56,614 bases of DNA from Thermoanaerobaculia bacterium. Lineage in GTDB: Bacteria; Acidobacteriota; Thermoanaerobaculia; Gp7-AA8. How positions within the stretch are numbered: the stretch's first letter is position 1; each line of letters opens with the position of its first letter. Below the pieces are notes generated by a model that was not told the origin of the DNA, ran no database searches, and was given only the letters and a program-made list of their open reading frames with translations. A program made the translations under genes and the position numbers. Below, one piece after another: positions 1 through 56,614 of this stretch. The DNA is taken from NCBI GenBank assembly GCA_017883205.1, contig JADGNZ010000038.1:1-56614 (forward strand), written 5' to 3'.

Positions 1-31
1 GGCGGACGGTTTGCGACGCCGCCCTTTTTGA
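1..31 (+). terminator. right half of a terminator from an upstream gene
   Basis: GGCGG near the window edge can pair with CCGCC at 19-23, which is followed directly by a CTTTTT tract. This looks like an intrinsic terminator of a gene lying outside the window. The stem may extend beyond base 1, so only part is visible. Confidence 0.5.
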
Positions 32-121
32 CATTCCACCCGGAACGGCGCCCGAGTTGCGCATACAGCCCGATCGCCGTCCCATTACCGATTGCCCTTC
101 TTGGGCAGAAAGGAGTTAACC

Positions 122-685
122 GTGAAAAACAATGAAGTCAGTCAAACGAACGCCGCTACGGCGGCAGAGGATCCGGCGGTGACGCCGGAGTCGGTGGTGG
201 AGCAGCTCCGCGCGCTGCGGGGTCAGATCCCCAACTACGTGCAGTTACCAGTACCGACAGCGCAGTCGCTGCGGACGGCGTCGAATCTCAATCCGCAGTT
301 CAGGCAGGCGGCGATTCAAGCCGTCGGCGCGTCGCCGACGGTGCAGTCGACCGTCGGTCAGACCGCCGAAGAGCTGCAGGCCGCGGCCGAGGCGGCTGTA
401 CGCTGGTCGACGGTCCGCGACGAACTGAAGGCGACGCTCGATGGCGTCACCTCAGCAGTCCTCATCATGAAGCACACCCTTGGTCAGTTGCTTCTGCTGA
501 CGTACGCCGTCAGCAAGAAGCTCGTCAAGGCGCCGCAGCACGCCGATCTGCTGCCGCACGTGGCGCTCATGCGGAAGGCGAACCGTATCGGACGTGGCCG
601 CAAAGCACAGCCACCTGTGCCTGCGCCCACCCCGACAACGGAGACGGAGACGGCGACGGAACCTTTGTCCACGCCAGTCGTCTAA
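122..685 (+). CDS. hypothetical protein, paralogue of next gene
   Basis: I do not recognise a named family. The GTG at 122 is chosen because AAAGGAG sits 7 nt upstream, whereas the in-frame ATG at 92 has no ribosome site. The 187-residue product has a polar N-terminus, an alanine-rich helical middle and a Pro/Thr/Glu-rich low-complexity tail after about residue 165. No signal peptide or membrane segment is visible. Around residues 128-160 it carries the pattern Y-x-V-x-x-K-L-V-K-x-P-x-H-x-x-L-L-P-x-V-x-x-M-R. The same pattern closes the next gene, so the two look like diverged tandem paralogues. Function is unknown; a cytoplasmic helical protein is likely. Confidence 0.75.
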   Translation: MKNNEVSQTNAATAAEDPAVTPESVVEQLRALRGQIPNYVQLPVPTAQSLRTASNLNPQFRQAAIQAVGASPTVQSTVGQTAEELQAAAEAAVRWSTVRDELKATLDGVTSAVLIMKHTLGQLLLLTYAVSKKLVKAPQHADLLPHVALMRKANRIGRGRKAQPPVPAPTPTTETETATEPLSTPVV

Positions 686-702
686 AGAATAAACGTGGTA
701 CT

Positions 703-731
703 GCCGGGCGCGCCCTCGCGGCGCGCCCGGC
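703..731 (+). other. perfect 12-bp hairpin between two paralogous genes
   Basis: GCCGGGCGCGCC at 703-714 pairs perfectly with GGCGCGCCCGGC at 720-731 around a CTCGC loop. There is no U-tract. The hairpin lies between the stop at 685 and the GGAGG site (736-740) of the next gene, so it may stabilise mRNA, attenuate, or set relative expression of the pair. Confidence 0.7.
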
Positions 732-745
732 ATTTGGAGGATTCG

Positions 746-1126
746 ATGATCAAAGAGAAACTCCCCGTGGCAGGCCTCCTCAACATCCTCGCGAGGATCC
801 GAAGAGAGCGGCTACAGCAGGGCATCGCTCCCGCGAGCGTCCCTTCCGAGGATACGGCCTTCACGGACCCATTCCTTCCCGGCGACGAAGAGTCCATGGA
901 GTTATTCGAGCTTCAGACGCTGCTCGATGCACTGGACTCATTCCCCGGCGAGCCGGTGACGTGGGAAGCAATCCGTGATGCGGCACTGGCCGAGGTGCTG
1001 GAGTTCTATTACGTCGCGGAAAAACTGATCAGGGAGCCGGGGCACGAGATCCTGATCCCATTCGTGGAGGAGATGCGGGCAGTCTACCGCCAGGATTTCG
1101 GGACAGACATTCCAGAGAAGGAGTGA
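746..1126 (+). CDS. hypothetical protein, paralogue of preceding gene
   Basis: The ATG at 746 follows GGAGG by 5 nt. The 126-residue product is acidic and helical, with no signal peptide. Residues about 92-118 read as Y-x-V-x-x-K-L-I-R-x-P-x-H-x-x-L-I-P-F-V-x-x-M-R, matching the end of the upstream protein position by position. The N-terminal halves differ. The 60-bp gap holding a strong hairpin suggests one transcript with uneven expression. No function can be assigned from sequence. Confidence 0.75.
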   Translation: MIKEKLPVAGLLNILARIRRERLQQGIAPASVPSEDTAFTDPFLPGDEESMELFELQTLLDALDSFPGEPVTWEAIRDAALAEVLEFYYVAEKLIREPGHEILIPFVEEMRAVYRQDFGTDIPEKE

Positions 1127-1193
1127 ATCGCCTTTCTTCTTCGCGTTCTTCGCGGCTTCGCGTGAGCTCTCTGTTCACGCGAGGGAAAACCTT

Positions 1194-1259
1194 AACCACA
1201 GAGACGCAGAGGACACAGAGTAGGGATCAAAACTCTGTGTCCTCAGTGTCTCTGTGGTT
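1194..1259. repeat. CACAGAG-family palindromic repeat, copy 1
   Basis: The left arm has ACCACAGAGACGCAGAGG and the right arm carries the inverse, ending CTCTGTGGT. It forms a long imperfect hairpin without a T tract. Four more copies occur at 6856, 39351, 46987 and 49708, always between genes. Confidence 0.9.
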
Positions 1260-1301
1260 CATTCTTGTTAGACCGTCCTAGGCTGGCCGACCCGACCTTC
1301 C

Positions 1302-1361
1302 ATACCTATCGGTATTGACAAGCTGCGCCCTCCGACTTATCTTCCATACCGACAAGTATGG
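1302..1361. promoter_or_regulatory. two operator-like palindromes before the rhombotarget gene
   Basis: ATACC-TATC-GGTAT at 1302-1315 and CCATAC-N6-GTATGG at 1344-1361 are perfect dyads whose centres are about 44 bp apart. A related site, CGTACCCATCAGTATTGAGA near 2751-2770, lies immediately before the TetR gene of the same unit and matches the first site at 16 of 20 positions. I infer that these bind the TetR protein encoded at 2771. The second dyad ends 12 bp before the ribosome site, where it could block RNA polymerase. Confidence 0.65.
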
Positions 1362-1382
1362 TCTGAACGATTGGAGGCTCTC

Positions 1383-2228
1383 ATGTCACGCCGCATTCTC
1401 ATCACTGCCCTTCTCGGGTTGGTCTTGTTGCTCGGATGCAGTTTTGCTCGTCAGGTGCATCGGCGCAGCAGCCTGATGTCGTATCTCTATCCAAAGGCGA
1501 CGGAGGCGCCGCAGCCGTCAACGCAGGGGGTACGGCTGCGGCTGCCGTTGCGGGTGGGAATCGCGTTTGTGCCATCCGAGGCGGCGTCCGGGCGGTACGG
1601 GGGAGGGGCGGCGGCGCTGCCGGGGACCGTGGAGAAGAGCCTGCTGAACGTCTTGCGTGATTCGTTTAAATCGCGGGATTGGGTGAAGGAGGTCGTGGTC
1701 ATTCCGTCGACCTATTTGACGCCGGGGGGCGGGTTCGCGAATCTCGATCAGGTCTCGAAGATGTTCGGCGTCGATGTGATCGCGCTCGTCTCCATCGATC
1801 AGTTCCAGTCGAGCGATCCTTATCCAATCTCGTTTCTCTATCTGTCCATCGTCGGCGCGTATGTGCTGCCACTCGATCACAACGACACGCGCACGCTGAT
1901 CGACGCGGCGGTTTTCTATGTGCCGTCGCGACGCTTCCTGCTTCGCGCTCCCGGACAGAGCCGGATCACGGGACATTCGACGGCGGTGGACGTTGCCGAT
2001 TCGATGCGGGAGCGCTCGTACAGGGGACTGTCGATGGCGATGACCGACCTGTCCGTGAACCTCTCGAAGGAAGTCGATGCGTTCAAGCAGGGCATCATCA
2101 GCGGCGAGCGAAACGACGTCGATGTCATCAACAAGCAGGGAACGTCAATCCGGACGAGCGGGAGCATCGGCTGGGCGTGGGCCCTGTCGCTCCTGCTCGT
2201 TGTGGCGATGAGGAGACTGTGGTCGTGA
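1383..2228 (+). CDS. rhombotarget lipoprotein
   Basis: This is the predicted envelope substrate that pairs with the rhombosortase encoded next. The ATG at 1383 has GGAGG 5 nt upstream; the TTG at 1371 overlaps that site and is rejected. Residues 1-17 form a lipoprotein signal with lipobox LLGC (Cys at about 17). The middle is a soluble domain of about 220 residues. The C-terminus has a small-residue motif SGSIGW, then a hydrophobic segment (ALSLLLVVAM) and a basic tail RRLWS, the layout of GlyGly-CTERM sorting signals. The stop TGA overlaps the GTG start of the rhombosortase gene, so the two are translationally coupled. Assignment rests on the tail, lipobox and neighbour. Confidence 0.8.
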   Translation: MSRRILITALLGLVLLLGCSFARQVHRRSSLMSYLYPKATEAPQPSTQGVRLRLPLRVGIAFVPSEAASGRYGGGAAALPGTVEKSLLNVLRDSFKSRDWVKEVVVIPSTYLTPGGGFANLDQVSKMFGVDVIALVSIDQFQSSDPYPISFLYLSIVGAYVLPLDHNDTRTLIDAAVFYVPSRRFLLRAPGQSRITGHSTAVDVADSMRERSYRGLSMAMTDLSVNLSKEVDAFKQGIISGERNDVDVINKQGTSIRTSGSIGWAWALSLLLVVAMRRLWS

Positions 2229-2767
2229 GCGCGGAACTGTTTGCGCTAACGCCGGCCGCGACTCACGGTGAGGTTTGGCGGCTGTGGACCGGACACCTCG
2301 TTCATTACGACTTCCGGCACTTCCTGACCAATGCAATCGCGATCGCTGTCCCGATCGTACTCATCGATCACCGCAGCCGCCGTTCGATCCTCCTGTCGAT
2401 GACGCTCCTCGCGCCGATGATCAGCCTGGTACTTCTCGCAGGTGCGCATTTCGATGAATACCGCGGCGCATCGGCCCTCGCTCTCGCCGTCTGGGTGGCA
2501 TCAGCACTAACCCTTCTGCGGGAGCAATCGGCAAGCGACCGCCACACCGGCGCCGCCCTGATCGCTCTCGCAATCGGCAAGCTGGCCTTCGAAACAGCAG
2601 GGGCCGGCCATCTCTGGACTGAGGTGGCGCCATTGCCGCTCGCCCATCTTGCCGGCGCGATCGCAGGCGTAGTCGCCTTCATCGGAGTCATACTGATTCC
2701 CACAACCCACTCCCCACTCTCGACACCCCACCCCCTTGATCCAACAGCCCGTACCCATCAGTATTGA
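2225..2767 (+). CDS. rrtA: rhombosortase (rhomboid-family sorting protease)
   Basis: This intramembrane serine protease is thought to cleave GlyGly-CTERM tails of exported proteins. The 180-residue product has the rhombosortase signature WRLWTGHLVHYDFRHFLTN near residues 18-37, a serine in YRGASAL (Ser83) and a histidine in LAHLAGA (His141), the likely catalytic dyad. About four or five membrane segments are visible. The GTG start at 2225 overlaps the previous stop by 4 nt. Known relatives have a membrane helix before the WWRL-T-GH motif; here it is missing, and a matching hydrophobic stretch lies in the end of the upstream frame. The last 25 or so residues (Pro/His/Thr-rich) derive from a CCCCAC repeat and are unlikely to matter. 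Confidence 0.82.
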   Translation: MSAELFALTPAATHGEVWRLWTGHLVHYDFRHFLTNAIAIAVPIVLIDHRSRRSILLSMTLLAPMISLVLLAGAHFDEYRGASALALAVWVASALTLLREQSASDRHTGAALIALAIGKLAFETAGAGHLWTEVAPLPLAHLAGAIAGVVAFIGVILIPTTHSPLSTPHPLDPTARTHQY

Positions 2768-2770
2768 GAC
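2751..2770 (+). promoter_or_regulatory. operator-like site before the TetR gene
   Basis: CGTACCCATCAGTATTGAGA matches the first site upstream of the rhombotarget gene (1300-1319) at 16 of 20 positions, but its dyad is less perfect. It overlaps the 3' end of rrtA and ends just before the TetR start codon. Autoregulation is the simplest reading. Confidence 0.5.
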
Positions 2771-3370
2771 ATGACGAAGACAGCGCACACACGCCTTGGC
2801 GTTCCCACCCGCACGGCAGAGGATTGGGAAGAAGCGGCGCTCGACGTGATCGCCTCTGGCGGGATCGCCGCTGTCTCGATTCCCGAGCTGGCGCGCACGT
2901 TGGACGTTACCAAGGGCAGCTTCTATTGGCATTTCACCGGTCTGGACGATCTCGTACGCCGCGCGGTCGCGCGATGGGACCGGCTCGATAAAGAGACCCT
3001 CGATCAGATCCGGACGATCGAGGATCCTGTCGTGCGGCTGCGGACGCTCTTTGCCGAAGCGATGGCGGCGCAGAGGGCGCAATCGCTTTATCTGGCGCTG
3101 GCTGTGTCGCCGTCGCCGGATATCGGTGCGGCATTGCGAAAGGTGTCCAGCCGGCGGCTGAAACTGCTTGCAGACACGTATCGTGAACTTGGAATGACGG
3201 AGCTTGCCGCGCAACAGCAGGCACTGCTCGCGTACAGCGCGTACATCGGCGGCGTTCATTTGCGCAGCAATGACGCGCCATGGCTTCGGGAAACGCGGGA
3301 CGTGCGCGCGTATGTCGAGCACGCGTCGATGGCGCTGATTGAGCCGAGCAGGCGTAAAACGAAACGGTGA
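2771..3370 (+). CDS. TetR/AcrR-family transcriptional regulator
   Basis: This 199-residue protein has an N-terminal TetR helix-turn-helix at about residues 15-62, including AALDVIASGGIAAVSIPELA, VTKGSFYWHF and the following LDDLV. The helical ligand-binding and dimer domain fills residues 65-190 and is not diagnostic of a ligand. It begins 4 nt after the rrtA stop, so it is likely the third gene of that unit. A related palindrome precedes both it and the rhombotarget gene, which fits autorepression of the whole sorting operon. A TetR gene in a rhombosortase operon is not something I know as standard. Confidence 0.9.
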   Translation: MTKTAHTRLGVPTRTAEDWEEAALDVIASGGIAAVSIPELARTLDVTKGSFYWHFTGLDDLVRRAVARWDRLDKETLDQIRTIEDPVVRLRTLFAEAMAAQRAQSLYLALAVSPSPDIGAALRKVSSRRLKLLADTYRELGMTELAAQQQALLAYSAYIGGVHLRSNDAPWLRETRDVRAYVEHASMALIEPSRRKTKR

Positions 3371-3468
3371 GCTGCGTCACACGACAACGTGACGAACTCG
3401 ACAATGCAACAGTTCTGCATTGCTGATAGCATGCACTCTCAACAATTTTACGAGTAAAGGGAGTACGC

Positions 3469-6400
3469 ATGTTCAACCGCAAGGCGGCGTCGCTGTGTGC
3501 ATTGCTTCTGCTTTTCCCCGGCTACGCAGCATTCGCGCAGAAGCGCATTACTGACCTGAGTGGACGCGAGGTATTTGTGGGTGCGGCTGCGAAGCCTGTG
3601 CGAGCCTCAGCGGCGAAGGCGCTGGCGCTTCATCCGCGTGCCGCGACGACCGTAACCATCAACGCCGGTCCGGACATCGACGCGGCGAACAACGATTACC
3701 GCCGCATCCAGAATGCGCTGAACGCGGCCGTGTCCGGCGACACCATCATCCTCAGCGGCACCTTCAATTTCGCGCAGCCCTTCGCCGCCGCGGCCTGGGC
3801 GCTGGGCAACGACGGCATCGCCTCGACTGCCGATGACTACGAGGTGCTCGTCCCGTCAGGCGTCAACAACCTCACCATCACGGCTACGTCGCTCGGAAGC
3901 GCCACCATCCAGGGGCCTGGCGACCTCGCCCCCGTGAATCTCGAGGGCTTTCTCGTCTTCGACTCTTTCGACTTTCCCGGAGGCAACCAGGGATGCACGG
4001 TCTCGAACCTGCGCATTCTCGATTTCGATCTTTCCATCGGCATGTTTGCCAAACTGTCGTCCGATTACAACAACACGACGATCACGAACAACTTCATCCG
4101 CATTCCGACGGATCTCAATGCCACGGTCGCTCCGGCAGACGTCAACCAGAACATCGGCATTAACTTCAGCTTCGGCACGAACCAGACCATCTCAAACAAC
4201 ACCTTCAACATCCCCGGCGACGGCGTCAGCGACACCGGCGCCGGGAACTTCTCCTCCAGCGTCGTCATGCAGTCGAACACCAGTGGCGGCGCCGTCTACA
4301 ACGGCCTGAACATCACCGGCAACGTCACGCACATCCTGAACGCGCAGTCGGCAAATCCGCAGGTCACACTCGGAATCTGGGAGAACGGCCAAGCCCACAC
4401 CAGCAACATCACCGTCTCCAACAACAGTTTCATCAACGATGCCGTCGGCAACAGTCCGTCGCTGAACATCGAGCGCGCCTTCCGCGTAACCTCCCACTCC
4501 AGCGCCACCACGACCGTCACGTACAGCGGCAATACCGCCAGTGGCGCGAACATCGGATACCAGTGGATCGCCGGATCGAACTTCACGGGGAATCTGCCCG
4601 TGCGGTTGATTGATGACACGATCACGAACTGCGACACCGGCGTGCTCGTACAGTCAAACGGGATCGCCCACATCGAGACCAACGTGATCACCGGCAGCGG
4701 CGCAGGCGGCGGGGTGCATGTCGTCACTGGCATGCTGGCTGGATTCGGCGCGAATCTGAACGGGATCGATCACAGCTTTGTCTCCGGAGGCTCGGGCGAC
4801 GGTGTGCTGTTTGACGCCACCGCGACCGTTCCCACCATTCCCCCACTCACCATCATCATCGACAACAATCTGGGCAACAACACAGGATTCGGGTTGAAGA
4901 ATCTGACGGCGAATTCAGTCACCGCCCTGACCAACTATTGGGGTAGCAACATCGCCGCGAACGTAGCCGCCGGGGTGAGTGGCCCGGCCACCTTCGAACC
5001 GTGGCTCGCCAGCGGGACCGACATCAGCGCAAGCCTCGGCTTCCAGCCGTTCATCTACGCCACGACCGTCACAGCCGCGAACCTGACCACGCTCGCGGGC
5101 ACCGCAGCCGCCGACACCGGTTCGATGCTCAACACGAGCCCGATTACGATGACGATGGACGGCGACACCGGATTCGTTCCCGTCGCGGAGCTTCTCAAGG
5201 TCGACATCCAGCTCGGGGGCAGCGACGACGTCTTCACCCTAGGCCAAACCGGCATCCCGACCACCCTTGACGGCGGCGCCGGCAACGACACTTTGGTCGG
5301 CACGAACATCGCGCAGACGTGGAACATCACGGGCGCGAACAGTGGCGACATCCCCAGCGCGACGAGTGCGTTCCAGAATGTCGAATCGCTTCGCGGCGGA
5401 ACCGCCGCCGACTCCTTCGTCTTCAGCGCGGCCGGCAGCATCGCCCAGAAGCTCGACGGCAACCTCGGCATCGACACGCTCGACAACACCGCCATCCCCG
5501 CCCACTCAGTCACTCCGACCGGTCCCGGCACACTCGACGGATTCATGGGCACCGCAACCGGCGTGGGAACAACGTTCGACAATATCAACATCGTCGCGGC
5601 GCCTGCAGATCTGGCAGTCACGAAGAGCGGGCCCGCGACGGCAAACGCCGGCGCCGTGATCAGCTACACGATCACGGTCACGAACAACGGCCCGAACCCG
5701 GCGATCAACGCCACGCTGACAGACACGATCCCCGCGGGGACGACCTTCTCCTCGCTCGTGGCACCGGGCGGCTGGAGCTGCGTAACGCCTGCTGTCAATG
5801 GAACCGGAACCGTCACCTGCTCGCTGGGATCGATGGCCGCCGGGTCGGCAGGCTTCACGTTGAATGTGAATGCTCCGGCGTCGCCTGCGTCGGTCAGCAA
5901 CACCGCCACCGTCTCCTCGTCGTCCACCGACAACACGCCCGGGAACAACAGCCAGACGGCGAACACGAACGTCATCTTCACGGCTGATCTGGCAATCACG
6001 AAGACCGCCACGGCAACCGCCCCGCAAGGATCGAACGTGACGTACAACATCAGCGTCACGAACAACGGTCCGAATCCGGCGACGACCGTCTCGCTGACCG
6101 ATACGCTCCCGCCGAACACGACCTTCGTCTCCAACACGCAGAACACGGGTCCGGCGTTCATTTGCGGGAATCCCAGCGTCGGTTCGGGCGGAACGATCAC
6201 TTGCACAAACGCGAGCCTGGCGTCAGGCGCTTCGGCAACGTTCACCTTCGTGGTCCTCGTCTCGGGCACAGCTCCCCTCGGCACACTGAGCAACACGGCG
6301 AACGTCACCACGACTTCGACCGATCCGACGACGCCGAACACGTCCACCGCCTCGACGACGATCACAGCCGGCAACACCGATCTCACGATCACGAAGACTC

Positions 6401-6834
6401 CGAATCAGGGACCGCCATACGGTACGGGCGGCGCTCTGACCTACACGATCTCCGTCGCCAACGCCGGACCGTCTGCCGCGTCAACCGTCACCGTCACCGA
6501 TATCCTGCCGGCCGGAACCACATTCGTGTCAGCGACGCCAAGTCAGGGAAGCTGCAGCGGCACGACCACCGTCACCTGCAACCTCGGCACACTCAACGCC
6601 GCCGGCTCCGCGACGATCGCTCTGAGCCTGACACTGCCTTCCACGCCTGGCGTCGTATCCAACACGGCATCCGTGAACACGACGAGTCCTGAAGCCAACA
6701 CGGCGAACAACTCGAGCACATCATCGATCACGACTGTTCCGGCATCGAGCATTCCGGCCACATCGCCGATGGTGCTTCTGCTTCTGGGTGTCGCGCTGGC
6801 GATGGCCGGCTTCGTCGTGCAACGCGTGAGGTAA
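3469..6834 (+). CDS. secreted beta-helix/DUF11 surface protein with IPTL-like tail
   Basis: The 1121-residue protein starts with a signal peptide ending near AFAQ (residue 24) behind an AAAGGGAG site. Residues about 60-520 show Asn-rich, right-handed beta-helix repeats (for example IGINFSFGTNQTISNNTF). Residues about 595-700 have a GGAGNDTL-type calcium-binding turn and related beta repeats. Three DUF11 domains follow, starting near residues 714, 840 and 970, each with the T-I-T-V-T-N-N-G-P-N-P pattern. The tail SIPATSPMVLLLLGVAL...FVVQRVR resembles the IPTL-CTERM sorting signal with IPAT in place of IPTL. It is probably an exported adhesin or matrix protein processed by an exosortase not in this window. 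Confidence 0.88.
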   Translation: MFNRKAASLCALLLLFPGYAAFAQKRITDLSGREVFVGAAAKPVRASAAKALALHPRAATTVTINAGPDIDAANNDYRRIQNALNAAVSGDTIILSGTFNFAQPFAAAAWALGNDGIASTADDYEVLVPSGVNNLTITATSLGSATIQGPGDLAPVNLEGFLVFDSFDFPGGNQGCTVSNLRILDFDLSIGMFAKLSSDYNNTTITNNFIRIPTDLNATVAPADVNQNIGINFSFGTNQTISNNTFNIPGDGVSDTGAGNFSSSVVMQSNTSGGAVYNGLNITGNVTHILNAQSANPQVTLGIWENGQAHTSNITVSNNSFINDAVGNSPSLNIERAFRVTSHSSATTTVTYSGNTASGANIGYQWIAGSNFTGNLPVRLIDDTITNCDTGVLVQSNGIAHIETNVITGSGAGGGVHVVTGMLAGFGANLNGIDHSFVSGGSGDGVLFDATATVPTIPPLTIIIDNNLGNNTGFGLKNLTANSVTALTNYWGSNIAANVAAGVSGPATFEPWLASGTDISASLGFQPFIYATTVTAANLTTLAGTAAADTGSMLNTSPITMTMDGDTGFVPVAELLKVDIQLGGSDDVFTLGQTGIPTTLDGGAGNDTLVGTNIAQTWNITGANSGDIPSATSAFQNVESLRGGTAADSFVFSAAGSIAQKLDGNLGIDTLDNTAIPAHSVTPTGPGTLDGFMGTATGVGTTFDNINIVAAPADLAVTKSGPATANAGAVISYTITVTNNGPNPAINATLTDTIPAGTTFSSLVAPGGWSCVTPAVNGTGTVTCSLGSMAAGSAGFTLNVNAPASPASVSNTATVSSSSTDNTPGNNSQTANTNVIFTADLAITKTATATAPQGSNVTYNISVTNNGPNPATTVSLTDTLPPNTTFVSNTQNTGPAFICGNPSVGSGGTITCTNASLASGASATFTFVVLVSGTAPLGTLSNTANVTTTSTDPTTPNTSTASTTITAGNTDLTITKTPNQGPPYGTGGALTYTISVANAGPSAASTVTVTDILPAGTTFVSATPSQGSCSGTTTVTCNLGTLNAAGSATIALSLTLPSTPGVVSNTASVNTTSPEANTANNSSTSSITTVPASSIPATSPMVLLLLGVALAMAGFVVQRVR

Positions 6835-6855
6835 GAATTTTCGTTAGAACCATGC

Positions 6856-6919
6856 ACCACAGAGACACTGAGGTCACAGAGTTGAGACGTTCACTCTGTG
6901 CTCTCTGAGTCTCTGTGGT
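6856..6919. repeat. CACAGAG-family palindromic repeat, copy 2
   Basis: ACCACAGAGACACTGAGG and its inverse ending CTCTGTGGT flank a short loop. It lies between the surface protein and the oligopeptidase gene. It could act as a weak terminator, but it has only a short T-rich stretch (GGTTTTGT) to its right. Confidence 0.9.
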
Positions 6920-6967
6920 GATGGTTTTGTCTTCTTGCCTATACTCGGCGGCCACAGGAGACGTTCC

Positions 6968-9091
6968 ATGCACGTGATTCGTCGAATCCGCGTTAGCCTT
7001 CTCGCCGCGACAGTACTGACGATGTCCACCATTGCGTACGCAGAGCCCGTGATGAGCGCACCGACGCCGCCGGCGACGGTAAAGAAGCCTCACGTCACGA
7101 AGATTCATGGCGACACGCTGGTCGACAACTACTTCTGGTTGCGCGAGAAAACCAACCCGGACGTCATCGCGCACCTTGAGGCCGAAAACGCCTACACCGC
7201 CGCGATGACGGCGGACACGCAGCCGCTGCAGCAGAAGCTCTACAACGAGATGCTCGGCCACGTGAAGCAGACCGACGTCAACGTTCCCTATCTCCTCGGC
7301 GGGTACTACTACTACTCGCGTACCGAGGAGGGAAAGCAGTACCCGATTTATGCGAGGAAGAAGGGGAGCTTCGACGCAGCCGAAGAGATCACGCTCGACC
7401 TCAACGAACTGGCGAAGGGTCTCAAGTTTCTGTCGCTCGGCTCGTATCGGGTCAGCGATGACGGCAATCTTCTCGCCTACTCCACCGACACCACCGGCTA
7501 TCGCCAGTACACCCTCGTCATCAAAGATCTCCGCACCGGAACGCTCCTTCCCGAGAAGATCGAGCGTGTCGACACCGTCATGTGGGCGACGGACAACAAG
7601 ACGATCTTCTATGTGACCGAAGACGCCGTCACCAAGCGCTCCGACAGCTTCTACCGCCACGTCCTCGGCACTGCCGCAAACGATCTCGTCTTCCATGAGC
7701 CTGACGAGCTTTACGACATCGGCGCGTTCCGAACGCGCGACAAGGCCTTCATCGTCGTCGAGTCGCAGAGCAAGACGACATCCGAAGCCCGCTACCTTCC
7801 CGCGAATAAACCGACGGAAGCGCTGCAGGTCGTCGTTCCGCGCTCCAGCGATCACAAGTACTTCGTCGACCATCGCGGCAGCCTCTTCTACATCCGCACG
7901 AATGACCACGCGAAAAACTACCGGCTGGTGGCCGCACCGGACACCGCGCCGGAAATGAAGAACTGGAAAGAGGTCATCCCGGCGCGCGCCGATGTAAAGC
8001 TCGACGGTTTCGATCTCTTCAAGGATCACATGGCGGTGTCGGAGCTGAAGGGCGGCTCGCAGACGATCCGCACGGTCGATTTGAAAACCGGTCAGTCGAC
8101 GCCGATCGCGTTTCCGGAGCCCGTGTACTCCGTCTTTCTCGATACGAACCCGGAGTTCGACACATCGACGCTGCGCTACCGCTATCAATCGCTCGTCACG
8201 CCAAGCTCCGTTTTCGATTACGACATGGGGACGCACGCCGGCACGCTGCTAAAACGCTTCGAGGTTCCCAACTACGAGGCCTCGCAATTCGCCTCCGAGC
8301 GCATCTACGCCACGGCCGCGGACGGCACGAAGATCCCTGTTTCCCTCGTCTACAAGAAGCCTCTCGTGCGCGACGGAAAGCGGCCGATGCTGCTCTACGC
8401 GTATGGGTCATACGGCTCGCCAACGTGGCCAACGTTCAACTCAAACCGGCTGACCCTTCTCGATCGCGGCGTGATCTACGCCATCGCCCACATTCGAGGC
8501 GGTGGCGAGCTCGGCGAACCGTGGCGCGAGGCAGGCAGGATGATGGTGAAGCACAACACCTTCACCGACTTCACCGACGTCGCCGAAAACCTCGTCAAGA
8601 CGAAATACACATCCAGCGGCCGGCTCGTCATTCAGGGCGGCAGCGCCGGCGGACTGCTCATGGGCGCGGTCGTCAACATGCGTCCGCAGTTGTTCAAGGC
8701 CGTCGTCGCGCAAGTCCCGTTCGTCGATGTCATCAACACCATGCTCGACGCCAGCCTGCCGCTGACCACCAGCGAATATCTGGAATGGGGTAATCCGAAT
8801 ATCAAGAAAGAGTACGACTACATCAAGACCTACTCGCCATACGACAACATCGCCGCAAAGGCGTATCCGGCGATGCTGGTGAAAGTCTCACTCAACGACA
8901 GCCAGGTCCCGTATTGGGAAGGAACGAAGTTCGTAGCGAAACTGCGCGAGATGAAGACCGACTCGAACCCACTGCTCCTCAAAGTGAACATGGGAGCGGG
9001 TCATGGCGGCTCATCCGGACGCTACGACGCTCTGCGCGAAACGGCGGCCGATCAGGCGTTCATGCTGAGAGAAATGGGGATCAGCGAGTAA
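6968..9091 (+). CDS. ptrB: periplasmic oligopeptidase B-like S9 peptidase
   Basis: This 707-residue prolyl-oligopeptidase-family enzyme hydrolyses short peptides. The ATG at 6968 has CAGGAG 8 nt upstream and a TATACT hexamer at 6938. Residues 1-27 are a signal peptide ending AYA, so it is exported, unlike cytoplasmic E. coli PtrB. The N-terminal beta-propeller spans about 50-430. The catalytic domain has IQGGSAGGLLMG (Ser559), LNDSQVPYWEG (Asp644) and GAGHGGSSGR (His679). The stretch VPFVDVINTMLDASLPLTTS closely resembles oligopeptidase B, which prefers cleavage after basic residues. The gene stands alone between two palindromic repeats. Confidence 0.93.
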   Translation: MHVIRRIRVSLLAATVLTMSTIAYAEPVMSAPTPPATVKKPHVTKIHGDTLVDNYFWLREKTNPDVIAHLEAENAYTAAMTADTQPLQQKLYNEMLGHVKQTDVNVPYLLGGYYYYSRTEEGKQYPIYARKKGSFDAAEEITLDLNELAKGLKFLSLGSYRVSDDGNLLAYSTDTTGYRQYTLVIKDLRTGTLLPEKIERVDTVMWATDNKTIFYVTEDAVTKRSDSFYRHVLGTAANDLVFHEPDELYDIGAFRTRDKAFIVVESQSKTTSEARYLPANKPTEALQVVVPRSSDHKYFVDHRGSLFYIRTNDHAKNYRLVAAPDTAPEMKNWKEVIPARADVKLDGFDLFKDHMAVSELKGGSQTIRTVDLKTGQSTPIAFPEPVYSVFLDTNPEFDTSTLRYRYQSLVTPSSVFDYDMGTHAGTLLKRFEVPNYEASQFASERIYATAADGTKIPVSLVYKKPLVRDGKRPMLLYAYGSYGSPTWPTFNSNRLTLLDRGVIYAIAHIRGGGELGEPWREAGRMMVKHNTFTDFTDVAENLVKTKYTSSGRLVIQGGSAGGLLMGAVVNMRPQLFKAVVAQVPFVDVINTMLDASLPLTTSEYLEWGNPNIKKEYDYIKTYSPYDNIAAKAYPAMLVKVSLNDSQVPYWEGTKFVAKLREMKTDSNPLLLKVNMGAGHGGSSGRYDALRETAADQAFMLREMGISE

Positions 9092-9108
9092 GGGGCACTC
9101 TTGAGTTT

Positions 9109-9164
9109 CACGCGGAGGCGCGGAGATGCGGAGAAAACCTCCGTGCTCTCCGCGTCTCCGCGTG
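9109..9164. repeat. CGCGGAG-family palindromic repeat, copy 1
   Basis: CACGCGGAGGCGCGGAG and its inverse CTCCGCGTCTCCGCGTG form a hairpin between the convergent oligopeptidase and IPTL-like genes. A second copy is at 27481-27536. It resembles the CACAGAG family in layout (heptad-like CGCGGAG steps) but not in sequence. Confidence 0.88.
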
Positions 9165-9194
9165 AGACGTCTCTCAACACACCGGAGCGGAATG

Positions 9195-9713
9195 TCAGCG
9201 CCCAAGGCGGCTCAACGCGGCAGCACCAAGCACGATCGTGAGCAGGAGCATTGCCGTTCGTGACATCACGGGAAGCTGGGGGACCACCACCAGCGTGGCG
9301 CTGCCGCCGCCGAGGCTCGTTCCTGCCCCTGTGAACAAACTTCCAGTGTCGTTCTGATAGTTGCCTGGCGTCGCGCTGAGGACGGGCGCGGTGATCGTGC
9401 AGTTCCCACTCGCCGGGATCACGCCCCCGACCATCATCAGCGACGTTGGGCTGGGACCCACAAAGCCACCGGGGCAGGTGGTCGAAGCCGTACCAGGAAA
9501 CGGCCCGGCATTCACCAGCCCCGCCGGAAACGTATCTGAGATCGATGCGCCCGGCAGCGAGAACGGGTTCGGATTCGTGAGCGTTATGGTCATGGTCGCA
9601 ATCTGATTGACTGCGACGACAGGCGGCGTGAACGACTTTGTGACGACGGGCGGAAAGCCGGTGCCAAACACGGGAGCCGCAAGAAGCACGAGCAGAGCAA
9701 TGCTCCGTTTCAT
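9195..9713 (-). CDS. small secreted DUF11-like protein with IPTL-like tail
   Basis: The 172-residue protein has a signal peptide (residues 1-18) and one DUF11-like immunoglobulin-fold domain (about 20-135) with TITLTNPNPFSLPGASISDTFPAG. Two cysteines fall in STTCPGG and GNCTI. The tail LPVMSRTAMLLLTIVLGAAAL...RLGR has the polar-hydrophobic-basic form of IPTL-CTERM signals, with LPVM at the IPTL position. It is convergent with the oligopeptidase gene and lies 4 nt downstream of sdhB on the same strand, so it could be read through from sdhCAB, but it has no metabolic link to it. It is probably a surface protein using the same sorter as the 3469 protein. Confidence 0.82.
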   Translation of the reverse strand: MKRSIALLVLLAAPVFGTGFPPVVTKSFTPPVVAVNQIATMTITLTNPNPFSLPGASISDTFPAGLVNAGPFPGTASTTCPGGFVGPSPTSLMMVGGVIPASGNCTITAPVLSATPGNYQNDTGSLFTGAGTSLGGGSATLVVVPQLPVMSRTAMLLLTIVLGAAALSRLGR

Positions 9714-9717
9714 CGTT

Positions 9718-10479
9718 CTACCCTTCTGTTTCGTTTCTCCTCGTCCGGAACTTCGCGCTCAGATAATCGCGGTTCATCCTGGCGATGAAATCAGTCGAGA
9801 TCTCCTTCGGGCAGACGGCTTCGCATTCGCCGTACATCGTGCAACTGCCGAAGTGCTCTTCCATGATCTCGACCATGCGGATGACGCGCTCGTAGCGCTC
9901 GGGCTGGCCCTGCGGCAACAGACCGAGGTGGGAGACTTTGGCGGAGGTGAAGAGCTGCGCGGCGCCGTTCGGGCATTGCGCGACGCAGGCGCCGCACTGG
10001 ATGCATGCTGCGGCGTCCATCGAACGATCCTGTACGGCCTTCGGGATGAGCAGCGTGTTGGCTTCGATCGCGCTGCCGGTGTTGACGGAGATGTAGCCGC
10101 CAGCCTGAATGATCATGTCGAGTGGGCTGCGGTCGACGATGAGGTCTTTGATGATCGGAAACGCGCGCGCGCGCCACGGCTCGACACGAATGTTGTCGCC
10201 GTGACTGAAGTGCCGCATGTGCAACTGGCAGGTCGCTGTGCCGCCGGCCGGGCCGTGAGCGACGCCGTTGATCATCATGCCGCACGAGCCGCAGATGCCT
10301 TCGCGGCAATCGTGCTCGAAATGGATCGGCGGTTCGCCTTTTTCCGTGAGCCGCTCGTTGACCACGTCGAGCATCTCGAGAAATGAAGCGTCAGCGCTGA
10401 TGTCCTTCGCTTCGTAGGTGACAAACTTGCCTTCAGCGGTTCGCGAGGGCTGCCGCCAGACTTCCAGTGTGAGATCCAT
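9718..10479 (-). CDS. sdhB: succinate dehydrogenase iron-sulfur subunit
   Basis: This 253-residue subunit carries electrons from the flavoprotein to the membrane quinone site. The [2Fe-2S] ferredoxin-like N-terminus has C-x4-C-x2-C in CREGICGSC (near residues 58-66) and a further Cys in ATCQLH. The C-terminal domain has [12 protein letters not shown] and [12 protein letters not shown] for the [4Fe-4S] and [3Fe-4S] clusters. The start follows the sdhA stop directly (TAA then ATG), with GAGGAG inside the end of sdhA. It is the third gene of sdhCAB. Confidence 0.96.
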
Positions 10480-12393
10480 TTACTTGTAGCTCCTCGTGGC
10501 CAGCTTCACTTCCTCATAGACGAGCGGTTCTTTGTGCAGCTCCGGCGCGTCCTTCTCGCCCTTGAACTGCCACGCGCCGACGTAGAGGAACTTCTCGTCA
10601 TCACGCTGCGCCTCACCCTCGGCCGTTTGATGTTCGACCCGGAAGTGGCCACCGGCAGATTCTTCGCGGTGCAGGGCATCGATGCACATCAACTCGCCGA
10701 GGTCGAAGAAGTCAGCGACGCGTCCGGCACGTTCCAGAGCCTGATTCGGCTCTTCGTTCGTGCCGAGAACGCGGACGTCGCGCCAGTACTGCTCGCGCAA
10801 TGTTCGAATGTCTGCGATTGCGCTCTTCAGCCCTTCGGCCGAGCGGGCCATGCCGCAGCGCTCCCACATGATGTTGCCGAGCTCGCGATGGAACGAGTCG
10901 ACGCTGCGGCTTCCCTTCGCCGTCACAAGCTTGTTGATGCGCTGCTCGACTTCGGCCTGCGTCTGCTTGAACTCCGGCCTTGTGGCGGCGACTTTCTTGC
11001 CGAGCTGACCGGCCAGGTAGTCGCCGATCGTCACCGGCAGGACGAAGTACCCGTCGGCCAGACCCTGCATCAGGGCGCTGGCGCCGAGGCGGTTGGCACC
11101 GTGATCGGAGAAGTTAGCCTCGCCGCCGACGTAGAGGCCAGGAATCGTCGACATGAGGTTGTAGTCGACCCACAATCCGCCCATCACGTAATGGGGAGCG
11201 GGATAAATGCGCATCGGAAGGGAGTAGGGATCTTCTGCAGTGATGTCGGCATACATTTCGAAGAGATTGCCGTAGCGCTCTTCGATGATTGGGCGCCCGA
11301 GGCGTTTGATGGCGTCGGCGAAATCGAGATAGACGCCGCGGCCGCCCGGACCGACTCCCCGCCCTTCGTCGCAGACCTCTTTGGCGCCGCGGGAGGCGAT
11401 ATCGCGCGGCGCGAGGTTGCCGTAGCTCGGATATTTGCGCTCGAGGTAGTAGTCGCGCTCGTTCTCCGGAATCTGATCGGGGCGGCGCGTGTCGCCGCCC
11501 TTCTTCGGAACCCAGATGCGGCCGTCGTTGCGCAGCGACTCCGACATCAGCGTCAGCTTCGACTGGAAATCGCCGCTCTGCGGGATGCATGTGGGATGAA
11601 TCTGCGTGTAGCAGGGATTGGCAAAGTACGCGCCGCGGCGATATGCGCGCCAGATGGCGGTGGCATTGGACGCCTTGGCGTTCGTCGACAGATAGAAGAC
11701 GTTGGCGTAGCCGCCGGTGGCGAGAACGACTGCGTCGGCGGCGTACGATCCAATCGTGCCGGTGACGAGGTCACGGGTGATGATGCCTTTGGCCTGACCT
11801 TCGACGAGAACGACGTCGAGCATCTCGTGGCGCGGGAACATCTTCACGCGGCCGAGGGCGATCTGGCGCTCCAGCGCCTGGAACGCGCCGAGGAGGAGTT
11901 GCTGTCCGGTCTGGCCGCGGGCGTAGAACGTTCGCGAGACCTGCACGCCGCCGAACGAACGATTGTCGAGCGTGCCGCCGTATTCGCGGGCGAATGGCAC
12001 GCCCTGCGCGACCGCCTGATCGATGATGTTGACGCTGAGTTGCGCGAGCCGGTAGACGTTCTCTTCGCGGGAGCGATAGTCGCCGCCTTTGACGGTGTCG
12101 TAGAAGAGCCGGTAAACGCTGTCGCCGTCGTTCTGATAGTTCTTGGCGGCGTTGATGCCGCCCTGCGCGGCGATGGAATGCGCCCTGCGCGGCGAGTCGT
12201 GATAGACGAAGCATTGGACGTTGTAGCCGAGCTCGGCCATCGTGGCCGCCGCGGCGGCGCCGGCCAGTCCGGCACCGACAACGATGACGTCGTACTTCCG
12301 TTTGTTGGCCGGATTGACGAGCTTGTAGTGGGCTTTGGCGTTCTCCCACTTCTTGTCGATCGGTCCGGGCGGGATCTTGCTGTCGAGAGTCAT
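10480..12393 (-). CDS. sdhA: succinate dehydrogenase/fumarate reductase flavoprotein
   Basis: The catalytic FAD subunit of complex II, 637 residues, as expected for B-type (Bacteroidetes/Bacillus-like) enzymes. The FAD dinucleotide fold is at about residues 34-60 ([20 protein letters not shown]). [15 protein letters not shown] marks the FAD-linking histidine region. [15 protein letters not shown] and the R-x-G-A-S-A-L-M-Q-G segment belong to the active site and FAD domain. A GGGA site lies about 10 nt before the ATG. It follows sdhC by 43 bp and abuts sdhB, so the three form an operon that links the TCA cycle to menaquinone or ubiquinone reduction. Confidence 0.97.
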
Positions 12394-12436
12394 CGAGTCG
12401 TTCCCTGCCTGTGTGGTCGTGCGGATGGTGTCGGGG

Positions 12437-13162
12437 TCAACGCAGGATTCCTATGAGGACGGCAACCGGAAAGGAGACGTTCCCGGCCGTGACGACGATC
12501 GCGAAGACGGTCGCGAACGCGCGTTTCCAGGGATTGAATCCCGGGTGATTGAGCCCCAGCGAATTGAACATGCTCCAGAGACCGTGGTAGAGGTGCATAC
12601 CGAGCGCAAGGTTGGCGATGACGTAAAACGCACTCACCCACCACACCTGAAAGCCGGTCACGAAGTTGTGGTAGACATCGCCTTCGATGAAATCGGGGTG
12701 GAACTTGCCGAAGGTCAGATGAGCGATGTGATAGATGACGAAGAGCAGGATGATGACGCCACCCCAGCGCATCGTCCGCGCCGCATAGCCGCCGGCAACG
12801 TACTCACGCTCCCGATACGCGACCGGCCGCGCCTTGCGGTTCATGATCGTCAACTGCGTTGCGGCAACGATGTGAAATACCGCCGCCAGGAGCAGGAGAG
12901 TGCGCACGATGATGAGAGCCGATTTGTTTGGCAGCAGCGGCGCGCCCATCGTGATCAGGAATCGCGCGTATTCGTTGTAGTGCTCGGGGCCAAGGTAGAC
13001 CTTCAGGTTGCCGAGCATGTGCAGGAAGATCCAGCCGAAAAGGAAGATGCCCGTAACCGCCATGATGGCCTTCTTGGCGATGGCTGAGCGATAGAGGCCG
13101 ATGATCCAGGGGACGCGCGGCGGATGCTGAACGGTCGGTGTCGCGGGAGCGGCAGCGGTCAT
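12437..13162 (-). CDS. sdhC: succinate dehydrogenase cytochrome b subunit (b558 type)
   Basis: The single membrane anchor of a B-type complex II, 241 residues with five predicted helices starting near residues 32, 82, 130, 173 and 215. Histidines suited to bind two hemes sit in helices: H48 (FLHMLGN), [15 protein letters not shown] and MHLYHGLW. There is no separate sdhD, as expected for this type. No Shine-Dalgarno is visible; TATGAT lies 6 nt before the ATG, so the operon message is probably leaderless. Confidence 0.93.
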
Positions 13163-13168
13163 GGCTGC

Positions 13169-13174
13169 ATCATA
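13169..13174 (-). promoter_or_regulatory. -10 element of a likely leaderless sdhCAB promoter
   Basis: On the minus strand TATGAT is followed by 6 nt (GCAGCC) and the sdhC ATG. This spacing puts the transcription start at or next to the A of the start codon. No clear TTGACA-like box is visible. Confidence 0.5.
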
Positions 13175-13254
13175 TCGATGAAGCGCGTCGGGTCAAGGTT
13201 GAGAGATCACTGGTCGAGGTGAGCTGCGGATTTCGCGAGGAAGAGATCGGGAAG

Positions 13255-13419
13255 CAGCGATCAGGGATCAGAGATCAGGACTCTGACTTCCCCTGATCTG
13301 GTCTCTGGTCTCTCGTCTCTGGTCTCTCGTCTCTGGTCTCTGGTCTCTGGTCTCTGGTCTCTCGTCTCTGGTCTCTCGTCTCTGGTCTCTCGTCTCTGAT
13401 CTCTTGTCTCTGATCTCTA
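13255..13419. repeat. heptanucleotide tandem repeat (TCTCTGG/TCTCTCG)
   Basis: After an inverted pair built from GATCAGGGATCAGAG and CCCCTGATCTGG, the region becomes more than 15 successive 7-bp units, mostly TCTCTGG or TCTCTCG, ending at the 3' end of the nucleotidase gene. It fills nearly the whole 254-bp gap between sdhC and that gene. No gene is visible. Copy number may vary by slippage. Confidence 0.9.
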
Positions 13420-14811
13420 CAAACTCCCGCTGCCCAACCGCTTTCTCACTTCTTCCCGCACGTGCAGCCCCGGAGTCTCGGGAGTCAGGCCGGCGAAGAA
13501 ATCGCGGTACCCGGCGGCAGTCTTCGCCAGAAAGTCGGTCGTGGCGACGCGGTACGTCGCTTGCGGGTCAATCGATGCAGGTCCTGCGACGATCGCCACC
13601 GAATCGCTCCCCTCGCGGGAACGCCCGTACGCGAGCAGCTTCTCGACGGCATCGCCGCGAAGTGAGTAGACGAGAATCTCGTTGTCGTACGGCAGGGCCG
13701 CACGCAATGCCTCGACCGTCACGCTCCCGCGTGGCAGGGCCTGCCGGAAACTGCTGGCCGTCGACAACGCGACATCGGCCTTTGCGGCATCGCGCATGAC
13801 TGCTACCGATCTCGCGGCAAGCGCGTCGACGCTCAGCGGCGCGGCCAGCGATCCGATGCTGACGAAGAGCGGCGCGTATTGCGGATCGCGCTCCAGATCA
13901 CGTTGCATTTTCGCCACGCGCATCGCGATCGTCTTGTCCTCGGGCATGTGCACATCGACCGGAACAAGCTGGCCACGCACGTTCGTCAGGGTCCGTCCCT
14001 TGAACGTCAAGACCACCCGGCTGATGTACGTCAGATACTGAAACGGCGAGATGAACCACGTTGTCGTGCCGTCGATGCGCGTCAACGCGCGCTTCAAATG
14101 GCTGTGCGTACCGAAAATCAGGTCGATGCCGTGCACCGCACGGGCCAGTGCGAAATCATCGTCGAGATGCTCATGGCCGATCATGACGACGACGTCGGCA
14201 TGCTGCGTTTCCCGCAACAGGCGCACGGCCGAGCGGGCCGCCTCGACCGGTTCTCCGAAATGAAGCGCGGGATCCTTCACCAGCGTACGGAAATCGTTTC
14301 CGGCAATGGCAAAGACGCCGATGCGGATACCGCTTACGACAAAAAGATGGGAGCCACTGAATCCGTCTGTATTGGCGCTGATCACCGGGAAATGGACCGA
14401 TCCGATGCACCCCTGCATCGCCTCGAATCCGTAGTCAGGCTCGTGGTTGCCTAATGCCATCGCATCGACCACGCCGTCCAACCACGGCCATTCCGCGCAG
14501 CGGTACTTATCGGACCAGGCCGGCGATCCTTTGTTGATCATGTCGCCGCCGGAAAAGACGAGTGCACCGCGGAGTTTCTCGCGCCGGAGGTAGCCGATCG
14601 CTCTGGCGATCCCTCCCTCCCCTTCCCGCCCCTCGGAGTAGAACGGCTGCGCGTGCGAGTGATAGTCGGAAAAATGGAGGAGGGTCACCTGCGTCCTATG
14701 CACAGCAGCCTGCACCTGAGCGGGCAGGGAAGCGCAAAGGACGAGCAGCGCGAAAAGAAAAGGGCGCCCCGACGGGCGCCCTTCGCTACGAAATACTGAC
14801 GCAGCGATCAC
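13417..14811 (-). CDS. secreted 5'-nucleotidase/2',3'-cyclic phosphodiesterase family
   Basis: The 464-residue product is a metallophosphoesterase with two domains. Metal ligands are visible in HFSDYHSH (near residue 45), FSGGDMI, LGNHEPDYG, GHEHLDD and GTHSHLK. The C-terminal 5'-nucleotidase domain spans about 310-455 and includes LPYDNEILVYSLRG. The likely role is periplasmic nucleotide scavenging. The GTG start at 14811 overlaps the TGA of the preceding AT-hook gene. The first 17 codons, however, read through a strong terminator-like hairpin (14761-14782) that encodes EGRPSGRPF, upstream of the hydrophobic signal LFALLVLCASLPAQVQA. The true start is therefore uncertain. Confidence 0.88.
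   Translation of the reverse strand: MIAASVFRSEGRPSGRPFLFALLVLCASLPAQVQAAVHRTQVTLLHFSDYHSHAQPFYSEGREGEGGIARAIGYLRREKLRGALVFSGGDMINKGSPAWSDKYRCAEWPWLDGVVDAMALGNHEPDYGFEAMQGCIGSVHFPVISANTDGFSGSHLFVVSGIRIGVFAIAGNDFRTLVKDPALHFGEPVEAARSAVRLLRETQHADVVVMIGHEHLDDDFALARAVHGIDLIFGTHSHLKRALTRIDGTTTWFISPFQYLTYISRVVLTFKGRTLTNVRGQLVPVDVHMPEDKTIAMRVAKMQRDLERDPQYAPLFVSIGSLAAPLSVDALAARSVAVMRDAAKADVALSTASSFRQALPRGSVTVEALRAALPYDNEILVYSLRGDAVEKLLAYGRSREGSDSVAIVAGPASIDPQATYRVATTDFLAKTAAGYRDFFAGLTPETPGLHVREEVRKRLGSGSL
14751..14782 (-). terminator. intrinsic terminator of the AT-hook gene, inside the next reading frame
   Basis: On the minus strand AGGGCGCCC-GTCG-GGGCGCCCT forms a perfect 9-bp stem with a tetraloop, followed by TTTCTTTTC. 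It lies 26 bp after the AT-hook stop and inside the annotated 5' end of the nucleotidase frame. Confidence 0.75.
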
Positions 14812-15329
14812 TTCTTGAGAGTCACTCTCATTTCATTGATTGCCGCTTCGCGTCCGCGATCCTTGGCGATCTTCTGGAACGCAGCGCGGCGGCTTGCCGG
14901 AATCTGGCGGATCAGGCCGAGATACCGGCCCTGCAACTGACGCGACGCCAATTGCTCGGCGGTGATGCGCGTACGGCGGCGGCGCTTGGTCGGAGCCGGT
15001 GCTGCACTTGGCGCTGCGGCAGCGGCGGGTGCGGCGGCAGGCGGCGCGGCTTTACGTCCACTTCCCGGCGGACGGCCAGGGCCGCGGCCACTTCCGGGTG
15101 GACGGCCGCGACGAGCACCGGTCGTTGCGCCGCTCGGCGCGGCGCCGGCATTCGAGCGCAACATCTGCAGACGCGACTCGAGATCACTGATCTCACGATG
15201 CATGTCGCCGATGCAACGACTGACTTCGGCGGCGGAGATCCGCCGTTCGGCAATCAACCGTTCCAATACATAGGCGGCTTGTCCGGCGGACAACGAGGGG
15301 GTTGAGGCATTCGCTCTTGGTCTAGGCAC
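14808..15329 (-). CDS. AT-hook DNA-binding protein
   Basis: The GTG at 15329 is chosen because AGAAGGAG lies 8 nt upstream; the ATG at 15362 would put that site inside the gene. The 173-residue product has an N-terminal helical/coiled-coil part (about 15-65, ISAAEVSRCIGDMHREISDLESRLQ). An AT-hook cluster follows, with RRGRPPGSGRGPGRPPGSGRK at 75-95. Then come an Ala/Pro linker, a basic TKRRRRTRIT patch and a C-terminal helical region. AT-hooks bind the minor groove of AT-rich DNA, so it is probably a nucleoid or regulatory protein. A perfect dyad (15405-15422) lies upstream and may be its own target. It may also be relevant to the helically phased arrays elsewhere in the window, which is speculation. 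Confidence 0.8.
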   Translation of the reverse strand: MPRPRANASTPSLSAGQAAYVLERLIAERRISAAEVSRCIGDMHREISDLESRLQMLRSNAGAAPSGATTGARRGRPPGSGRGPGRPPGSGRKAAPPAAAPAAAAAPSAAPAPTKRRRRTRITAEQLASRQLQGRYLGLIRQIPASRRAAFQKIAKDRGREAAINEMRVTLKK

Positions 15330-15404
15330 GTTATTCACTCCTTCTGTTGTGCTGAAGTGCACTTTGATTTGTGCATGCTACCAGAACTTCCCTATGACTG
15401 CGCA

Positions 15405-15422
15405 ATACAAATCATATTGTAT
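15405..15422. promoter_or_regulatory. perfect dyad upstream of the AT-hook gene
   Basis: ATACAA-ATCATA-TTGTAT is a perfect 6-6-6 dyad in an AT-rich patch 76 bp upstream of the AT-hook start. It suits a dimeric regulator or an AT-hook protein, and contains TACAAT-like -10 sequence on the minus strand. Confidence 0.5.
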
Positions 15423-16159
15423 GCCTCTTGAAGGAACTTGTTATTGGTCAAGAATGAACCCCCTGGCCGGATTGCACTAGCCGAAAACGTACGGAAGGAG
15501 CAAGGCCCATCCCGCCAGCCCGAGCGAGTACTCGCGCCTATGCGAGTCGCCGTTAATCGAGTCCGGCGCTGGCCCAAGGCCGGCTAAGGACGAGCGGCGC
15601 GCCAACTTCGATGGCGGAGCACGCGAAGGCCGCCCGAGAAGGAACGCGCGCCGGAACAAGGCCAACCAGCGTTGCGAGAAAGGCCCGATGATTTCCTGGC
15701 GCACCGGCGAGCGGCAGCTCGGCGGGTACTGGAAAACCACGCTCCGCCGGGACGTCGCCGGCCAGAATTCTCAACGGGAGATAAACCTCCGATTGCCGGT
15801 CCCACCGGGAGGATTCCCATCACAAAGCCCGTGACTTTCACCCCGGAACCGCGTATCGTCAGCGCCCGTCGAAACGTCCTCGACCAATCAGGAAAATGCC
15901 AGGGCTCTCAGACCCACTCATCCCTCACTGCTCCGGGCGCCAGCCTGTGCCGCCAGCCCATCGAAACCGCGGATCTTTGATTTCAGGGGGAAGACGCTCG
16001 ATGTTCCCGTTGAACGCGCCGGAGTCCGCGCTTGGGAACGAAACGGGCAGAAACAAACAGACAATCGAATCTGCGGTGTGGGGCGGCCGCAACGTTGCTT
16101 CCGCTTCTCCCGCGATAAACCCAAATCTGGTCGATGACTCATCGACAACAAGGAGTCTC
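15423..16159. other. 737-bp stretch with no convincing gene
   Basis: Several overlapping open frames exist on both strands, for example 15477-15740 minus and 15672-15980 plus. None has a ribosome site, recognisable domain or normal composition; they are Arg/Pro/Ala-rich as expected from GC-rich noncoding DNA. The part from about 15480 to 15800 could encode a structured RNA or be a decayed gene. Nothing identifies it as tmRNA, RNase P or SRP RNA. Confidence 0.4.
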
Positions 16160-16528
16160 ATGAACAAGCTACGTCACGCACTTGTCGTCGCAGTTTTTGC
16201 CGCAGTTGCGGTCTCTGCCTCCATCCCCGCCTTTGCCGCCTCCAGCATCAAGGTCCACAACAAGAGCAAGTGGGAGATTCACCATCTGTTTCTCTCGCCG
16301 ACCAGCGAGAAGGACGAATGGGGTCCCGATCAGCTCGGCGATGCCGTGATCAAGGCAAACGGCGGCACCTTCACGCTGACCGACATCGAATGCAACAAGT
16401 ACGACATCAAGATCGTGGACGAAGACGGCGACGAGTGCATCGTGCCCGCTGTTTCGCTGTGCGATGACGCCGCGGTGTGGAACATCACGGATGAGCGGCT
16501 GTTGAAGTGCGAAAAGAAGTCCGAGTAA
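16160..16528 (+). CDS. small secreted beta-rich protein, paralogue of 20340 gene
   Basis: The 122-residue protein begins at ATG 16160 after AAGGAG (6-nt spacing) and has a signal peptide ending AFAA. The mature part reads S-I-K-V-H-N-K-S-K-W-E-I-H-H-L-F-L-S, then W-G-x-D-x-L-G, then D-I-E-C and a late Cys (SLCDD). The same order of features (K-V-x-N-x-S/T-K-x-x-I, then G-x-x-I-K, two cysteines, acidic end) occurs in the gene at 20340, so they are likely paralogues. Relatives are common as uncharacterised exported proteins. Function is unknown; a disulfide-stabilised beta sandwich is plausible. Confidence 0.85.
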   Translation: MNKLRHALVVAVFAAVAVSASIPAFAASSIKVHNKSKWEIHHLFLSPTSEKDEWGPDQLGDAVIKANGGTFTLTDIECNKYDIKIVDEDGDECIVPAVSLCDDAAVWNITDERLLKCEKKSE

Positions 16529-16610
16529 ACGAACAAAAGGGCGCGCAACCTGCATGCCTTGACCAGCACACAACGGACCCGAGGCCGAACCTTCGGGAAG
16601 GGGAACAAGA

Positions 16611-17024
16611 ATGAAAAGAGCAAAATGGACAGTGGCCGGCCTGGGTCTTCTTCTGATTCTGGCCGTTGCGTGCACGACGGAAACCGCCATCAAATCGGTG
16701 AAGCTCGGCAAGGATGCGGCGGTCAGCAGCGAGACTTCCGCGTTTGCAACCGGTGACACGGTTAATGCCGTCGCCGAGATCTCCAGCGCGGGCAAGGTCA
16801 AAGTCACGGGACGCCTACTCATCGACGAGGTTGAAGGGCAGACGAAGGGTCCGATCCCGGGCCTCGAGAAGACGATCGACCTTGCCAGCAGCGGTACCGC
16901 GAACTTCACCTTCTCGCCTCCGACGGCGGGCTGGCCGAAGGGCAAGTACACGCTGGAAGTCGTGATGACAGACGACGCCGGCGCACAGAAGGGCACGAAG
17001 TCCGCGAACTTCACGGTTTCTTAG
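16611..17024 (+). CDS. hypothetical lipoprotein
   Basis: The 137-residue product has a lipobox LAVAC (Cys near residue 21) after a short signal and starts behind an AAGGGGAA site. The mature part is a single beta-sandwich-like domain, with VTGRLLIDE, GTANFTFSPP, GWPKGKYTLEVVMTDDAGAQ and a closing ANFTVS. The pattern W-P-x-G-x-Y is common in envelope beta domains. It follows the 16160 gene by 82 bp on the same strand and ends in a strong terminator. Function is unknown. Confidence 0.82.
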   Translation: MKRAKWTVAGLGLLLILAVACTTETAIKSVKLGKDAAVSSETSAFATGDTVNAVAEISSAGKVKVTGRLLIDEVEGQTKGPIPGLEKTIDLASSGTANFTFSPPTAGWPKGKYTLEVVMTDDAGAQKGTKSANFTVS

Positions 17025-17041
17025 GCCGCCAACGAAACTTC

Positions 17042-17068
17042 GGAGGGCGGGCAACGGGCCCGCCCTCC
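17042..17068. terminator. hairpin between convergent genes
   Basis: GGAGGGCGGGC pairs perfectly (11 bp) with GCCCGCCCTCC around a 5-nt loop. It sits between the lipoprotein stop (17024) and the stop of the scramblase-like gene (17080). T-rich sequence on the right is short. Confidence 0.7.
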
Positions 17069-17079
17069 ATTTGCGTTGC

Positions 17080-17667
17080 TTACTTCTTCTCGCGATAGAC
17101 GGTGTCGACGGCCAGTCCAGCAGCAAGAAGGAGCGCGGCGACATCCGGCCGTCCCGCGGCGCCGTCCGAGAGCGCGATCACGTAGGTATCCGCACTCGTG
17201 AACAACGCTTTCCCGAGCCCGTCCCACTTCTTCGTGATCGATCCCAGCACTTCGCCGGTCGAGCTCGTAATCTGGAAGTTCCACCCTTTCCAGTCGCCCT
17301 TCACCGATCCGATCTCGACGTCCTGTGCATCGAGAATCCGGAACGAAGGTCCGATCGACATCAGCTTCGCTTCGAAGTGTCCGATCGTGCGGTCGCCCAT
17401 GACCACGGAGACCCTGGCGCGGAGAAATGTGAAGCCGCGCTGGATCGAGACCAACGGCGTCGTGCTCGCTCCCTCGTAGACATTTACAGCCGTCGGCAGC
17501 ATGTGTTTGTTGGCGACGAGCCGCATCCACTTGGCCCAGCCTGGCGGCTCTTCTTTGGCAATGCCGATCGGTGCTCCGCTCTCGGCATCGAGAAGGTCGT
17601 AGGTGGCCGTCAGCTTGGCAAACGCGACGTGCTCCTTGACCACATAGGTTTTTCGTTCCAATAACAT
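17080..17667 (-). CDS. LURP-one/phospholipid scramblase-related protein
   Basis: The ATG at 17667 has AGGGAGAG 5 nt upstream and is preferred to the codon at 17703. The 195-residue product has the repeating beta-strand pattern of the tubby-like C-terminal (LURP-one-related) fold: YVVKEHVAFAKLTATYDLLDA, GPSFRILDAQDVEIGSVKGDW, WNFQITSSTGEVLGSITKKW. It ends with a hydrophobic helix (DVAALLLAAGLAVDTVY). The family includes scramblase-related and uncharacterised bacterial proteins, and the biochemical role in bacteria is not established. It stands alone, convergent with the lipoprotein gene. Confidence 0.78.
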   Translation of the reverse strand: MLLERKTYVVKEHVAFAKLTATYDLLDAESGAPIGIAKEEPPGWAKWMRLVANKHMLPTAVNVYEGASTTPLVSIQRGFTFLRARVSVVMGDRTIGHFEAKLMSIGPSFRILDAQDVEIGSVKGDWKGWNFQITSSTGEVLGSITKKWDGLGKALFTSADTYVIALSDGAAGRPDVAALLLAAGLAVDTVYREKK

Positions 17668-17798
17668 AAGACTCTCTCCCTGATCTTGTTTTTTCGTGCG
17701 CATTCAGCCTACCACGACCGATTTGATCCTTTCGATGGGTGATTCAGAGCGCCCGGCCGGAAGACGATATTCGTGATTGCCGTGGCGCTCGATCGGCC

Positions 17799-17804
17799 TA
17801 TACT
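17799..17804 (+). promoter_or_regulatory. -10 element of a likely leaderless psiE promoter
   Basis: TATACT lies 8 nt before the psiE ATG, and TTGCCG lies 16 bp upstream of it (17777-17782). No Shine-Dalgarno is present, so transcription probably begins at the start codon. Confidence 0.6.
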
Positions 17805-17812
17805 GCTGAGCT

Positions 17813-18334
17813 ATGAGCGAACACGAAGAAGAGGGAAAAACGTGGACGTCCAAGGCGTCGGTTTACCTGGGCTCCGCCGAGAGCGCGGTCCTGGTGTTGA
17901 TCGGAGTCGCGCTGGTGATGGTGGCCGTGCTGCTTCTTTACTCGGGGATGCATGACCTGTGGGAAGCTGTGCAGGGCGGGCCGAAGATCATCGAGCACAA
18001 GTCGATCGAGATCCTCAACACCGTACTCCTCGTGATGATGACGATGGAGATCGTCTACACGGTTGCCATTTCGCTCAAGTCGCACACGCTGAACGCCGAG
18101 CCCTTCCTGATCATCGGTTCGATCGCCGCGATCCGGCGCATGCTGGTCATCACAGCCACCTCGACCGAGACCGAAGTCAACCCGGCGATCTTTCACAACA
18201 CGCTCGTGGAGCTGGGACTCCTTGCCGCAACGGTGGTAGCGATGACGATTGCCATCTGCATCCTCCGTTTCAGCCAGAGGAAGTACGTCGACGACAAGAT
18301 CGCCGCCGCGGCTGCCGCCGACTCTCATTCCTGA
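17813..18334 (+). CDS. psiE: PsiE-family membrane protein
   Basis: The 173-residue protein has four predicted membrane helices: about residues 24-46, 68-90, 96-114 and 130-150. The family signature is in SIEILNTVLLVMMTMEIVYTV and PFLIIGSIAAIRRMLV. PsiE is named for phosphate-starvation induction in E. coli, but its molecular function is unknown. No Pho box was noticed. TATACT lies 8 nt upstream of the ATG with no Shine-Dalgarno, indicating a leaderless message. The neighbours are small envelope proteins, not phosphate genes. Confidence 0.88.
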   Translation: MSEHEEEGKTWTSKASVYLGSAESAVLVLIGVALVMVAVLLLYSGMHDLWEAVQGGPKIIEHKSIEILNTVLLVMMTMEIVYTVAISLKSHTLNAEPFLIIGSIAAIRRMLVITATSTETEVNPAIFHNTLVELGLLAATVVAMTIAICILRFSQRKYVDDKIAAAAAADSHS

Positions 18335-18461
18335 TCCGCAGGTCAAACACGGCCCAGGCTCCGGACTCGTTCAACGCAGCCGGATGCCCTGGGGCGATGC
18401 CACGGGTTGAGTCATTCGTCAGACAAACGAAGTACCGAACGAGGAAAGAGGGATAACAACC

Positions 18462-18827
18462 ATGTTGATGCGAATCGTTGCTGTTGGTGCACTTGCAGCT
18501 CTCCTGGGAACATCTGCCATCGCTCGCAGTGATCGCTATGGTGCGATCGCCTACTCCCAACGCACGGGCCACTACGGCTACGCGGATAACGCGGGCACTC
18601 GCGCCGGAGCAGAGAGACGCGCTCTCGAAAACTGCGAAGGACGCGACTGCAAAGTCGAGGTCTGGTTCCGCAACAGCTGCGGCGCACTCGCCACCGGCGA
18701 GGGCGGCCGGATCTACGGCTGGGCACAGAACGCGAGCCTACGCGAGGCGAAGGAAAGCGCCGTCGAACATTGCCGGCACGAGGGCGGCCGCCGCTGCCGA
18801 GTCGTGATCTCGGCCTGCACGCCGTAA
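18462..18827 (+). CDS. DUF4189-domain secreted protein
   Basis: The 121-residue product has a signal peptide ending AIARS (or starts two codons later at the second Met). DUF4189 features are YGAIAYS near the start, A-E-x-x-A-L-x-x-C, DCKVEVWFRNSCGALA, then a second AKESAVEHC and CRVVISACTP. Six cysteines are well placed for disulfides. An AGAGGGAT site precedes the ATG. It is probably a periplasmic protein of unknown function. A 16-bp-stem hairpin just downstream separates it from the convergent TMEM43 gene. Confidence 0.88.
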   Translation: MLMRIVAVGALAALLGTSAIARSDRYGAIAYSQRTGHYGYADNAGTRAGAERRALENCEGRDCKVEVWFRNSCGALATGEGGRIYGWAQNASLREAKESAVEHCRHEGGRRCRVVISACTP

Positions 18828-18839
18828 TCGAAAACAAGG

Positions 18840-18876
18840 TTGAATGGTGAAGAGTGAAGAACTCTTCACCATTCAA
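18840..18876. terminator. perfect 16-bp hairpin between convergent genes
   Basis: TTGAATGGTGAAGAGT pairs perfectly with ACTCTTCACCATTCAA around GAAGA. It lies between the stops of the DUF4189 and TMEM43 genes and could stop transcription from both sides, although it lacks a long T tract. Confidence 0.75.
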
Positions 18877-18891
18877 CAAGTTGCGCTAACG

Positions 18892-20079
18892 CTAGACCGA
18901 GACAGGCGCGGTGACCATCCCAGCGCGCACTGCTTTCTTCTTCTTCCCGACGCTCACCAGCCAGTAGAGCGCTGCGATGGCGAGGACGATCATCGTGATG
19001 CCGATCATCGGCCGGTAGAACACCCACGCCAACGCGATCACGAGGAATGACAGAATCGCAGCGCCGAGGAATGCGAAGAGTCCGATCCCGGCACCCAGCA
19101 TCGTCCCGAAGATCGGCAGCACGTCGGCGAATACGACGATCGGACGGAAGAGCATGAAGATGCCGATGAACATCAGGAAGAACCCGCCGCCGCGGATCAG
19201 CCACGTCAGGAACGTGTTCGCGTCCTGCGCCTTCTTGAACATCTGCTGCGCGGTGAGGTTCCCCTCCTCCACGAGCAGAATCGACGTTCCGGTCGAGGTC
19301 GAATACGGCACAAATGTCTGTCCGCTCTGGACGCCGACGAGGCTGACCGTGGCGGGGTTGATGGTTTGGAACGAGATCCGTACATCGCCGACCTTCGGCG
19401 TGGCCGGATCGTCGCCCGCGTAGAAGTTCCCACCGGAGACTTTGAAACGATCCTTGACGTCGGCCGGCAGTTGCTCCAACGCCGCCGCATCAACCGGCAG
19501 ACTCGTGGCGTTGGTCAGTTGCCCGAGTTGTTCCTGCGACATCGTGAATGCGCCGGCTGTCACTTTGTTGGCGACGAAGGTCTTGGTCTCGAACGGCGGA
19601 GCCTCCGGATTCTCGTGCCCTTCCGGATGCTTGAAGTTGGACGAGTCGATCCGCCCGTTTGCCCACTCCTTCTTGTACTCCCACGTCGTCACGGTCTCGG
19701 TGCCGCCGCCAATTTTCTTGCGCGACTCACTCTTCTCGTGCTCTTTCCACTGGAACATGTCGACGTTGCGGATCAGCTTGACCGCGGTAGCCTGCACGGC
19801 CAGTTGGTCATCTACGACAGGAGCGTCTGTCTTCACCGCGCCGCTCGTATGAATGAGTTTCCCTTCTTTGCCGGGATCGACGGAGTCCGACGGCACCGAC
19901 ACGACCGCTCCGAGTCCCTCGGTCAGTCCTTTCGACGTGCGAACGGCCCGCCCTTCGTTCCAGAACAGGAGCGGAACCGAGACCACAAACAAGATGAAAC
20001 CGAAAAACACGCTCTTGATCGATCCGAGAATGTTGCCGCCCCACGATGTGCTGGTCGTGGAGGTAAAGGAATCAGGCAT
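18892..20079 (-). CDS. TMEM43-family membrane protein
   Basis: The ATG at 20079 has GAGGAG 8 nt upstream; longer frames to 20175 lack a site. The 395-residue product has one N-terminal membrane helix (about 16-40), a large extracytoplasmic domain (about 45-285) and three C-terminal helices (about 295-375) before a basic end. TMEM43/LUMA-like features include FFGFILFVVSVPLLFWNEGRAV, VQATAVKLIRNVDMFQW and SYVPYSTSTGTSILLVEEG-type sequence. The bacterial role is unknown; human TMEM43 is a nuclear-envelope scaffold. Its promoter region faces that of the 20340 gene. Confidence 0.88.
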   Translation of the reverse strand: MPDSFTSTTSTSWGGNILGSIKSVFFGFILFVVSVPLLFWNEGRAVRTSKGLTEGLGAVVSVPSDSVDPGKEGKLIHTSGAVKTDAPVVDDQLAVQATAVKLIRNVDMFQWKEHEKSESRKKIGGGTETVTTWEYKKEWANGRIDSSNFKHPEGHENPEAPPFETKTFVANKVTAGAFTMSQEQLGQLTNATSLPVDAAALEQLPADVKDRFKVSGGNFYAGDDPATPKVGDVRISFQTINPATVSLVGVQSGQTFVPYSTSTGTSILLVEEGNLTAQQMFKKAQDANTFLTWLIRGGGFFLMFIGIFMLFRPIVVFADVLPIFGTMLGAGIGLFAFLGAAILSFLVIALAWVFYRPMIGITMIVLAIAALYWLVSVGKKKKAVRAGMVTAPVSV

Positions 20080-20261
20080 GACGCGATCTCCTCTAATGTA
20101 TTGGTTGGATTTGGAAGGGCGGACGAGGCCCGTACGCGTCACTTTATGCTGAACGATCGTTGGACGCCACAGCACGCTTGGCTCATAAGAACCATGGGGA
20201 GCCCATGCAACTTGACTGAATCGGCGGCGTCCTCAAATCCTGTTGCGTCCGCCTTCCAACA

Positions 20262-20323
20262 GTTATATTATGGATTGATCGTCCACGCCGGGACCCACCC
20301 GGTGCGCAGTTAATCCAATATAA
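20262..20323 (+). promoter_or_regulatory. structured 5' leader or operator before the 20340 gene
   Basis: TTATATTATGGATT (20262-20275) is nearly inverted by AATCCAATATAA (20312-20323). Between them CCGGG-ACCCA-CCCGG (20288-20302) forms a nested stem. The whole structure ends 16 nt before the ATG. It could be a protein operator or a two-stem RNA leader. Confidence 0.5.
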
Positions 20324-20339
20324 GAGAGAGATAACGTTT

Positions 20340-20678
20340 ATGAAGAAAACGTCCGTGAAAGTACTGCTTTTTGCCCTTCTCCTGACCACCCTGGCATCCG
20401 TCTCTGCATACGCCGAGGAGTACAAGTTCAAGGTCACCAACAGCACGAAGACCGTCATCACGAAGATCCTTGTTTCCGAAGACGGCCAGAAGTACGGCTT
20501 CTTCGACATCGGCAAGGGCATCAAGCCGGGCCAGACCGTCGAGCTCGTGTGGGACAAGTCGACGAACAACGAAGCCTGCAAGCAGCACGTGAAGGCCGTC
20601 TACGCAGACGGTTCCGAATCCGAGCCGGCCATGTTCGACTTCTGCGAATCGGACGTCGCTCTCGAATTCAACGACTGA
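20340..20678 (+). CDS. small secreted beta-rich protein, paralogue of 16160 gene
   Basis: The 112-residue protein has a signal peptide ending AYAE and starts behind GAGAGAG. The mature part YKFKVTNSTKTVITKILVSEDG...YGFFDIGKGIKPGQTVELVW resembles the 16160 protein in order and spacing. It has two cysteines (EACKQ and DFCES) and ends in acidic residues. Lysine codons are frequent compared with neighbours, and the strong leader structure plus clear terminator suggest a highly expressed monocistronic gene. Function is unknown. Confidence 0.85.
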   Translation: MKKTSVKVLLFALLLTTLASVSAYAEEYKFKVTNSTKTVITKILVSEDGQKYGFFDIGKGIKPGQTVELVWDKSTNNEACKQHVKAVYADGSESEPAMFDFCESDVALEFND

Positions 20679-20702
20679 CGTTTCTCGAATCGCGAATCTT
20701 CG

Positions 20703-20739
20703 GCGGGACCACTCTCACGGGTGGTCCCGCTTTGTTTTT
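20703..20739 (+). terminator. intrinsic terminator of the 20340 gene
   Basis: GCGGGACCAC and GTGGTCCCGC form a perfect 10-bp stem with an 8-nt loop, followed by TTTGTTTTT. This is the clearest rho-independent terminator in the window. Confidence 0.92.
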
Positions 20740-20798
20740 CCGGAGGAACGAGGCAGAGACGAGAGATTAGAGATCAGGCGGGTTCTTTCCTGAGCGGA

Positions 20799-22049
20799 TC
20801 AAGCTCCCGCGATCATCCCCTCCTCCTCCCCTCGGGCCACCAGCGCGGTGGCGGCAAGATCTCCGGTCACATTGAGAACGGTCGAGAACGTATCCGGAAT
20901 CGCATCGACGGCGATGAGGATGCCGATTCCTTCGACCGGCAGACCAATCGCCAGAAACAGCGGCGTGAGCATGATGAACGCGCCCCGAGGAATGCCCGGC
21001 ACCGCGAACGACAGGAACACGGCAGCAAACGCGATCGTGGCGATCGCCGTGGCGTGCAGCGGGATGCCGTAGAACCAGCCGATGAAGAGCGCGCCCACCG
21101 TCCACGACAACGGTGCGGCGATCTTGAATGTGGAAACGGCCAGCGGCAGCACGAAACCACAGACGCGATTCGGAAGCTCGAGTCCGCGCTCCGCACTTTC
21201 GACGAGCGCCGGCAGCGATGCGATGGACGAGCTCGAGCTGATTGCGATGAGCTGCGCCGGCAGTGCCGCCCTGGCAAAGCGTCGCATCGAAATCCGCGCC
21301 ACCAGCGCAACTACGGGATAGAGCAGCAGCGTCACGATGAGATTGCCGGCCGAGTACACGACGATGTAGAAACCGATGCCGCCAGCCAGCTCCGCTCCCG
21401 CGTGAACCGCGAGCGGCAGCACCAACGCGAAGACGCCGAGCGGCGCGAGCATCACCACCCACCGCACCAGCGTGAGCATGGCCTCGCCGAGCGCGCGAAA
21501 AAATCCGAGAAGCATGGCGCGCGCCGGATCGGGCGTACGCGCCACCGCGAGCGCGAAGAGCAGCGTGAAGAGAACCAGCGGCATCATCGCACCCGACGCC
21601 GCGGCAGCGATCGGATTCGAAGGAAGCAGCGATGACAACCACGCCGAAAACGTCTGGCTCTGTCCGGCTCCCGCCAGGTCGCCCGCCGCCTCCGCTGCGC
21701 CCCTCGGCAATGCCATGATTCCGAGCCGGCGCGGGAGCATCTGAAACATCGCAAGCGCAAGCGGAATCACCACGATCGCCGTTCCTGCCAGAAGTGCCAC
21801 GAACGTAACCAGCGATCGCCCGCCGATACGCGCGATCGACCGCAGGTCATCCGCCGACGCCACGCCCGTGATGAGCAGCGACACGACCAGCGGGATCACG
21901 GTCATGCGGATCGCGTTGACCCACAGTGTCCCGACTGGAACGATGAAATCGACCGCGCGGAGCAGCGAAGCGTTCCCCGAAGCAGCAATAGCGATCCCGC
22001 AGATCAGCGCAGCAGCAAGGGCGACGAGGACACGTGTGGTTTCTTTCAA
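20799..22049 (-). CDS. DAACS-family dicarboxylate/amino acid:cation symporter
   Basis: The 416-residue inner-membrane protein has about eight helices plus two re-entrant loops. The serine-rich hairpin is intact (AISSSSSIASLPALVE, about residue 258-275) and the late VDAIPDTFSTVLNVTGDLAAT motif matches the family. The usual N-M-D-G-T cation/substrate motif is replaced by an AVSTFKI sequence in LPLAVSTFKIAAPLSW, so substrate or coupling may differ. The start is TTG at 22049 with GAGGT 8 nt upstream. It lies 10 bp after the SDR gene and is the last gene of a three-gene operon. Confidence 0.88.
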   Translation of the reverse strand: MKETTRVLVALAAALICGIAIAASGNASLLRAVDFIVPVGTLWVNAIRMTVIPLVVSLLITGVASADDLRSIARIGGRSLVTFVALLAGTAIVVIPLALAMFQMLPRRLGIMALPRGAAEAAGDLAGAGQSQTFSAWLSSLLPSNPIAAAASGAMMPLVLFTLLFALAVARTPDPARAMLLGFFRALGEAMLTLVRWVVMLAPLGVFALVLPLAVHAGAELAGGIGFYIVVYSAGNLIVTLLLYPVVALVARISMRRFARAALPAQLIAISSSSSIASLPALVESAERGLELPNRVCGFVLPLAVSTFKIAAPLSWTVGALFIGWFYGIPLHATAIATIAFAAVFLSFAVPGIPRGAFIMLTPLFLAIGLPVEGIGILIAVDAIPDTFSTVLNVTGDLAATALVARGEEEGMIAGA

Positions 22050-22059
22050 TTGGAGTACC

Positions 22060-22803
22060 TCACATCATCAAGTCCCCGCCATTGATATCGAACGATGCCC
22101 CAGTGATGTACCCGGCCGCCTCGGAGGCAGCAAAGCAGATCAAGTCCGCAACCTCCAGCGACGTTCCGAGCCGCGGGACCGGGTAGCTGCGGGCCAGGCG
22201 CTCCAGCAGTTCGTTCGTCGCGTTCTCATGCGTCAGCTCCGTATCGATCATCCCCGGACAAACTGCGTTCACCGTGATGCCGAACTGGCCGAGCTCCTTC
22301 GCGCTCGCGCGGGTAAGGCCGAGGAGTCCGGCCTTCGATGCGGTGTAGTGCGCGCCGCCGAGCGTGCTCACCGTGCGGCCGGCGGACGACGAGATATTGA
22401 TGATGCGGCCGTAGTGCTGCGCCTTCATGATCGGCAGCACTGCCTTCGTGAAGAGGAACGGTGCGGTGAGATTCACTTCCAGCGCCTCCCGCCACTCCTC
22501 GGCCGAAAGATTCGGAAAGCGCGTCGAGCGCGCGAAGGCAGCATTGTTCACCAGGATATCGACCCGCCCGAACCGTTCCACCGTCGCCCTGACGATCTCC
22601 TCCGGAACACCAGGCGCTGCGATGTCGCCCGGAACCGCCAGTGCGCGCCCGCCGAGCGACTGCGCCAGCGATTCCGCCCGCGCACGATCACGCACATTCA
22701 CAGCGACGGCCGCACCCCTCTCGTAAAGTCGCTCAGCCGCCGCGCGTCCAAGCCCGCGCGCAGCACCGGTGACGATGGCGACACGACCCTCGAAGTCGTT
22801 CAT
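22060..22803 (-). CDS. SDR-family NAD(P)-dependent oxidoreductase
   Basis: The 247-residue protein is a classical short-chain dehydrogenase resembling FabG-type 3-oxoacyl-ACP reductases. The cofactor motif is TGAARGLG (12-19). NNAA lies near 87-90. The catalytic residues are Ser in ISSSAGR, with Tyr and Lys in YTASK. C-terminal GASFDINGG is typical of the family. Arg residues after the first strand (NVRDRARAE) favour NADPH. Its ATG overlaps the TGA of the TlpA-like gene by 4 nt, so it is translationally coupled. The substrate cannot be inferred. Confidence 0.92.
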   Translation of the reverse strand: MNDFEGRVAIVTGAARGLGRAAAERLYERGAAVAVNVRDRARAESLAQSLGGRALAVPGDIAAPGVPEEIVRATVERFGRVDILVNNAAFARSTRFPNLSAEEWREALEVNLTAPFLFTKAVLPIMKAQHYGRIINISSSAGRTVSTLGGAHYTASKAGLLGLTRASAKELGQFGITVNAVCPGMIDTELTHENATNELLERLARSYPVPRLGTSLEVADLICFAASEAAGYITGASFDINGGDLMM

Positions 22804-24083
22804 GACTCTGCTCCCTCGCGGAGCATCGTATCGATCAACGATTCGATCTCCGTGCGCAGCTCGTCGTAGTGCTTGCCCGTTCCCGGCCCTGCGAAGCCGG
22901 AGTAGATCTTGCGCACCTTTCCGTCGCGTCCGACGAAGATCGACGTCGGAAAGGCCAGGACGCGCGTGATGTCGGGGAGCGTGGCCGAGGCCTTCGCTTT
23001 GTCGCTCACGCCCGCGAGAAGGAGCGTGTAGCGGATCTTGTGACGTGTCGCAAAGCGCCTCACCATTCGGCTGTCACGCGCCGCATCTCCGGTCAGCTCG
23101 TATGCCAGCCCGACGATCTCGAGCCCCTGGCCGCGATACTTACGATCCCACGCGGCCAGGAGCGGCGCCTCATCATTACAGTTCGGGCACCACGATCCAA
23201 AGATGTTGACGAGTACGACCTTGCCACGAAAGCGATCGTCGCTGAGCGAAACAGGATGTCCCTCGAGGTCGGGAAACCGAAACTGAAATCTTCCATCGGC
23301 GTTCGTCAGCGCAACATCTTTCCAACCATCCGGAAGCGCCGCGCCCGCGTCATCCGTGCGCGTGGCGGTCCATGTGGCGTGATACGAATCGCGTGACCAG
23401 TAATCGCCGGCCAGCGTCCCATCGCTGGCTGCCCGCGCCTGAAAAAGAAACGCGTGCGCCCCGTCGAAGGTCGACAAACGAAGGATGCCGTTCTCGAACG
23501 AACCTTCCAGATAGCGATCGTCACCGGTCGGTGTCAGGAATGTGCCGGTGACATGGTTCGTGCCGGGATCCTGATGAAACTCTCCACGCGCAGGCGAAGT
23601 GCCATCGGCATCGACAAACACCGCCTTCCAGATGCCACTGACATCGTTGATCGAATGGGGCTTGGTTGCCGGAGCAGGTTGAAACCGCGGCAGCTCGCCG
23701 CGCGTCGCGCGAAACGGCATGTGCGACGCACCCTTCGATCCGGTCTTGATCCACTCCCCGGCCATCGCGTTGCCATCGTTTGAAACGGTCGCGAGGATCA
23801 AAGAGTCGTACCAATCGAATCGCAATGCCACCGAGTTGCCTGTGACATCCACTTCGCTCACCGGCGCGCGCTCCGCGCCATTCACGATGACTGCACCGAG
23901 CGGATTGCCGCGTCTCCTGATGCGCAGCGTGAACGGCAACTCGCCGCCGGGAGACATCAGCACCGCGCGCCAGGTCCCCTCGATCGCCGCCGGCTTCGGC
24001 GCCTCGGCACGGCAACCGATGAGGGCAAGCGCCGCGAAAAGACCGACAGCGAATACGCCTTGTTTCCCTCGCAGAAATTGCAT
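22800..24083 (-). CDS. TlpA-like thioredoxin-domain lipoprotein
   Basis: The ATG at 24083 puts the lipobox ALIGC close to the N-terminus. The 427-residue product has a beta-rich N-terminal region (about 30-260) with repeated G-T-W-R / S-G-I-W-K-A motifs. The C-terminal TlpA/AhpC-TSA domain (about 270-420) has GKVVLVNIFGSWCPNC, with the redox Cys pair at C299 and C302. It is expected to act in the periplasm as a membrane-anchored thiol oxidoreductase. It is the first gene of the operon with the SDR and symporter. No strong Shine-Dalgarno is visible. Confidence 0.88.
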   Translation of the reverse strand: MQFLRGKQGVFAVGLFAALALIGCRAEAPKPAAIEGTWRAVLMSPGGELPFTLRIRRRGNPLGAVIVNGAERAPVSEVDVTGNSVALRFDWYDSLILATVSNDGNAMAGEWIKTGSKGASHMPFRATRGELPRFQPAPATKPHSINDVSGIWKAVFVDADGTSPARGEFHQDPGTNHVTGTFLTPTGDDRYLEGSFENGILRLSTFDGAHAFLFQARAASDGTLAGDYWSRDSYHATWTATRTDDAGAALPDGWKDVALTNADGRFQFRFPDLEGHPVSLSDDRFRGKVVLVNIFGSWCPNCNDEAPLLAAWDRKYRGQGLEIVGLAYELTGDAARDSRMVRRFATRHKIRYTLLLAGVSDKAKASATLPDITRVLAFPTSIFVGRDGKVRKIYSGFAGPGTGKHYDELRTEIESLIDTMLREGAES

Positions 24084-24332
24084 CGCCGCTATCTTGACAC
24101 GAGCCGATAACCTCGCCGATGAAAGTCCGACATCAAACGACAAGGTCTCGCGCGTGAACGACGATTCGAAGCATTGGAGCTATCGGCCAGATCCAACCAT
24201 CGAGGCGGGACGCCCCGATGGCCGCGGTCGAGACGACCGCACTCCTCGGCGTGAAGTAAGGCGCAGTCATTGTGTCAAACGACGAGTAGTCGAAGCGCGC
24301 GCCGCCAACTACACACCACAAACGGAAACAAT

Positions 24333-24497
24333 ATGAAATCAGATCACATGAACGTGAAATCAGAGCATATGAGTGTGATCCCGGCTCACATTAGTGTGAT
24401 CCCAGATCATGTGAACGTGATCCAAGTTCATACGAGTGTGATCCAGGATCACATGAGTGTGAAATCGGATCACGTGAATGGGAAACCAGAACCCGTG
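24333..24497. repeat. 21-bp tandem array A
   Basis: Seven consecutive 21-bp units (24348-24494) follow a partial unit. The core is ATGAGTGTGATCCCGGATCAC with substitutions, containing GATCAC/GTGATC inverted elements. Every unit is exactly 21 bp, so an open frame (24333-24503 plus) reads as heptapeptides M-S-V-I-P-D-H, but no ribosome site is clear and first codon positions vary freely. The last two units also encode the C-terminus of the minus-strand gene at 24470. Confidence 0.92.
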
Positions 24498-24760
24498 AGC
24501 TGATCAGGCGCTGACCGATCGGGCTCGCGCCTACCTGACACGAGATCATGCAATCGCTGTTCGACGTTTTCAGGAACGGCCACGCTGACGAACCAGGAGC
24601 TGGGGTAAAGGTAGTCTTCGCCGGACTCGTCGATCACGCGAACGTGGTCTCGCTGCGCAGCCGCTGAGTCTTCGAGAATCTCGTAGACCTTCCGAAGTTC
24701 CAGCGTGCCGGCATATTCGCCGTTGTCGATGCAGATTGCGAAGTGCTTTGTCTCGTTCAT
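24470..24760 (-). CDS. conserved small hypothetical protein
   Basis: The ATG at 24760 (or TTG at 24769) starts a product of 96 residues. The core KHFAICIDNGEYAGTLELRKVYEILED...VRVIDESGEDYLYPSSWFVSVAVPENV belongs to a widely distributed family of uncharacterised cytoplasmic proteins of about 75-80 residues. The last 20 or so residues, ending GSGFPFT, read into the 21-bp array and are probably an accidental extension. Single strand, no operon partners. Function is unknown. Confidence 0.82.
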   Translation of the reverse strand: MNETKHFAICIDNGEYAGTLELRKVYEILEDSAAAQRDHVRVIDESGEDYLYPSSWFVSVAVPENVEQRLHDLVSGRREPDRSAPDQLTGSGFPFT

Positions 24761-24807
24761 TTGGGTCAACTGAGATACCGCTTGAATGAAGTTTAGCAGG
24801 CAAACGG

Positions 24808-25013
24808 CCCCTCATCCGGCCTTCGGCCACCTTCTCCCCATCTGAGAAGCGATGGGGAGAAGGCGCTCGAACTTAACGCGCGCCATCAATTCACTCGGCG
24901 CACGAGGCGAGAGGCGAGTGGTGGATCGCGTGGACCCTCGCGCCGACCTCCAATCGAGCGCCTTCTCCCCTCGTGCTTTTCGAGGGGAGAAGGTGGCGAA
25001 GCCGGATGAAGGG
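24808..25013. repeat. CTCATCCGGC-family inverted repeat, long copy
   Basis: CCCCTCATCCGGCCTTCGGC at the left and GGCGAAGCCGGATGAAGGG at the right are outer arms. Inner arms CCTTCTCCCC/GGGGAGAAGG occur on both sides. It fills the gap between the small conserved gene and the DUF5916 gene. A shorter copy is at 37869-37929. Confidence 0.88.
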
Positions 25014-25070
25014 TGTCGTGCAATCGACAGACTCAAAGTTCCTGAACGCGTGAAGTGTCCCGACCGGCGA

Positions 25071-27320
25071 CTACTTCTGTATCGCATACGACACTTTAAA
25101 GAACAGCGACCGATCGAGTTTCACCAGGTCGTTGCTGGGTGTGATCGTCCGGTCGTCGCCGTATCCGAGGAAGAGGACGGTCTGCCAGTTGATCTTGTAG
25201 CTGTAGAGGACGGACCCGAGGAACGAGCCGCTGTGGGGAGCGACCTGGAAACCGTAGAGCGACGGGTTGCGGTTCGTGGTGACGTACTGGCCGATGATCC
25301 GTACGAGCGCCTTCGACGAGAAGCTGTACGTGGTTTTCAGGTATTCAACGTCGGCGGTGTAGAGCCGGCCGCTGTCGATGTTGAGCCATTCGTGGCTGAT
25401 GTTCGGCTCGAAGGTGAGCCGGTCGAGCGGGCGTATCGTTGCGGCGAGGCCGAGGGATGAGCCCTTCCCTACCCGGCCGTTGGCGAAGTCGATCATGTCG
25501 CCGGCGCGGCCGTTGAACGTGATCCGCGGAAGGCGCCCCGACGGGTCGAGCTGCACGAGCCAGTTGAGGTACGTCTCTTCCAGCAGATTGCTTCCCACGC
25601 GCGTTTGATTCTTGATGAGCAGTACCGCCGTCGCCTGGAGGTTCTTCGCGCCGAGCACACTGATGCCGGGCGAGAAGCGGTGGTAGATCGTGTTGCCATC
25701 GCGGTCGGTCTGCTGATCGATGAAGAGATTCGGCCGGACGAAGCTGAGAAGACTGTGCTCGGGATAGAACCTGAGACCGCCGCCTCCATCGATCTCGCGA
25801 TAGCCGACCTGGGGGACGAAGCCGAGATCGGCGCGGAAGGCGTTGCCGAGGTCTTTCCCTTCGACAAACCAGTCGTACTTCTGGGCGTTGTGGTTCCAGC
25901 CCGCGTACGCGGCATGCGACGTCGATCGCTCGCCGTTCCATGACGGCGAGAGGTCGGGCCGGTTCGGATTCTCATTCTGGCTGAGCAGCAGCTCGCCAGT
26001 GATGGCGTCGTGATCGCCGGGACGCCATTGGAAGTCGGGCCCGAGAACGCGATTGTGTCCGCCGCCGCGGATCTCGCGGTCGGTCAGCACGGCGCCGACG
26101 AACGACGCGCCGAGCTGGTGACGAATGCGCCCGATGATGTCGATCGACTTGAAATCCTGCAGCGCGAAGTCGTTGCCGAGCGGCCCGGGAAGGATGGTCA
26201 GTCCGCCGCCTTTGTCGTCGGTGATGAGCAAGGTGTAGGCGGTATTGCCGAACCGTCCCGTGCTGCGCGCGCCGAAGCGCGGCGCGGTGATTGTGCGCGT
26301 GTAGGCAACCTGCAGCGGTGTGTCGAAGAGATCGAAGCCTTCCAAAAAAAACGGACGCTTCTCGGGATAGAAGACGGCGAAGCGCTGATTCACGGTGATC
26401 TGGGCGATGTCCGCCTCGACTTGCGAGAAATCGGGATTGACGGTCATGTCGACGGCATTGGTTGCCGTCGGCGTCCATTTCACGTCGATGCCGGCGTCCT
26501 TGTGCAGCGGATCGCGATGCAGCGGCGATCCCGGTCCTGCCTCAGGTGTCTCGGTGGTCTGCGCGGTGACATACGGCGCGGCGACGAAGTGACCCGCCTT
26601 CGGCAAGCCGGTCAGCCCGATCAGCGGATGCATGTGGCAGATGTAGCAGTTGGAGCTTCGCTCGATCGGCGCACTGCCGAAGGCGTAGCGGAACTCGCGG
26701 GGATAGTTGCGCCAGATCATGATGTTCCATGTCTGCGCGTCCGCGTTGTCGTAGCGGAGCGACGAGAACGGGATGCGGTACTCGGCGCTCCATCCGCCGG
26801 CGTCGATCTTCGCCGCCGTGTCGTAGTAGAAATCGGGCGAGAAGTCCTCGTTGCCGTTCGTGTCGTTGTAGATGCCGTCGCCCTGGATCCCGCGGGGATT
26901 GACGCGCAGCTCCATCGCCGTGCGCTTGTCGTTGCGCGTGTCGAGGAAGACGGCGATGTTGTCGTCGGTGCCGATGACGGCATCGCGATCGACGTACGGC
27001 GCGCGGATCTGCTCGGGATGAGGATCCTCGCAACGAATGCCGATGTAGAAATAGTGGTCGTCGTACGTGATGTAGGCAGTCGTCTTGACCTTCGCAGGCA
27101 CGTTGTTGCCGGGTGACGTTTCATAGAACTGATCGATCGTCGCCGCATTCTTCCAGCCGGCGTCGCCGAGGTCACCGTCAACGGTGATCGGCCCTTCCGC
27201 GCGATGAACCGTCGTCGGCGCGGGAGCAGGCAGCGGCGGCGGATCAGCCGCCCACGCGATGCTCGCAAAACCTGCGGATAGGACAACAGCCAGGACGACG
27301 GACGTCGACGATGAGCGCAT
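25071..27320 (-). CDS. DUF5916 outer-membrane protein with CBM9-like domain
   Basis: The 749-residue exported protein has a signal peptide ending AWAAD and an AGGGAG site before ATG 27320. Residues about 38-215 form a DOMON/CBM9-like beta sandwich (VHRAEGPITVDGDLGDAGW; FLDTRNDKRTAMELRVNPRG). The rest (about 240-749) is DUF5916, rich in alternating beta strands and ending in an aromatic beta signal, as expected for an outer-membrane barrel. Unusually, SSNCYICHMH contains a C-x-x-C-H heme-attachment motif at C225-C228-H229 between the two parts. Function is unknown; polysaccharide binding or uptake has been proposed for relatives. Confidence 0.87.
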   Translation of the reverse strand: MRSSSTSVVLAVVLSAGFASIAWAADPPPLPAPAPTTVHRAEGPITVDGDLGDAGWKNAATIDQFYETSPGNNVPAKVKTTAYITYDDHYFYIGIRCEDPHPEQIRAPYVDRDAVIGTDDNIAVFLDTRNDKRTAMELRVNPRGIQGDGIYNDTNGNEDFSPDFYYDTAAKIDAGGWSAEYRIPFSSLRYDNADAQTWNIMIWRNYPREFRYAFGSAPIERSSNCYICHMHPLIGLTGLPKAGHFVAAPYVTAQTTETPEAGPGSPLHRDPLHKDAGIDVKWTPTATNAVDMTVNPDFSQVEADIAQITVNQRFAVFYPEKRPFFLEGFDLFDTPLQVAYTRTITAPRFGARSTGRFGNTAYTLLITDDKGGGLTILPGPLGNDFALQDFKSIDIIGRIRHQLGASFVGAVLTDREIRGGGHNRVLGPDFQWRPGDHDAITGELLLSQNENPNRPDLSPSWNGERSTSHAAYAGWNHNAQKYDWFVEGKDLGNAFRADLGFVPQVGYREIDGGGGLRFYPEHSLLSFVRPNLFIDQQTDRDGNTIYHRFSPGISVLGAKNLQATAVLLIKNQTRVGSNLLEETYLNWLVQLDPSGRLPRITFNGRAGDMIDFANGRVGKGSSLGLAATIRPLDRLTFEPNISHEWLNIDSGRLYTADVEYLKTTYSFSSKALVRIIGQYVTTNRNPSLYGFQVAPHSGSFLGSVLYSYKINWQTVLFLGYGDDRTITPSNDLVKLDRSLFFKVSYAIQK

Positions 27321-27480
27321 GCAATGACTCCCTGCGAATCGATACGTACGTTGGACGGAGAAGGGTGCAGCCCGTTAGTAACAACCCGGTCACGTCTTTT
27401 TCGGCGTCAGTGTGACGACGCCAAGCCGCCGGCCGTTCGTGGGAGACATCGGGATGGGGAAGAAGACAGGGTTACGGTTT

Positions 27481-27536
27481 CACGCGGAGACGCGGAGGCC
27501 GCGGAGAGCCCCTCCGCATCTCCGCGCCTCCGCGTG
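27481..27536. repeat. CGCGGAG-family palindromic repeat, copy 2
   Basis: CACGCGGAGACGCGGAGG and CCTCCGCGTG arms form a hairpin in the 308-bp gap between the divergent DUF5916 and YciI genes. It matches copy 1 at 9109. The rest of the gap shows no gene. Confidence 0.88.
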
Positions 27537-27628
27537 ACAATGTTTTTCAATGTATCCAGAGAAAACTTCACTCCCCTGTCGATTTCGCCCTTCCCCGTTC
27601 GACTATCACTCAAAAGGAGGAAACACCG

Positions 27629-27973
27629 ATGCAATACCTGCTGCTGATTTACGACGATGAGAAGCGTTGGACCAACATGACCGAGGCCGGCATGCAGAAA
27701 GGGATGTCCGCATATGACGCGTTCGGCAAGGAGTTCGCCGGCAAGATCAAAGCTGGCAATGCGCTGCAGCCGACGCACACCGCCACGACCGTTCGCACGC
27801 GCGACGGGAAGCGCCTCACGACCGACGGACCCTATGCCGAAACGAAAGAAGCCCTCGGCGGCTACTACCTCGTCGACGCCAACGATCTCGACGAGGCCAT
27901 CGCCATCGCGGGGAAGATTCCGGGCGCGCTCACCGGCGCGATCGAAGTCCGCCCGATCATGACGTTCGACTGA
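27629..27973 (+). CDS. YciI/DGPF-domain protein
   Basis: The 114-residue protein begins with MQYLLLIYDDE behind a perfect AAAGGAGG site. The DGPF-type motif is TTDGPYAETKEALGGYYLVDANDLDEAI, followed by PGALTGAIEVRPIM. YciI-like proteins adopt a dimeric alpha-beta barrel and often sit next to ECF42 sigma factor genes, as here (19 bp upstream). Genetic data for relatives suggest that the DGPF protein and sigma factor act together, but the reaction is unknown. The two genes are likely one operon. Confidence 0.93.
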   Translation: MQYLLLIYDDEKRWTNMTEAGMQKGMSAYDAFGKEFAGKIKAGNALQPTHTATTVRTRDGKRLTTDGPYAETKEALGGYYLVDANDLDEAIAIAGKIPGALTGAIEVRPIMTFD

Positions 27974-27992
27974 TCGCTATCATGCAGCGGTC

Positions 27993-29225
27993 TTGACCGC
28001 GATCGAAGATGTGTTTCGCAGCGAATGGGGCCGGCTCCTTGCGGCCCTCATTCACCTCCTCGGCGATTTCGATGTCGCCGAGGAGGCACTGCAGGAAGCG
28101 TTTGCAGCGGCGGTGACGGAGTGGGCCGGCGAAGTCCCGCGCAATCCGCGCGCATGGCTGTACGGAACCGCGCGGCACAAAGCGATCGACCGGTTGCGCC
28201 GGCGCGCGCGCTTTGCGGAAAAGCAGGCGGAGCTTGCCTACCTCGCTCCGTCCGCAACGAGTGATGAGATGAACGATGCCGACGAATCCGGCGTCCCCGA
28301 CGAGCGCCTCCGCCTGATCTTCACCTGCTGCCACCCGGCGCTGGCCGAAGACGCGCAGGTGGCGTTGACGCTGCGAACGCTCTGCGGCCTGTCGACCGAG
28401 GAGATCGCGCGTGCGTTCCTCGTCCCGACCGCAACGATGGCGCAACGCCTCGTGCGCGCGAAAGCGAAGATCCGCGGCGCCGGGATTCCATATCGCGTAC
28501 CGCCCGCATCCGAGCTGCCCGAGCGCCTGTCCGTGGTGATGGCCGTCGTCTATCTCGTCTTCAACGAAGGCTACGCCGCGGCGAGTGGTGAGTCGCTGGT
28601 GCGTCACGATCTCTGCGCCGAAGCAATTCGTCTGGCCCGCGTGCTGCGCGCCCTCCTCCCCGACGCGCAACTCGACGCGTTACTCGCGTTGATGCTCCTC
28701 CACGAAGCACGGCGTGCAACACGCGTCGACGACAACGGCGAGATGGTCCTCCTCGCCGATCAGGATCGATCGCGCTGGGACCGCGCCGAGATCGACGAAG
28801 GCCGCGCATTGCTGCAATCGTCGCTGCGTACCTCGCGCCCCGGCACGTACGCGCTCGAAGCCGCGATTGCCGCCGTCCACGCAGACGCTCACATCGCCTC
28901 GGATACCGACTGGAAGCAGATCGCCGCGATCTACGAGCGCCTGTACTTTCTCCACCCAACTCCGATCGTCGCGCTCAACCACGCGGTAGCAGTATCAATG
29001 TCCGACGGCCCCGCCGCGGCGTTGCCGCTTGTCGCTGCGCTGTCCGACTCGCTCATCGACTACCACCTCTGGCACGCCACCCGCGCCGATCTCCTTCGCC
29101 GCCTCGGCCGCGATGACGAAGCCATCGCAAGCTACCGTCGAGCGCACGAGCTGGCGGGCAACGACGCGGAGCGGCGGTTTCTCGCGCGAAGGATAGAAAA
29201 ACTGGCGAGCTCAAGACACGACTGA
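27993..29225 (+). CDS. ECF42-type sigma factor with DUF6596/TPR C-terminus
   Basis: The 410-residue protein has sigma-70 region 2 at about residues 10-80 (WGRLLAALIHLLGDFDVAEEALQEAFAAAV, RNPRAWLYGTARHKAIDRLRR) and region 4 at about 110-165 (LTLRTLCGLSTEEIARAFLVPTATMAQRLVRAKAKIR). The DUF6596 region follows (YLVFNEGYAAASG, LCAEAIRLAR) and helical TPR-like repeats fill 320-400. No anti-sigma gene is adjacent, which is usual for this group, where the extension is thought to control activity. The start is TTG 27993; the nearby ATG 27979 is out of frame. Confidence 0.92.
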   Translation: MTAIEDVFRSEWGRLLAALIHLLGDFDVAEEALQEAFAAAVTEWAGEVPRNPRAWLYGTARHKAIDRLRRRARFAEKQAELAYLAPSATSDEMNDADESGVPDERLRLIFTCCHPALAEDAQVALTLRTLCGLSTEEIARAFLVPTATMAQRLVRAKAKIRGAGIPYRVPPASELPERLSVVMAVVYLVFNEGYAAASGESLVRHDLCAEAIRLARVLRALLPDAQLDALLALMLLHEARRATRVDDNGEMVLLADQDRSRWDRAEIDEGRALLQSSLRTSRPGTYALEAAIAAVHADAHIASDTDWKQIAAIYERLYFLHPTPIVALNHAVAVSMSDGPAAALPLVAALSDSLIDYHLWHATRADLLRRLGRDDEAIASYRRAHELAGNDAERRFLARRIEKLASSRHD

Positions 29226-29328
29226 TACAAAGACCAGAGCGACGGTACTTGGCAATCGTTCACCGCAGGGGTCCGTTCCCAGAGCCACCGGTTGCGTTCT
29301 TTCGACGAATTTCCGGTCATCGCGGGTC

Positions 29329-29853
29329 TTCGTTTCTACCATGGAGTAATGAATACCGACGTTGCCCATATTCACGTCTACCATGGTGGAGCAAATACAG
29401 TCCTCGTCCGAATTCACGCAGTCGTTTGACTGAGTTTTGCCGAGGTTGGCTGAATTCAGACGCGATTTGCCCGGTTTCACCCAGGCTCAGCTTGCGTTCA
29501 CGTCTACCATGGAGGAACTCATAACAAGATTGACCAAATTCACGTCTACCATGGTGGACAAAATGCAGACATAGATTGAATTCACACCGTCGTTAGACTG
29601 AATTTTGCCGAGGCGGACTGATTTCACACGCGATTTGTCCAAGTTTCCGCAGGCTCAGCTCGCCGTCACGTCTACCATGGAGGAATTCATAACATGATCG
29701 ATCAAATGCACGTCTACCATGGAGGCGTTCATGCCGACATTCCGTGAATTCACGCCATCGAAGAGCGATTCTCTGCCGCCGTTGTCCGTTTCATCACGGT
29801 GTTAGCCGGGATTCACGCCGACTCACCCGGGGTTCGCGTCTACCATGGTGGAG
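29329..29853. repeat. 21-bp tandem array B with 168-bp higher-order repeat
   Basis: Exactly 25 monomers of 21 bp, most beginning TTCA. CTACCATGG starts at 29336, 29378, 29504, 29546, 29672, 29714 and 29840, that is at alternating steps of 42 and 126 bp. Monomers therefore form an eight-member unit of 168 bp (blocks at 29371, 29539 and 29707, plus two monomers before). Within the blocks, equivalent monomers match (for example TTCACGCAGTCGTTTGACTGA and TTCACACCGTCGTTAGACTG), while neighbours differ. Degenerate units extend left to about 29260. Single 20- and 22-bp units and stop codons rule out coding. Confidence 0.95.
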
Positions 29854-29855
29854 TT

Positions 29856-30040
29856 TCACTTCACCACGATCGTCGTGTCATCCGCCGGCGTTGCGGGCCT
29901 GGCGTGGGTGCGCCAGTCTTCGAGGATCGCGGTAAGAATCGCGGCGGCGGCGCGGCGGGAGACTTTGCCCAGGATTTCGCGGAGGCGGTCGAAGCCGTAG
30001 GGGCGGGCGTGGGCGTCGTGAGCTTCGAAGAGGTCGTCGA
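29856..30040 (-). pseudogene. duplicated 3' fragment of the PP2C phosphatase gene
   Basis: The sequence repeats the last 180 bp or so of the phosphatase gene at 30180, with about 14 differences. It is in the same orientation and begins about 340 bp downstream of it on the minus strand. It encodes the equivalent of AHDAHARPYGFDRLREILGKVSRR through DDTTIVVK and then stops at TGA 29856-29858. It lacks any start and the catalytic part. Divergence is mostly at codon third positions but includes amino-acid changes. It lies between array B and a GGGGTCAGGTC element. Confidence 0.9.
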
Positions 30041-30046
30041 ATGCGC

Positions 30047-30168
30047 TTTCAAAATGGCACTTTCAAAACGGGGTCAGGTCTACTCTTGAAAGTGCTCACC
30101 GGCATCAAGAAGACGAAAACAGGTGGTCACTTTCAAAAGTGGACCTGACCCCATTTTGAAAAGTGCGC
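30047..30168. repeat. GGGGTCAGGTC inverted element, copy 1
   Basis: GGGGTCAGGTC at 30070-30080 is inverted as GACCTGACCCC at 30142-30152. Both arms are bordered by CACTTTCAAAA/TTTTGAAAGTG tracts, so the element is nested-palindromic. It lies between the PP2C fragment and the intact gene. GGGGTCAGGTC ends are typical of small non-autonomous REP/MITE-like elements. No transposase is in the window. Confidence 0.85.
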
Positions 30169-30179
30169 GCGTGGGCAAC

Positions 30180-32498
30180 CTACCTCCTTTTCACAACCAC
30201 GATCGTCGTGTCATCCGCCGGCGTTGCCGGCCCCGCGTGGGTGCGCCAATCTTCGAGGATCGCGGTCAGGATTGCGGCGGCCGGGCGGCGGGAGACTTTG
30301 CCGAGGATCTCGCGGAGGCGGTCGAAGCCGTAGGGGCGGGCGTGGTGGTCGTGAGCTTCGAAGAGGCCGTCGGAGAAGATGACGATGGTGGTGCCGGTGG
30401 GGATGGAGAGCGGCGTGTCGGCGTACTCACGCGTTGGGCCGAGTCCGAGCGGGAGCGACGGGAGATCGAGCTCGCGAACTTCGGCGCCGCGAACGATCCA
30501 GGGATACGGGTGGCCGGCGTTGCTGACGAGCGCTTCGCCGGTGATTGGATCGAGACGGAGCAATGCCAGCGATGTGAACGTTCTTGGCGAGCCGATCTCG
30601 CGCAGGACGAGGTCGAGGCGTTGCAGCACCATCGCCGGGGTTCGCTCCGCTTCGACGAGGCTGGCCAGGCCGGCCTTCGTCATCGCCTGGGCAATTGCAC
30701 ATGAGTAGCCGTGGCCGGAGACGTCGCCCGCTGCAATCCAGAGCCGGCCGGCCGAGTCGTGCACGAAGTCGTAGAGATCGCCGCCGGCTTCGCTGGCCAG
30801 AATCGAGCTGGCCACGATCTCGTAGCCTTCGATCTGCGGCATCTCCTTCGGCAGGAGGCCGAGCTGCATGCGCGCCAGCAGATCCATCTCGTACTTCAGC
30901 CGGTTCTCCTCCTCCACACGACGCGCGAAGTCGGGAAGGGGAAGCGGTCCGTCTTCCGCTTCGTCGTCGCGGCGGATGCCGAGGAGTCCGAGGGGCACGG
31001 GCGCGATCGCCACGGCGAGGAGCAGCACTGACGCCAGCGGCACCCAGTAGAAATGAAGCAGCGAGTAGAGCGCCGCGGGAAGAACGGCCGACATCATCGC
31101 CGCGGTGAGCAGCGCGGTGAGTCCGAACTCCGCGTACGCGTAAACCAGAATCGCCGTCAAAAGAAGGCCCGCGGTGAACGCGATCCCGAACGACGAAAGC
31201 GGGATGCGCGTGGCCAGCACCAGTCCGCCGAGGAGCGTCGCGCCGCCGCGGATGCGCCGGAGAAGCGGCCAGCGCAGCGCGATGCAGAAGACAAGCATGA
31301 TCAGGCCGGTGCGAAACGCTCCTTCTTCGATCGGCGATGTGGCCACGCCGAAGAACGGCATGCGGATGCTGCCATCGGTCGTGGCCACGCCCGGCACCAT
31401 CGTCCCGAACGACATCGCCAGCAGCCAGAGGCCTGCGACCGATGCGCCGATCGACCAGCCGGCGAGCAGCGCCGTCCCGCCTTTCGGTCCGAGCCGTCCC
31501 GCGCGAAGCGTGTCGAGTGACGTGCGGAAACCGGGCACCGTCGAGCGCAGCCACGACTCGGCCGCCGACCAGAGGACGAAAAGGGACAACGCTTTACCGA
31601 CGACAAGCGTTAGATCGTTGACGAGCTGAATCCAGGAAGCGGAGCTCCCTAAGGCTCCGGGCAGCGACATGGCAATCGAGAGCCCAGCGAGGACGAGACC
31701 TTTCTTCAGCTCGATCCGCCGCCGTATCAGAAGAAGGCCGAAGAGCAAAATGACGGCGATCCAGAAGATGGCGCGAACGATCATCGTTTCCAGCCGCGCA
31801 GTCATGAACGATCCGAACGTCAGGTTTTCCAGCCGGCTTCGCATGGAACCGACTGTGCCCACGACTCGCTTCGCCTGCGGAACGTTCGAGCCTCGTAGCG
31901 AGGTCGTGATGAGAACCTCCGGCGGCGTGGTTCCCGGTATGGCAGCGAGACGCAGCGTCTCGGTCATCACGGTCATTTCGACCTCAGGAACCGTTTGACC
32001 TGGAGGGAGGAACAGCCGCTCCAGCTCCAGCCGCGCGGAGGGAGCGGACGATCGCGATCGCAGCAACTCTTCCGGAAGCCACACCGCCGAGAGGGGAACA
32101 CCGCGCACCGTGAAGAGGACGCGAAGCTGCCCCCGTTCGTCGCCGCCTCCCCATCGAGTTTGGGCGGACGCGTCGACGTATGGCCCGCGGCCTTCGCGCG
32201 CCAGCCAATCGGCAGCCGCCGGCCCGAGAACGTCGTATGCCTTCTCGCGGTCGGAAAGAAGATCGCTCTCCAATAGGATGCCGTTCGATCGGAGCTGCAC
32301 GTGCGGCAGGGACTCGAGACGGATATCGGCGGGACCGGCGATCTGCTGCAACCTCGCCGCGAAGAAGCTTTCCTCGGGGATGCTCAGATTGCGCCACTCG
32401 GGAAGCTGGCGCAAGGCGACGATGACGCCGATTGCGAACACTGCAACTCCGATGGCACTCAGCCCGAGGAGTCGCATGCGCCGGTCAGGTCCACCCAT
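30180..32498 (-). CDS. membrane-anchored PP2C (SpoIIE/RsbU-type) phosphatase
   Basis: The 772-residue protein has an N-terminal membrane helix (about 12-30), an extracytoplasmic region (about 32-230), a multi-helix membrane domain (about 240-505) and a cytoplasmic PP2C/SpoIIE domain (about 540-772). Metal-site aspartates are in EAGGDLYDF, AAGDVSGHG, FSDGLFEAHD and DDTTIVVV. Such phosphatases usually act on anti-anti-sigma (STAS) partners; none is encoded nearby. The multi-helix region is unusually large for a sensor. TATACC lies 9 nt before ATG 32498 without a Shine-Dalgarno, so the mRNA may be leaderless; ATG 32477 is an alternative. Its 3' end is duplicated downstream. Confidence 0.9.
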   Translation of the reverse strand: MGGPDRRMRLLGLSAIGVAVFAIGVIVALRQLPEWRNLSIPEESFFAARLQQIAGPADIRLESLPHVQLRSNGILLESDLLSDREKAYDVLGPAAADWLAREGRGPYVDASAQTRWGGGDERGQLRVLFTVRGVPLSAVWLPEELLRSRSSAPSARLELERLFLPPGQTVPEVEMTVMTETLRLAAIPGTTPPEVLITTSLRGSNVPQAKRVVGTVGSMRSRLENLTFGSFMTARLETMIVRAIFWIAVILLFGLLLIRRRIELKKGLVLAGLSIAMSLPGALGSSASWIQLVNDLTLVVGKALSLFVLWSAAESWLRSTVPGFRTSLDTLRAGRLGPKGGTALLAGWSIGASVAGLWLLAMSFGTMVPGVATTDGSIRMPFFGVATSPIEEGAFRTGLIMLVFCIALRWPLLRRIRGGATLLGGLVLATRIPLSSFGIAFTAGLLLTAILVYAYAEFGLTALLTAAMMSAVLPAALYSLLHFYWVPLASVLLLAVAIAPVPLGLLGIRRDDEAEDGPLPLPDFARRVEEENRLKYEMDLLARMQLGLLPKEMPQIEGYEIVASSILASEAGGDLYDFVHDSAGRLWIAAGDVSGHGYSCAIAQAMTKAGLASLVEAERTPAMVLQRLDLVLREIGSPRTFTSLALLRLDPITGEALVSNAGHPYPWIVRGAEVRELDLPSLPLGLGPTREYADTPLSIPTGTTIVIFSDGLFEAHDHHARPYGFDRLREILGKVSRRPAAAILTAILEDWRTHAGPATPADDTTIVVVKRR

Positions 32499-32553
32499 TC
32501 AAGTCAAGGTATACAGCGAACGGGAGGAAAAGTTCCAGCGAGGGTGTCGCTGA

Positions 32554-32620
32554 TCGGGAGTCGGGAGTCGGATCAAGACAGGCGCCCAGTAGTCTCCGAC
32601 TCCCGACTCCCGATTCCCGA
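32554..32620. repeat. GGGAGTCGG palindromic repeat
   Basis: TCGGGAGTCGGGAGTCGG and its inverse CCGACTCCCGACTCCCGA form a hairpin between the PP2C start and the glycosyltransferase stop. Related units recur at about 51715-51750. Confidence 0.88.
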
Positions 32621-32627
32621 CCCCCTC

Positions 32628-33776
32628 CTACGCGGCATGTTCGAGCAATTCCGTTCCGCGGCCGATGCGCGCTTCGTAGCCGCGCCACGTAACGCGATTC
32701 GAAAAGAACGGCACAGCCCACGCGTAGAACATCACGAGATCGAGCAGTGGCGTGACGGCGAGTTGTCGCCAGCGCAGCTCTGCCGCTGTCGATCGATTGA
32801 GCAGCGCGAGCTGAAGGATCCGGATGACCGCAACGACAATCGGAAGGAGTCCAAACCGCGCCGGCGCTGCGATCGTCGCAAGCATCGCGAATACGAACGG
32901 ATTGAGCATCAGCTCAGCGGCATAGAGACGGTGCGAGAACGCATACCGGATCTTGTTCCATCGCACCTGCCGGTCGATGGCGCGTTTGGCGGTGCGATCG
33001 ATGACGACGTTCCGAATGACGACGGGCGACAGAACGACCGCGAAGCCAGCCTCGCGCACCGCCAGCCCGATCGCCTGATCCTCGGCCAGCGTGCGCCGGA
33101 AGCGCTCGAATCCACCAATCGCTTCGAGCGCTTTGCGTGAGATGGCCATCGACTTGCCGACAACGCACGGCATGTTTGCAGTTGCCGCGAGCACGGCGCC
33201 GGGGACGACGAATCCAAGGAGATGCAGCGACTCGAGCGTCGCACCGAGCGTTCGGGCGCCCGATCCGGTGAAGAGATTCGAGACACAGCCGGCGCGGACG
33301 TCGTCGAACGCGGCGAGCGTTGCCGCCAGATCGTCGGGGCCAACGCGGACATTCGAATCGGAGATGAAAAGGATGTCGCCTGTGGCAGCGCGTGCCGCAG
33401 CAATCAGCCGCTCCGCTTTTCGATTCACCACACCCGCACACGAGCCGGGGTCGACAACGACGCGGAACGGCGCGTGAGGGTAGTCGCGCATGACCCGGTG
33501 CGCAATTTCGAGCGCCGGATCGCTCCACTCCTCGGCGGAGATGATGACCTCGTGGCGGATACCGCGAAGCCGTGTGAACGAGATGAGGTTCTCTTCGAGC
33601 TCATCATCGAGGCCGCACACCGGCTTGAGGATCGAAACGAAAACGGCCTGCCGGCCACGCAGGCGCGCCACAAAAGGGCGTTCATTTCTCCGGAATCGCC
33701 AGGTCAGGAGAGCCTGAATCGAGGTGACGATCGTGCCGATGAGCGAGAGGCAAGCAAAGAAAAGGCTGATCATCAT
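32628..33776 (-). CDS. GT21-like (ceramide glucosyltransferase/HpnI-type) glycosyltransferase
   Basis: The 382-residue membrane protein has an N-terminal helix (2-24), a GT-A catalytic domain (about 45-270) and two or three C-terminal helices. Family motifs are VSILKPVCGLDDELEENL, FISDSNVRVGPDDL (D1/D2), VVGKSMAISRKALEAIGGF, TLAEDQAIG (D3) and RQVRWNK (Q-x-x-R-W). The group contains ceramide glucosyltransferases and the hopanoid enzyme HpnI, so a lipid acceptor is likely. No hpn genes are nearby. It starts 4 bp after the PHP gene and is likely cotranscribed with it. Confidence 0.88.
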   Translation of the reverse strand: MMISLFFACLSLIGTIVTSIQALLTWRFRRNERPFVARLRGRQAVFVSILKPVCGLDDELEENLISFTRLRGIRHEVIISAEEWSDPALEIAHRVMRDYPHAPFRVVVDPGSCAGVVNRKAERLIAAARAATGDILFISDSNVRVGPDDLAATLAAFDDVRAGCVSNLFTGSGARTLGATLESLHLLGFVVPGAVLAATANMPCVVGKSMAISRKALEAIGGFERFRRTLAEDQAIGLAVREAGFAVVLSPVVIRNVVIDRTAKRAIDRQVRWNKIRYAFSHRLYAAELMLNPFVFAMLATIAAPARFGLLPIVVAVIRILQLALLNRSTAAELRWRQLAVTPLLDLVMFYAWAVPFFSNRVTWRGYEARIGRGTELLEHAA

Positions 33777-33779
33777 CCT

Positions 33780-34505
33780 TCACCCCACCATCGCCAGCGC
33801 TGCCCGCGCCGGCGCTTCAAGGCGAGTGACCGCCATGCCGCGCCCCGCTGCGAGCGTGTCGAGAACTTCCTTCTCGCTCTTGCCGCAAGGGAGCAGTGTC
33901 TTCCACGCGTAGAGATGCTCTTCACGATGGAAATCGCTGTTGCCGATGTAGGGGAACTTTGCGCGAGCAACCGGCGGGAAAAGATCCCAACGGCAGGCCA
34001 CTTCCCAAAGATCGATGAGATCAGCCAGCTCCTCACGCCGGTTCCAGAGATAGAACGTGTTCGAGAACCAGTCCGACTGCTCGTGGGGATGGCAGGCCAC
34101 CACGATGCGGCTCTTCTTCTGCGCGCGCTCCAGCATCTCCACGACCGTGCCGTCCGCTGAGATGAAACTGTCGAGCCCGAGGGCCAGCACGTGCGCGGCG
34201 GTGCGGCGCCTGACCGTGTTTTGCGTCAGCTCGAAACCGGTCAGTACGATCATCCGATACCGGTCCCAGGCACGGCGCCGCTCACGCTCAATCTCGTCCT
34301 GGTATTGCGAAAAGTTCTCCGCCGTGACGGTGAGGCCGAAGTGGTGTGCGACCTTTCCGATGACCGAGTCGCGGTTGACGACGTGATCGGTGATGGCGAT
34401 GACGTCGTGACCCGATTGTCCGAAGAGGTCGATGACGGCGGGAACCGGCAGTTTGCCGTCAGACCATGTGGTGTGAATGTGAAAGTCCGCGAGCAGCATG
34501 TTCAC
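33780..34505 (-). CDS. PHP-domain metal-dependent phosphoesterase
   Basis: The 241-residue protein has the PHP motifs in order: DFHIHTTWSDG (7-17), ITDHV (near 38), HLG-type ECH region VVACHPHEQ, and GNSDFHREEH near the end. These bind two or three metal ions. The size fits stand-alone PHP phosphoesterases of the TrpH-like type. A GGGAGGG site precedes the ATG. It lies 17 bp after the GH1 gene and 4 bp before the glycosyltransferase gene on the same strand. The substrate is unknown. Confidence 0.88.
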   Translation of the reverse strand: MNMLLADFHIHTTWSDGKLPVPAVIDLFGQSGHDVIAITDHVVNRDSVIGKVAHHFGLTVTAENFSQYQDEIERERRRAWDRYRMIVLTGFELTQNTVRRRTAAHVLALGLDSFISADGTVVEMLERAQKKSRIVVACHPHEQSDWFSNTFYLWNRREELADLIDLWEVACRWDLFPPVARAKFPYIGNSDFHREEHLYAWKTLLPCGKSEKEVLDTLAAGRGMAVTRLEAPARAALAMVG

Positions 34506-34522
34506 CCTCCCGTTGCGCGTTA

Positions 34523-35857
34523 CTACTCTGCGCCCGAGGGGTGCAACGAAAGTTGTGCATCACGTAAAGAGTTCTCATCGTTCAGGTGAAGAAATTCACG
34601 GCCCAGCTCGCGAAAGACGGCGACAGATCCTCGGGGCGTGCGGGCCATGGTGGCGCGGTCCACTGCATAGAGACCGAACTTCGGCTCGAAACCATCGAGC
34701 CACTCGTAGTTATCGATGAGCGACCAGTGGAAGTAGCCGTGAACCGGAACGCCGCGCGCTTCGGCCCTGGCGATCTCGCGGGCATGCGCGCGAAGGAACT
34801 CCGGACGGAGCCGGTCGTCCGCATCGGCAAGGCCGTTCTCGGTGATGACGAGCGGAAAGCCGGACTGTGCGGCATCGTCGAGCAGCGGCCCAAGCGTCTC
34901 GGGACTGATCTCCCAGCCGTTGTCGGTCAGTCCGAGGCCGGTCCGGTCGCTGTAGTCGAAGTCGCCGATCCAGCGCGTGGTGCCGGGGCACCGAAGATGA
35001 AGGCGCGAATAGAAGTTGACGCCGAAGGTATCGAGATAAACCGGAAGCTCGTCGCGGCGTCCACGAATCGTCGTTCCGGGCGGGAGGAGAAACTTCCAGC
35101 GGCCCGTGGCAAAGGCCTCGATGACGCCGCGGTTGTACATCGTCTGCGCGGACCGCACGAGGAGACGATCGAGCGGATGCCAGTCGCGGTGCGGCCCGAA
35201 GCCCATCATGTTGTGCGCCACGCCGATCGCCGCATGCGGAACGCGCGTCCGGATCTCCGAGGCGGCGAAACAGTGCGCCGCGAGGAGGTGATCGAAGACG
35301 CGATTGAGCGACCGGCTGTCGGAGATGCCGGGCGGAATCTGCCCATCGAGATAACCGCCCAGCAGAAACACGAGCGGCTCGTTGAGGATGACCCAGAAAC
35401 GGACCCGATCGCCGAAAGCCGCTACGACGCGGCGCGCGAAAATGCCGAATTCGAGCACCGAGGCGATCGACGTCCACGGCGTTTGCTCATGAAACCAGCG
35501 CGGATGCGTGTAGTGAAAAAGCGTCACCACGGGCTCGATGCCGAGCGCAAGGAGCTGATCAACGAACCGAACGTAGCGCTCCAGAACCTCGTCATCAAAG
35601 ACACCGCGCCGCGGTTCGACGCGGCTCCAGGAAATAGAGAAGCGAAACGCATTCGCTCCCGCGGCACGCGCGAGAAACGCATCGTCCTCGTACTGGCGCC
35701 ATGAATCCGAGGCGTTGCCGCAGGGCTCTCCGCGCGTACGTCCGGCCGCTTCCCAATCGGTCCAGTCGCAGTGGTCTGCCCCCTCAACCTGGTAATGCGA
35801 GACGGCCACGCCCCACAAGCGCGGCCGGTCAGCAAAAGGGAATCGGGGTTGCCTCAC
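34523..35857 (-). CDS. glycoside hydrolase family 1 (beta-glucosidase-like)
   Basis: The 444-residue enzyme is a TIM barrel of normal GH1 length. RFPFADRPRLWGVAVSHYQVEG marks the N-terminus. The acid/base is Glu160 in ILNEPL and the nucleophile Glu340 in ITENGLAD. WSLIDNYEW closes the aglycone site. GTG 35857 is the last plausible start before the RFPF motif, with GGGA nearly abutting it. The frame continues to 36061, but that part encodes RSD repeats from the 9-bp tandem repeat and is rejected. No signal peptide is visible, so it is cytoplasmic. It leads the GH1-PHP-GT21 run. Confidence 0.9.
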   Translation of the reverse strand: MRQPRFPFADRPRLWGVAVSHYQVEGADHCDWTDWEAAGRTRGEPCGNASDSWRQYEDDAFLARAAGANAFRFSISWSRVEPRRGVFDDEVLERYVRFVDQLLALGIEPVVTLFHYTHPRWFHEQTPWTSIASVLEFGIFARRVVAAFGDRVRFWVILNEPLVFLLGGYLDGQIPPGISDSRSLNRVFDHLLAAHCFAASEIRTRVPHAAIGVAHNMMGFGPHRDWHPLDRLLVRSAQTMYNRGVIEAFATGRWKFLLPPGTTIRGRRDELPVYLDTFGVNFYSRLHLRCPGTTRWIGDFDYSDRTGLGLTDNGWEISPETLGPLLDDAAQSGFPLVITENGLADADDRLRPEFLRAHAREIARAEARGVPVHGYFHWSLIDNYEWLDGFEPKFGLYAVDRATMARTPRGSVAVFRELGREFLHLNDENSLRDAQLSLHPSGAE

Positions 35858-35944
35858 TCCCGTGCTTATACCGGCCGGCCGTGCATAGGAGATGAAGTTT
35901 GGGTGGAGAAGATTGGGTGAGCGAAGCCGGCAACGCCACGGAAT

Positions 35945-36089
35945 GGATAATTGACAATTGACAGTGAAGAGCGGATCTCGATGACCTGGGGCAGTGGACG
36001 GATCCGACCGATCGGACCGATCGGACCGATCGGACCGATCGGACCGCCCCCCACACCCCACCCCCCACCCCCCATTGTCAATTGCCCCC
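35945..36089. repeat. composite repeat with 9-bp GATCGGACC tandem
   Basis: Five near-identical 9-bp units (GATCGGACC; the first reads GATCCGACC) occupy 36001-36045. They are followed by a CCCCCCACACCCCACC tract. The block is bracketed by AATTGACAATTGAC (35949-35962) and ATTGTCAATTG (36074-36084), which are inverted relative to each other. It fills the gap between the divergent GH1 and amine oxidase genes. Confidence 0.88.
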
Positions 36090-36138
36090 CGCCCCGCTTA
36101 CTCTTGCGTCATTCCAGAATCGAGACGCGGAGGCACCG

Positions 36139-37839
36139 ATGAGCGAATCGGATTCTCGTGGCAAGTGGACTCGCAGGCGTTTTCTCGAAACCGTTGGACG
36201 CGTCGGTGGAGCTGCCGCTGTTTACGAATCGATGGTCGCGCTCGGGATGGTGCGCGTGCCCGACTCCGCGTACGCGAATCCGCTACAGATTCCTGAGGGC
36301 GCAGGCGCTGGCAAGACGATCGTCATCCTCGGCGCGGGCGTGGCCGGACTCACCGCCGCGTACGAGCTGACGAAGCGCAGGAGCGGCTACAACATCATCA
36401 TCCTCGAAGCGCAGCATCGCACCGGCGGACGCAGCTACACCGTCCGCACCGGCGACAAGATCATCGAGAAGCATGGGAAGGACACCTGGGAGCAGACGTG
36501 CGGATTCGACAAGGATCAGTACCTCAATGCCGGACCGGGACGGCTTCCCTACCACCACACCGTCGCACTCGGCTACTGCAAGGAGTTGAAGGTCGCGGTC
36601 GAGCCGTACGTGATGTCGTCGCGCGCTAACCTCTATCAAACGCCGGGCTCCTATCGCGACAAGTCCGTCCCCAACCGCCGCATCCTGAACGACACGCGCG
36701 GCTACATCGCCGAGCTGCTGACGAAGTCGATCGATAAGGGCTCGCTCAACGACGAGCTCTCGCCGGCGCAACAGAAGCAGATGCTCGATCTTCTCAACAC
36801 GTTCGGACCGCTGAGCAACAAGAAGTACATCGGCTCGCAGCGCTCCGGCTACACGACCGAACCGGGAGTGACGACAGCGGGCGACATCGAGCCGCCGCTC
36901 AAGCTCATCGAGTTGCTCGGCTCCGAGTTCTGGCTCGACCGGATGTACCAGCCGGAAGACTACGAGTGGCAGCCGACGCTCTTCCAGCCGGTCGGCGGCA
37001 TGGACATGCTGGCGAAGGGTTTCCTTCCGTTCGTCAAAGACTTCATCCGCACCGACCGCGAAGTGACCTACGTCCACAATGTCGCCGGCGACAAGGTCGA
37101 GATTCACCATCGCACGGCCGGCGATCCGTCATCCGCGGTCGAGACGATCACCGCCGACTGGTGCATCTCCACGATTCCGGTATGGATCCTCGCCAAGGAC
37201 GTCGACAACAACTTCTCGCATCCGTTCCAAGCCGCGCTCAAAGCGGCCAAACGCGGTCTGACGTGCAAAGTGGGATGGCAGGCCAACCGGCGTTTCTGGG
37301 AACTGGACAACGAGATCTACGGCGGCATCTCCTACATCAATCACAACATCACGCAGATGTGGTATCCGTCGAACGGCTACCTCTTCCAGGAGAAAGGCGT
37401 GCTGACCGGCGCGTACAACTACACAGCGCGCGCCGAAAAGCTCGGTAAAGAATCACTCAGCGAACGTCTGCAGACCGCCGCGGCCGGCGCGCGCCGTCTG
37501 CACGGCGAGGCCTTCACCAGGGACGTGCCGATCGACCTCGGCCTCTCCATCGCCTGGCATCACGTCCCGTATCAACTGGGCGGCTGGGCGGATTGGGACG
37601 GCGTCGCGGCCGTCCATTACGAGACGCTGCTTGCTCCTGAGGGTCACGTGATCGTCGCCGGCGATCAGGTGTCGTACCTGCCCGGATGGCAGGAAGGCGC
37701 AATGCTCTCGGCACACCACGTTCTCGATCAGATCATTCCGCGCGAATCGCGGCCGAAGCTGAAGGCCGCCCCAGCCGCGAAGCGCCGCGCACCAAGCACC
37801 CGCGCCATGACCGAAGGCAGCGGCCGCACGCGCGAATAG
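36139..37839 (+). CDS. Tat-exported flavin amine oxidase
   Basis: The 566-residue protein starts at ATG 36139 (GGAGG 5 nt upstream). It has a Tat signal, KWTRRRFLETVGRVGGAAAV (residues 9-28), so it is exported folded with FAD. The dinucleotide-binding motif is IVILGAGVAGLTAAYEL (about 55-71), followed by the GG motif RTGGRSYTVRTGD. The C-terminal FAD segment is GHVIVAGDQVSYLPGWQEGAMLSAHHVLDQI. It resembles L-amino-acid oxidase/monoamine oxidase proteins, so it likely deaminates amines or amino acids in the periplasm. The basic Ala-rich tail is low complexity. The APC permease gene follows. Confidence 0.92.
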   Translation: MSESDSRGKWTRRRFLETVGRVGGAAAVYESMVALGMVRVPDSAYANPLQIPEGAGAGKTIVILGAGVAGLTAAYELTKRRSGYNIIILEAQHRTGGRSYTVRTGDKIIEKHGKDTWEQTCGFDKDQYLNAGPGRLPYHHTVALGYCKELKVAVEPYVMSSRANLYQTPGSYRDKSVPNRRILNDTRGYIAELLTKSIDKGSLNDELSPAQQKQMLDLLNTFGPLSNKKYIGSQRSGYTTEPGVTTAGDIEPPLKLIELLGSEFWLDRMYQPEDYEWQPTLFQPVGGMDMLAKGFLPFVKDFIRTDREVTYVHNVAGDKVEIHHRTAGDPSSAVETITADWCISTIPVWILAKDVDNNFSHPFQAALKAAKRGLTCKVGWQANRRFWELDNEIYGGISYINHNITQMWYPSNGYLFQEKGVLTGAYNYTARAEKLGKESLSERLQTAAAGARRLHGEAFTRDVPIDLGLSIAWHHVPYQLGGWADWDGVAAVHYETLLAPEGHVIVAGDQVSYLPGWQEGAMLSAHHVLDQIIPRESRPKLKAAPAAKRRAPSTRAMTEGSGRTRE

Positions 37840-37868
37840 CAAGGTTCTTCGCCACGACCTCTCATCGA

Positions 37869-37929
37869 GCCCCTTCTCCCCATCGCTTTTTGATGGGGAG
37901 AAGGTGGCCGAAGGCCGGATGAGGGGCCG
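37869..37929. repeat. CTCATCCGGC-family repeat, short copy
   Basis: CCCCTTCTCCCCATC inverted by GATGGGGAGAAGG, then GGCCGAAGGCCGGATGAGGGG. It matches the long copy at 24808. It follows the amine oxidase stop and may serve as a terminator-like structure. Confidence 0.88.
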
Positions 37930-38013
37930 GCGACTCTATCGGCAACGTTGCCGATAGGAGCGCAAGTGCGAAACCTGCGGCGGCATCCCAGCGCCATGTA
38001 GACTCCCTTTCCA

Positions 38014-39333
38014 ATGTCTGAGCTGCGGCGCGACATCGGATTGTGGCGCGGGATCGCCCTGAACATGATCGACATGGTCGGGATCGGACCGTTCATCACG
38101 ATCCCGCTCATCCTCGCGGCCATGGGCGGCGGCCGCGGGATGCTGGCCTGGATCCTGGGCGGGCTGCTCGCCATCAGCGACGGCCTTGTCACCGCGGAGC
38201 TCTCCGCGTCGATCCCCGGCTCCGGCGGCTCGTACGTCTTTCTCCGCCATGCCTACGGTCCCGCCGGACGGCTCATCTCCTTTCTCTTCCTCTTCCAGAT
38301 CCTCTTCTCGGCGCCGCTTTCGATGGCGTCCGGCTGCATCGGTTTTGCAAACTACCTTCGCGTCGTCCTTCCCGCCGCAGGCAACCACGTTGCGCTGACC
38401 GCCACGATCGTCTGCGTGCTGACGACGGCTCTTCTTCTGCGGCGCATCGAAGCGATCGGCAAGTTCTCGATCCTCTTGTGGGCGGGCGTGCTGGCGACGT
38501 TGGCGATCGTCATCGGCGCGGGCTTGCCGCACCTTCGTCTCGATGCGTTCGCGTTCTGGCGTGCTCCACGGCTCGACGGCGGTATCGGCTACGCCGGACT
38601 CGGCGTCGCCCTGATCTTCGCCGTCTACGACTACCTCGGCTACTACAACATCTGCTACATCGGCGACGAAGTTCGCGAGCCCGAGCGAACGATTCCGCGC
38701 GTGATCGTGATCTCCATCCTGGCCATCGGCGTGATCTACCTCGTCATGAACGCGTGCCTCATCTCGGTGCTGCCGATGAAGCAGGCCATGGTCTCGCCTT
38801 CGATCGTCGCCGATTACCTCGCCGTGCTCCTCGGCACGCGCGCCGCGCAATGGATCTCGATCCTCATCCTCTGGACAGCCTTCGCCTCGATCTTCTCGCT
38901 GATGCTCGGCTACTCGCGCATCCTCTACGCCGCCGCGAGGGACGGGAACTTCTTCCGCTTCTTCGGAAAGCTGCACGCCACCGAGGCGTATCCGTACGTG
39001 TCGATTTTGTTTTTGGGATGCGTGGCCGCCGCGTTCTGCTCGTTGTCACTGAAGAACGTCCTACAGGCCATTCTGTCGATCCGCGCCGTGATTCCCTTCA
39101 TGGCACAGATCGTCGGCGCGGTGCTCCTGCGACAGCGCGAACCCGACCGCCGGCGCCCGTTCCGCATGTGGCTCTACCCGCTCCCCGCAATCATCGCCCT
39201 CGGACTGTGGGGCTACATCGTGACGTCGCCACAGAAGGGGTTGAAAGCAGGCGGGCTGTACGTGATGGCCGCCGGTTCGCTCTTCTACCTCGGGCGGTGG
39301 TGGCTGGAGAAGCGGAAGCGCGAGTCTCTCTGA
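38014..39333 (+). CDS. APC-family amino acid permease
   Basis: The 439-residue inner-membrane protein has about twelve helices. The family signature in helix 1 is ALNMIDMVGIGPFITIPLIL; helix 6 has VALIFAVYDYLGYYN followed by GDEVREPERTIPRVI, the consensus of amino acid/polyamine permeases. No Shine-Dalgarno is present; TAGACT is 9 nt before the ATG. It follows the Tat amine oxidase on the same strand with a repeat between, so a joint role in amino-acid or amine use is possible but not shown. Confidence 0.92.
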   Translation: MSELRRDIGLWRGIALNMIDMVGIGPFITIPLILAAMGGGRGMLAWILGGLLAISDGLVTAELSASIPGSGGSYVFLRHAYGPAGRLISFLFLFQILFSAPLSMASGCIGFANYLRVVLPAAGNHVALTATIVCVLTTALLLRRIEAIGKFSILLWAGVLATLAIVIGAGLPHLRLDAFAFWRAPRLDGGIGYAGLGVALIFAVYDYLGYYNICYIGDEVREPERTIPRVIVISILAIGVIYLVMNACLISVLPMKQAMVSPSIVADYLAVLLGTRAAQWISILILWTAFASIFSLMLGYSRILYAAARDGNFFRFFGKLHATEAYPYVSILFLGCVAAAFCSLSLKNVLQAILSIRAVIPFMAQIVGAVLLRQREPDRRRPFRMWLYPLPAIIALGLWGYIVTSPQKGLKAGGLYVMAAGSLFYLGRWWLEKRKRESL

Positions 39334-39348
39334 CCGAGGGAAAAACCA

Positions 39349-39408
<60 letters not shown>

Positions 39409-39428
39409 GATTGGTTTTGAGAAATTGA

Positions 39429-39818
39429 TTACCGCGGCATCCAAACATCACTGCGCACCCGAAATACCGCCTCCTGCGCGAAGCTCTTCTTGTACAGCGC
39501 GATGATCGCGGCGATGCGCCCTTCTTCCTCGCCGCTCCGGCGATGCACGATCTGCACGATGTGCGTTCGTTCGTGCTCCACCACACCGTGCGCGTCGCGC
39601 CAGCGGCCCGAGGCATCCCACGTCGTCAGACCGTTCGGGAAACGCGTCGTAATCTCGTCCTCCAGGAAACGCTGCCACTCCGTTTCGGTCACCGGCGGCG
39701 AGCCGTCCGGCTTCTGCGTCCCGAAGTAGAGCGTGTCCATCTCCTGCTGCTCGTAGATCGTGATTCCGGCGCACGAGAGCATCAGGAGGACGAGCAGAGC
39801 GGAAGCGGTGCGGCGCAT
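39429..39818 (-). CDS. DUF3574 lipoprotein
   Basis: The ATG at 39818 gives a 129-residue product with a signal and lipobox LMLSC (Cys near 16). The DUF3574 core is DTLYFGTQKPDGSPPVTETEWQRFLEDEITTRFPNGLTTWDASGRWR, followed by VEHERTHIVQIVHR. The family is exported and uncharacterised. It is divergent from the serine hydrolase, with only 19 bp between start codons, so each promoter must lie inside the other gene or the two messages overlap. Confidence 0.88.
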   Translation of the reverse strand: MRRTASALLVLLMLSCAGITIYEQQEMDTLYFGTQKPDGSPPVTETEWQRFLEDEITTRFPNGLTTWDASGRWRDAHGVVEHERTHIVQIVHRRSGEEEGRIAAIIALYKKSFAQEAVFRVRSDVWMPR

Positions 39819-39824
39819 GACGAA

Positions 39825-39830
39825 TAGAAT
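39825..39830 (+). promoter_or_regulatory. -10 element of a likely leaderless serine hydrolase promoter
   Basis: TAGAAT ends 7 nt before ATG 39838. No ribosome site is present and the divergent gene starts at 39818, so any -35 box would lie within that gene. Confidence 0.5.
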
Positions 39831-39837
39831 GACACGC

Positions 39838-41328
39838 ATGCGCCGCTTCGTCATCGCCGTCAGCGTTTTTCTGACCAGCTTTTTGATCGCTGTCACCGCC
39901 TCCGCCCAGCTCAGCGACGGCGTCATCGAGAAGGACGTTCGCGACACGATGACCGCGTGGCACCTCCCCGGCCTCGCCATCGCCGTCGTCCAGAACGACC
40001 GCGTCATCTTCGTCAAAGGCTACGGAATCAAAGAGATCGGCAAGAGCGATCCGGTCACCGCCGACACGCTCTTCGAGATCGGCTCGACGACCAAAGCCTT
40101 CACCGCCACGGCCATGGCCATGCTTGCCGACGAGAAAAAACTCTCCTGGGACGATCCAGTTCGCAATTACGTCGCCGGGTTTCACATCTCCGACGCGTGC
40201 ACCGATTCGCTGATTACGCTGCGCGACATTGCCTCGCACCGCAGCGGCGTGGCGCGGCACGACGAGCTTTGGGACGACAGCGACTTCTCCCGCGATGAGC
40301 TGATCAAACGCATCGGCGCGATGAAAATCTCCAAGCCGATCCGCACCGCGTACCAGTACAACAACCTGATGTTCGTCACCGCCGGCGAGGCTGCGGCATC
40401 CGCTGCCAAGATGCCGTGGGAAGAGCTCATCCGCACGCGCATCTTCGCGCCGCTCGGGATGACCGAATCGCGCATCGCCTTCGCCGACTGGCCCGCTTCC
40501 GATCACGCCACCGGTCATCGCTGGGACGACAAAGGCGAGCGCGCCGCCATCCAGCCGATGCGCAACTACGACGCCCTCGCTCCGGCCGGCACGATCAAGT
40601 CGTCCGCGCACGACATGGCGCAGTGGCTCCGCTTCCAGCTCGCCGGTGGCGTCATCGACGGCAAGCGCCTGCTGTCAGAGATCGCTCTCGACGAGACCCA
40701 CACGCCGCAGACGATCATCCCGCTCGGCCCGGCCACGCGCGCGCTCTATCCCGACACGAACTTCCTCACATACGCCCTCGGATGGAACGCTTCCGACTAT
40801 CACGGCGAGCTCCTCGTCGCGCACGCCGGAGCCTTGAACGGTTTCCGCACCAATGTCGCTCTCCTCCCGAAGCGCCACCTCGGCATCTTCATCCTCGAGA
40901 ACGTCGGCCGCGGCTCGGCGCTGGCCGCGTTGCGCAACACCATCCTCGATCAATTCCTCAGCGCTCCGGCGCGCAACTGGAACGCCGACCTCCTCGATGT
41001 CGAAAAGAGCGCGGCGCTCGAAGCGAACCTCAAACGCGCCGAGCGCGAAGCCAAACGCGCCACCGCTCCGAAGCCGTCGCACGACCTCACCGCGTACGCA
41101 GGCACATTCCACAACGCCGGCTTCGGCGATGCCACGATCGCCGTCGTCAACGGTGCACTCGTCCTGCATTGGGAGCGGCTGACGATCCCGCTCGTCCACG
41201 AAAACTACGACACCTTCAGCGCCATCGACACCGTCGAAGATATCGATGAGAGCGTGCCGTTCCGTCTCGGCGCCGATGGCGACGTGAAAGCGTTCACACT
41301 GTTTGGCGAGGAGTTTGTAAGGCCGTGA
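39838..41328 (+). CDS. serine beta-lactamase-fold hydrolase with DUF3471 tail
   Basis: The 496-residue exported enzyme (signal peptide ending ASA) belongs to the class C beta-lactamase/penicillin-binding group. The nucleophile motif S-x-x-K is STTK (Ser83, Lys86) in EIGSTTKAFTA, and the Y-x-N motif is Y174-N-N. The late H-A-G motif is in VAHAGALNGF. Residues about 385-496 form a beta-rich DUF3471-type domain (LTAYAGTFHNAGFGDATIAV). Such proteins may be esterases, peptidases or beta-lactamases; sequence alone does not decide. Its stop codon lies in the left arm of a perfect inverted repeat. Confidence 0.9.
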   Translation: MRRFVIAVSVFLTSFLIAVTASAQLSDGVIEKDVRDTMTAWHLPGLAIAVVQNDRVIFVKGYGIKEIGKSDPVTADTLFEIGSTTKAFTATAMAMLADEKKLSWDDPVRNYVAGFHISDACTDSLITLRDIASHRSGVARHDELWDDSDFSRDELIKRIGAMKISKPIRTAYQYNNLMFVTAGEAAASAAKMPWEELIRTRIFAPLGMTESRIAFADWPASDHATGHRWDDKGERAAIQPMRNYDALAPAGTIKSSAHDMAQWLRFQLAGGVIDGKRLLSEIALDETHTPQTIIPLGPATRALYPDTNFLTYALGWNASDYHGELLVAHAGALNGFRTNVALLPKRHLGIFILENVGRGSALAALRNTILDQFLSAPARNWNADLLDVEKSAALEANLKRAEREAKRATAPKPSHDLTAYAGTFHNAGFGDATIAVVNGALVLHWERLTIPLVHENYDTFSAIDTVEDIDESVPFRLGADGDVKAFTLFGEEFVRP

Positions 41329-41427
41329 AAGGGGTCAGGTCGAAACCGAAACTGACGACGCCTTGGTACGAACATTCCGATCGATGCAACCTGTCGTCAG
41401 TTTCGGTTTCGACCTGACCCCTTTCAC
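41325..41427. repeat. GGGGTCAGGTC inverted element, copy 2, perfect 35-bp arms
   Basis: GTGAAAGGGGTCAGGTCGAA... (35 bp from 41325) is exactly inverted at 41393-41427, around a 33-bp loop. The left arm includes the stop codon of the serine hydrolase. The right arm ends 3 bp before the ndh ATG. It shares GGGGTCAGGTC ends with copy 1 (30047), but the inner part of the arms differs. Confidence 0.95.
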
Positions 41428-41430
41428 GAC

Positions 41431-42717
41431 ATGAACGAAAAACGCATCGTCATCATCGGCGGCGGTTTCGGCGGCTTGTATGCCGCGAAGGCCCTGCGCC
41501 GTGCACCAGTGCGCATCACGCTCGTCGACCGGCGCAACTATCACCTCTTCCAGCCGCTGCTTTACCAAGTCGCAACGGCGGCGCTCAACCCGAGCGACAT
41601 CGCCGCACCGATTCGAAGCGTACTTCGCAAGCAGGAAAACGTCAGCGTCATCCTCGGCGACGCGACCTCGATCGATCTCGATCGAAAGCTCATCCAACTC
41701 GCCGACGGCCAACTCGCCTACGACATCCTCATCATCGCCACCGGCGCGACGCACTCGTACTTCGGCCATGCGGAGTGGGAGCAAAACGCGCCGGGCCTCA
41801 AGACGATCGAAGACGCGCTGGAGATCCGCCGCCGCGTGTTTCTCGCGTTCGAAGCGGCGGAGCGCGAGAGCGATCCCGAGCGCCAGCGGGCCTGGCTCAA
41901 CTTCGTCGTCATCGGCGGCGGTCCGACCGGCGTCGAGCTGGCCGGCGCGCTCTCCGAGATCGCGCGGCAGACGATGCTCCGCGACTTTCGCCGCATCAAC
42001 CCATCCAGCGCCCGCGTCATCCTCATCGAAGGAATGGACCGCCTCCTCCCGCCCTACCCGCCCGACCTCTCGGCGAAAGCGGCCGCGCAACTGCAAGCGC
42101 TGGGCGTAGAAGTGATGACGAAGACGACCGTCACGCGCGTCACCGATCACGACGTCGCCGCAGGCGAAACAATCATCCCCACGCGCACCGTTCTCTGGGC
42201 AGCAGGCGTTCAGGCCTCGCCGCTGGCGCACTCGCTCGGCGCGCCGCTCGACCGCGCCGGCCGCGTGCTCGTCGCACCCGATCTCAGCGTGCCCGGGCAT
42301 CCGGAAGTCTTCGTCATCGGCGATCTCGCCGCGGTGATGCAGTCCGACGGCAAGCCCGTTCCCGGCGTCGCGCCGGCCGCGATTCAGGAAGGGGAGCACA
42401 CCGCGAAGAACATCGTGCGCATGCTCGATGACAAACCGACGCTCCCCTTTCACTACCGCGACAAAGGCTCGCTCGCCACGATCGGCCGCGCCGCCGGCGT
42501 CGCCGATTTCGGCCGCATCCGCCTGAGCGGCTTCATCGCCTGGGCCGCCTGGCTCGGCGTCCACATCTTCTTCCTCATCGGCTTCCGCAATCGCCTCCTG
42601 GTGATCCTGCAATGGGCCTGGGCCTACGTGACCTTCCAGCGCGGCGCGCGGTTGATCACGGATCCAAGGAGTGTGGGCGTCTCGCCCGCGGCCGATGGGC
42701 GTCTCGCCCGGCGGTAA
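41431..42717 (+). CDS. ndh: type II NADH dehydrogenase (NDH-2)
   Basis: The 428-residue flavoprotein transfers electrons from NADH to quinone without pumping protons. FAD motif: IVIIGGGFGGLYAAKAL (5-21). NADH motif: FVVIGGGPTGVELAGAL (near 157-173). The quinone-site segment is in GVAPAAIQEGEHTAKNIV, and the C-terminal membrane-binding part has FIAWAAWLGVHIFFLIGF. ATDYDxLIxATGA-type ILIIATGATHSYFG is present. The final residues (SVGVSPAADGRLARR) come from a repeat element. There is no Shine-Dalgarno: the start is abutted by a perfect hairpin. With sdhCAB it indicates an aerobic respiratory chain. Confidence 0.94.
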   Translation: MNEKRIVIIGGGFGGLYAAKALRRAPVRITLVDRRNYHLFQPLLYQVATAALNPSDIAAPIRSVLRKQENVSVILGDATSIDLDRKLIQLADGQLAYDILIIATGATHSYFGHAEWEQNAPGLKTIEDALEIRRRVFLAFEAAERESDPERQRAWLNFVVIGGGPTGVELAGALSEIARQTMLRDFRRINPSSARVILIEGMDRLLPPYPPDLSAKAAAQLQALGVEVMTKTTVTRVTDHDVAAGETIIPTRTVLWAAGVQASPLAHSLGAPLDRAGRVLVAPDLSVPGHPEVFVIGDLAAVMQSDGKPVPGVAPAAIQEGEHTAKNIVRMLDDKPTLPFHYRDKGSLATIGRAAGVADFGRIRLSGFIAWAAWLGVHIFFLIGFRNRLLVILQWAWAYVTFQRGARLITDPRSVGVSPAADGRLARR

Positions 42718-42813
42718 ATGCGCGGCGGTGCGAAGAACGCTACTGCCTCGCGCAACACACGCCGAGGCGAGACGCCTCGCCGCCGCGGGCGAGACGCCCG
42801 CACTCCTTCGGCG
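42674..42813. repeat. GGGCGTCTCGCC palindromic element
   Basis: GGGCGTCTCGCCCGCGGC and its inverse GCCGCGGGCGAGACGCCC are the ends, with an internal second copy of GGGCGTCTCGCC. It contributes the last codons and stop of ndh and ends about 20 bp before the SSS promoter. Confidence 0.88.
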
Positions 42814-42833
42814 CGTTTTCGCGAAGCCCGCTT

Positions 42834-42839
42834 ACAATC
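42834..42839 (+). promoter_or_regulatory. -10 element of a likely leaderless SSS symporter promoter
   Basis: TACAAT ends 9 nt before the TTG 42849 start, with no ribosome site between them. Confidence 0.5.
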
Positions 42840-42848
42840 TCCCCCACC

Positions 42849-44324
42849 TTGGCGCCTGTCGATCTGGTCATCATCGTCGCCTACCTCGGTGGAGTAGTCG
42901 CGATCGGGTTCTGGTGCCGGAAGCGGCAGAAGACGACGCGCCACTACTTCCTGGCCGGACGCGATCTTCCATGGTGGGCGATCTCCGGATCGATCGTGGC
43001 CACGGAAACCTCCGCGATCACATTCATATCCGTGCCCGGTCTCATTTACGCACGAGGGGGCAACTTCACGTTTCTGCAGCTCGTGTTCGGCTATCTGATC
43101 GGGCGCGTCGTCATCTGCCTCATCTTCATTCCTGCCTACTTTCGCCGGAACCTGCTGACGATCTACGAACTTTTGCGGAGCCGCTTTGGCGGCAGCGTGC
43201 GAAGTCTGGCAGCATCCCTCTTCATCATCATGCGCACGATTGCCGACGGCGTGCGCCTTCTCCTGACCTCCGTGGTGATGTCGACCGTGTGGCACGCCTT
43301 TCTTCCGAAGACCGATATCTCCACGGCCGCGGCCATCTCCGTCATCTGCATCGGCGGTGTGATGCTGCTCTTCACGACCGTGGGCGGCATGGAGGCTGTC
43401 ATCTGGACCGAGATCGTGCACGTCGGCGTCTACATCATCGGCGCCGGTGCTGCGATCGCGATCCTGGTTCACGCAATTCCCGGCGGGCTGTCCGGGGCGA
43501 TTGCGGCAGGAAGCGCGGCGTCAAAGTTCCGCCTCTTCGATTTCTCGCTCGACTTCACGCGGCCTTATGTTTTCTGGGCCGGCGTCATCGGCGGCGCGTT
43601 CCTCAACATGTCGACGCACGGCACCGATCAGTACATGGTGCAGCGCTATCTCTGCACGACCAGCGCGCGCAAAGCACAGGCGGCGCTTCTCGTCTCCGGC
43701 CTGGTCATCCTCATACAGTTCTCCGTCTTCCTTTTCATCGGCGTTCTCCTCTTCGGTTACTACCATCCGGCATCGTTGCCGGGATACGCCACCGGACCAG
43801 CGGCCGCACCGTTTCTCGCTCCCGATCAGGTCTTCCCTGATTTCATCGTCCACCACGTACCCATCGGACTCTCCGGCCTGCTCGTGGCCGCGGTTCTCGC
43901 TGCTGCAACTTCTCCTTCCGTCAACTCCATCGCCGCAACCGCTGTCTCCGATCTCTACCAACCACTCGTTCGCGGACGCGCCGACGGCCACTACCTTCGC
44001 GTCTCACGAATCCTGACGGTGGTCGCTGGCGTCGCCCAGATCGGAGTTGCGCTCGCCTTGCAGGGGCAGGCGCGCTCCGCCGTCGACACCGCGCTCGGTG
44101 TGGCCTCATTGATCAACGGACCAATCCTGGGCGTCTTTCTCCTCGGCAGCGCGCGTCGCGCCGGCCGGATCGGCGCGCTGTGCGGCATGAGCGCAGGCAT
44201 TGCAGCAGTCACCGCCGTCTTCGCCGCAACCCATATCGCCTGGCCCTGGTATACCGTCATCGGATCGCTGACGACGTTCGCAGTCGGAGCGTTGATTCCG
44301 GAGAGGGAACATGCGCCGGTTTAG
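42849..44324 (+). CDS. SSS-family sodium:solute symporter
   Basis: The 491-residue protein has about thirteen membrane helices. Family features: FLAGRDLPWWAISGSIVATETSAITFISVPG in helices 1-2, TVGGMEAVIWTEIVH, and SPSVNSIAATAVSDLY in the helix-8/9 sodium-site region. Start TTG 42849 precedes APVDLVIIVAYL; the frame further upstream is repeat DNA. Its end overlaps the next gene by 14 bp, so the symporter is translationally linked to a serine hydrolase-NamZ fusion. By that context it may import a cell-wall sugar such as MurNAc or a muropeptide product, an inference only. Confidence 0.9.
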   Translation: MAPVDLVIIVAYLGGVVAIGFWCRKRQKTTRHYFLAGRDLPWWAISGSIVATETSAITFISVPGLIYARGGNFTFLQLVFGYLIGRVVICLIFIPAYFRRNLLTIYELLRSRFGGSVRSLAASLFIIMRTIADGVRLLLTSVVMSTVWHAFLPKTDISTAAAISVICIGGVMLLFTTVGGMEAVIWTEIVHVGVYIIGAGAAIAILVHAIPGGLSGAIAAGSAASKFRLFDFSLDFTRPYVFWAGVIGGAFLNMSTHGTDQYMVQRYLCTTSARKAQAALLVSGLVILIQFSVFLFIGVLLFGYYHPASLPGYATGPAAAPFLAPDQVFPDFIVHHVPIGLSGLLVAAVLAAATSPSVNSIAATAVSDLYQPLVRGRADGHYLRVSRILTVVAGVAQIGVALALQGQARSAVDTALGVASLINGPILGVFLLGSARRAGRIGALCGMSAGIAAVTAVFAATHIAWPWYTVIGSLTTFAVGALIPEREHAPV

Positions 44325-46656
44325 CATCGCACTTTTCGTAGTCCTCGCCGGTTGCCTGACGACGCAACCGGCTGCACGCTTCGATCCTGAACGGCTGCAG
44401 GAGATCGACCGGACGATCGAGACTGCCATCGCCGCCCACAAAGTTCCCGGCGGCGTCTTTCACCTCGAGCGCGACGGCGCGATCTACGAGAAGGCATACG
44501 GCAACCGCGCGCTCGTCCCGGCCGTCGAGGCGATGACGATCGACACGATCTTCGACGCCGCGTCAATCACGAAGGTCGTTGCCACGACGCCGAGCATCTG
44601 GTTGCTGATCGAGCGCGGGAAGATCGAGCTCGATGCGCCGGTCAGCCGCTACATCCCCGAATTCAAAGGCGGCTGGCGCGACGAGATGACGATCCGCCAT
44701 CTCCTCACGCACACGTCCGGCCTCCGCCCCGACCTCGACCTCACTCCTGCGTGGAGCGGCTACGACACGGCCATCCGCATGGCGATCGCCGAGGAACCGA
44801 GGCAGAGACCGGGGTACACATTTCGATACAGCGACATCAACTTCGAGCTCCTCGGCGAGATCGTGAGGCGCGTTTCCGGAGAGCCGCTCGATGTCTTCGC
44901 CAAGCGCGAGATCTTTGAGCCGCTCAAAATGCGCGATACAGGTTTTCGCCCGCGTAGCGCCGACGGCTCGTCGGCTGTTCCGCCGGCGGCCCGCCGGCCA
45001 GACAACGACCGCATCGCCCCAACCGAGCAAACCCCCGAGGGCATGCTGCGCGGCGTCGTGCACGACCCGACATCGCGGCGCATGGGTGGCGTGGCGGGGC
45101 ACGCCGGACTCTTTACGACGGCTCACGACCTCGCGATCTATTGCCGCATGTTGCTTCGTGGCGGGGCGCCGATCTTCAAGGCGGAGACCGTCGCGAAGAT
45201 GACGAGCATCGAAACGCCGGCGAACGTCGCCGTGCGGCGGGCGGGCGGCTTCGATCTCGATTCATCGTTCAGCCGGCCGCGCGGCGAGATCTTCCCGCTC
45301 GGATCGTTCGGCCACACCGGATTCACCGGCGGCATGTTCTGGATCGATCCATTCTCGAAGACGTTCTACATCTTCCTTTCGAACCGCGTGCATCCCAACG
45401 GCACCGGCGACGTCCTCCGCCTCCAACTCGCACTCGGCACGCTCGCAGCCGAAGCAGCGCACGTCCCGGATGCAACGCCATCGGGCGCGATGCCGGTGCG
45501 CGCCGGCGGACAGGTGCGGTTCGTATTCGGCGGCGCCGACACGAACAACGGCATCGACCACCTCGAAGCGGAGCGATACGCACCGCTGCGTGGCATGCGC
45601 GTTGGTCTGATCACGAATCACACCGGCATCGACCGGGCGTGGAATCCGACCATCGACTCGCTGCGAAGCGCGCCCGGCGTCACGCTCGTTGCCCTCTTCT
45701 CGCCCGAGCACGGCATACGAGGAGCGGTGGACGAAAAGATCAGCGACTCTGTTGATGCCGCCAGCGGCCTTCCTGTCTACAGCCTCTACGCCGACACGCG
45801 CAAACCGAAGCCGGAGCAGTTGGCCGGACTCGATGCGCTCGTCTTCGACATCCAGGACGTCGGCACGCGCTACTACACGTACATTTCCACGATGGGACTG
45901 GCGATGGAGGCGGCGGTCGCAGCGCACATCAAGTTCATCGTTCTCGACCGCGTCAATCCGATCGGCGGCGTCGCCTTCGAAGGACCGCTGCTGCACGGCG
46001 ACGAGAGTTTCATCGCCTGGCACTCGCTCCCCATTCGTCACGGGATGACCGTGGGCGAGCTGGCGCGCATGTTCAACGACGAGCGTCACATCGGCGCTGA
46101 CCTGACCGTGATTCCGCTGCAGCGATGGCGGCGCGACCTCTGGATGGACGAGGCCGGCCTGCCGTGGATCAACACCTCGCCGAACATGCGCAGCCTGACT
46201 GAAGCGACGCTCTATCCCGGGATCGGCATCCTCGAACAGGCGCTCTCGGTCGGACGCGGCACCGACACTCCCTTCGAAGTCCTCGGCGCGCCGTACGTGG
46301 ATGGCGCAACGCTCGCGCGCGAGCTGACGGCAATGTCGCTTCCCGGGATCCGCTTCGAGGCGACGGAGTTCACGCCTGCGTCGAGCAACTTCGCGAAGCA
46401 GCGATGCGGCGGCGTGCGGATGACGATCACCGATCGCAACGCGTGGCGTCCGGTCGCGGCCGGCATCGCCATCGCGCTCGCGCTGCACCGGCTCTATCCG
46501 AACGATTTCGAGCTCGACAAGCTTGCCAACCTGTTGCGTGATCCGGCGACTCTGGAGGCGATTCGCGCGGGCAAGCCGTTGTCCGAGATCACCGCGATGT
46601 GGCGGGACGATGAAGCGGCGTTCGCGGCACGGCGGGCGAAGTACCTGCTGTACTGA
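44311..46656 (+). CDS. fusion of serine hydrolase and NamZ (DUF1343) exo-muramidase
   Basis: The 781-residue lipoprotein (lipobox VLAGC, Cys near 15) joins two enzymes. Residues about 30-390 form a beta-lactamase-fold hydrolase with SITK (Ser85, Lys88) and YSD (Tyr173). Residues about 400-781 are DUF1343/NamZ: RVGLITNHTGID, LFSPEHGIRGA (Glu466, probable catalytic acid), DIQDVGTRYYTYISTM, DRVNPIGG and VGRGTDTPFEVLGAPYVDG. NamZ releases terminal MurNAc from peptidoglycan chains. In Bacillus the hydrolase and NamZ are separate neighbours in a recycling operon, so this is a fused version. GGGAAC precedes ATG 44311, which overlaps the symporter end. Confidence 0.93.
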   Translation: MRRFSIALFVVLAGCLTTQPAARFDPERLQEIDRTIETAIAAHKVPGGVFHLERDGAIYEKAYGNRALVPAVEAMTIDTIFDAASITKVVATTPSIWLLIERGKIELDAPVSRYIPEFKGGWRDEMTIRHLLTHTSGLRPDLDLTPAWSGYDTAIRMAIAEEPRQRPGYTFRYSDINFELLGEIVRRVSGEPLDVFAKREIFEPLKMRDTGFRPRSADGSSAVPPAARRPDNDRIAPTEQTPEGMLRGVVHDPTSRRMGGVAGHAGLFTTAHDLAIYCRMLLRGGAPIFKAETVAKMTSIETPANVAVRRAGGFDLDSSFSRPRGEIFPLGSFGHTGFTGGMFWIDPFSKTFYIFLSNRVHPNGTGDVLRLQLALGTLAAEAAHVPDATPSGAMPVRAGGQVRFVFGGADTNNGIDHLEAERYAPLRGMRVGLITNHTGIDRAWNPTIDSLRSAPGVTLVALFSPEHGIRGAVDEKISDSVDAASGLPVYSLYADTRKPKPEQLAGLDALVFDIQDVGTRYYTYISTMGLAMEAAVAAHIKFIVLDRVNPIGGVAFEGPLLHGDESFIAWHSLPIRHGMTVGELARMFNDERHIGADLTVIPLQRWRRDLWMDEAGLPWINTSPNMRSLTEATLYPGIGILEQALSVGRGTDTPFEVLGAPYVDGATLARELTAMSLPGIRFEATEFTPASSNFAKQRCGGVRMTITDRNAWRPVAAGIAIALALHRLYPNDFELDKLANLLRDPATLEAIRAGKPLSEITAMWRDDEAAFAARRAKYLLY

Positions 46657-46690
46657 GCGGCGGCAGCGGCGTGGGTGGTCATCGGGAAGA

Positions 46691-46919
46691 CATTCCCATC
46701 AATTTTGTCATCAACATCAGAGAGATCGTCTTCATCATTACAGTGATAGGACTATATCGATAGAGACATTGTCTGTATCGATAGAGACGTTCGACTGTAA
46801 CGTTACAACCGTTCGACTGTAACGTTGGAGACATTGTCTGTAACGACAAAGACATTTGTCTTCAACGACATAGACATTGTCTTCAACGTTGAGGAGATTG
46901 TCTTCGACGTTACCGTACT
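46691..46919. repeat. 21-bp tandem array C
   Basis: About eleven units of 20-22 bp, core GTAACGnnnnAGACATTGTCT, with local dyads AGACAnTGTCT and AACGTT in each unit. Unit starts include 46691, 46712, 46733, 46754, 46775, 46797, 46819, 46840, 46862, 46883 and 46904. It is AT-rich compared with surrounding genes and unrelated in sequence to arrays A, B and D. 22-bp units break any reading frame. Confidence 0.92.
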
Positions 46920-46986
46920 TTGAAGAACCCTCGACAACCGAACGCTGACGATTCCTTGACGGCTGCGCTTTTGCGAAAGACCTTCA

Positions 46987-47040
46987 ACCACAGAGACACT
47001 GACGGCACAGAGGTCTCTGTGCTCTCTGTGCCTCCGTGGT
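46987..47040. repeat. CACAGAG-family palindromic repeat, copy 4
   Basis: ACCACAGAGACACTGACGG and CTCTGTGCCTCCGTGGT arms. It lies between array C and the 3' end of the cupredoxin gene. Confidence 0.9.
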
Positions 47041-47054
47041 GAATGGTTTTCAGC

Positions 47055-48398
47055 TTACGACTTCGAGGAGCGGCGCCTGGACGGCGCGTTCTGCCAGGAG
47101 AATCCGTTCTTCAGCGTTGCGCTCGTGCCGCCGACGGTCACCACGACGTCGCGCGTTCCGGCGGGCCGGGCTGGAAACGTCGCATGCAGTGTGACGGGAT
47201 CGACCACCTGCACGCCGGTCGCGGCGACGCCGTCGACGGTCACCGTCGAGGAAAGGGCTGTCGTGAAGCCCGCGCCGAAGATCGTGACGACTACCGGTCC
47301 GGCGCCCGGCGCTCCGAGGGGGAGGACAATGTTCGGGGTAACGCTGATGACCGCCAGCGGCGGCACCGAATAGGTGAACCCACCAGTTGCTGTAGCTTTC
47401 GTGCTGTCAGGATTCGTGACGACGACGTCAACGCTGAGTTGTTCCGTCACCGGGCCCAGCGGCGTGCGTGCGGTGATCGATGTCGCGCTGACTACATTGA
47501 CGTCTGTCGCCTGCGACGCGCCGATCTTCACGGTCGCGCCGCTCTGGAAGTTCGTCCCCGTGATCGTGATCAGCGTCCCTCCGGATGTTGGACCGGTGGC
47601 CGGAGAGATATCGGTGATCGCCGGCGCGGGAAGAGCGTAGGTGAAGCCCTGCGTCAGCGTCACCGACTGCGCGTCGGTGTTCGTCACGACGACGTCGACC
47701 TTTCCGACGGCATGCGCAGGAGTTGTGGCTGTGATCGAGGTCGAGGTCACCGAAACATTCGTTGCCGAAGTACCGCCGAACTTGACGCTGGCGCCGGACA
47801 GGAATCCGGTTCCGATGATCGTGACCGAGGTGCCGCCGGTCTGACTCCCGCTGGTGGGAGCGATGCTGCTGATCGTGGGCGCCGGGTTCGACACCGCCTT
47901 GACGATCATGATCCCCGACATACTGCTGTGGCCCGTGCCGCAGTCCGGGACGTTGCACGCAAACTGGAAGGTGCCGGCCGTCGTGGCCGTGAACGAGATC
48001 ACCTTGGAAGAGCCGCGCGCGACGTTCACTCCGTTCTCGACGTACGTCTCCATCAGTAAACCGTGACCCACGGTTGAGGGGTCGTTGGAGGGGACGCTGA
48101 ACGTAATGTTCACCAGATCCCCCTGGTTCACCGTGAATGAGGGCGGGGTGAACGAAAAACTCTTCGCCGTCATGGCGATGTTCTGGACTGCCAAAGCCTG
48201 GACGTTCTCCGGTTGCGGAATCACCGGTCCATGCGACGAGCCCGCTTCAAGGACCGCCTTCAGCCGGGCGAGGTGCTCCGCCTGCGCCTCGGGAGACATC
48301 GTCATCATTGAATGATCGTGTTGTGCAATGTTATTTTGTGCAGCCGCGCCGATCGTCATGAACAACGTGACCACGGCTGTAACCATCGCTTTCCGCAT
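47055..48398 (-). CDS. secreted cupredoxin with three IPT/TIG domains
   Basis: The ATG at 48398 (GGGAGA 6 nt upstream) starts a 447-residue protein with signal peptide ending GAAAQ. A His/Met-rich stretch AQHDHSMMTMS follows. Residues about 65-155 form a cupredoxin: FSFTPPSFTVNQGDLVNITF, then VGHGLLM and the copper loop FACNVPDCGTGHSSMSG. That loop gives C-x3-H-x2-M, with an extra Cys five residues earlier, recalling both type 1 and CuA sites. Three IPT/TIG immunoglobulin-like domains follow (starting near 160, 245 and 335), each with P-x-x-G-x-x-x-G-G-T. It is likely a periplasmic or surface electron-transfer or copper-binding protein. Confidence 0.87.
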   Translation of the reverse strand: MRKAMVTAVVTLFMTIGAAAQNNIAQHDHSMMTMSPEAQAEHLARLKAVLEAGSSHGPVIPQPENVQALAVQNIAMTAKSFSFTPPSFTVNQGDLVNITFSVPSNDPSTVGHGLLMETYVENGVNVARGSSKVISFTATTAGTFQFACNVPDCGTGHSSMSGIMIVKAVSNPAPTISSIAPTSGSQTGGTSVTIIGTGFLSGASVKFGGTSATNVSVTSTSITATTPAHAVGKVDVVVTNTDAQSVTLTQGFTYALPAPAITDISPATGPTSGGTLITITGTNFQSGATVKIGASQATDVNVVSATSITARTPLGPVTEQLSVDVVVTNPDSTKATATGGFTYSVPPLAVISVTPNIVLPLGAPGAGPVVVTIFGAGFTTALSSTVTVDGVAATGVQVVDPVTLHATFPARPAGTRDVVVTVGGTSATLKNGFSWQNAPSRRRSSKS

Positions 48399-48476
48399 CA
48401 AAGTCTCCCGAAACATGAGTTTTTCAAGTCCAAGCTTGAAGAATACCCACATTCGACAGCCGCGCAACCGCGCTGT

Positions 48477-49673
48477 TTACAACTTCACAATGATGTTGCG
48501 CCGTTCGAGGAGCCAGAGAATGGCCAGCCAGAAGGCGACGAAGGCGAGTCCGCCGAGGAGGGAAGCGAACTTAGCGGGGAAGTACGGAGCGAAGACGACG
48601 TCGTAGACAGCCTGATGAAGCGAGACCTTCTTCCCGCCGATGTCGACCTTGATGAGCGAGTCGATGCAGCGCGCCATCACGCCCGAGCCGACGAATGCCA
48701 CGAGAGGATTGAGGCCGTAGATCGCGAACGGCCGCGACCAGCCGCGAATCTGATGGACGTCGAGGATCCAGAGACAGGTGGCCAGCATCACGCAGGCGAA
48801 CCCGGCAGTGAAGACGACGTAGCTCGACGTCCAGAGATTCTTGTTGATCGCAAAGACCCAGCTCCACAACTCACCGGCGACCATGCCCAGACATCCCACG
48901 CCGAAAAGCCCTGCGATCCGCTCGAGCAGCGAGCGTTTCTTGTCCGTCAGCCAACGGCCGGCGAAGATGCCGAGCATGGCGGTGGCGATTGCCGGCAGCG
49001 TCGAGAGCGGACCTTCGGGGTCCCACGTTTTCGTCGAGACCCAGATGTGATTCGTGCCCAGGATGAGACGGTCGGTGTAGGCGGCCAGAGTCTTATCCGG
49101 CTGGTCGAGCAGGAAGTAGCCGATCGTGCCGGTGCCGGGAACGGGAACGAGCGTCATGATCATCCAGTAGCCGAGGAGGATGGCCACGACGATGGCGATC
49201 TGCTGCCGCCACGAGGTGCGCAACGTCAGCAGCGCCGCCCCGATGTACGCGAATCCGATCCGCTGCAGCACGCCCATGAAGCGAAGGTGCTGCGCGCGCC
49301 ACACGATGCGCTGAAGAAATGTCGGATCAGGGATGCCCGCCATCTTGCCCCACCAGAAGAAGGGGAAGGCGTTGAGCAGCACACCGGCCAGCACGATCAT
49401 CAGACCGCGGCGGATGATCTTCATCGTCAGCGTCGCCGGATCGCGCTTGCTGAGCGAGAGATGCGTCGTCACGCCGACAATGAACAGAAAAAACGGAAAG
49501 ACGAGATCGGTCGGCGTCCAGCCGTTCCACTCCGCATGCTCGAGCGGCGGGTAGATCGCGCTCCAACTCCCCGGATTGTTGACGAGCAGCATTCCAGCGA
49601 TGGTGATGCCGCGAAACACGTCGAGCGCCAGGAGCCGTTCGGAGGGCGGGGGCTCGGGTGCGATGGTGGACAC
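48477..49673 (-). CDS. HGSNAT-like (DUF5009) membrane acyltransferase
   Basis: The 398-residue protein has about ten membrane helices. Signature: RLLALDVFRGITIAGMLLVNNPGSW near the N-terminus, NGWTPTDLVFPFFLFIVGVTTHLSLSKR, then MGVLQRIGFAYIGAALL, and late PFAIYGLNPLVAFVGSG. Relatives of heparan-alpha-glucosaminide N-acetyltransferase transfer acetyl groups across membranes to amino sugars. GTG 49673 has TACGCT 6 nt upstream and no Shine-Dalgarno. A link to cell-wall amino sugars (NamZ fusion nearby) is possible. Confidence 0.88.
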   Translation of the reverse strand: MSTIAPEPPPSERLLALDVFRGITIAGMLLVNNPGSWSAIYPPLEHAEWNGWTPTDLVFPFFLFIVGVTTHLSLSKRDPATLTMKIIRRGLMIVLAGVLLNAFPFFWWGKMAGIPDPTFLQRIVWRAQHLRFMGVLQRIGFAYIGAALLTLRTSWRQQIAIVVAILLGYWMIMTLVPVPGTGTIGYFLLDQPDKTLAAYTDRLILGTNHIWVSTKTWDPEGPLSTLPAIATAMLGIFAGRWLTDKKRSLLERIAGLFGVGCLGMVAGELWSWVFAINKNLWTSSYVVFTAGFACVMLATCLWILDVHQIRGWSRPFAIYGLNPLVAFVGSGVMARCIDSLIKVDIGGKKVSLHQAVYDVVFAPYFPAKFASLLGGLAFVAFWLAILWLLERRNIIVKL

Positions 49674-49707
49674 GTGGTTAGCGTAGCAGACCGGACGGAA
49701 ACCCTTT

Positions 49708-49770
49708 ACCACAGAGACACAGAGGTCACAGAGAAAGACTTCAACTCTGTGTCCTCTGTGCCTCTGTGGT
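49708..49770. repeat. CACAGAG-family palindromic repeat, copy 5
   Basis: ACCACAGAGACACAGAGG and CCTCTGTGCCTCTGTGGT arms. It lies between the MerR-TPR gene and the acyltransferase gene, immediately upstream of the latter's promoter. Confidence 0.92.
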
Positions 49771-49789
49771 GATTCTTCTATTGGCAAGA

Positions 49790-50617
49790 CTACCGAGTAA
49801 GCGCGCGATACCGCGTCAAATGCCGCACCGCTCCCGCCTTGTCCCCTTGCCGCTCCAGGATGCCGGCCAGGTTGTAGTGAGCGTCGGGATTTTCCGGATC
49901 GAGATCGATAGCCTTTCGGTAAGCATCCGCGGCCTCGGCGAGCCGGCCGAGGTCATCGAGTGCGACGCCGAGGTTGAACATCGCTACGGGATGCTGCGCG
50001 TCGGCCTTCAGCGCGGCGCGGTAGTGAACTTCCGCTGCGGCGGGCTCGCCCTTTTCATGCAGCAACCTGCCGAGGTTCACGTGGGCGTCGATGTGGGCGG
50101 GATCGAGCGCAATCGCTTTCTCATACGCATCTTGCGCCTCCTCGGGCGCGCTGACTTCGAGATCGGATCCGAGCTCGTACCAGGCATCGGCGCCGAGGTC
50201 GTCGTCGCGGCGCGCCTTCGCCTCGCGCACGGCGGCGAGCGCGACCGGCTTCGTCTTGTCCGCGATCTCAGCGACGGAGAAGTCGAAGAGCGACTGGCCT
50301 GACTCCGGATTCCAGACCGTCGCGCCGTCGCGGACGACCACGCGCTCCCCGTCCGCAGCGATGCGGACGCCGGCGATGGATCGTCCTTCCGGTAACTGCT
50401 CGCGCACGCTTGCCAGCACGCGGCGGATTTTGCGCGTCGGGATGTGCGCCGCGGTCAGCTCGGCGGCGGTGCGGAGAATGACGAGGTCCTGAAATCCGAA
50501 GAGAAGATCGCCACCCGCGTCACGTTCCGGCGTCAGAAACCCCTTCGCGGCATACGAGCGGATCTGCGCGGCGGAGAGCCCGAGCATCGCCGAGACTTCC
50601 CGCACGGAGTAGGACAT
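49790..50617 (-). CDS. MerR-type regulator fused to TPR repeats
   Basis: The 275-residue protein has a MerR-like winged helix at residues 1-70 (YSVREVSAMLGLSAAQIRSYAAKGFLTPER, FQDLVILRTAAEL). A linker of about 80 residues follows, then three to four tetratricopeptide repeats from about 150 to 270 (AYEKAIALDPAHIDAHVNLGRLL; AYRKAIDLDPENPDAHYNLAGIL). It has no metal-binding cysteines, so it is not a metal sensor. The TPRs suggest control by a protein partner. TAGAAT lies 6 nt before ATG 50617 with no ribosome site, so the mRNA is probably leaderless. Confidence 0.88.
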   Translation of the reverse strand: MSYSVREVSAMLGLSAAQIRSYAAKGFLTPERDAGGDLLFGFQDLVILRTAAELTAAHIPTRKIRRVLASVREQLPEGRSIAGVRIAADGERVVVRDGATVWNPESGQSLFDFSVAEIADKTKPVALAAVREAKARRDDDLGADAWYELGSDLEVSAPEEAQDAYEKAIALDPAHIDAHVNLGRLLHEKGEPAAAEVHYRAALKADAQHPVAMFNLGVALDDLGRLAEAADAYRKAIDLDPENPDAHYNLAGILERQGDKAGAVRHLTRYRALTR

Positions 50618-50709
50618 AGCTCGATTCTAGCGGAGAGAACGCGCGCGAGCGGCCGGTTGGCGGCGAGACGCCGCCAGGCCAGCCGCCGGGACGGCAGCGT
50701 TCCGCCGTT

Positions 50710-51606
50710 CTAACGTGAGCGCGAGCCGGCTTTGGCGGCGACCTTTCGCGCCGAGGCCTGGGCCGGCTTGCGTTTCTCTTCCGCTTTCGTCTGCATCCGC
50801 ACCGGTGCTGCGCTGCTCTTCGTGCCCGACTTCGCGCGCGGCTTGGCCAGGCTGGCCTTCAGCGCTTCCATCAGATCGATGACCTGCGCGCGCGGCTCTT
50901 CGACGAGGTTCGACGTGATCTCCTCCCCCTCGATCTTGCGCTGAATCGTGGCCCGGATCCTGTCGGCCACTTCATCGCGGTAGTTCTCGGGATGAAATTC
51001 GTCGGCGGCTCCCATCTCGGCGAGCTGCACGGCCATCTTCAGCTCGTTGTCTTTGACGATGGCGTCGCCGAGGTCAAGCTCGTCCATAGACCGGATCTCA
51101 TTGGGGTAGAAAAGTTGTTGCATCACTAAGCCGTTGCCGAGAGGCCGGAGGATGACGAGGTACTGCTTGCCGCGCGCCGCGTACTTCGCCAGCGCCCAGC
51201 GGCCTGTCTGCTCCATCGCTTTCGTAAGCAGCGAGTAGGCGCGCTCGCCACCTTTGTCCGGCGCAACGTAGTTTGCTTTCGCGAAGTAGATCGGATCGAT
51301 CGCTTCCTTCGGCAGGAACTCGCTGATCTCGATCGCCTGCGTCGCTTTCTCTTCCAGCGTCTTCAGCTCCTCCTCGTTGAAGAGGACGTACTGTCCCTTC
51401 GCGAACTCGAAGCCTTTCACGACCTCATCGCGGGAGATGGTGCGCTCGTCTTTGGGACAGAAGAGCTGCTGCTGGACGCGATTCCCGCAGTCCTTGTGAA
51501 TCATGTTGAAGCTGATCTTCTCGCTCGCCTCGGTGGCCGAGAAGAGCTTCACCGGGATCGAGACGAGGCCGAAAGCAATCTGACCGGAAGCAAACGCGCG
51601 AGGCAT
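50710..51606 (-). CDS. ku: Ku DNA-end-binding protein for NHEJ
   Basis: The 298-residue protein matches bacterial Ku: GQIAFGLVSIPVKLFSATE at the start, MIHKDCGNRVQQQLFCPKDERTISRDEVVKGFEF, and SMDELDLGDAIVKDNELKMAVQLAEMG. The core ring spans about 1-255. The Lys/Ala/Arg-rich tail (255-298) is typical of the extended Ku tail that contacts DNA. TAAGGAG precedes the ATG by 6 nt. Its usual partner LigD is not in the window. It is divergent from an alkyltransferase-like gene across a G-rich palindrome. Confidence 0.96.
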   Translation of the reverse strand: MPRAFASGQIAFGLVSIPVKLFSATEASEKISFNMIHKDCGNRVQQQLFCPKDERTISRDEVVKGFEFAKGQYVLFNEEELKTLEEKATQAIEISEFLPKEAIDPIYFAKANYVAPDKGGERAYSLLTKAMEQTGRWALAKYAARGKQYLVILRPLGNGLVMQQLFYPNEIRSMDELDLGDAIVKDNELKMAVQLAEMGAADEFHPENYRDEVADRIRATIQRKIEGEEITSNLVEEPRAQVIDLMEALKASLAKPRAKSGTKSSAAPVRMQTKAEEKRKPAQASARKVAAKAGSRSR

Positions 51607-51644
51607 ACGGACTCCTTATGTGACCAAAAGGGTGTGCATGTTAG

Positions 51645-51790
51645 CAGATGGGGGTGGGGAGTGGGGGGTGGGGTGTGGAGCGCGCGACGGTTGCAGGTTG
51701 GCGGTTGTCGGGGTCGGGAGTCGGGAGTCGGGAGCCGGGAGTCGGAGATCAATCTTCTCCCACACCCCACCCCCCACACCCCACCCCCAT
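51645..51790. repeat. G-rich palindrome between ku and the ATL gene, G-quadruplex potential
   Basis: GGGGGTGGGGAGTGGGGGG and following GGTGGGGTGTGG (51649-51678) face CACACCCCACCCCCCACACC (51759 on). The middle holds GTCGGGAGTCGGGAGTCGG (51715-51750). Four or more runs of at least four G separated by one or two bases could form a G-quadruplex. It fills the shared 195-bp upstream region of two DNA-repair genes. Confidence 0.85.
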
Positions 51791-51795
51791 ACAAT
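51790..51795 (+). promoter_or_regulatory. -10 element of a likely leaderless ATL promoter
   Basis: TACAAT ends 6 nt before ATG 51802; CAAAAC between them is not a ribosome site. The hexamer begins immediately at the edge of the C-rich arm. Confidence 0.55.
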
Positions 51796-51801
51796 CAAAA
51801 C

Positions 51802-52146
51802 ATGCTCTCCGACACCCGACCCCCGAAACCCGACACGCGCCGTAAAGCCATCTACGCAGCCGTGAAACGCATCCCGCGCGGGCGCGTGGCAACGTACGGA
51901 CAGATCGCCACGATCGCTGGTCTCGACGGTCACGCACGGCAGGTCGGCTACGCGCTGCATGATCTGCCCGGCGGCAGCGACATCCCGTGGCACCGCGTCA
52001 TCAACGCGCGCGGTGAGATCTCACCGCGCAGCGCCGGCGACTCGCACGAATTGCAGCGGATGCTGCTCGAGGCCGAAGGTGTGGAGTTTGATCTGGCCGG
52101 GCGGGTGGCGCTGAGCCGCTATCGATGGGGAGGCGGCAAACGGTGA
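51802..52146 (+). CDS. alkyltransferase-like protein (MGMT family, no active Cys)
   Basis: The 114-residue protein is the DNA-binding domain of the MGMT/Ogt family: IYAAVKRIPRGRVATYGQIATIAGLDGHARQVGYALHD with the Arg finger and helix-turn-helix. The active-site P-C-H-R-V is P-W-H-R-V (Trp63), so it cannot accept alkyl groups. This defines alkyltransferase-like (ATL) proteins, which flag O6-alkylguanine for nucleotide excision repair. Length fits ATLs. It is divergent from ku with a G-rich palindrome between them. Confidence 0.92.
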   Translation: MLSDTRPPKPDTRRKAIYAAVKRIPRGRVATYGQIATIAGLDGHARQVGYALHDLPGGSDIPWHRVINARGEISPRSAGDSHELQRMLLEAEGVEFDLAGRVALSRYRWGGGKR

Positions 52147-52159
52147 GCAGCCGACGAGG

Positions 52160-52455
52160 TCCGTAGCCCCCGGCTTCAGAATCTGTCGCCCGCTGAAGCG
52201 GGCTCGAAAATCTGGGGCGGCTTCGAGACCCCCGGCTGAAGCCGACGGCTTCAGCCGGGGCTCTTCGCGCGGGTCTCCATAAACCCCGAGCCCGCTTCAG
52301 CGGGCGACAGGGAACGATTCCGATGAACACACCCAGTTCCAGCGAGTACCCAGCCGCATCTCGCCATCATCGTTCGCACGGAGCTCCAGGAAGCGACCAA
52401 TGACGAGAGCCGTAGCCCCCGGCTTCAGCCGCAATGGCGGCAAGTGCCGGGGGCT
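52160..52455. repeat. cluster of CCGGCTTCAG/CGCTGAAGCGGGCTC inverted repeats
   Basis: GTAGCCCCCGGCTTCAG, CGCCCGCTGAAGCGGGCTC, CGGCTGAAGCCGACGGCTTC and GAGCCCGCTTCAGCGGGCG follow one another. A second unit at 52410-52455 has CCGTAGCCCCCGGCTTCAG inverted by GCCGGGGGCTACGG. They form at least three stable hairpins downstream of the ATL gene. Confidence 0.88.
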
Positions 52456-52506
52456 ACGGACCTTTGGCGGATAGGTTGGTTCCGTCAGCGAAACAAAAGG
52501 AGCGGC

Positions 52507-52737
52507 ATGCGTAGGATGCGGGCGACGAGGGTCCGGTCTATTCGGAGGGTCGGGGCTCGTCTAGAGGCGCTGGTCAACTCGGTGCCACGCCGGTATTCCG
52601 GACTTTCGACTTTAGACCTGACACTCAGCTCCTGCGGTTCGCCGATACCACCCATCGAACTGCATCCCGGGATCGTCACGTCCGGCACGACTCAGCACGA
52701 CCGTCATGGAAGGCGGATGGTCCCGATATTCCAATAG
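52507..52737 (+). CDS. doubtful small open frame
   Basis: An ATG with AAAAGGAG 5 nt upstream begins a frame of 76 residues, Arg-rich at the N-terminus (MRRMRATRVRSIRRVGARLE) and without a recognisable domain or signal. It ends just before array D. Codon use is not convincingly biased and no neighbour suggests a function. It may be spurious or a remnant. Confidence 0.25.
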   Translation: MRRMRATRVRSIRRVGARLEALVNSVPRRYSGLSTLDLTLSSCGSPIPPIELHPGIVTSGTTQHDRHGRRMVPIFQ

Positions 52738-52739
52738 AT

Positions 52740-53393
52740 AAGCGTGATTTTTCGTCGGAGGAACGCGATTTTCGTCGAAAAGAACGCGGCGACACGGTAG
52801 ATGAACGCGATTTTCAGCGGAAAAACGCGACGGAGTGGTGGATTAACGCGACAACATCCCGATGAGCTCCGCAGCTCGGCGGCTGAAACGCGACATCCCG
52901 GCGGCTGAACGCAACATCACGGTGGCTGGACGCAACAGCACGCAGGGTCAACACGACAACACGCCGGATGAACGCGACCGCACGCCGTATGAACGCGACA
53001 GAACAGCCAGATGAGCACGACAGCATGGTGGATGAACGCGTCAACCCGCCAGATGCACGCGACCGCACGGCGGACAAGCGCGACAGCATGGCCCGACAAG
53101 CGCGATTGCATGGCCGACAAGCGCGACTACACGGACGACAAGCGCGACCGCATGGTCGACAAGCGCGACCGCACCGGCCAACAAGCGCGACTGCACGGCC
53201 GGCAAGCGCGACCGCACGGCCGACAAGCCCCACTGCATGGCCGCCAAACGCGACTGCATGGCCGACGAGCACGACTGCATGGCCGACAAACGCGACTGCA
53301 CGGCGGACGAATGCGCCAGCACGGCGGTTCGCCGCGACAATCGAACGGATGACCGTGATCGTCCGGCGGCTTGCCGCGACAGTCCGGTGGATT
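52740..53393. repeat. 21-bp tandem array D (31 units)
   Basis: About 31 units with consensus AAGCGCGACTGCATGGCCGAC, of which roughly five are 22 bp and one pair is shortened to 40 bp. Units at 53093-53300 are the most alike; those at both ends are more diverged (for example GAACGCGATTTTCGTCGAAA at the left). Frames stay open on both strands for long distances, giving heptapeptide repeats such as R-L-H-G-R-Q-A, but 22-bp units shift the frame, so no single protein is encoded. The array ends 51 bp before the next gene and 24 bp before its TATACT. Confidence 0.95.
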
Positions 53394-53417
53394 CTCCCGA
53401 CGGGACTGGTCCGGATC

Positions 53418-53423
53418 TATACT
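53418..53423 (+). promoter_or_regulatory. -10 element upstream of the 53445 lipoprotein gene
   Basis: TATACT lies 21 nt before the ATG and is followed by an AAAAGGAG ribosome site, so this gene has a short conventional leader. Array D ends just upstream, where its last units overlap the expected -35 position. Confidence 0.5.
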
Positions 53424-53444
53424 TTCCCCAAAAGGAGAATCCGA

Positions 53445-54248
53445 ATGAATCGCACACGCACGATCCTGGTCGCGTCGCTCTTCGCCCTCTTCGCTACCGG
53501 TTGTTTTGAAGTCGAGCAATCGATCAATCTGAATCGGGACCTGTCCGGTACCGCGAATTTCAAGCTGGGCATCGACATGGAGCCGATGGTCATCATCATG
53601 GCCAAGGTCCAGAAGGAGATGGGCGGCGACAAGACTCCGCTGACGAAGGCGGAGATCGCGGCGGCGAAGGCGGACTTCAAGAAGAACGAGAAGAAGAGCA
53701 CGGAGACGCCCACGGATCCGCGCAAACAGGCGGAGGGCGGCCTTCCGCCGGGCGTCAAGCTCCTCGACGCCACGGTCGAAGAGAAGGAGTTCGGCGTCAC
53801 AACGAATATGAAGTTCGCATTCGACAAGCTCTCCAGCCTCGTCGGCGTGAAACTCGGCACGAAGAAAGAAGGAGAAGCCCCACCCGATCCGACGAAGAGC
53901 TCGGTCATCGATTCGCCGTTCCAGGGGCTGGAGATCTCCGAGACCGCGAAGACCATCTCTATTCACACGAAGCCGCAGAACCCCGCGGAAAAGGTGCAGT
54001 CCCAGGCGAACGCGCAGGGCGGCCCGAAGCTCGATCCCGAAACCGAAAAGATGATGAACGACGCCTTCAAGAACCTGCGCGTCGCCTGGAAGATCACCGC
54101 CCCGTTCGAGGTAGCGTCCAGCAATGCCACACGCCGCGAAGGCAACACCCTGATATGGGAGTACGACTTCGCAAAGCTCCAGAAACTCGCCGCCGAGAAC
54201 CCGAAGGGTCTCGACGACATGGGAGTGAATGTGACGTACAAGAAGTAG
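53445..54248 (+). CDS. hypothetical lipoprotein
   Basis: The 267-residue product has a lipobox FATGC (Cys20) and starts behind AAAAGGAG. The mature N-terminus FEVEQSINLNRDLSGTANFKLGID is a beta hairpin pattern seen in LppM-like and other exported proteins. A Lys/Glu-rich helical stretch (about 65-100) follows, then beta strands ending WKITAPFEVASSNATRREGNTLIWEYDF. No catalytic motif is evident. It is probably periplasmic-facing and structural. Array D sits directly upstream and a G-rich palindrome downstream. Function is unknown. Confidence 0.82.
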   Translation: MNRTRTILVASLFALFATGCFEVEQSINLNRDLSGTANFKLGIDMEPMVIIMAKVQKEMGGDKTPLTKAEIAAAKADFKKNEKKSTETPTDPRKQAEGGLPPGVKLLDATVEEKEFGVTTNMKFAFDKLSSLVGVKLGTKKEGEAPPDPTKSSVIDSPFQGLEISETAKTISIHTKPQNPAEKVQSQANAQGGPKLDPETEKMMNDAFKNLRVAWKITAPFEVASSNATRREGNTLIWEYDFAKLQKLAAENPKGLDDMGVNVTYKK

Positions 54249-54249
54249 A

Positions 54250-54471
54250 GGGGGTGGGGTGTGGGGTGTGGGAGGTGGGAGTTGATTCTCGAGAGGACCG
54301 GACTGGCTTCCGCAAACCGCGAAAGCGTCCATCGGCGTCATCGATTGCCATCGACGGCCATGGCTTCGTTGCCCGACGCCCAACTACTAACCTGCCCACG
54401 AAACCGGGGCCAAGCTTAGACTCTCCGACCCCCCACACCCCACCCCCCACTCCCCACCCCCCACTCCCCGT
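54250..54471. repeat. GGGGTGGGG/CCCCACCCC long inverted repeat
   Basis: GGGGGTGGGGTGTGGGGTGT (54250 on) faces ACCCCCCACACCCCACCCCC (54429 on), with about 145 bp between. It lies between the convergent lipoprotein and DUF1566 genes. The left arm has G-quadruplex potential, as at 51645. Confidence 0.88.
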
Positions 54472-54472
54472 T

Positions 54473-55690
54473 CTAGTGACGTGCCGCTCGGCGTCGCTGC
54501 ACGGCCGGCGAGTCGGGGTAATAGACCATGACGTACAGGTTGTTGACCATCAGGTCGGTTCCCTGAAACCCGTTGCCGAAGGAAAAGCTCCATCCGAAGT
54601 TCGGCGCCGGAGGAGCCGCCTGGCAGAGCACGTTGCTCCCCTCGGCCGCCGTGCACGCCCAGTAGAGATAGGGTTGAAGATGGGAGAACGGCCCGACCCT
54701 GACATCCGGTGTCGGGACGGCGGGCGTTCCCTGGCTCAGGTGCAACTGGTTGTAATAGAGATTCCCCATCGGATTGTCCGTGCAGCCGAAGCCGCACGAC
54801 TCGGCGACCGAGATCGGGGGTAACTGCCAGTTTGCGTGGCCCAGGTAAACGGCCGCGTTCATACCGTTGATCCAGTTCTCCGCGGTCGTGTGCGACATCG
54901 ATCCGTCCGCATTGATGCACGACGTGCCGTCGCCATTCGTGCACTGCGCGCCGAACGCTTGCGTCCTCGCCAGATCGGCGTTGGCCAGCCAGGTCACGTC
55001 GGCCACAGGGTCGTAGACCGTCTGCCCGTCGGCGCTGACCTGAAGTCCGCTGCCGGTTGGTGCCGGAGAGCCGGGCAGTCTGCCTTTGATCATGGGAAAG
55101 GCGTACATGTAGTGTTTGTCGACGTTGGAGCCCTCCCATCCCGTATTGAACGAGAACGTGGCGTATCCCTGGCTGGCGATTGCGCTCGAGGTATCCGACC
55201 AATAGAGATAGGGCTGAAAATTCGTGAACGGACCGGTGGCGGTGGCCGGGATCGGCACCGCCGTGTTGGGAAAGGGAAACCCAAGCGAGGTATAAAACAG
55301 CGATCCCATCGCGCTGTTCGCACAGTTCGCTCCGAAGGAGTTCCCGCTGGGTCCTTTCGCGCCGCACGTCGGATCGACCGTCGGCGTGGCGGGAAGCTGC
55401 CAGTTGTTGTGCCCCAGGTAGCCGGCACCTCCATTCATGGCGTTCAGCGCCGCCACCCACTGAAGGGCGGTCTGATAGCTCATCGCGCCGTTCGGCGCGA
55501 TCTTCGCGACGCCGAGCCTCCCGGCGGCGCTCCCCGCCATGTTGGCGTCGGCAAGCCACGTCACGTGCAAGACCGTGTCATGAACGGTCGAGCCATCCGC
55601 GCTGGGGATCAGTGCAGCAGCAGCTCCGGCCGCGATGAGCACCGCGGAGCTCAGAGCGAGAAACAACGATGCCGTGCGCGTGGATCTCAT
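54473..55690 (-). CDS. secreted protein with two DUF1566 (Lcl C-terminal) domains
   Basis: The ATG at 55690 gives 405 residues with a signal peptide ending AAAL. Two homologous halves are visible. Each has D-G-x-T-V-x-D-x-V-x-x-V-T-W-L-A-x-A-D/N-x-A, a central YLGHxNWQLP and a late QPYLYW. They start near residues 30 and 225. DUF1566 domains are common in exported proteins and tail-fibre-like lectins with a C-type-lectin-like fold. The C-terminus is basic. GAGAAT lies 6 nt before the ATG with no ribosome site, suggesting another leaderless start. Confidence 0.86.
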   Translation of the reverse strand: MRSTRTASLFLALSSAVLIAAGAAAALIPSADGSTVHDTVLHVTWLADANMAGSAAGRLGVAKIAPNGAMSYQTALQWVAALNAMNGGAGYLGHNNWQLPATPTVDPTCGAKGPSGNSFGANCANSAMGSLFYTSLGFPFPNTAVPIPATATGPFTNFQPYLYWSDTSSAIASQGYATFSFNTGWEGSNVDKHYMYAFPMIKGRLPGSPAPTGSGLQVSADGQTVYDPVADVTWLANADLARTQAFGAQCTNGDGTSCINADGSMSHTTAENWINGMNAAVYLGHANWQLPPISVAESCGFGCTDNPMGNLYYNQLHLSQGTPAVPTPDVRVGPFSHLQPYLYWACTAAEGSNVLCQAAPPAPNFGWSFSFGNGFQGTDLMVNNLYVMVYYPDSPAVQRRRAARH

Positions 55691-56017
55691 CGGCTCATTC
55701 TCACACAAGCCGTTTCGACGGGAGCTTCTGCCGATTTGTTTACGCGGAGCGCTCCGAGGAAGATGGCGCACCGACGCCTTCTACTTCGATGACCCGCCCG
55801 ACCTCTTCCGGTGGACATGGCGGACATTCGGCCACGACCTCCGGACGCGGTGATGACGACCGGAGCCGTAACCGCAGAGCCTTCGTCGAGCACGTGAGGG
55901 CCGCCTTCGGTCCCCATGCGAAACGGATCCGGGGCGATTCCGCTTTCCAGCGCCTTCTTGAAAATGTACAATTTGTTCGTCCATACACAATTGAGGAATT
56001 CCACCGGAGGTGCGCGC
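55691..56017. other. 327-bp gap with an operator-like dyad
   Basis: No gene is convincing here; the overlapping frames lack ribosome sites. CAATTTGT-N8-ACACAATTG at 55969-55993 is a near-perfect dyad 25 bp before the final gene's ATG, in an AT-rich patch with TACAAT (55967-55972). It could be the promoter and operator of that gene. Confidence 0.5.
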
Positions 56018-56569
56018 ATGAGTGCATCCAGCGAAGCAGGGTGTCTCTACTTCTTCACGGCCGATTTACGTTTTCAGCCTCGTTCAGCCGACGATGAGGA
56101 ATCGAAGGTGGTCGAGGCTCTCCTCCACGGCAACGCTGGGCGCCAGCGGATGGAGAGTATCCGATGTCTCTGGAGCGCCGCGGCGCGATTGCGTCGCGCG
56201 CGCGCGCTGCTGCGGCAGGCGCTCGCCGGCGATCTGTCCGAGCACCTCCGATCGAATCTCGACTACGAGTGGCGCGCCCTTGCGCACTCCAGAAGCGTGC
56301 GGAAAGTCCTCGCCCAAGCCGCGGACGGGGCAGCAGCGGGCATCGTGCTCGCAGCGGTCGAAGACGAGCTTCTCCCGCTCGTGCGGTTGCGAAATGCGCT
56401 TCTGGCCCGTGAGCGCGGCGTCGCCGACGCCGCACGCGAGCAATTGCTCGCCCTTCGACAATGGCAAGTACCGAGAGACCGGGCAGGGGCATTCGCCCCG
56501 ATCTACGGCGAATTCCTAACCCGCATTTCTCACAGTGGACACGAAAAAGCCGCCGCACCGTGCTATTAA
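56018..56569 (+). CDS. hypothetical helical protein
   Basis: The ATG at 56018 has CGGAGG 8 nt upstream. The 183-residue protein is mostly helical and Arg/Ala/Leu-rich, with long amphipathic helices such as VRKVLAQAADGAAAGIVLAAVEDELLPLVRLRNALLARE at about 100-145. No signal peptide is seen. The helical pattern recalls four-helix bundles but no metal-ligand motif is clear, so I do not assign a family. It is followed by AAGTTG...CAACTT and an AAGGGAGG site at 56595, so another gene probably begins just beyond the window. Confidence 0.7.
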   Translation: MSASSEAGCLYFFTADLRFQPRSADDEESKVVEALLHGNAGRQRMESIRCLWSAAARLRRARALLRQALAGDLSEHLRSNLDYEWRALAHSRSVRKVLAQAADGAAAGIVLAAVEDELLPLVRLRNALLARERGVADAAREQLLALRQWQVPRDRAGAFAPIYGEFLTRISHSGHEKAAAPCY

Positions 56570-56614
56570 GTTGAGTGTCAACAACAACTTGATCGGCAAG
56601 GGAGGCGGCGGCGT

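Follow-up and report, generated by a model that had tools for sequence, protein, structure and literature searches.

A 21-bp array with higher-order repeats in a Thermoanaerobaculia bacterium, probably a copied and now frozen array of a lineage-specific class of minisatellites

The intergenic array at 29329 raises the question of whether a short bacterial tandem repeat can carry a second level of order, how such an order arose, and what holds the length of its units. The window, i.e. the whole stretch of DNA that was analyzed (56,614 nucleotides), contains the array between two convergent genes (Table 1). Self-match analysis confirmed its coordinates, length and unit count as originally predicted: 25 units of 21 bp, arranged head-to-tail, fill 525 bp. 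The head-to-tail copies exceed chance, as in bacterial minisatellites. The original prediction also held that units eight apart resemble each other more than neighbours do, which would define a 168-bp higher-order unit. The self-match of the array is 0.714 at lag 168 and 0.630 at lag 336, whereas it lies between 0.376 and 0.476 at the remaining multiples of 21 (up to 378) and at approximately 0.16-0.31 one or two bases away from these. When the 25 units were reordered at random 5000 times, no spacing of 1 to 16 units gave a mean identity above 0.643, and the observed value was never attained. This shows a higher-order repeat of alpha-satellite-like form. Tandem Repeats Finder, the use of which had been proposed as a check, reported 168 bp as the sole period over the array (29362-29722, 2.1 copies, score 489). 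All seven CTACCATGG boxes start at the positions claimed for them (29336, 29378, 29504, 29546, 29672, 29714 and 29840). The stretches separating these boxes themselves recur at 168 bp and are not unique spacers, so that a CRISPR array was rejected. The proposed block-wise alignment of the units gave identities of 0.762 for A-B, 0.655 for B-C and 0.601 for A-C; units 20-24 of block C are decayed and have 9-13 of 21 bases in common with block B. A fixed 21-bp grid accommodates every unit, and the TTCA box at units 22/23 begins one base early. A 20-bp unit balanced by a 22-bp unit, as had been suggested, is possible but not required by this grid. Since homology to the second copy described below reaches 29309-29872, extra faint units may flank the 25. 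Stops occur in all six frames (3 to 22 per frame), and the array is therefore taken to be non-coding.

Table 1. Coordinates of the array, its neighbours and related features
Feature	Position	Strand	Remarks
Gene for sigma-70-like factor with DUF6596	27993..29225	+	Left neighbour of the array, convergent to the SpoIIE gene
Segment common to window and C73	window 29309..29872 / C73:11428-11991	+ / -	564 bp ungapped, 91% identity, 51 mismatches
Array of 25 x 21-bp units	29329..29853	+	From self-match and unit alignment
Block A	29329-29496		Eight units
Block B	29497-29664		Eight units
Block C	29665-29832		Eight units, followed by unit 25
Seven CTACCATGG boxes	29336..29848	+	42/126 bp spacing
Apparent pilB-like last-codon remnant, GGTGAAGTGAAA	29854..29865	-	From comparison with GGTGAAGTGA
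Duplicated 3' end of SpoIIE gene	29862..30039	-	Fused to the array; 59 residues, 93%
Long imperfect hairpin, GGGGTCAGGTC arms	30057..30166		Between the two SpoIIE ends; z -8.35, 0/200 shuffles as stable
Gene with SpoIIE phosphatase domain	30180..32498	-	Right neighbour of the array
21-bp array	24334..24490		Palindromic unit (p 0.03)
21/22-bp array	46758..46909		Related to the array at G000:C11:2532-2779
20/21-bp array	52749..53327		Levels of 41, 64 and 85 bp; related to an array in L156 (G000:C16)

The same genome (G000) harbors a second copy of the array on the minus strand at C73:11447-11971, with equal unit number and the same eight-unit order. Across the 525 bp the two copies differ at 48 positions (29 transitions and 19 transversions). 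As this copy is 9% diverged and has an identical two-level structure, assembly error, which had been named as a possible cause of the pattern, is ruled out. Compared by position between the loci, the blocks are 0.923 (A), 0.881 (B) and 0.911 (C) identical, whereas block identities within the loci range from 0.542 to 0.762; the values within C73 are 0.750 (A-B), 0.685 (B-C) and 0.542 (A-C). Because blocks match better between the loci than within them, the 168-bp pattern is, judging from this comparison, older than the copying, and the array was copied whole. No exchange is visible thereafter, as neither copy appears to have altered its unit number or swapped blocks. Ongoing concerted evolution as in satellite DNA was rejected on the same grounds. 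Of the unequal exchange in steps of eight units that had been proposed, the pattern is present; however, it would be a fossil that predates the copying, and slippage would be indistinguishable from it.

Relatives of the array were found neither by DNA comparison in 59 other genomes nor by motif in 19 other genomes, and the longer motif TCTACCATGGNGGA is confined to the window and C73 arrays among 20 genomes. At C73 the array occupies all of the space from the end of a pilB-like gene, which has a T2SSE domain and its stop at 11444, to an open frame of the opposite strand, which ends at 11991 and has a helix-turn-helix-like tail, as judged by eye. The array thus occurs at two loci with different flanks, as in a dispersed, MIRU-like family. 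Window and C73 also share dispersed repeats of approximately 60-95 bp (window 24948-25041, 6846-6929, 39342-39411 and 49699-49770), which match the first 20 kb of C73 at approximately 74-89% and do not overlap the arrays.

The direction of the copying is indicated by the junction of the window copy, which is adjoined on the minus strand by GACGATCGTGGTGAAGTGAAACTCC. The tail GGTGAAGTGA terminates the pilB-like gene in G000, in G002, a member of the same genus whose pilB protein is 93% identical, and in G010; pilB of G012 has other terminal codons, and in G003, G005 and G009 no pilB ends were found by the script. The SpoIIE gene's own end is unlike GGTGAAGTGA (VVVKRR here, VVVKRSG in a relative); the protein of this gene is 70% identical to one encoded in a Thermoanaerobaculia MAG (JADGNY010000013.1, locus L032). 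The junction lies in CGATCG(T/C)GGT, which is common to the ends of the pilB and SpoIIE genes. As the window array carries an apparent pilB tail fused to a duplicated SpoIIE end, the window copy was probably derived from C73 at this short shared sequence. The tail comprises only approximately 12 bp, which weakens this reading of the direction. We infer that a single event, a switch at short homology, placed a copy of the pilB-adjacent array at the SpoIIE site. Regarding the ends of a mobile element, homology stops at the gene ends in C73 and the SpoIIE end duplication flanks the window array on one side only, with only two copies to compare. The hairpin between the two SpoIIE ends is MITE-like in look.

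No array was found beside pilB at the seven loci examined, with the G001 piece ending before the gene's 3' end, nor within the 1.5 kb following pilB of G002. Downstream of the latter gene, at L183 4813-4919, its 3' end is duplicated in two pieces (53 bp at 100% and 55 bp at 85%) that are joined to each other, a layout somewhat reminiscent of the SpoIIE end in the window. In the congener, L032 5599-5906 is a 21-bp array with a different unit at the 5' side of the SpoIIE gene. Since this is the other side of that gene, a locus apparently gains and loses arrays.

The original prediction treated the array as singular. This was not borne out, as arrays with second levels of 42, 63, 66 or 85 bp occur elsewhere in the genome, and one of 64 bp in G002, although only the window and C73 arrays clearly have an order of eight. 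The scan, with lags of 12-90 bp, covered 821 kb of the genome (13%) and samples of G002, of G009 and G012 (two other genera of the same family) and of G049 (another family of the class). Lags of approximately one to four times 21-22 bp, a set that comprises 18 of the 79 scanned lags (23%), were found in 38 of 47 intergenic periodic regions of G000. These comprise 17 of 22 regions in 421 kb of contig starts, window and L009, and 21 of 25 regions in 400 kb of internal sequence. The corresponding fractions were 9/12 in G002 (306 kb), 6/15 in G009 (343 kb), 0/5 in G012 (400 kb) and 0/1 in G049 (400 kb). Block-shuffled G000 sequence of the first sample yielded no periodic region at lags of 12-72. 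Periodic regions inside genes, called by a simple codon-usage script, were set aside (4 in the G000 starts, 5 internal, 3 in G002, 5 in G009, 4 in G012 and 22 in G049); two of those in G009 have a lag of 21, and four in G049 a lag of 21-22. The first G000 sample consists mostly of contig starts, where assemblies break in repeats, and was corrected by the internal sample, the density of which (52 arrays per Mb) extrapolates to approximately 330 arrays in the genome. Six contig starts lie inside tandem arrays (C16, C18 and C20 of G000, C5, C6 and C9 of G002), five with units of 21-22 bp and C18 with 14/156 bp. Assembly thus seems to break there, and the number of arrays may be underestimated.

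In the 821 kb, 39 intergenic rows with units of approximately 21-22 bp or small multiples were recorded, covering 17.6 kb (2.1%) with generous row bounds. The C73 array was entered twice and two overlapping stretches of L044 were entered apart, and the rows take in the heptamer-based stretch L052 5902-6119 as well as rows of lag ~43 that lack a clear 21-bp level. The window array is absent from them since its 21-bp self-match is below the threshold; the L037 array, scored as genic for its open frame, is also outside. At two units a gain was seen in ten of the 39 rows, of which two are C73 pieces. BLAST sorted the rows into 27 groups, nine of them with two or three members, one of which is the C73 array with itself. 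Matches to a dispersed 22-bp family, some of them weak, lie on 11 contigs, and a dispersed 21-bp family occupies seven loci. The other arrays of the window (Table 1) have units different from those of the array at 29329. A second repeat class was observed alongside: the best lag was 14 in 11 of 54 intergenic regions of the 821-kb sample, and 7- and 14-bp arrays occur in the window at 13297-13418, 51650-51788 and 54428-54469, with units including TCTGGTC, GTCGGGA and ACCCCCC. Taken together, the window array is read, at a probability of roughly 0.6, as a copied and since then frozen array of a lineage-specific class of minisatellites whose unit is close to two helical turns.

A constraint that keeps the 21-bp phase had also been predicted, and the gap sizes between copies suggest that the phase is unusually well kept. 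For this comparison 51 arrays were used. Of these, 37 came from the 39 rows and 11 were loci of the two dispersed families, and three (window, C73 and L037) were added by hand; one locus was dropped as a duplicate and weaker family matches were left out. Between array copies from separate loci (56 pairs), 147 gap openings were counted against 2729 mismatches, 145 of size 1 and two of size 21, whereas other intergenic repeats (29 pairs) showed 182 gaps against 838 mismatches, with sizes from 1 to 10. When each array was used only once (14 pairs), 45 gaps remained against 845 mismatches, 44 of size 1, one of size 21 and none of 2-20; in the controls used once (11 pairs), 25 of 50 gaps, against 329 mismatches, had sizes of 2-10. 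Arrays and controls differ in gap rate (p = 2e-6) and gap size (p = 5e-9), with control repeats that are few and include heptamer-rich DNA, which may gain indels easily. Most arrays stem from the fixed-lag scan, which favours phase-keeping; the families found by BLAST escape this bias in part. Of the 21 pairs in the 21-bp family found by BLAST, one has five gaps and the other 20 have at most one, and most pairs of the 22-bp family carry several one-base gaps (up to 8 per pair). The DNA alignment of the duplicated SpoIIE end with the original is also gap-free in the portion viewed, so that the lack of gaps in one pair of copies is weak evidence alone. Length change thus seems restricted to approximately 1 bp or whole units, and we think that a constraint at the DNA level tied to helical phase is likelier than chance.

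These data bear on whether the arrays are simply products of neutral slippage, i.e. ordinary minisatellites without phase constraint, the 21-22 bp being what replication or repair errors produce in this lineage. The arrays show no clear preference for a gene orientation, as would be expected of such DNA: 16 lie between tandem, 9 between convergent and 7 between divergent genes, with 7 at edges, compared to 90, 38 and 54 for all gaps of at least 200 bp. For the same reason a terminator role and a preference for convergent genes were rejected. Turnover, seen in the absence of an array beside pilB in G002 and of matches in the 59 relatives, also fits a neutral origin. However, the inter-copy gaps of only 1 or 21 bp, as opposed to 1-10 bp in the controls, do not, and a narrow range of unit lengths over many unrelated sequences calls for a physical cause. 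Neutral slippage is therefore considered possible, but not probable.

Alternatively, with a spacing of two turns, sites would lie on the same side of the helix and could be recognised by a nucleoid-type or dimeric protein; the sites here would be the CTACCATGG boxes 42 and 126 bp apart. Such a role would agree with a unit near two turns, with the kept phase and with palindromes, which are significant (p<0.05) in 10 of 39 unit consensuses where approximately two are expected. Between the two copies, CTACCATGG positions changed in 1 of 63 cases compared to 47 of 462 elsewhere (p = 0.02), in a test picked post hoc. At the best centre of a dyad with a constant place in the units, 42% of positions are paired against a mean of 25% over centres; this was judged weak, since a consensus alone could produce it. 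On the other hand, the units differ among families, so that no single sequence is read, TCTACCATGGNGGA is restricted to two arrays, and both of these lie between gene ends, away from promoters. Over 24 arrays, the phasing of A-tracts at 10.5 bp does not exceed chance (mean percentile 0.58), although the window array itself reaches a percentile of 0.97, and curved DNA through phased A-tracts was rejected as a general rule. A same-face protein array thus appears doubtful. More doubtful still is the widest reading of the class, in which the lineage would keep approximately 300 intergenic arrays in one genome (approximately 2% of its DNA, extrapolated from the 13% sample) near two helical turns, spread by whole-array copying between loci and conserving helical phase over sequence. 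Such arrays would serve a protein that organises the chromosome and recognises the shape or the spacing from one side of the helix.

It is very unlikely that the arrays act in RNA as hairpins, be it as terminators, stability elements or small-RNA precursors. Several units are clearly palindromic, and z is below -3 in 20 of 37 arrays compared to 20 of 60 control intergenic pieces, which supports this idea in part for other arrays but little for the window array. The latter is structured only in block A on the minus strand (z -5.08), whereas blocks B and C show values of at least -1.09 on both strands, and most consensuses (all but the 10 noted above) are not significantly palindromic. No Rfam family was matched at gathering score; a lax threshold gave five hits to miRNA families, none of which reached its gathering score. 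Four of them lie on the 30057-30166 hairpin and one on the array, and all are read as chance. A coding repeat of seven residues, intact or decayed, is hardly credible, even though 21 bp equal seven codons and an open frame or more is present in 17 of the 23 other arrays with 21-bp units, because this count is close to the permutation mean (14.6, sd 2.0), units of 22, 43, 64 and 85 bp break the frame and stops occur in every frame of the window array. Hairpin, A-tract, orientation, coding and Rfam tests thus gave no general answer as to a function of the arrays.

Returning to the reading as a frozen, copied class member, the following history is proposed. A 21-bp unit would first have been amplified in tandem, and a block of eight diverged units would then have been amplified again to approximately three blocks by slippage or unequal exchange, which would leave the pattern that is observed. 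The finished array beside pilB at C73 would have been copied to the window locus as one 564-bp segment and joined to the SpoIIE end at CGATCG(T/C)GGT, bringing along the last pilB codons seen at the junction, possibly by template switching in this direction. Since then both copies have decayed by substitution at a constant unit number, as the differences between them show.

MIRU/VNTR-type repeats of mycobacteria and other bacteria are interspersed tandem units in intergenic DNA. The arrays described here share the intergenic tandem units and the occurrence of one family at several dispersed loci, but differ in units of approximately 21-22 bp over many unrelated sequences, in the two-level order and in the equal unit number of both copies. 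REP/BIME elements and the NIME of Neisseria are clusters of palindromic repeats dispersed in intergenic DNA; the present arrays are likewise intergenic and dispersed with some palindromic units, but are spaced head-to-tail at approximately 21 bp, with significant palindromes in the minority of consensuses given above. Eukaryotic alpha satellite consists of diverged units in higher-order repeats that are megabases long. The likeness to it that had been predicted holds for the form, i.e. diverged units of which those n apart are closer than neighbours, but not for the behaviour: 25 units occupy only two intergenic loci, homogenisation between blocks since the copying is not visible, and nothing points to a role as a centromere. 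Among the matches listed from titles and abstract openings of the open-access literature, there was no description of higher-order repeats in bacterial intergenic DNA, nor of 21-22 bp array classes in Acidobacteriota. According to PMC4060949, prokaryotic genomes show a sequence periodicity of 10-11 bp with periodic spacing genome-wide. The link of the helical period to DNA sequence is shared, but here it takes the form of discrete arrays without overall A-tract phasing.

With a minisatellite class of one physical length and many sequences, the factors that determine tandem repeat length become testable. Together with the record of one array's move, the class also allows a test of whether helical phase is under selection in the non-coding DNA of bacteria. 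The second level of order shows that small bacterial arrays can develop satellite-like patterns, and that these can freeze.
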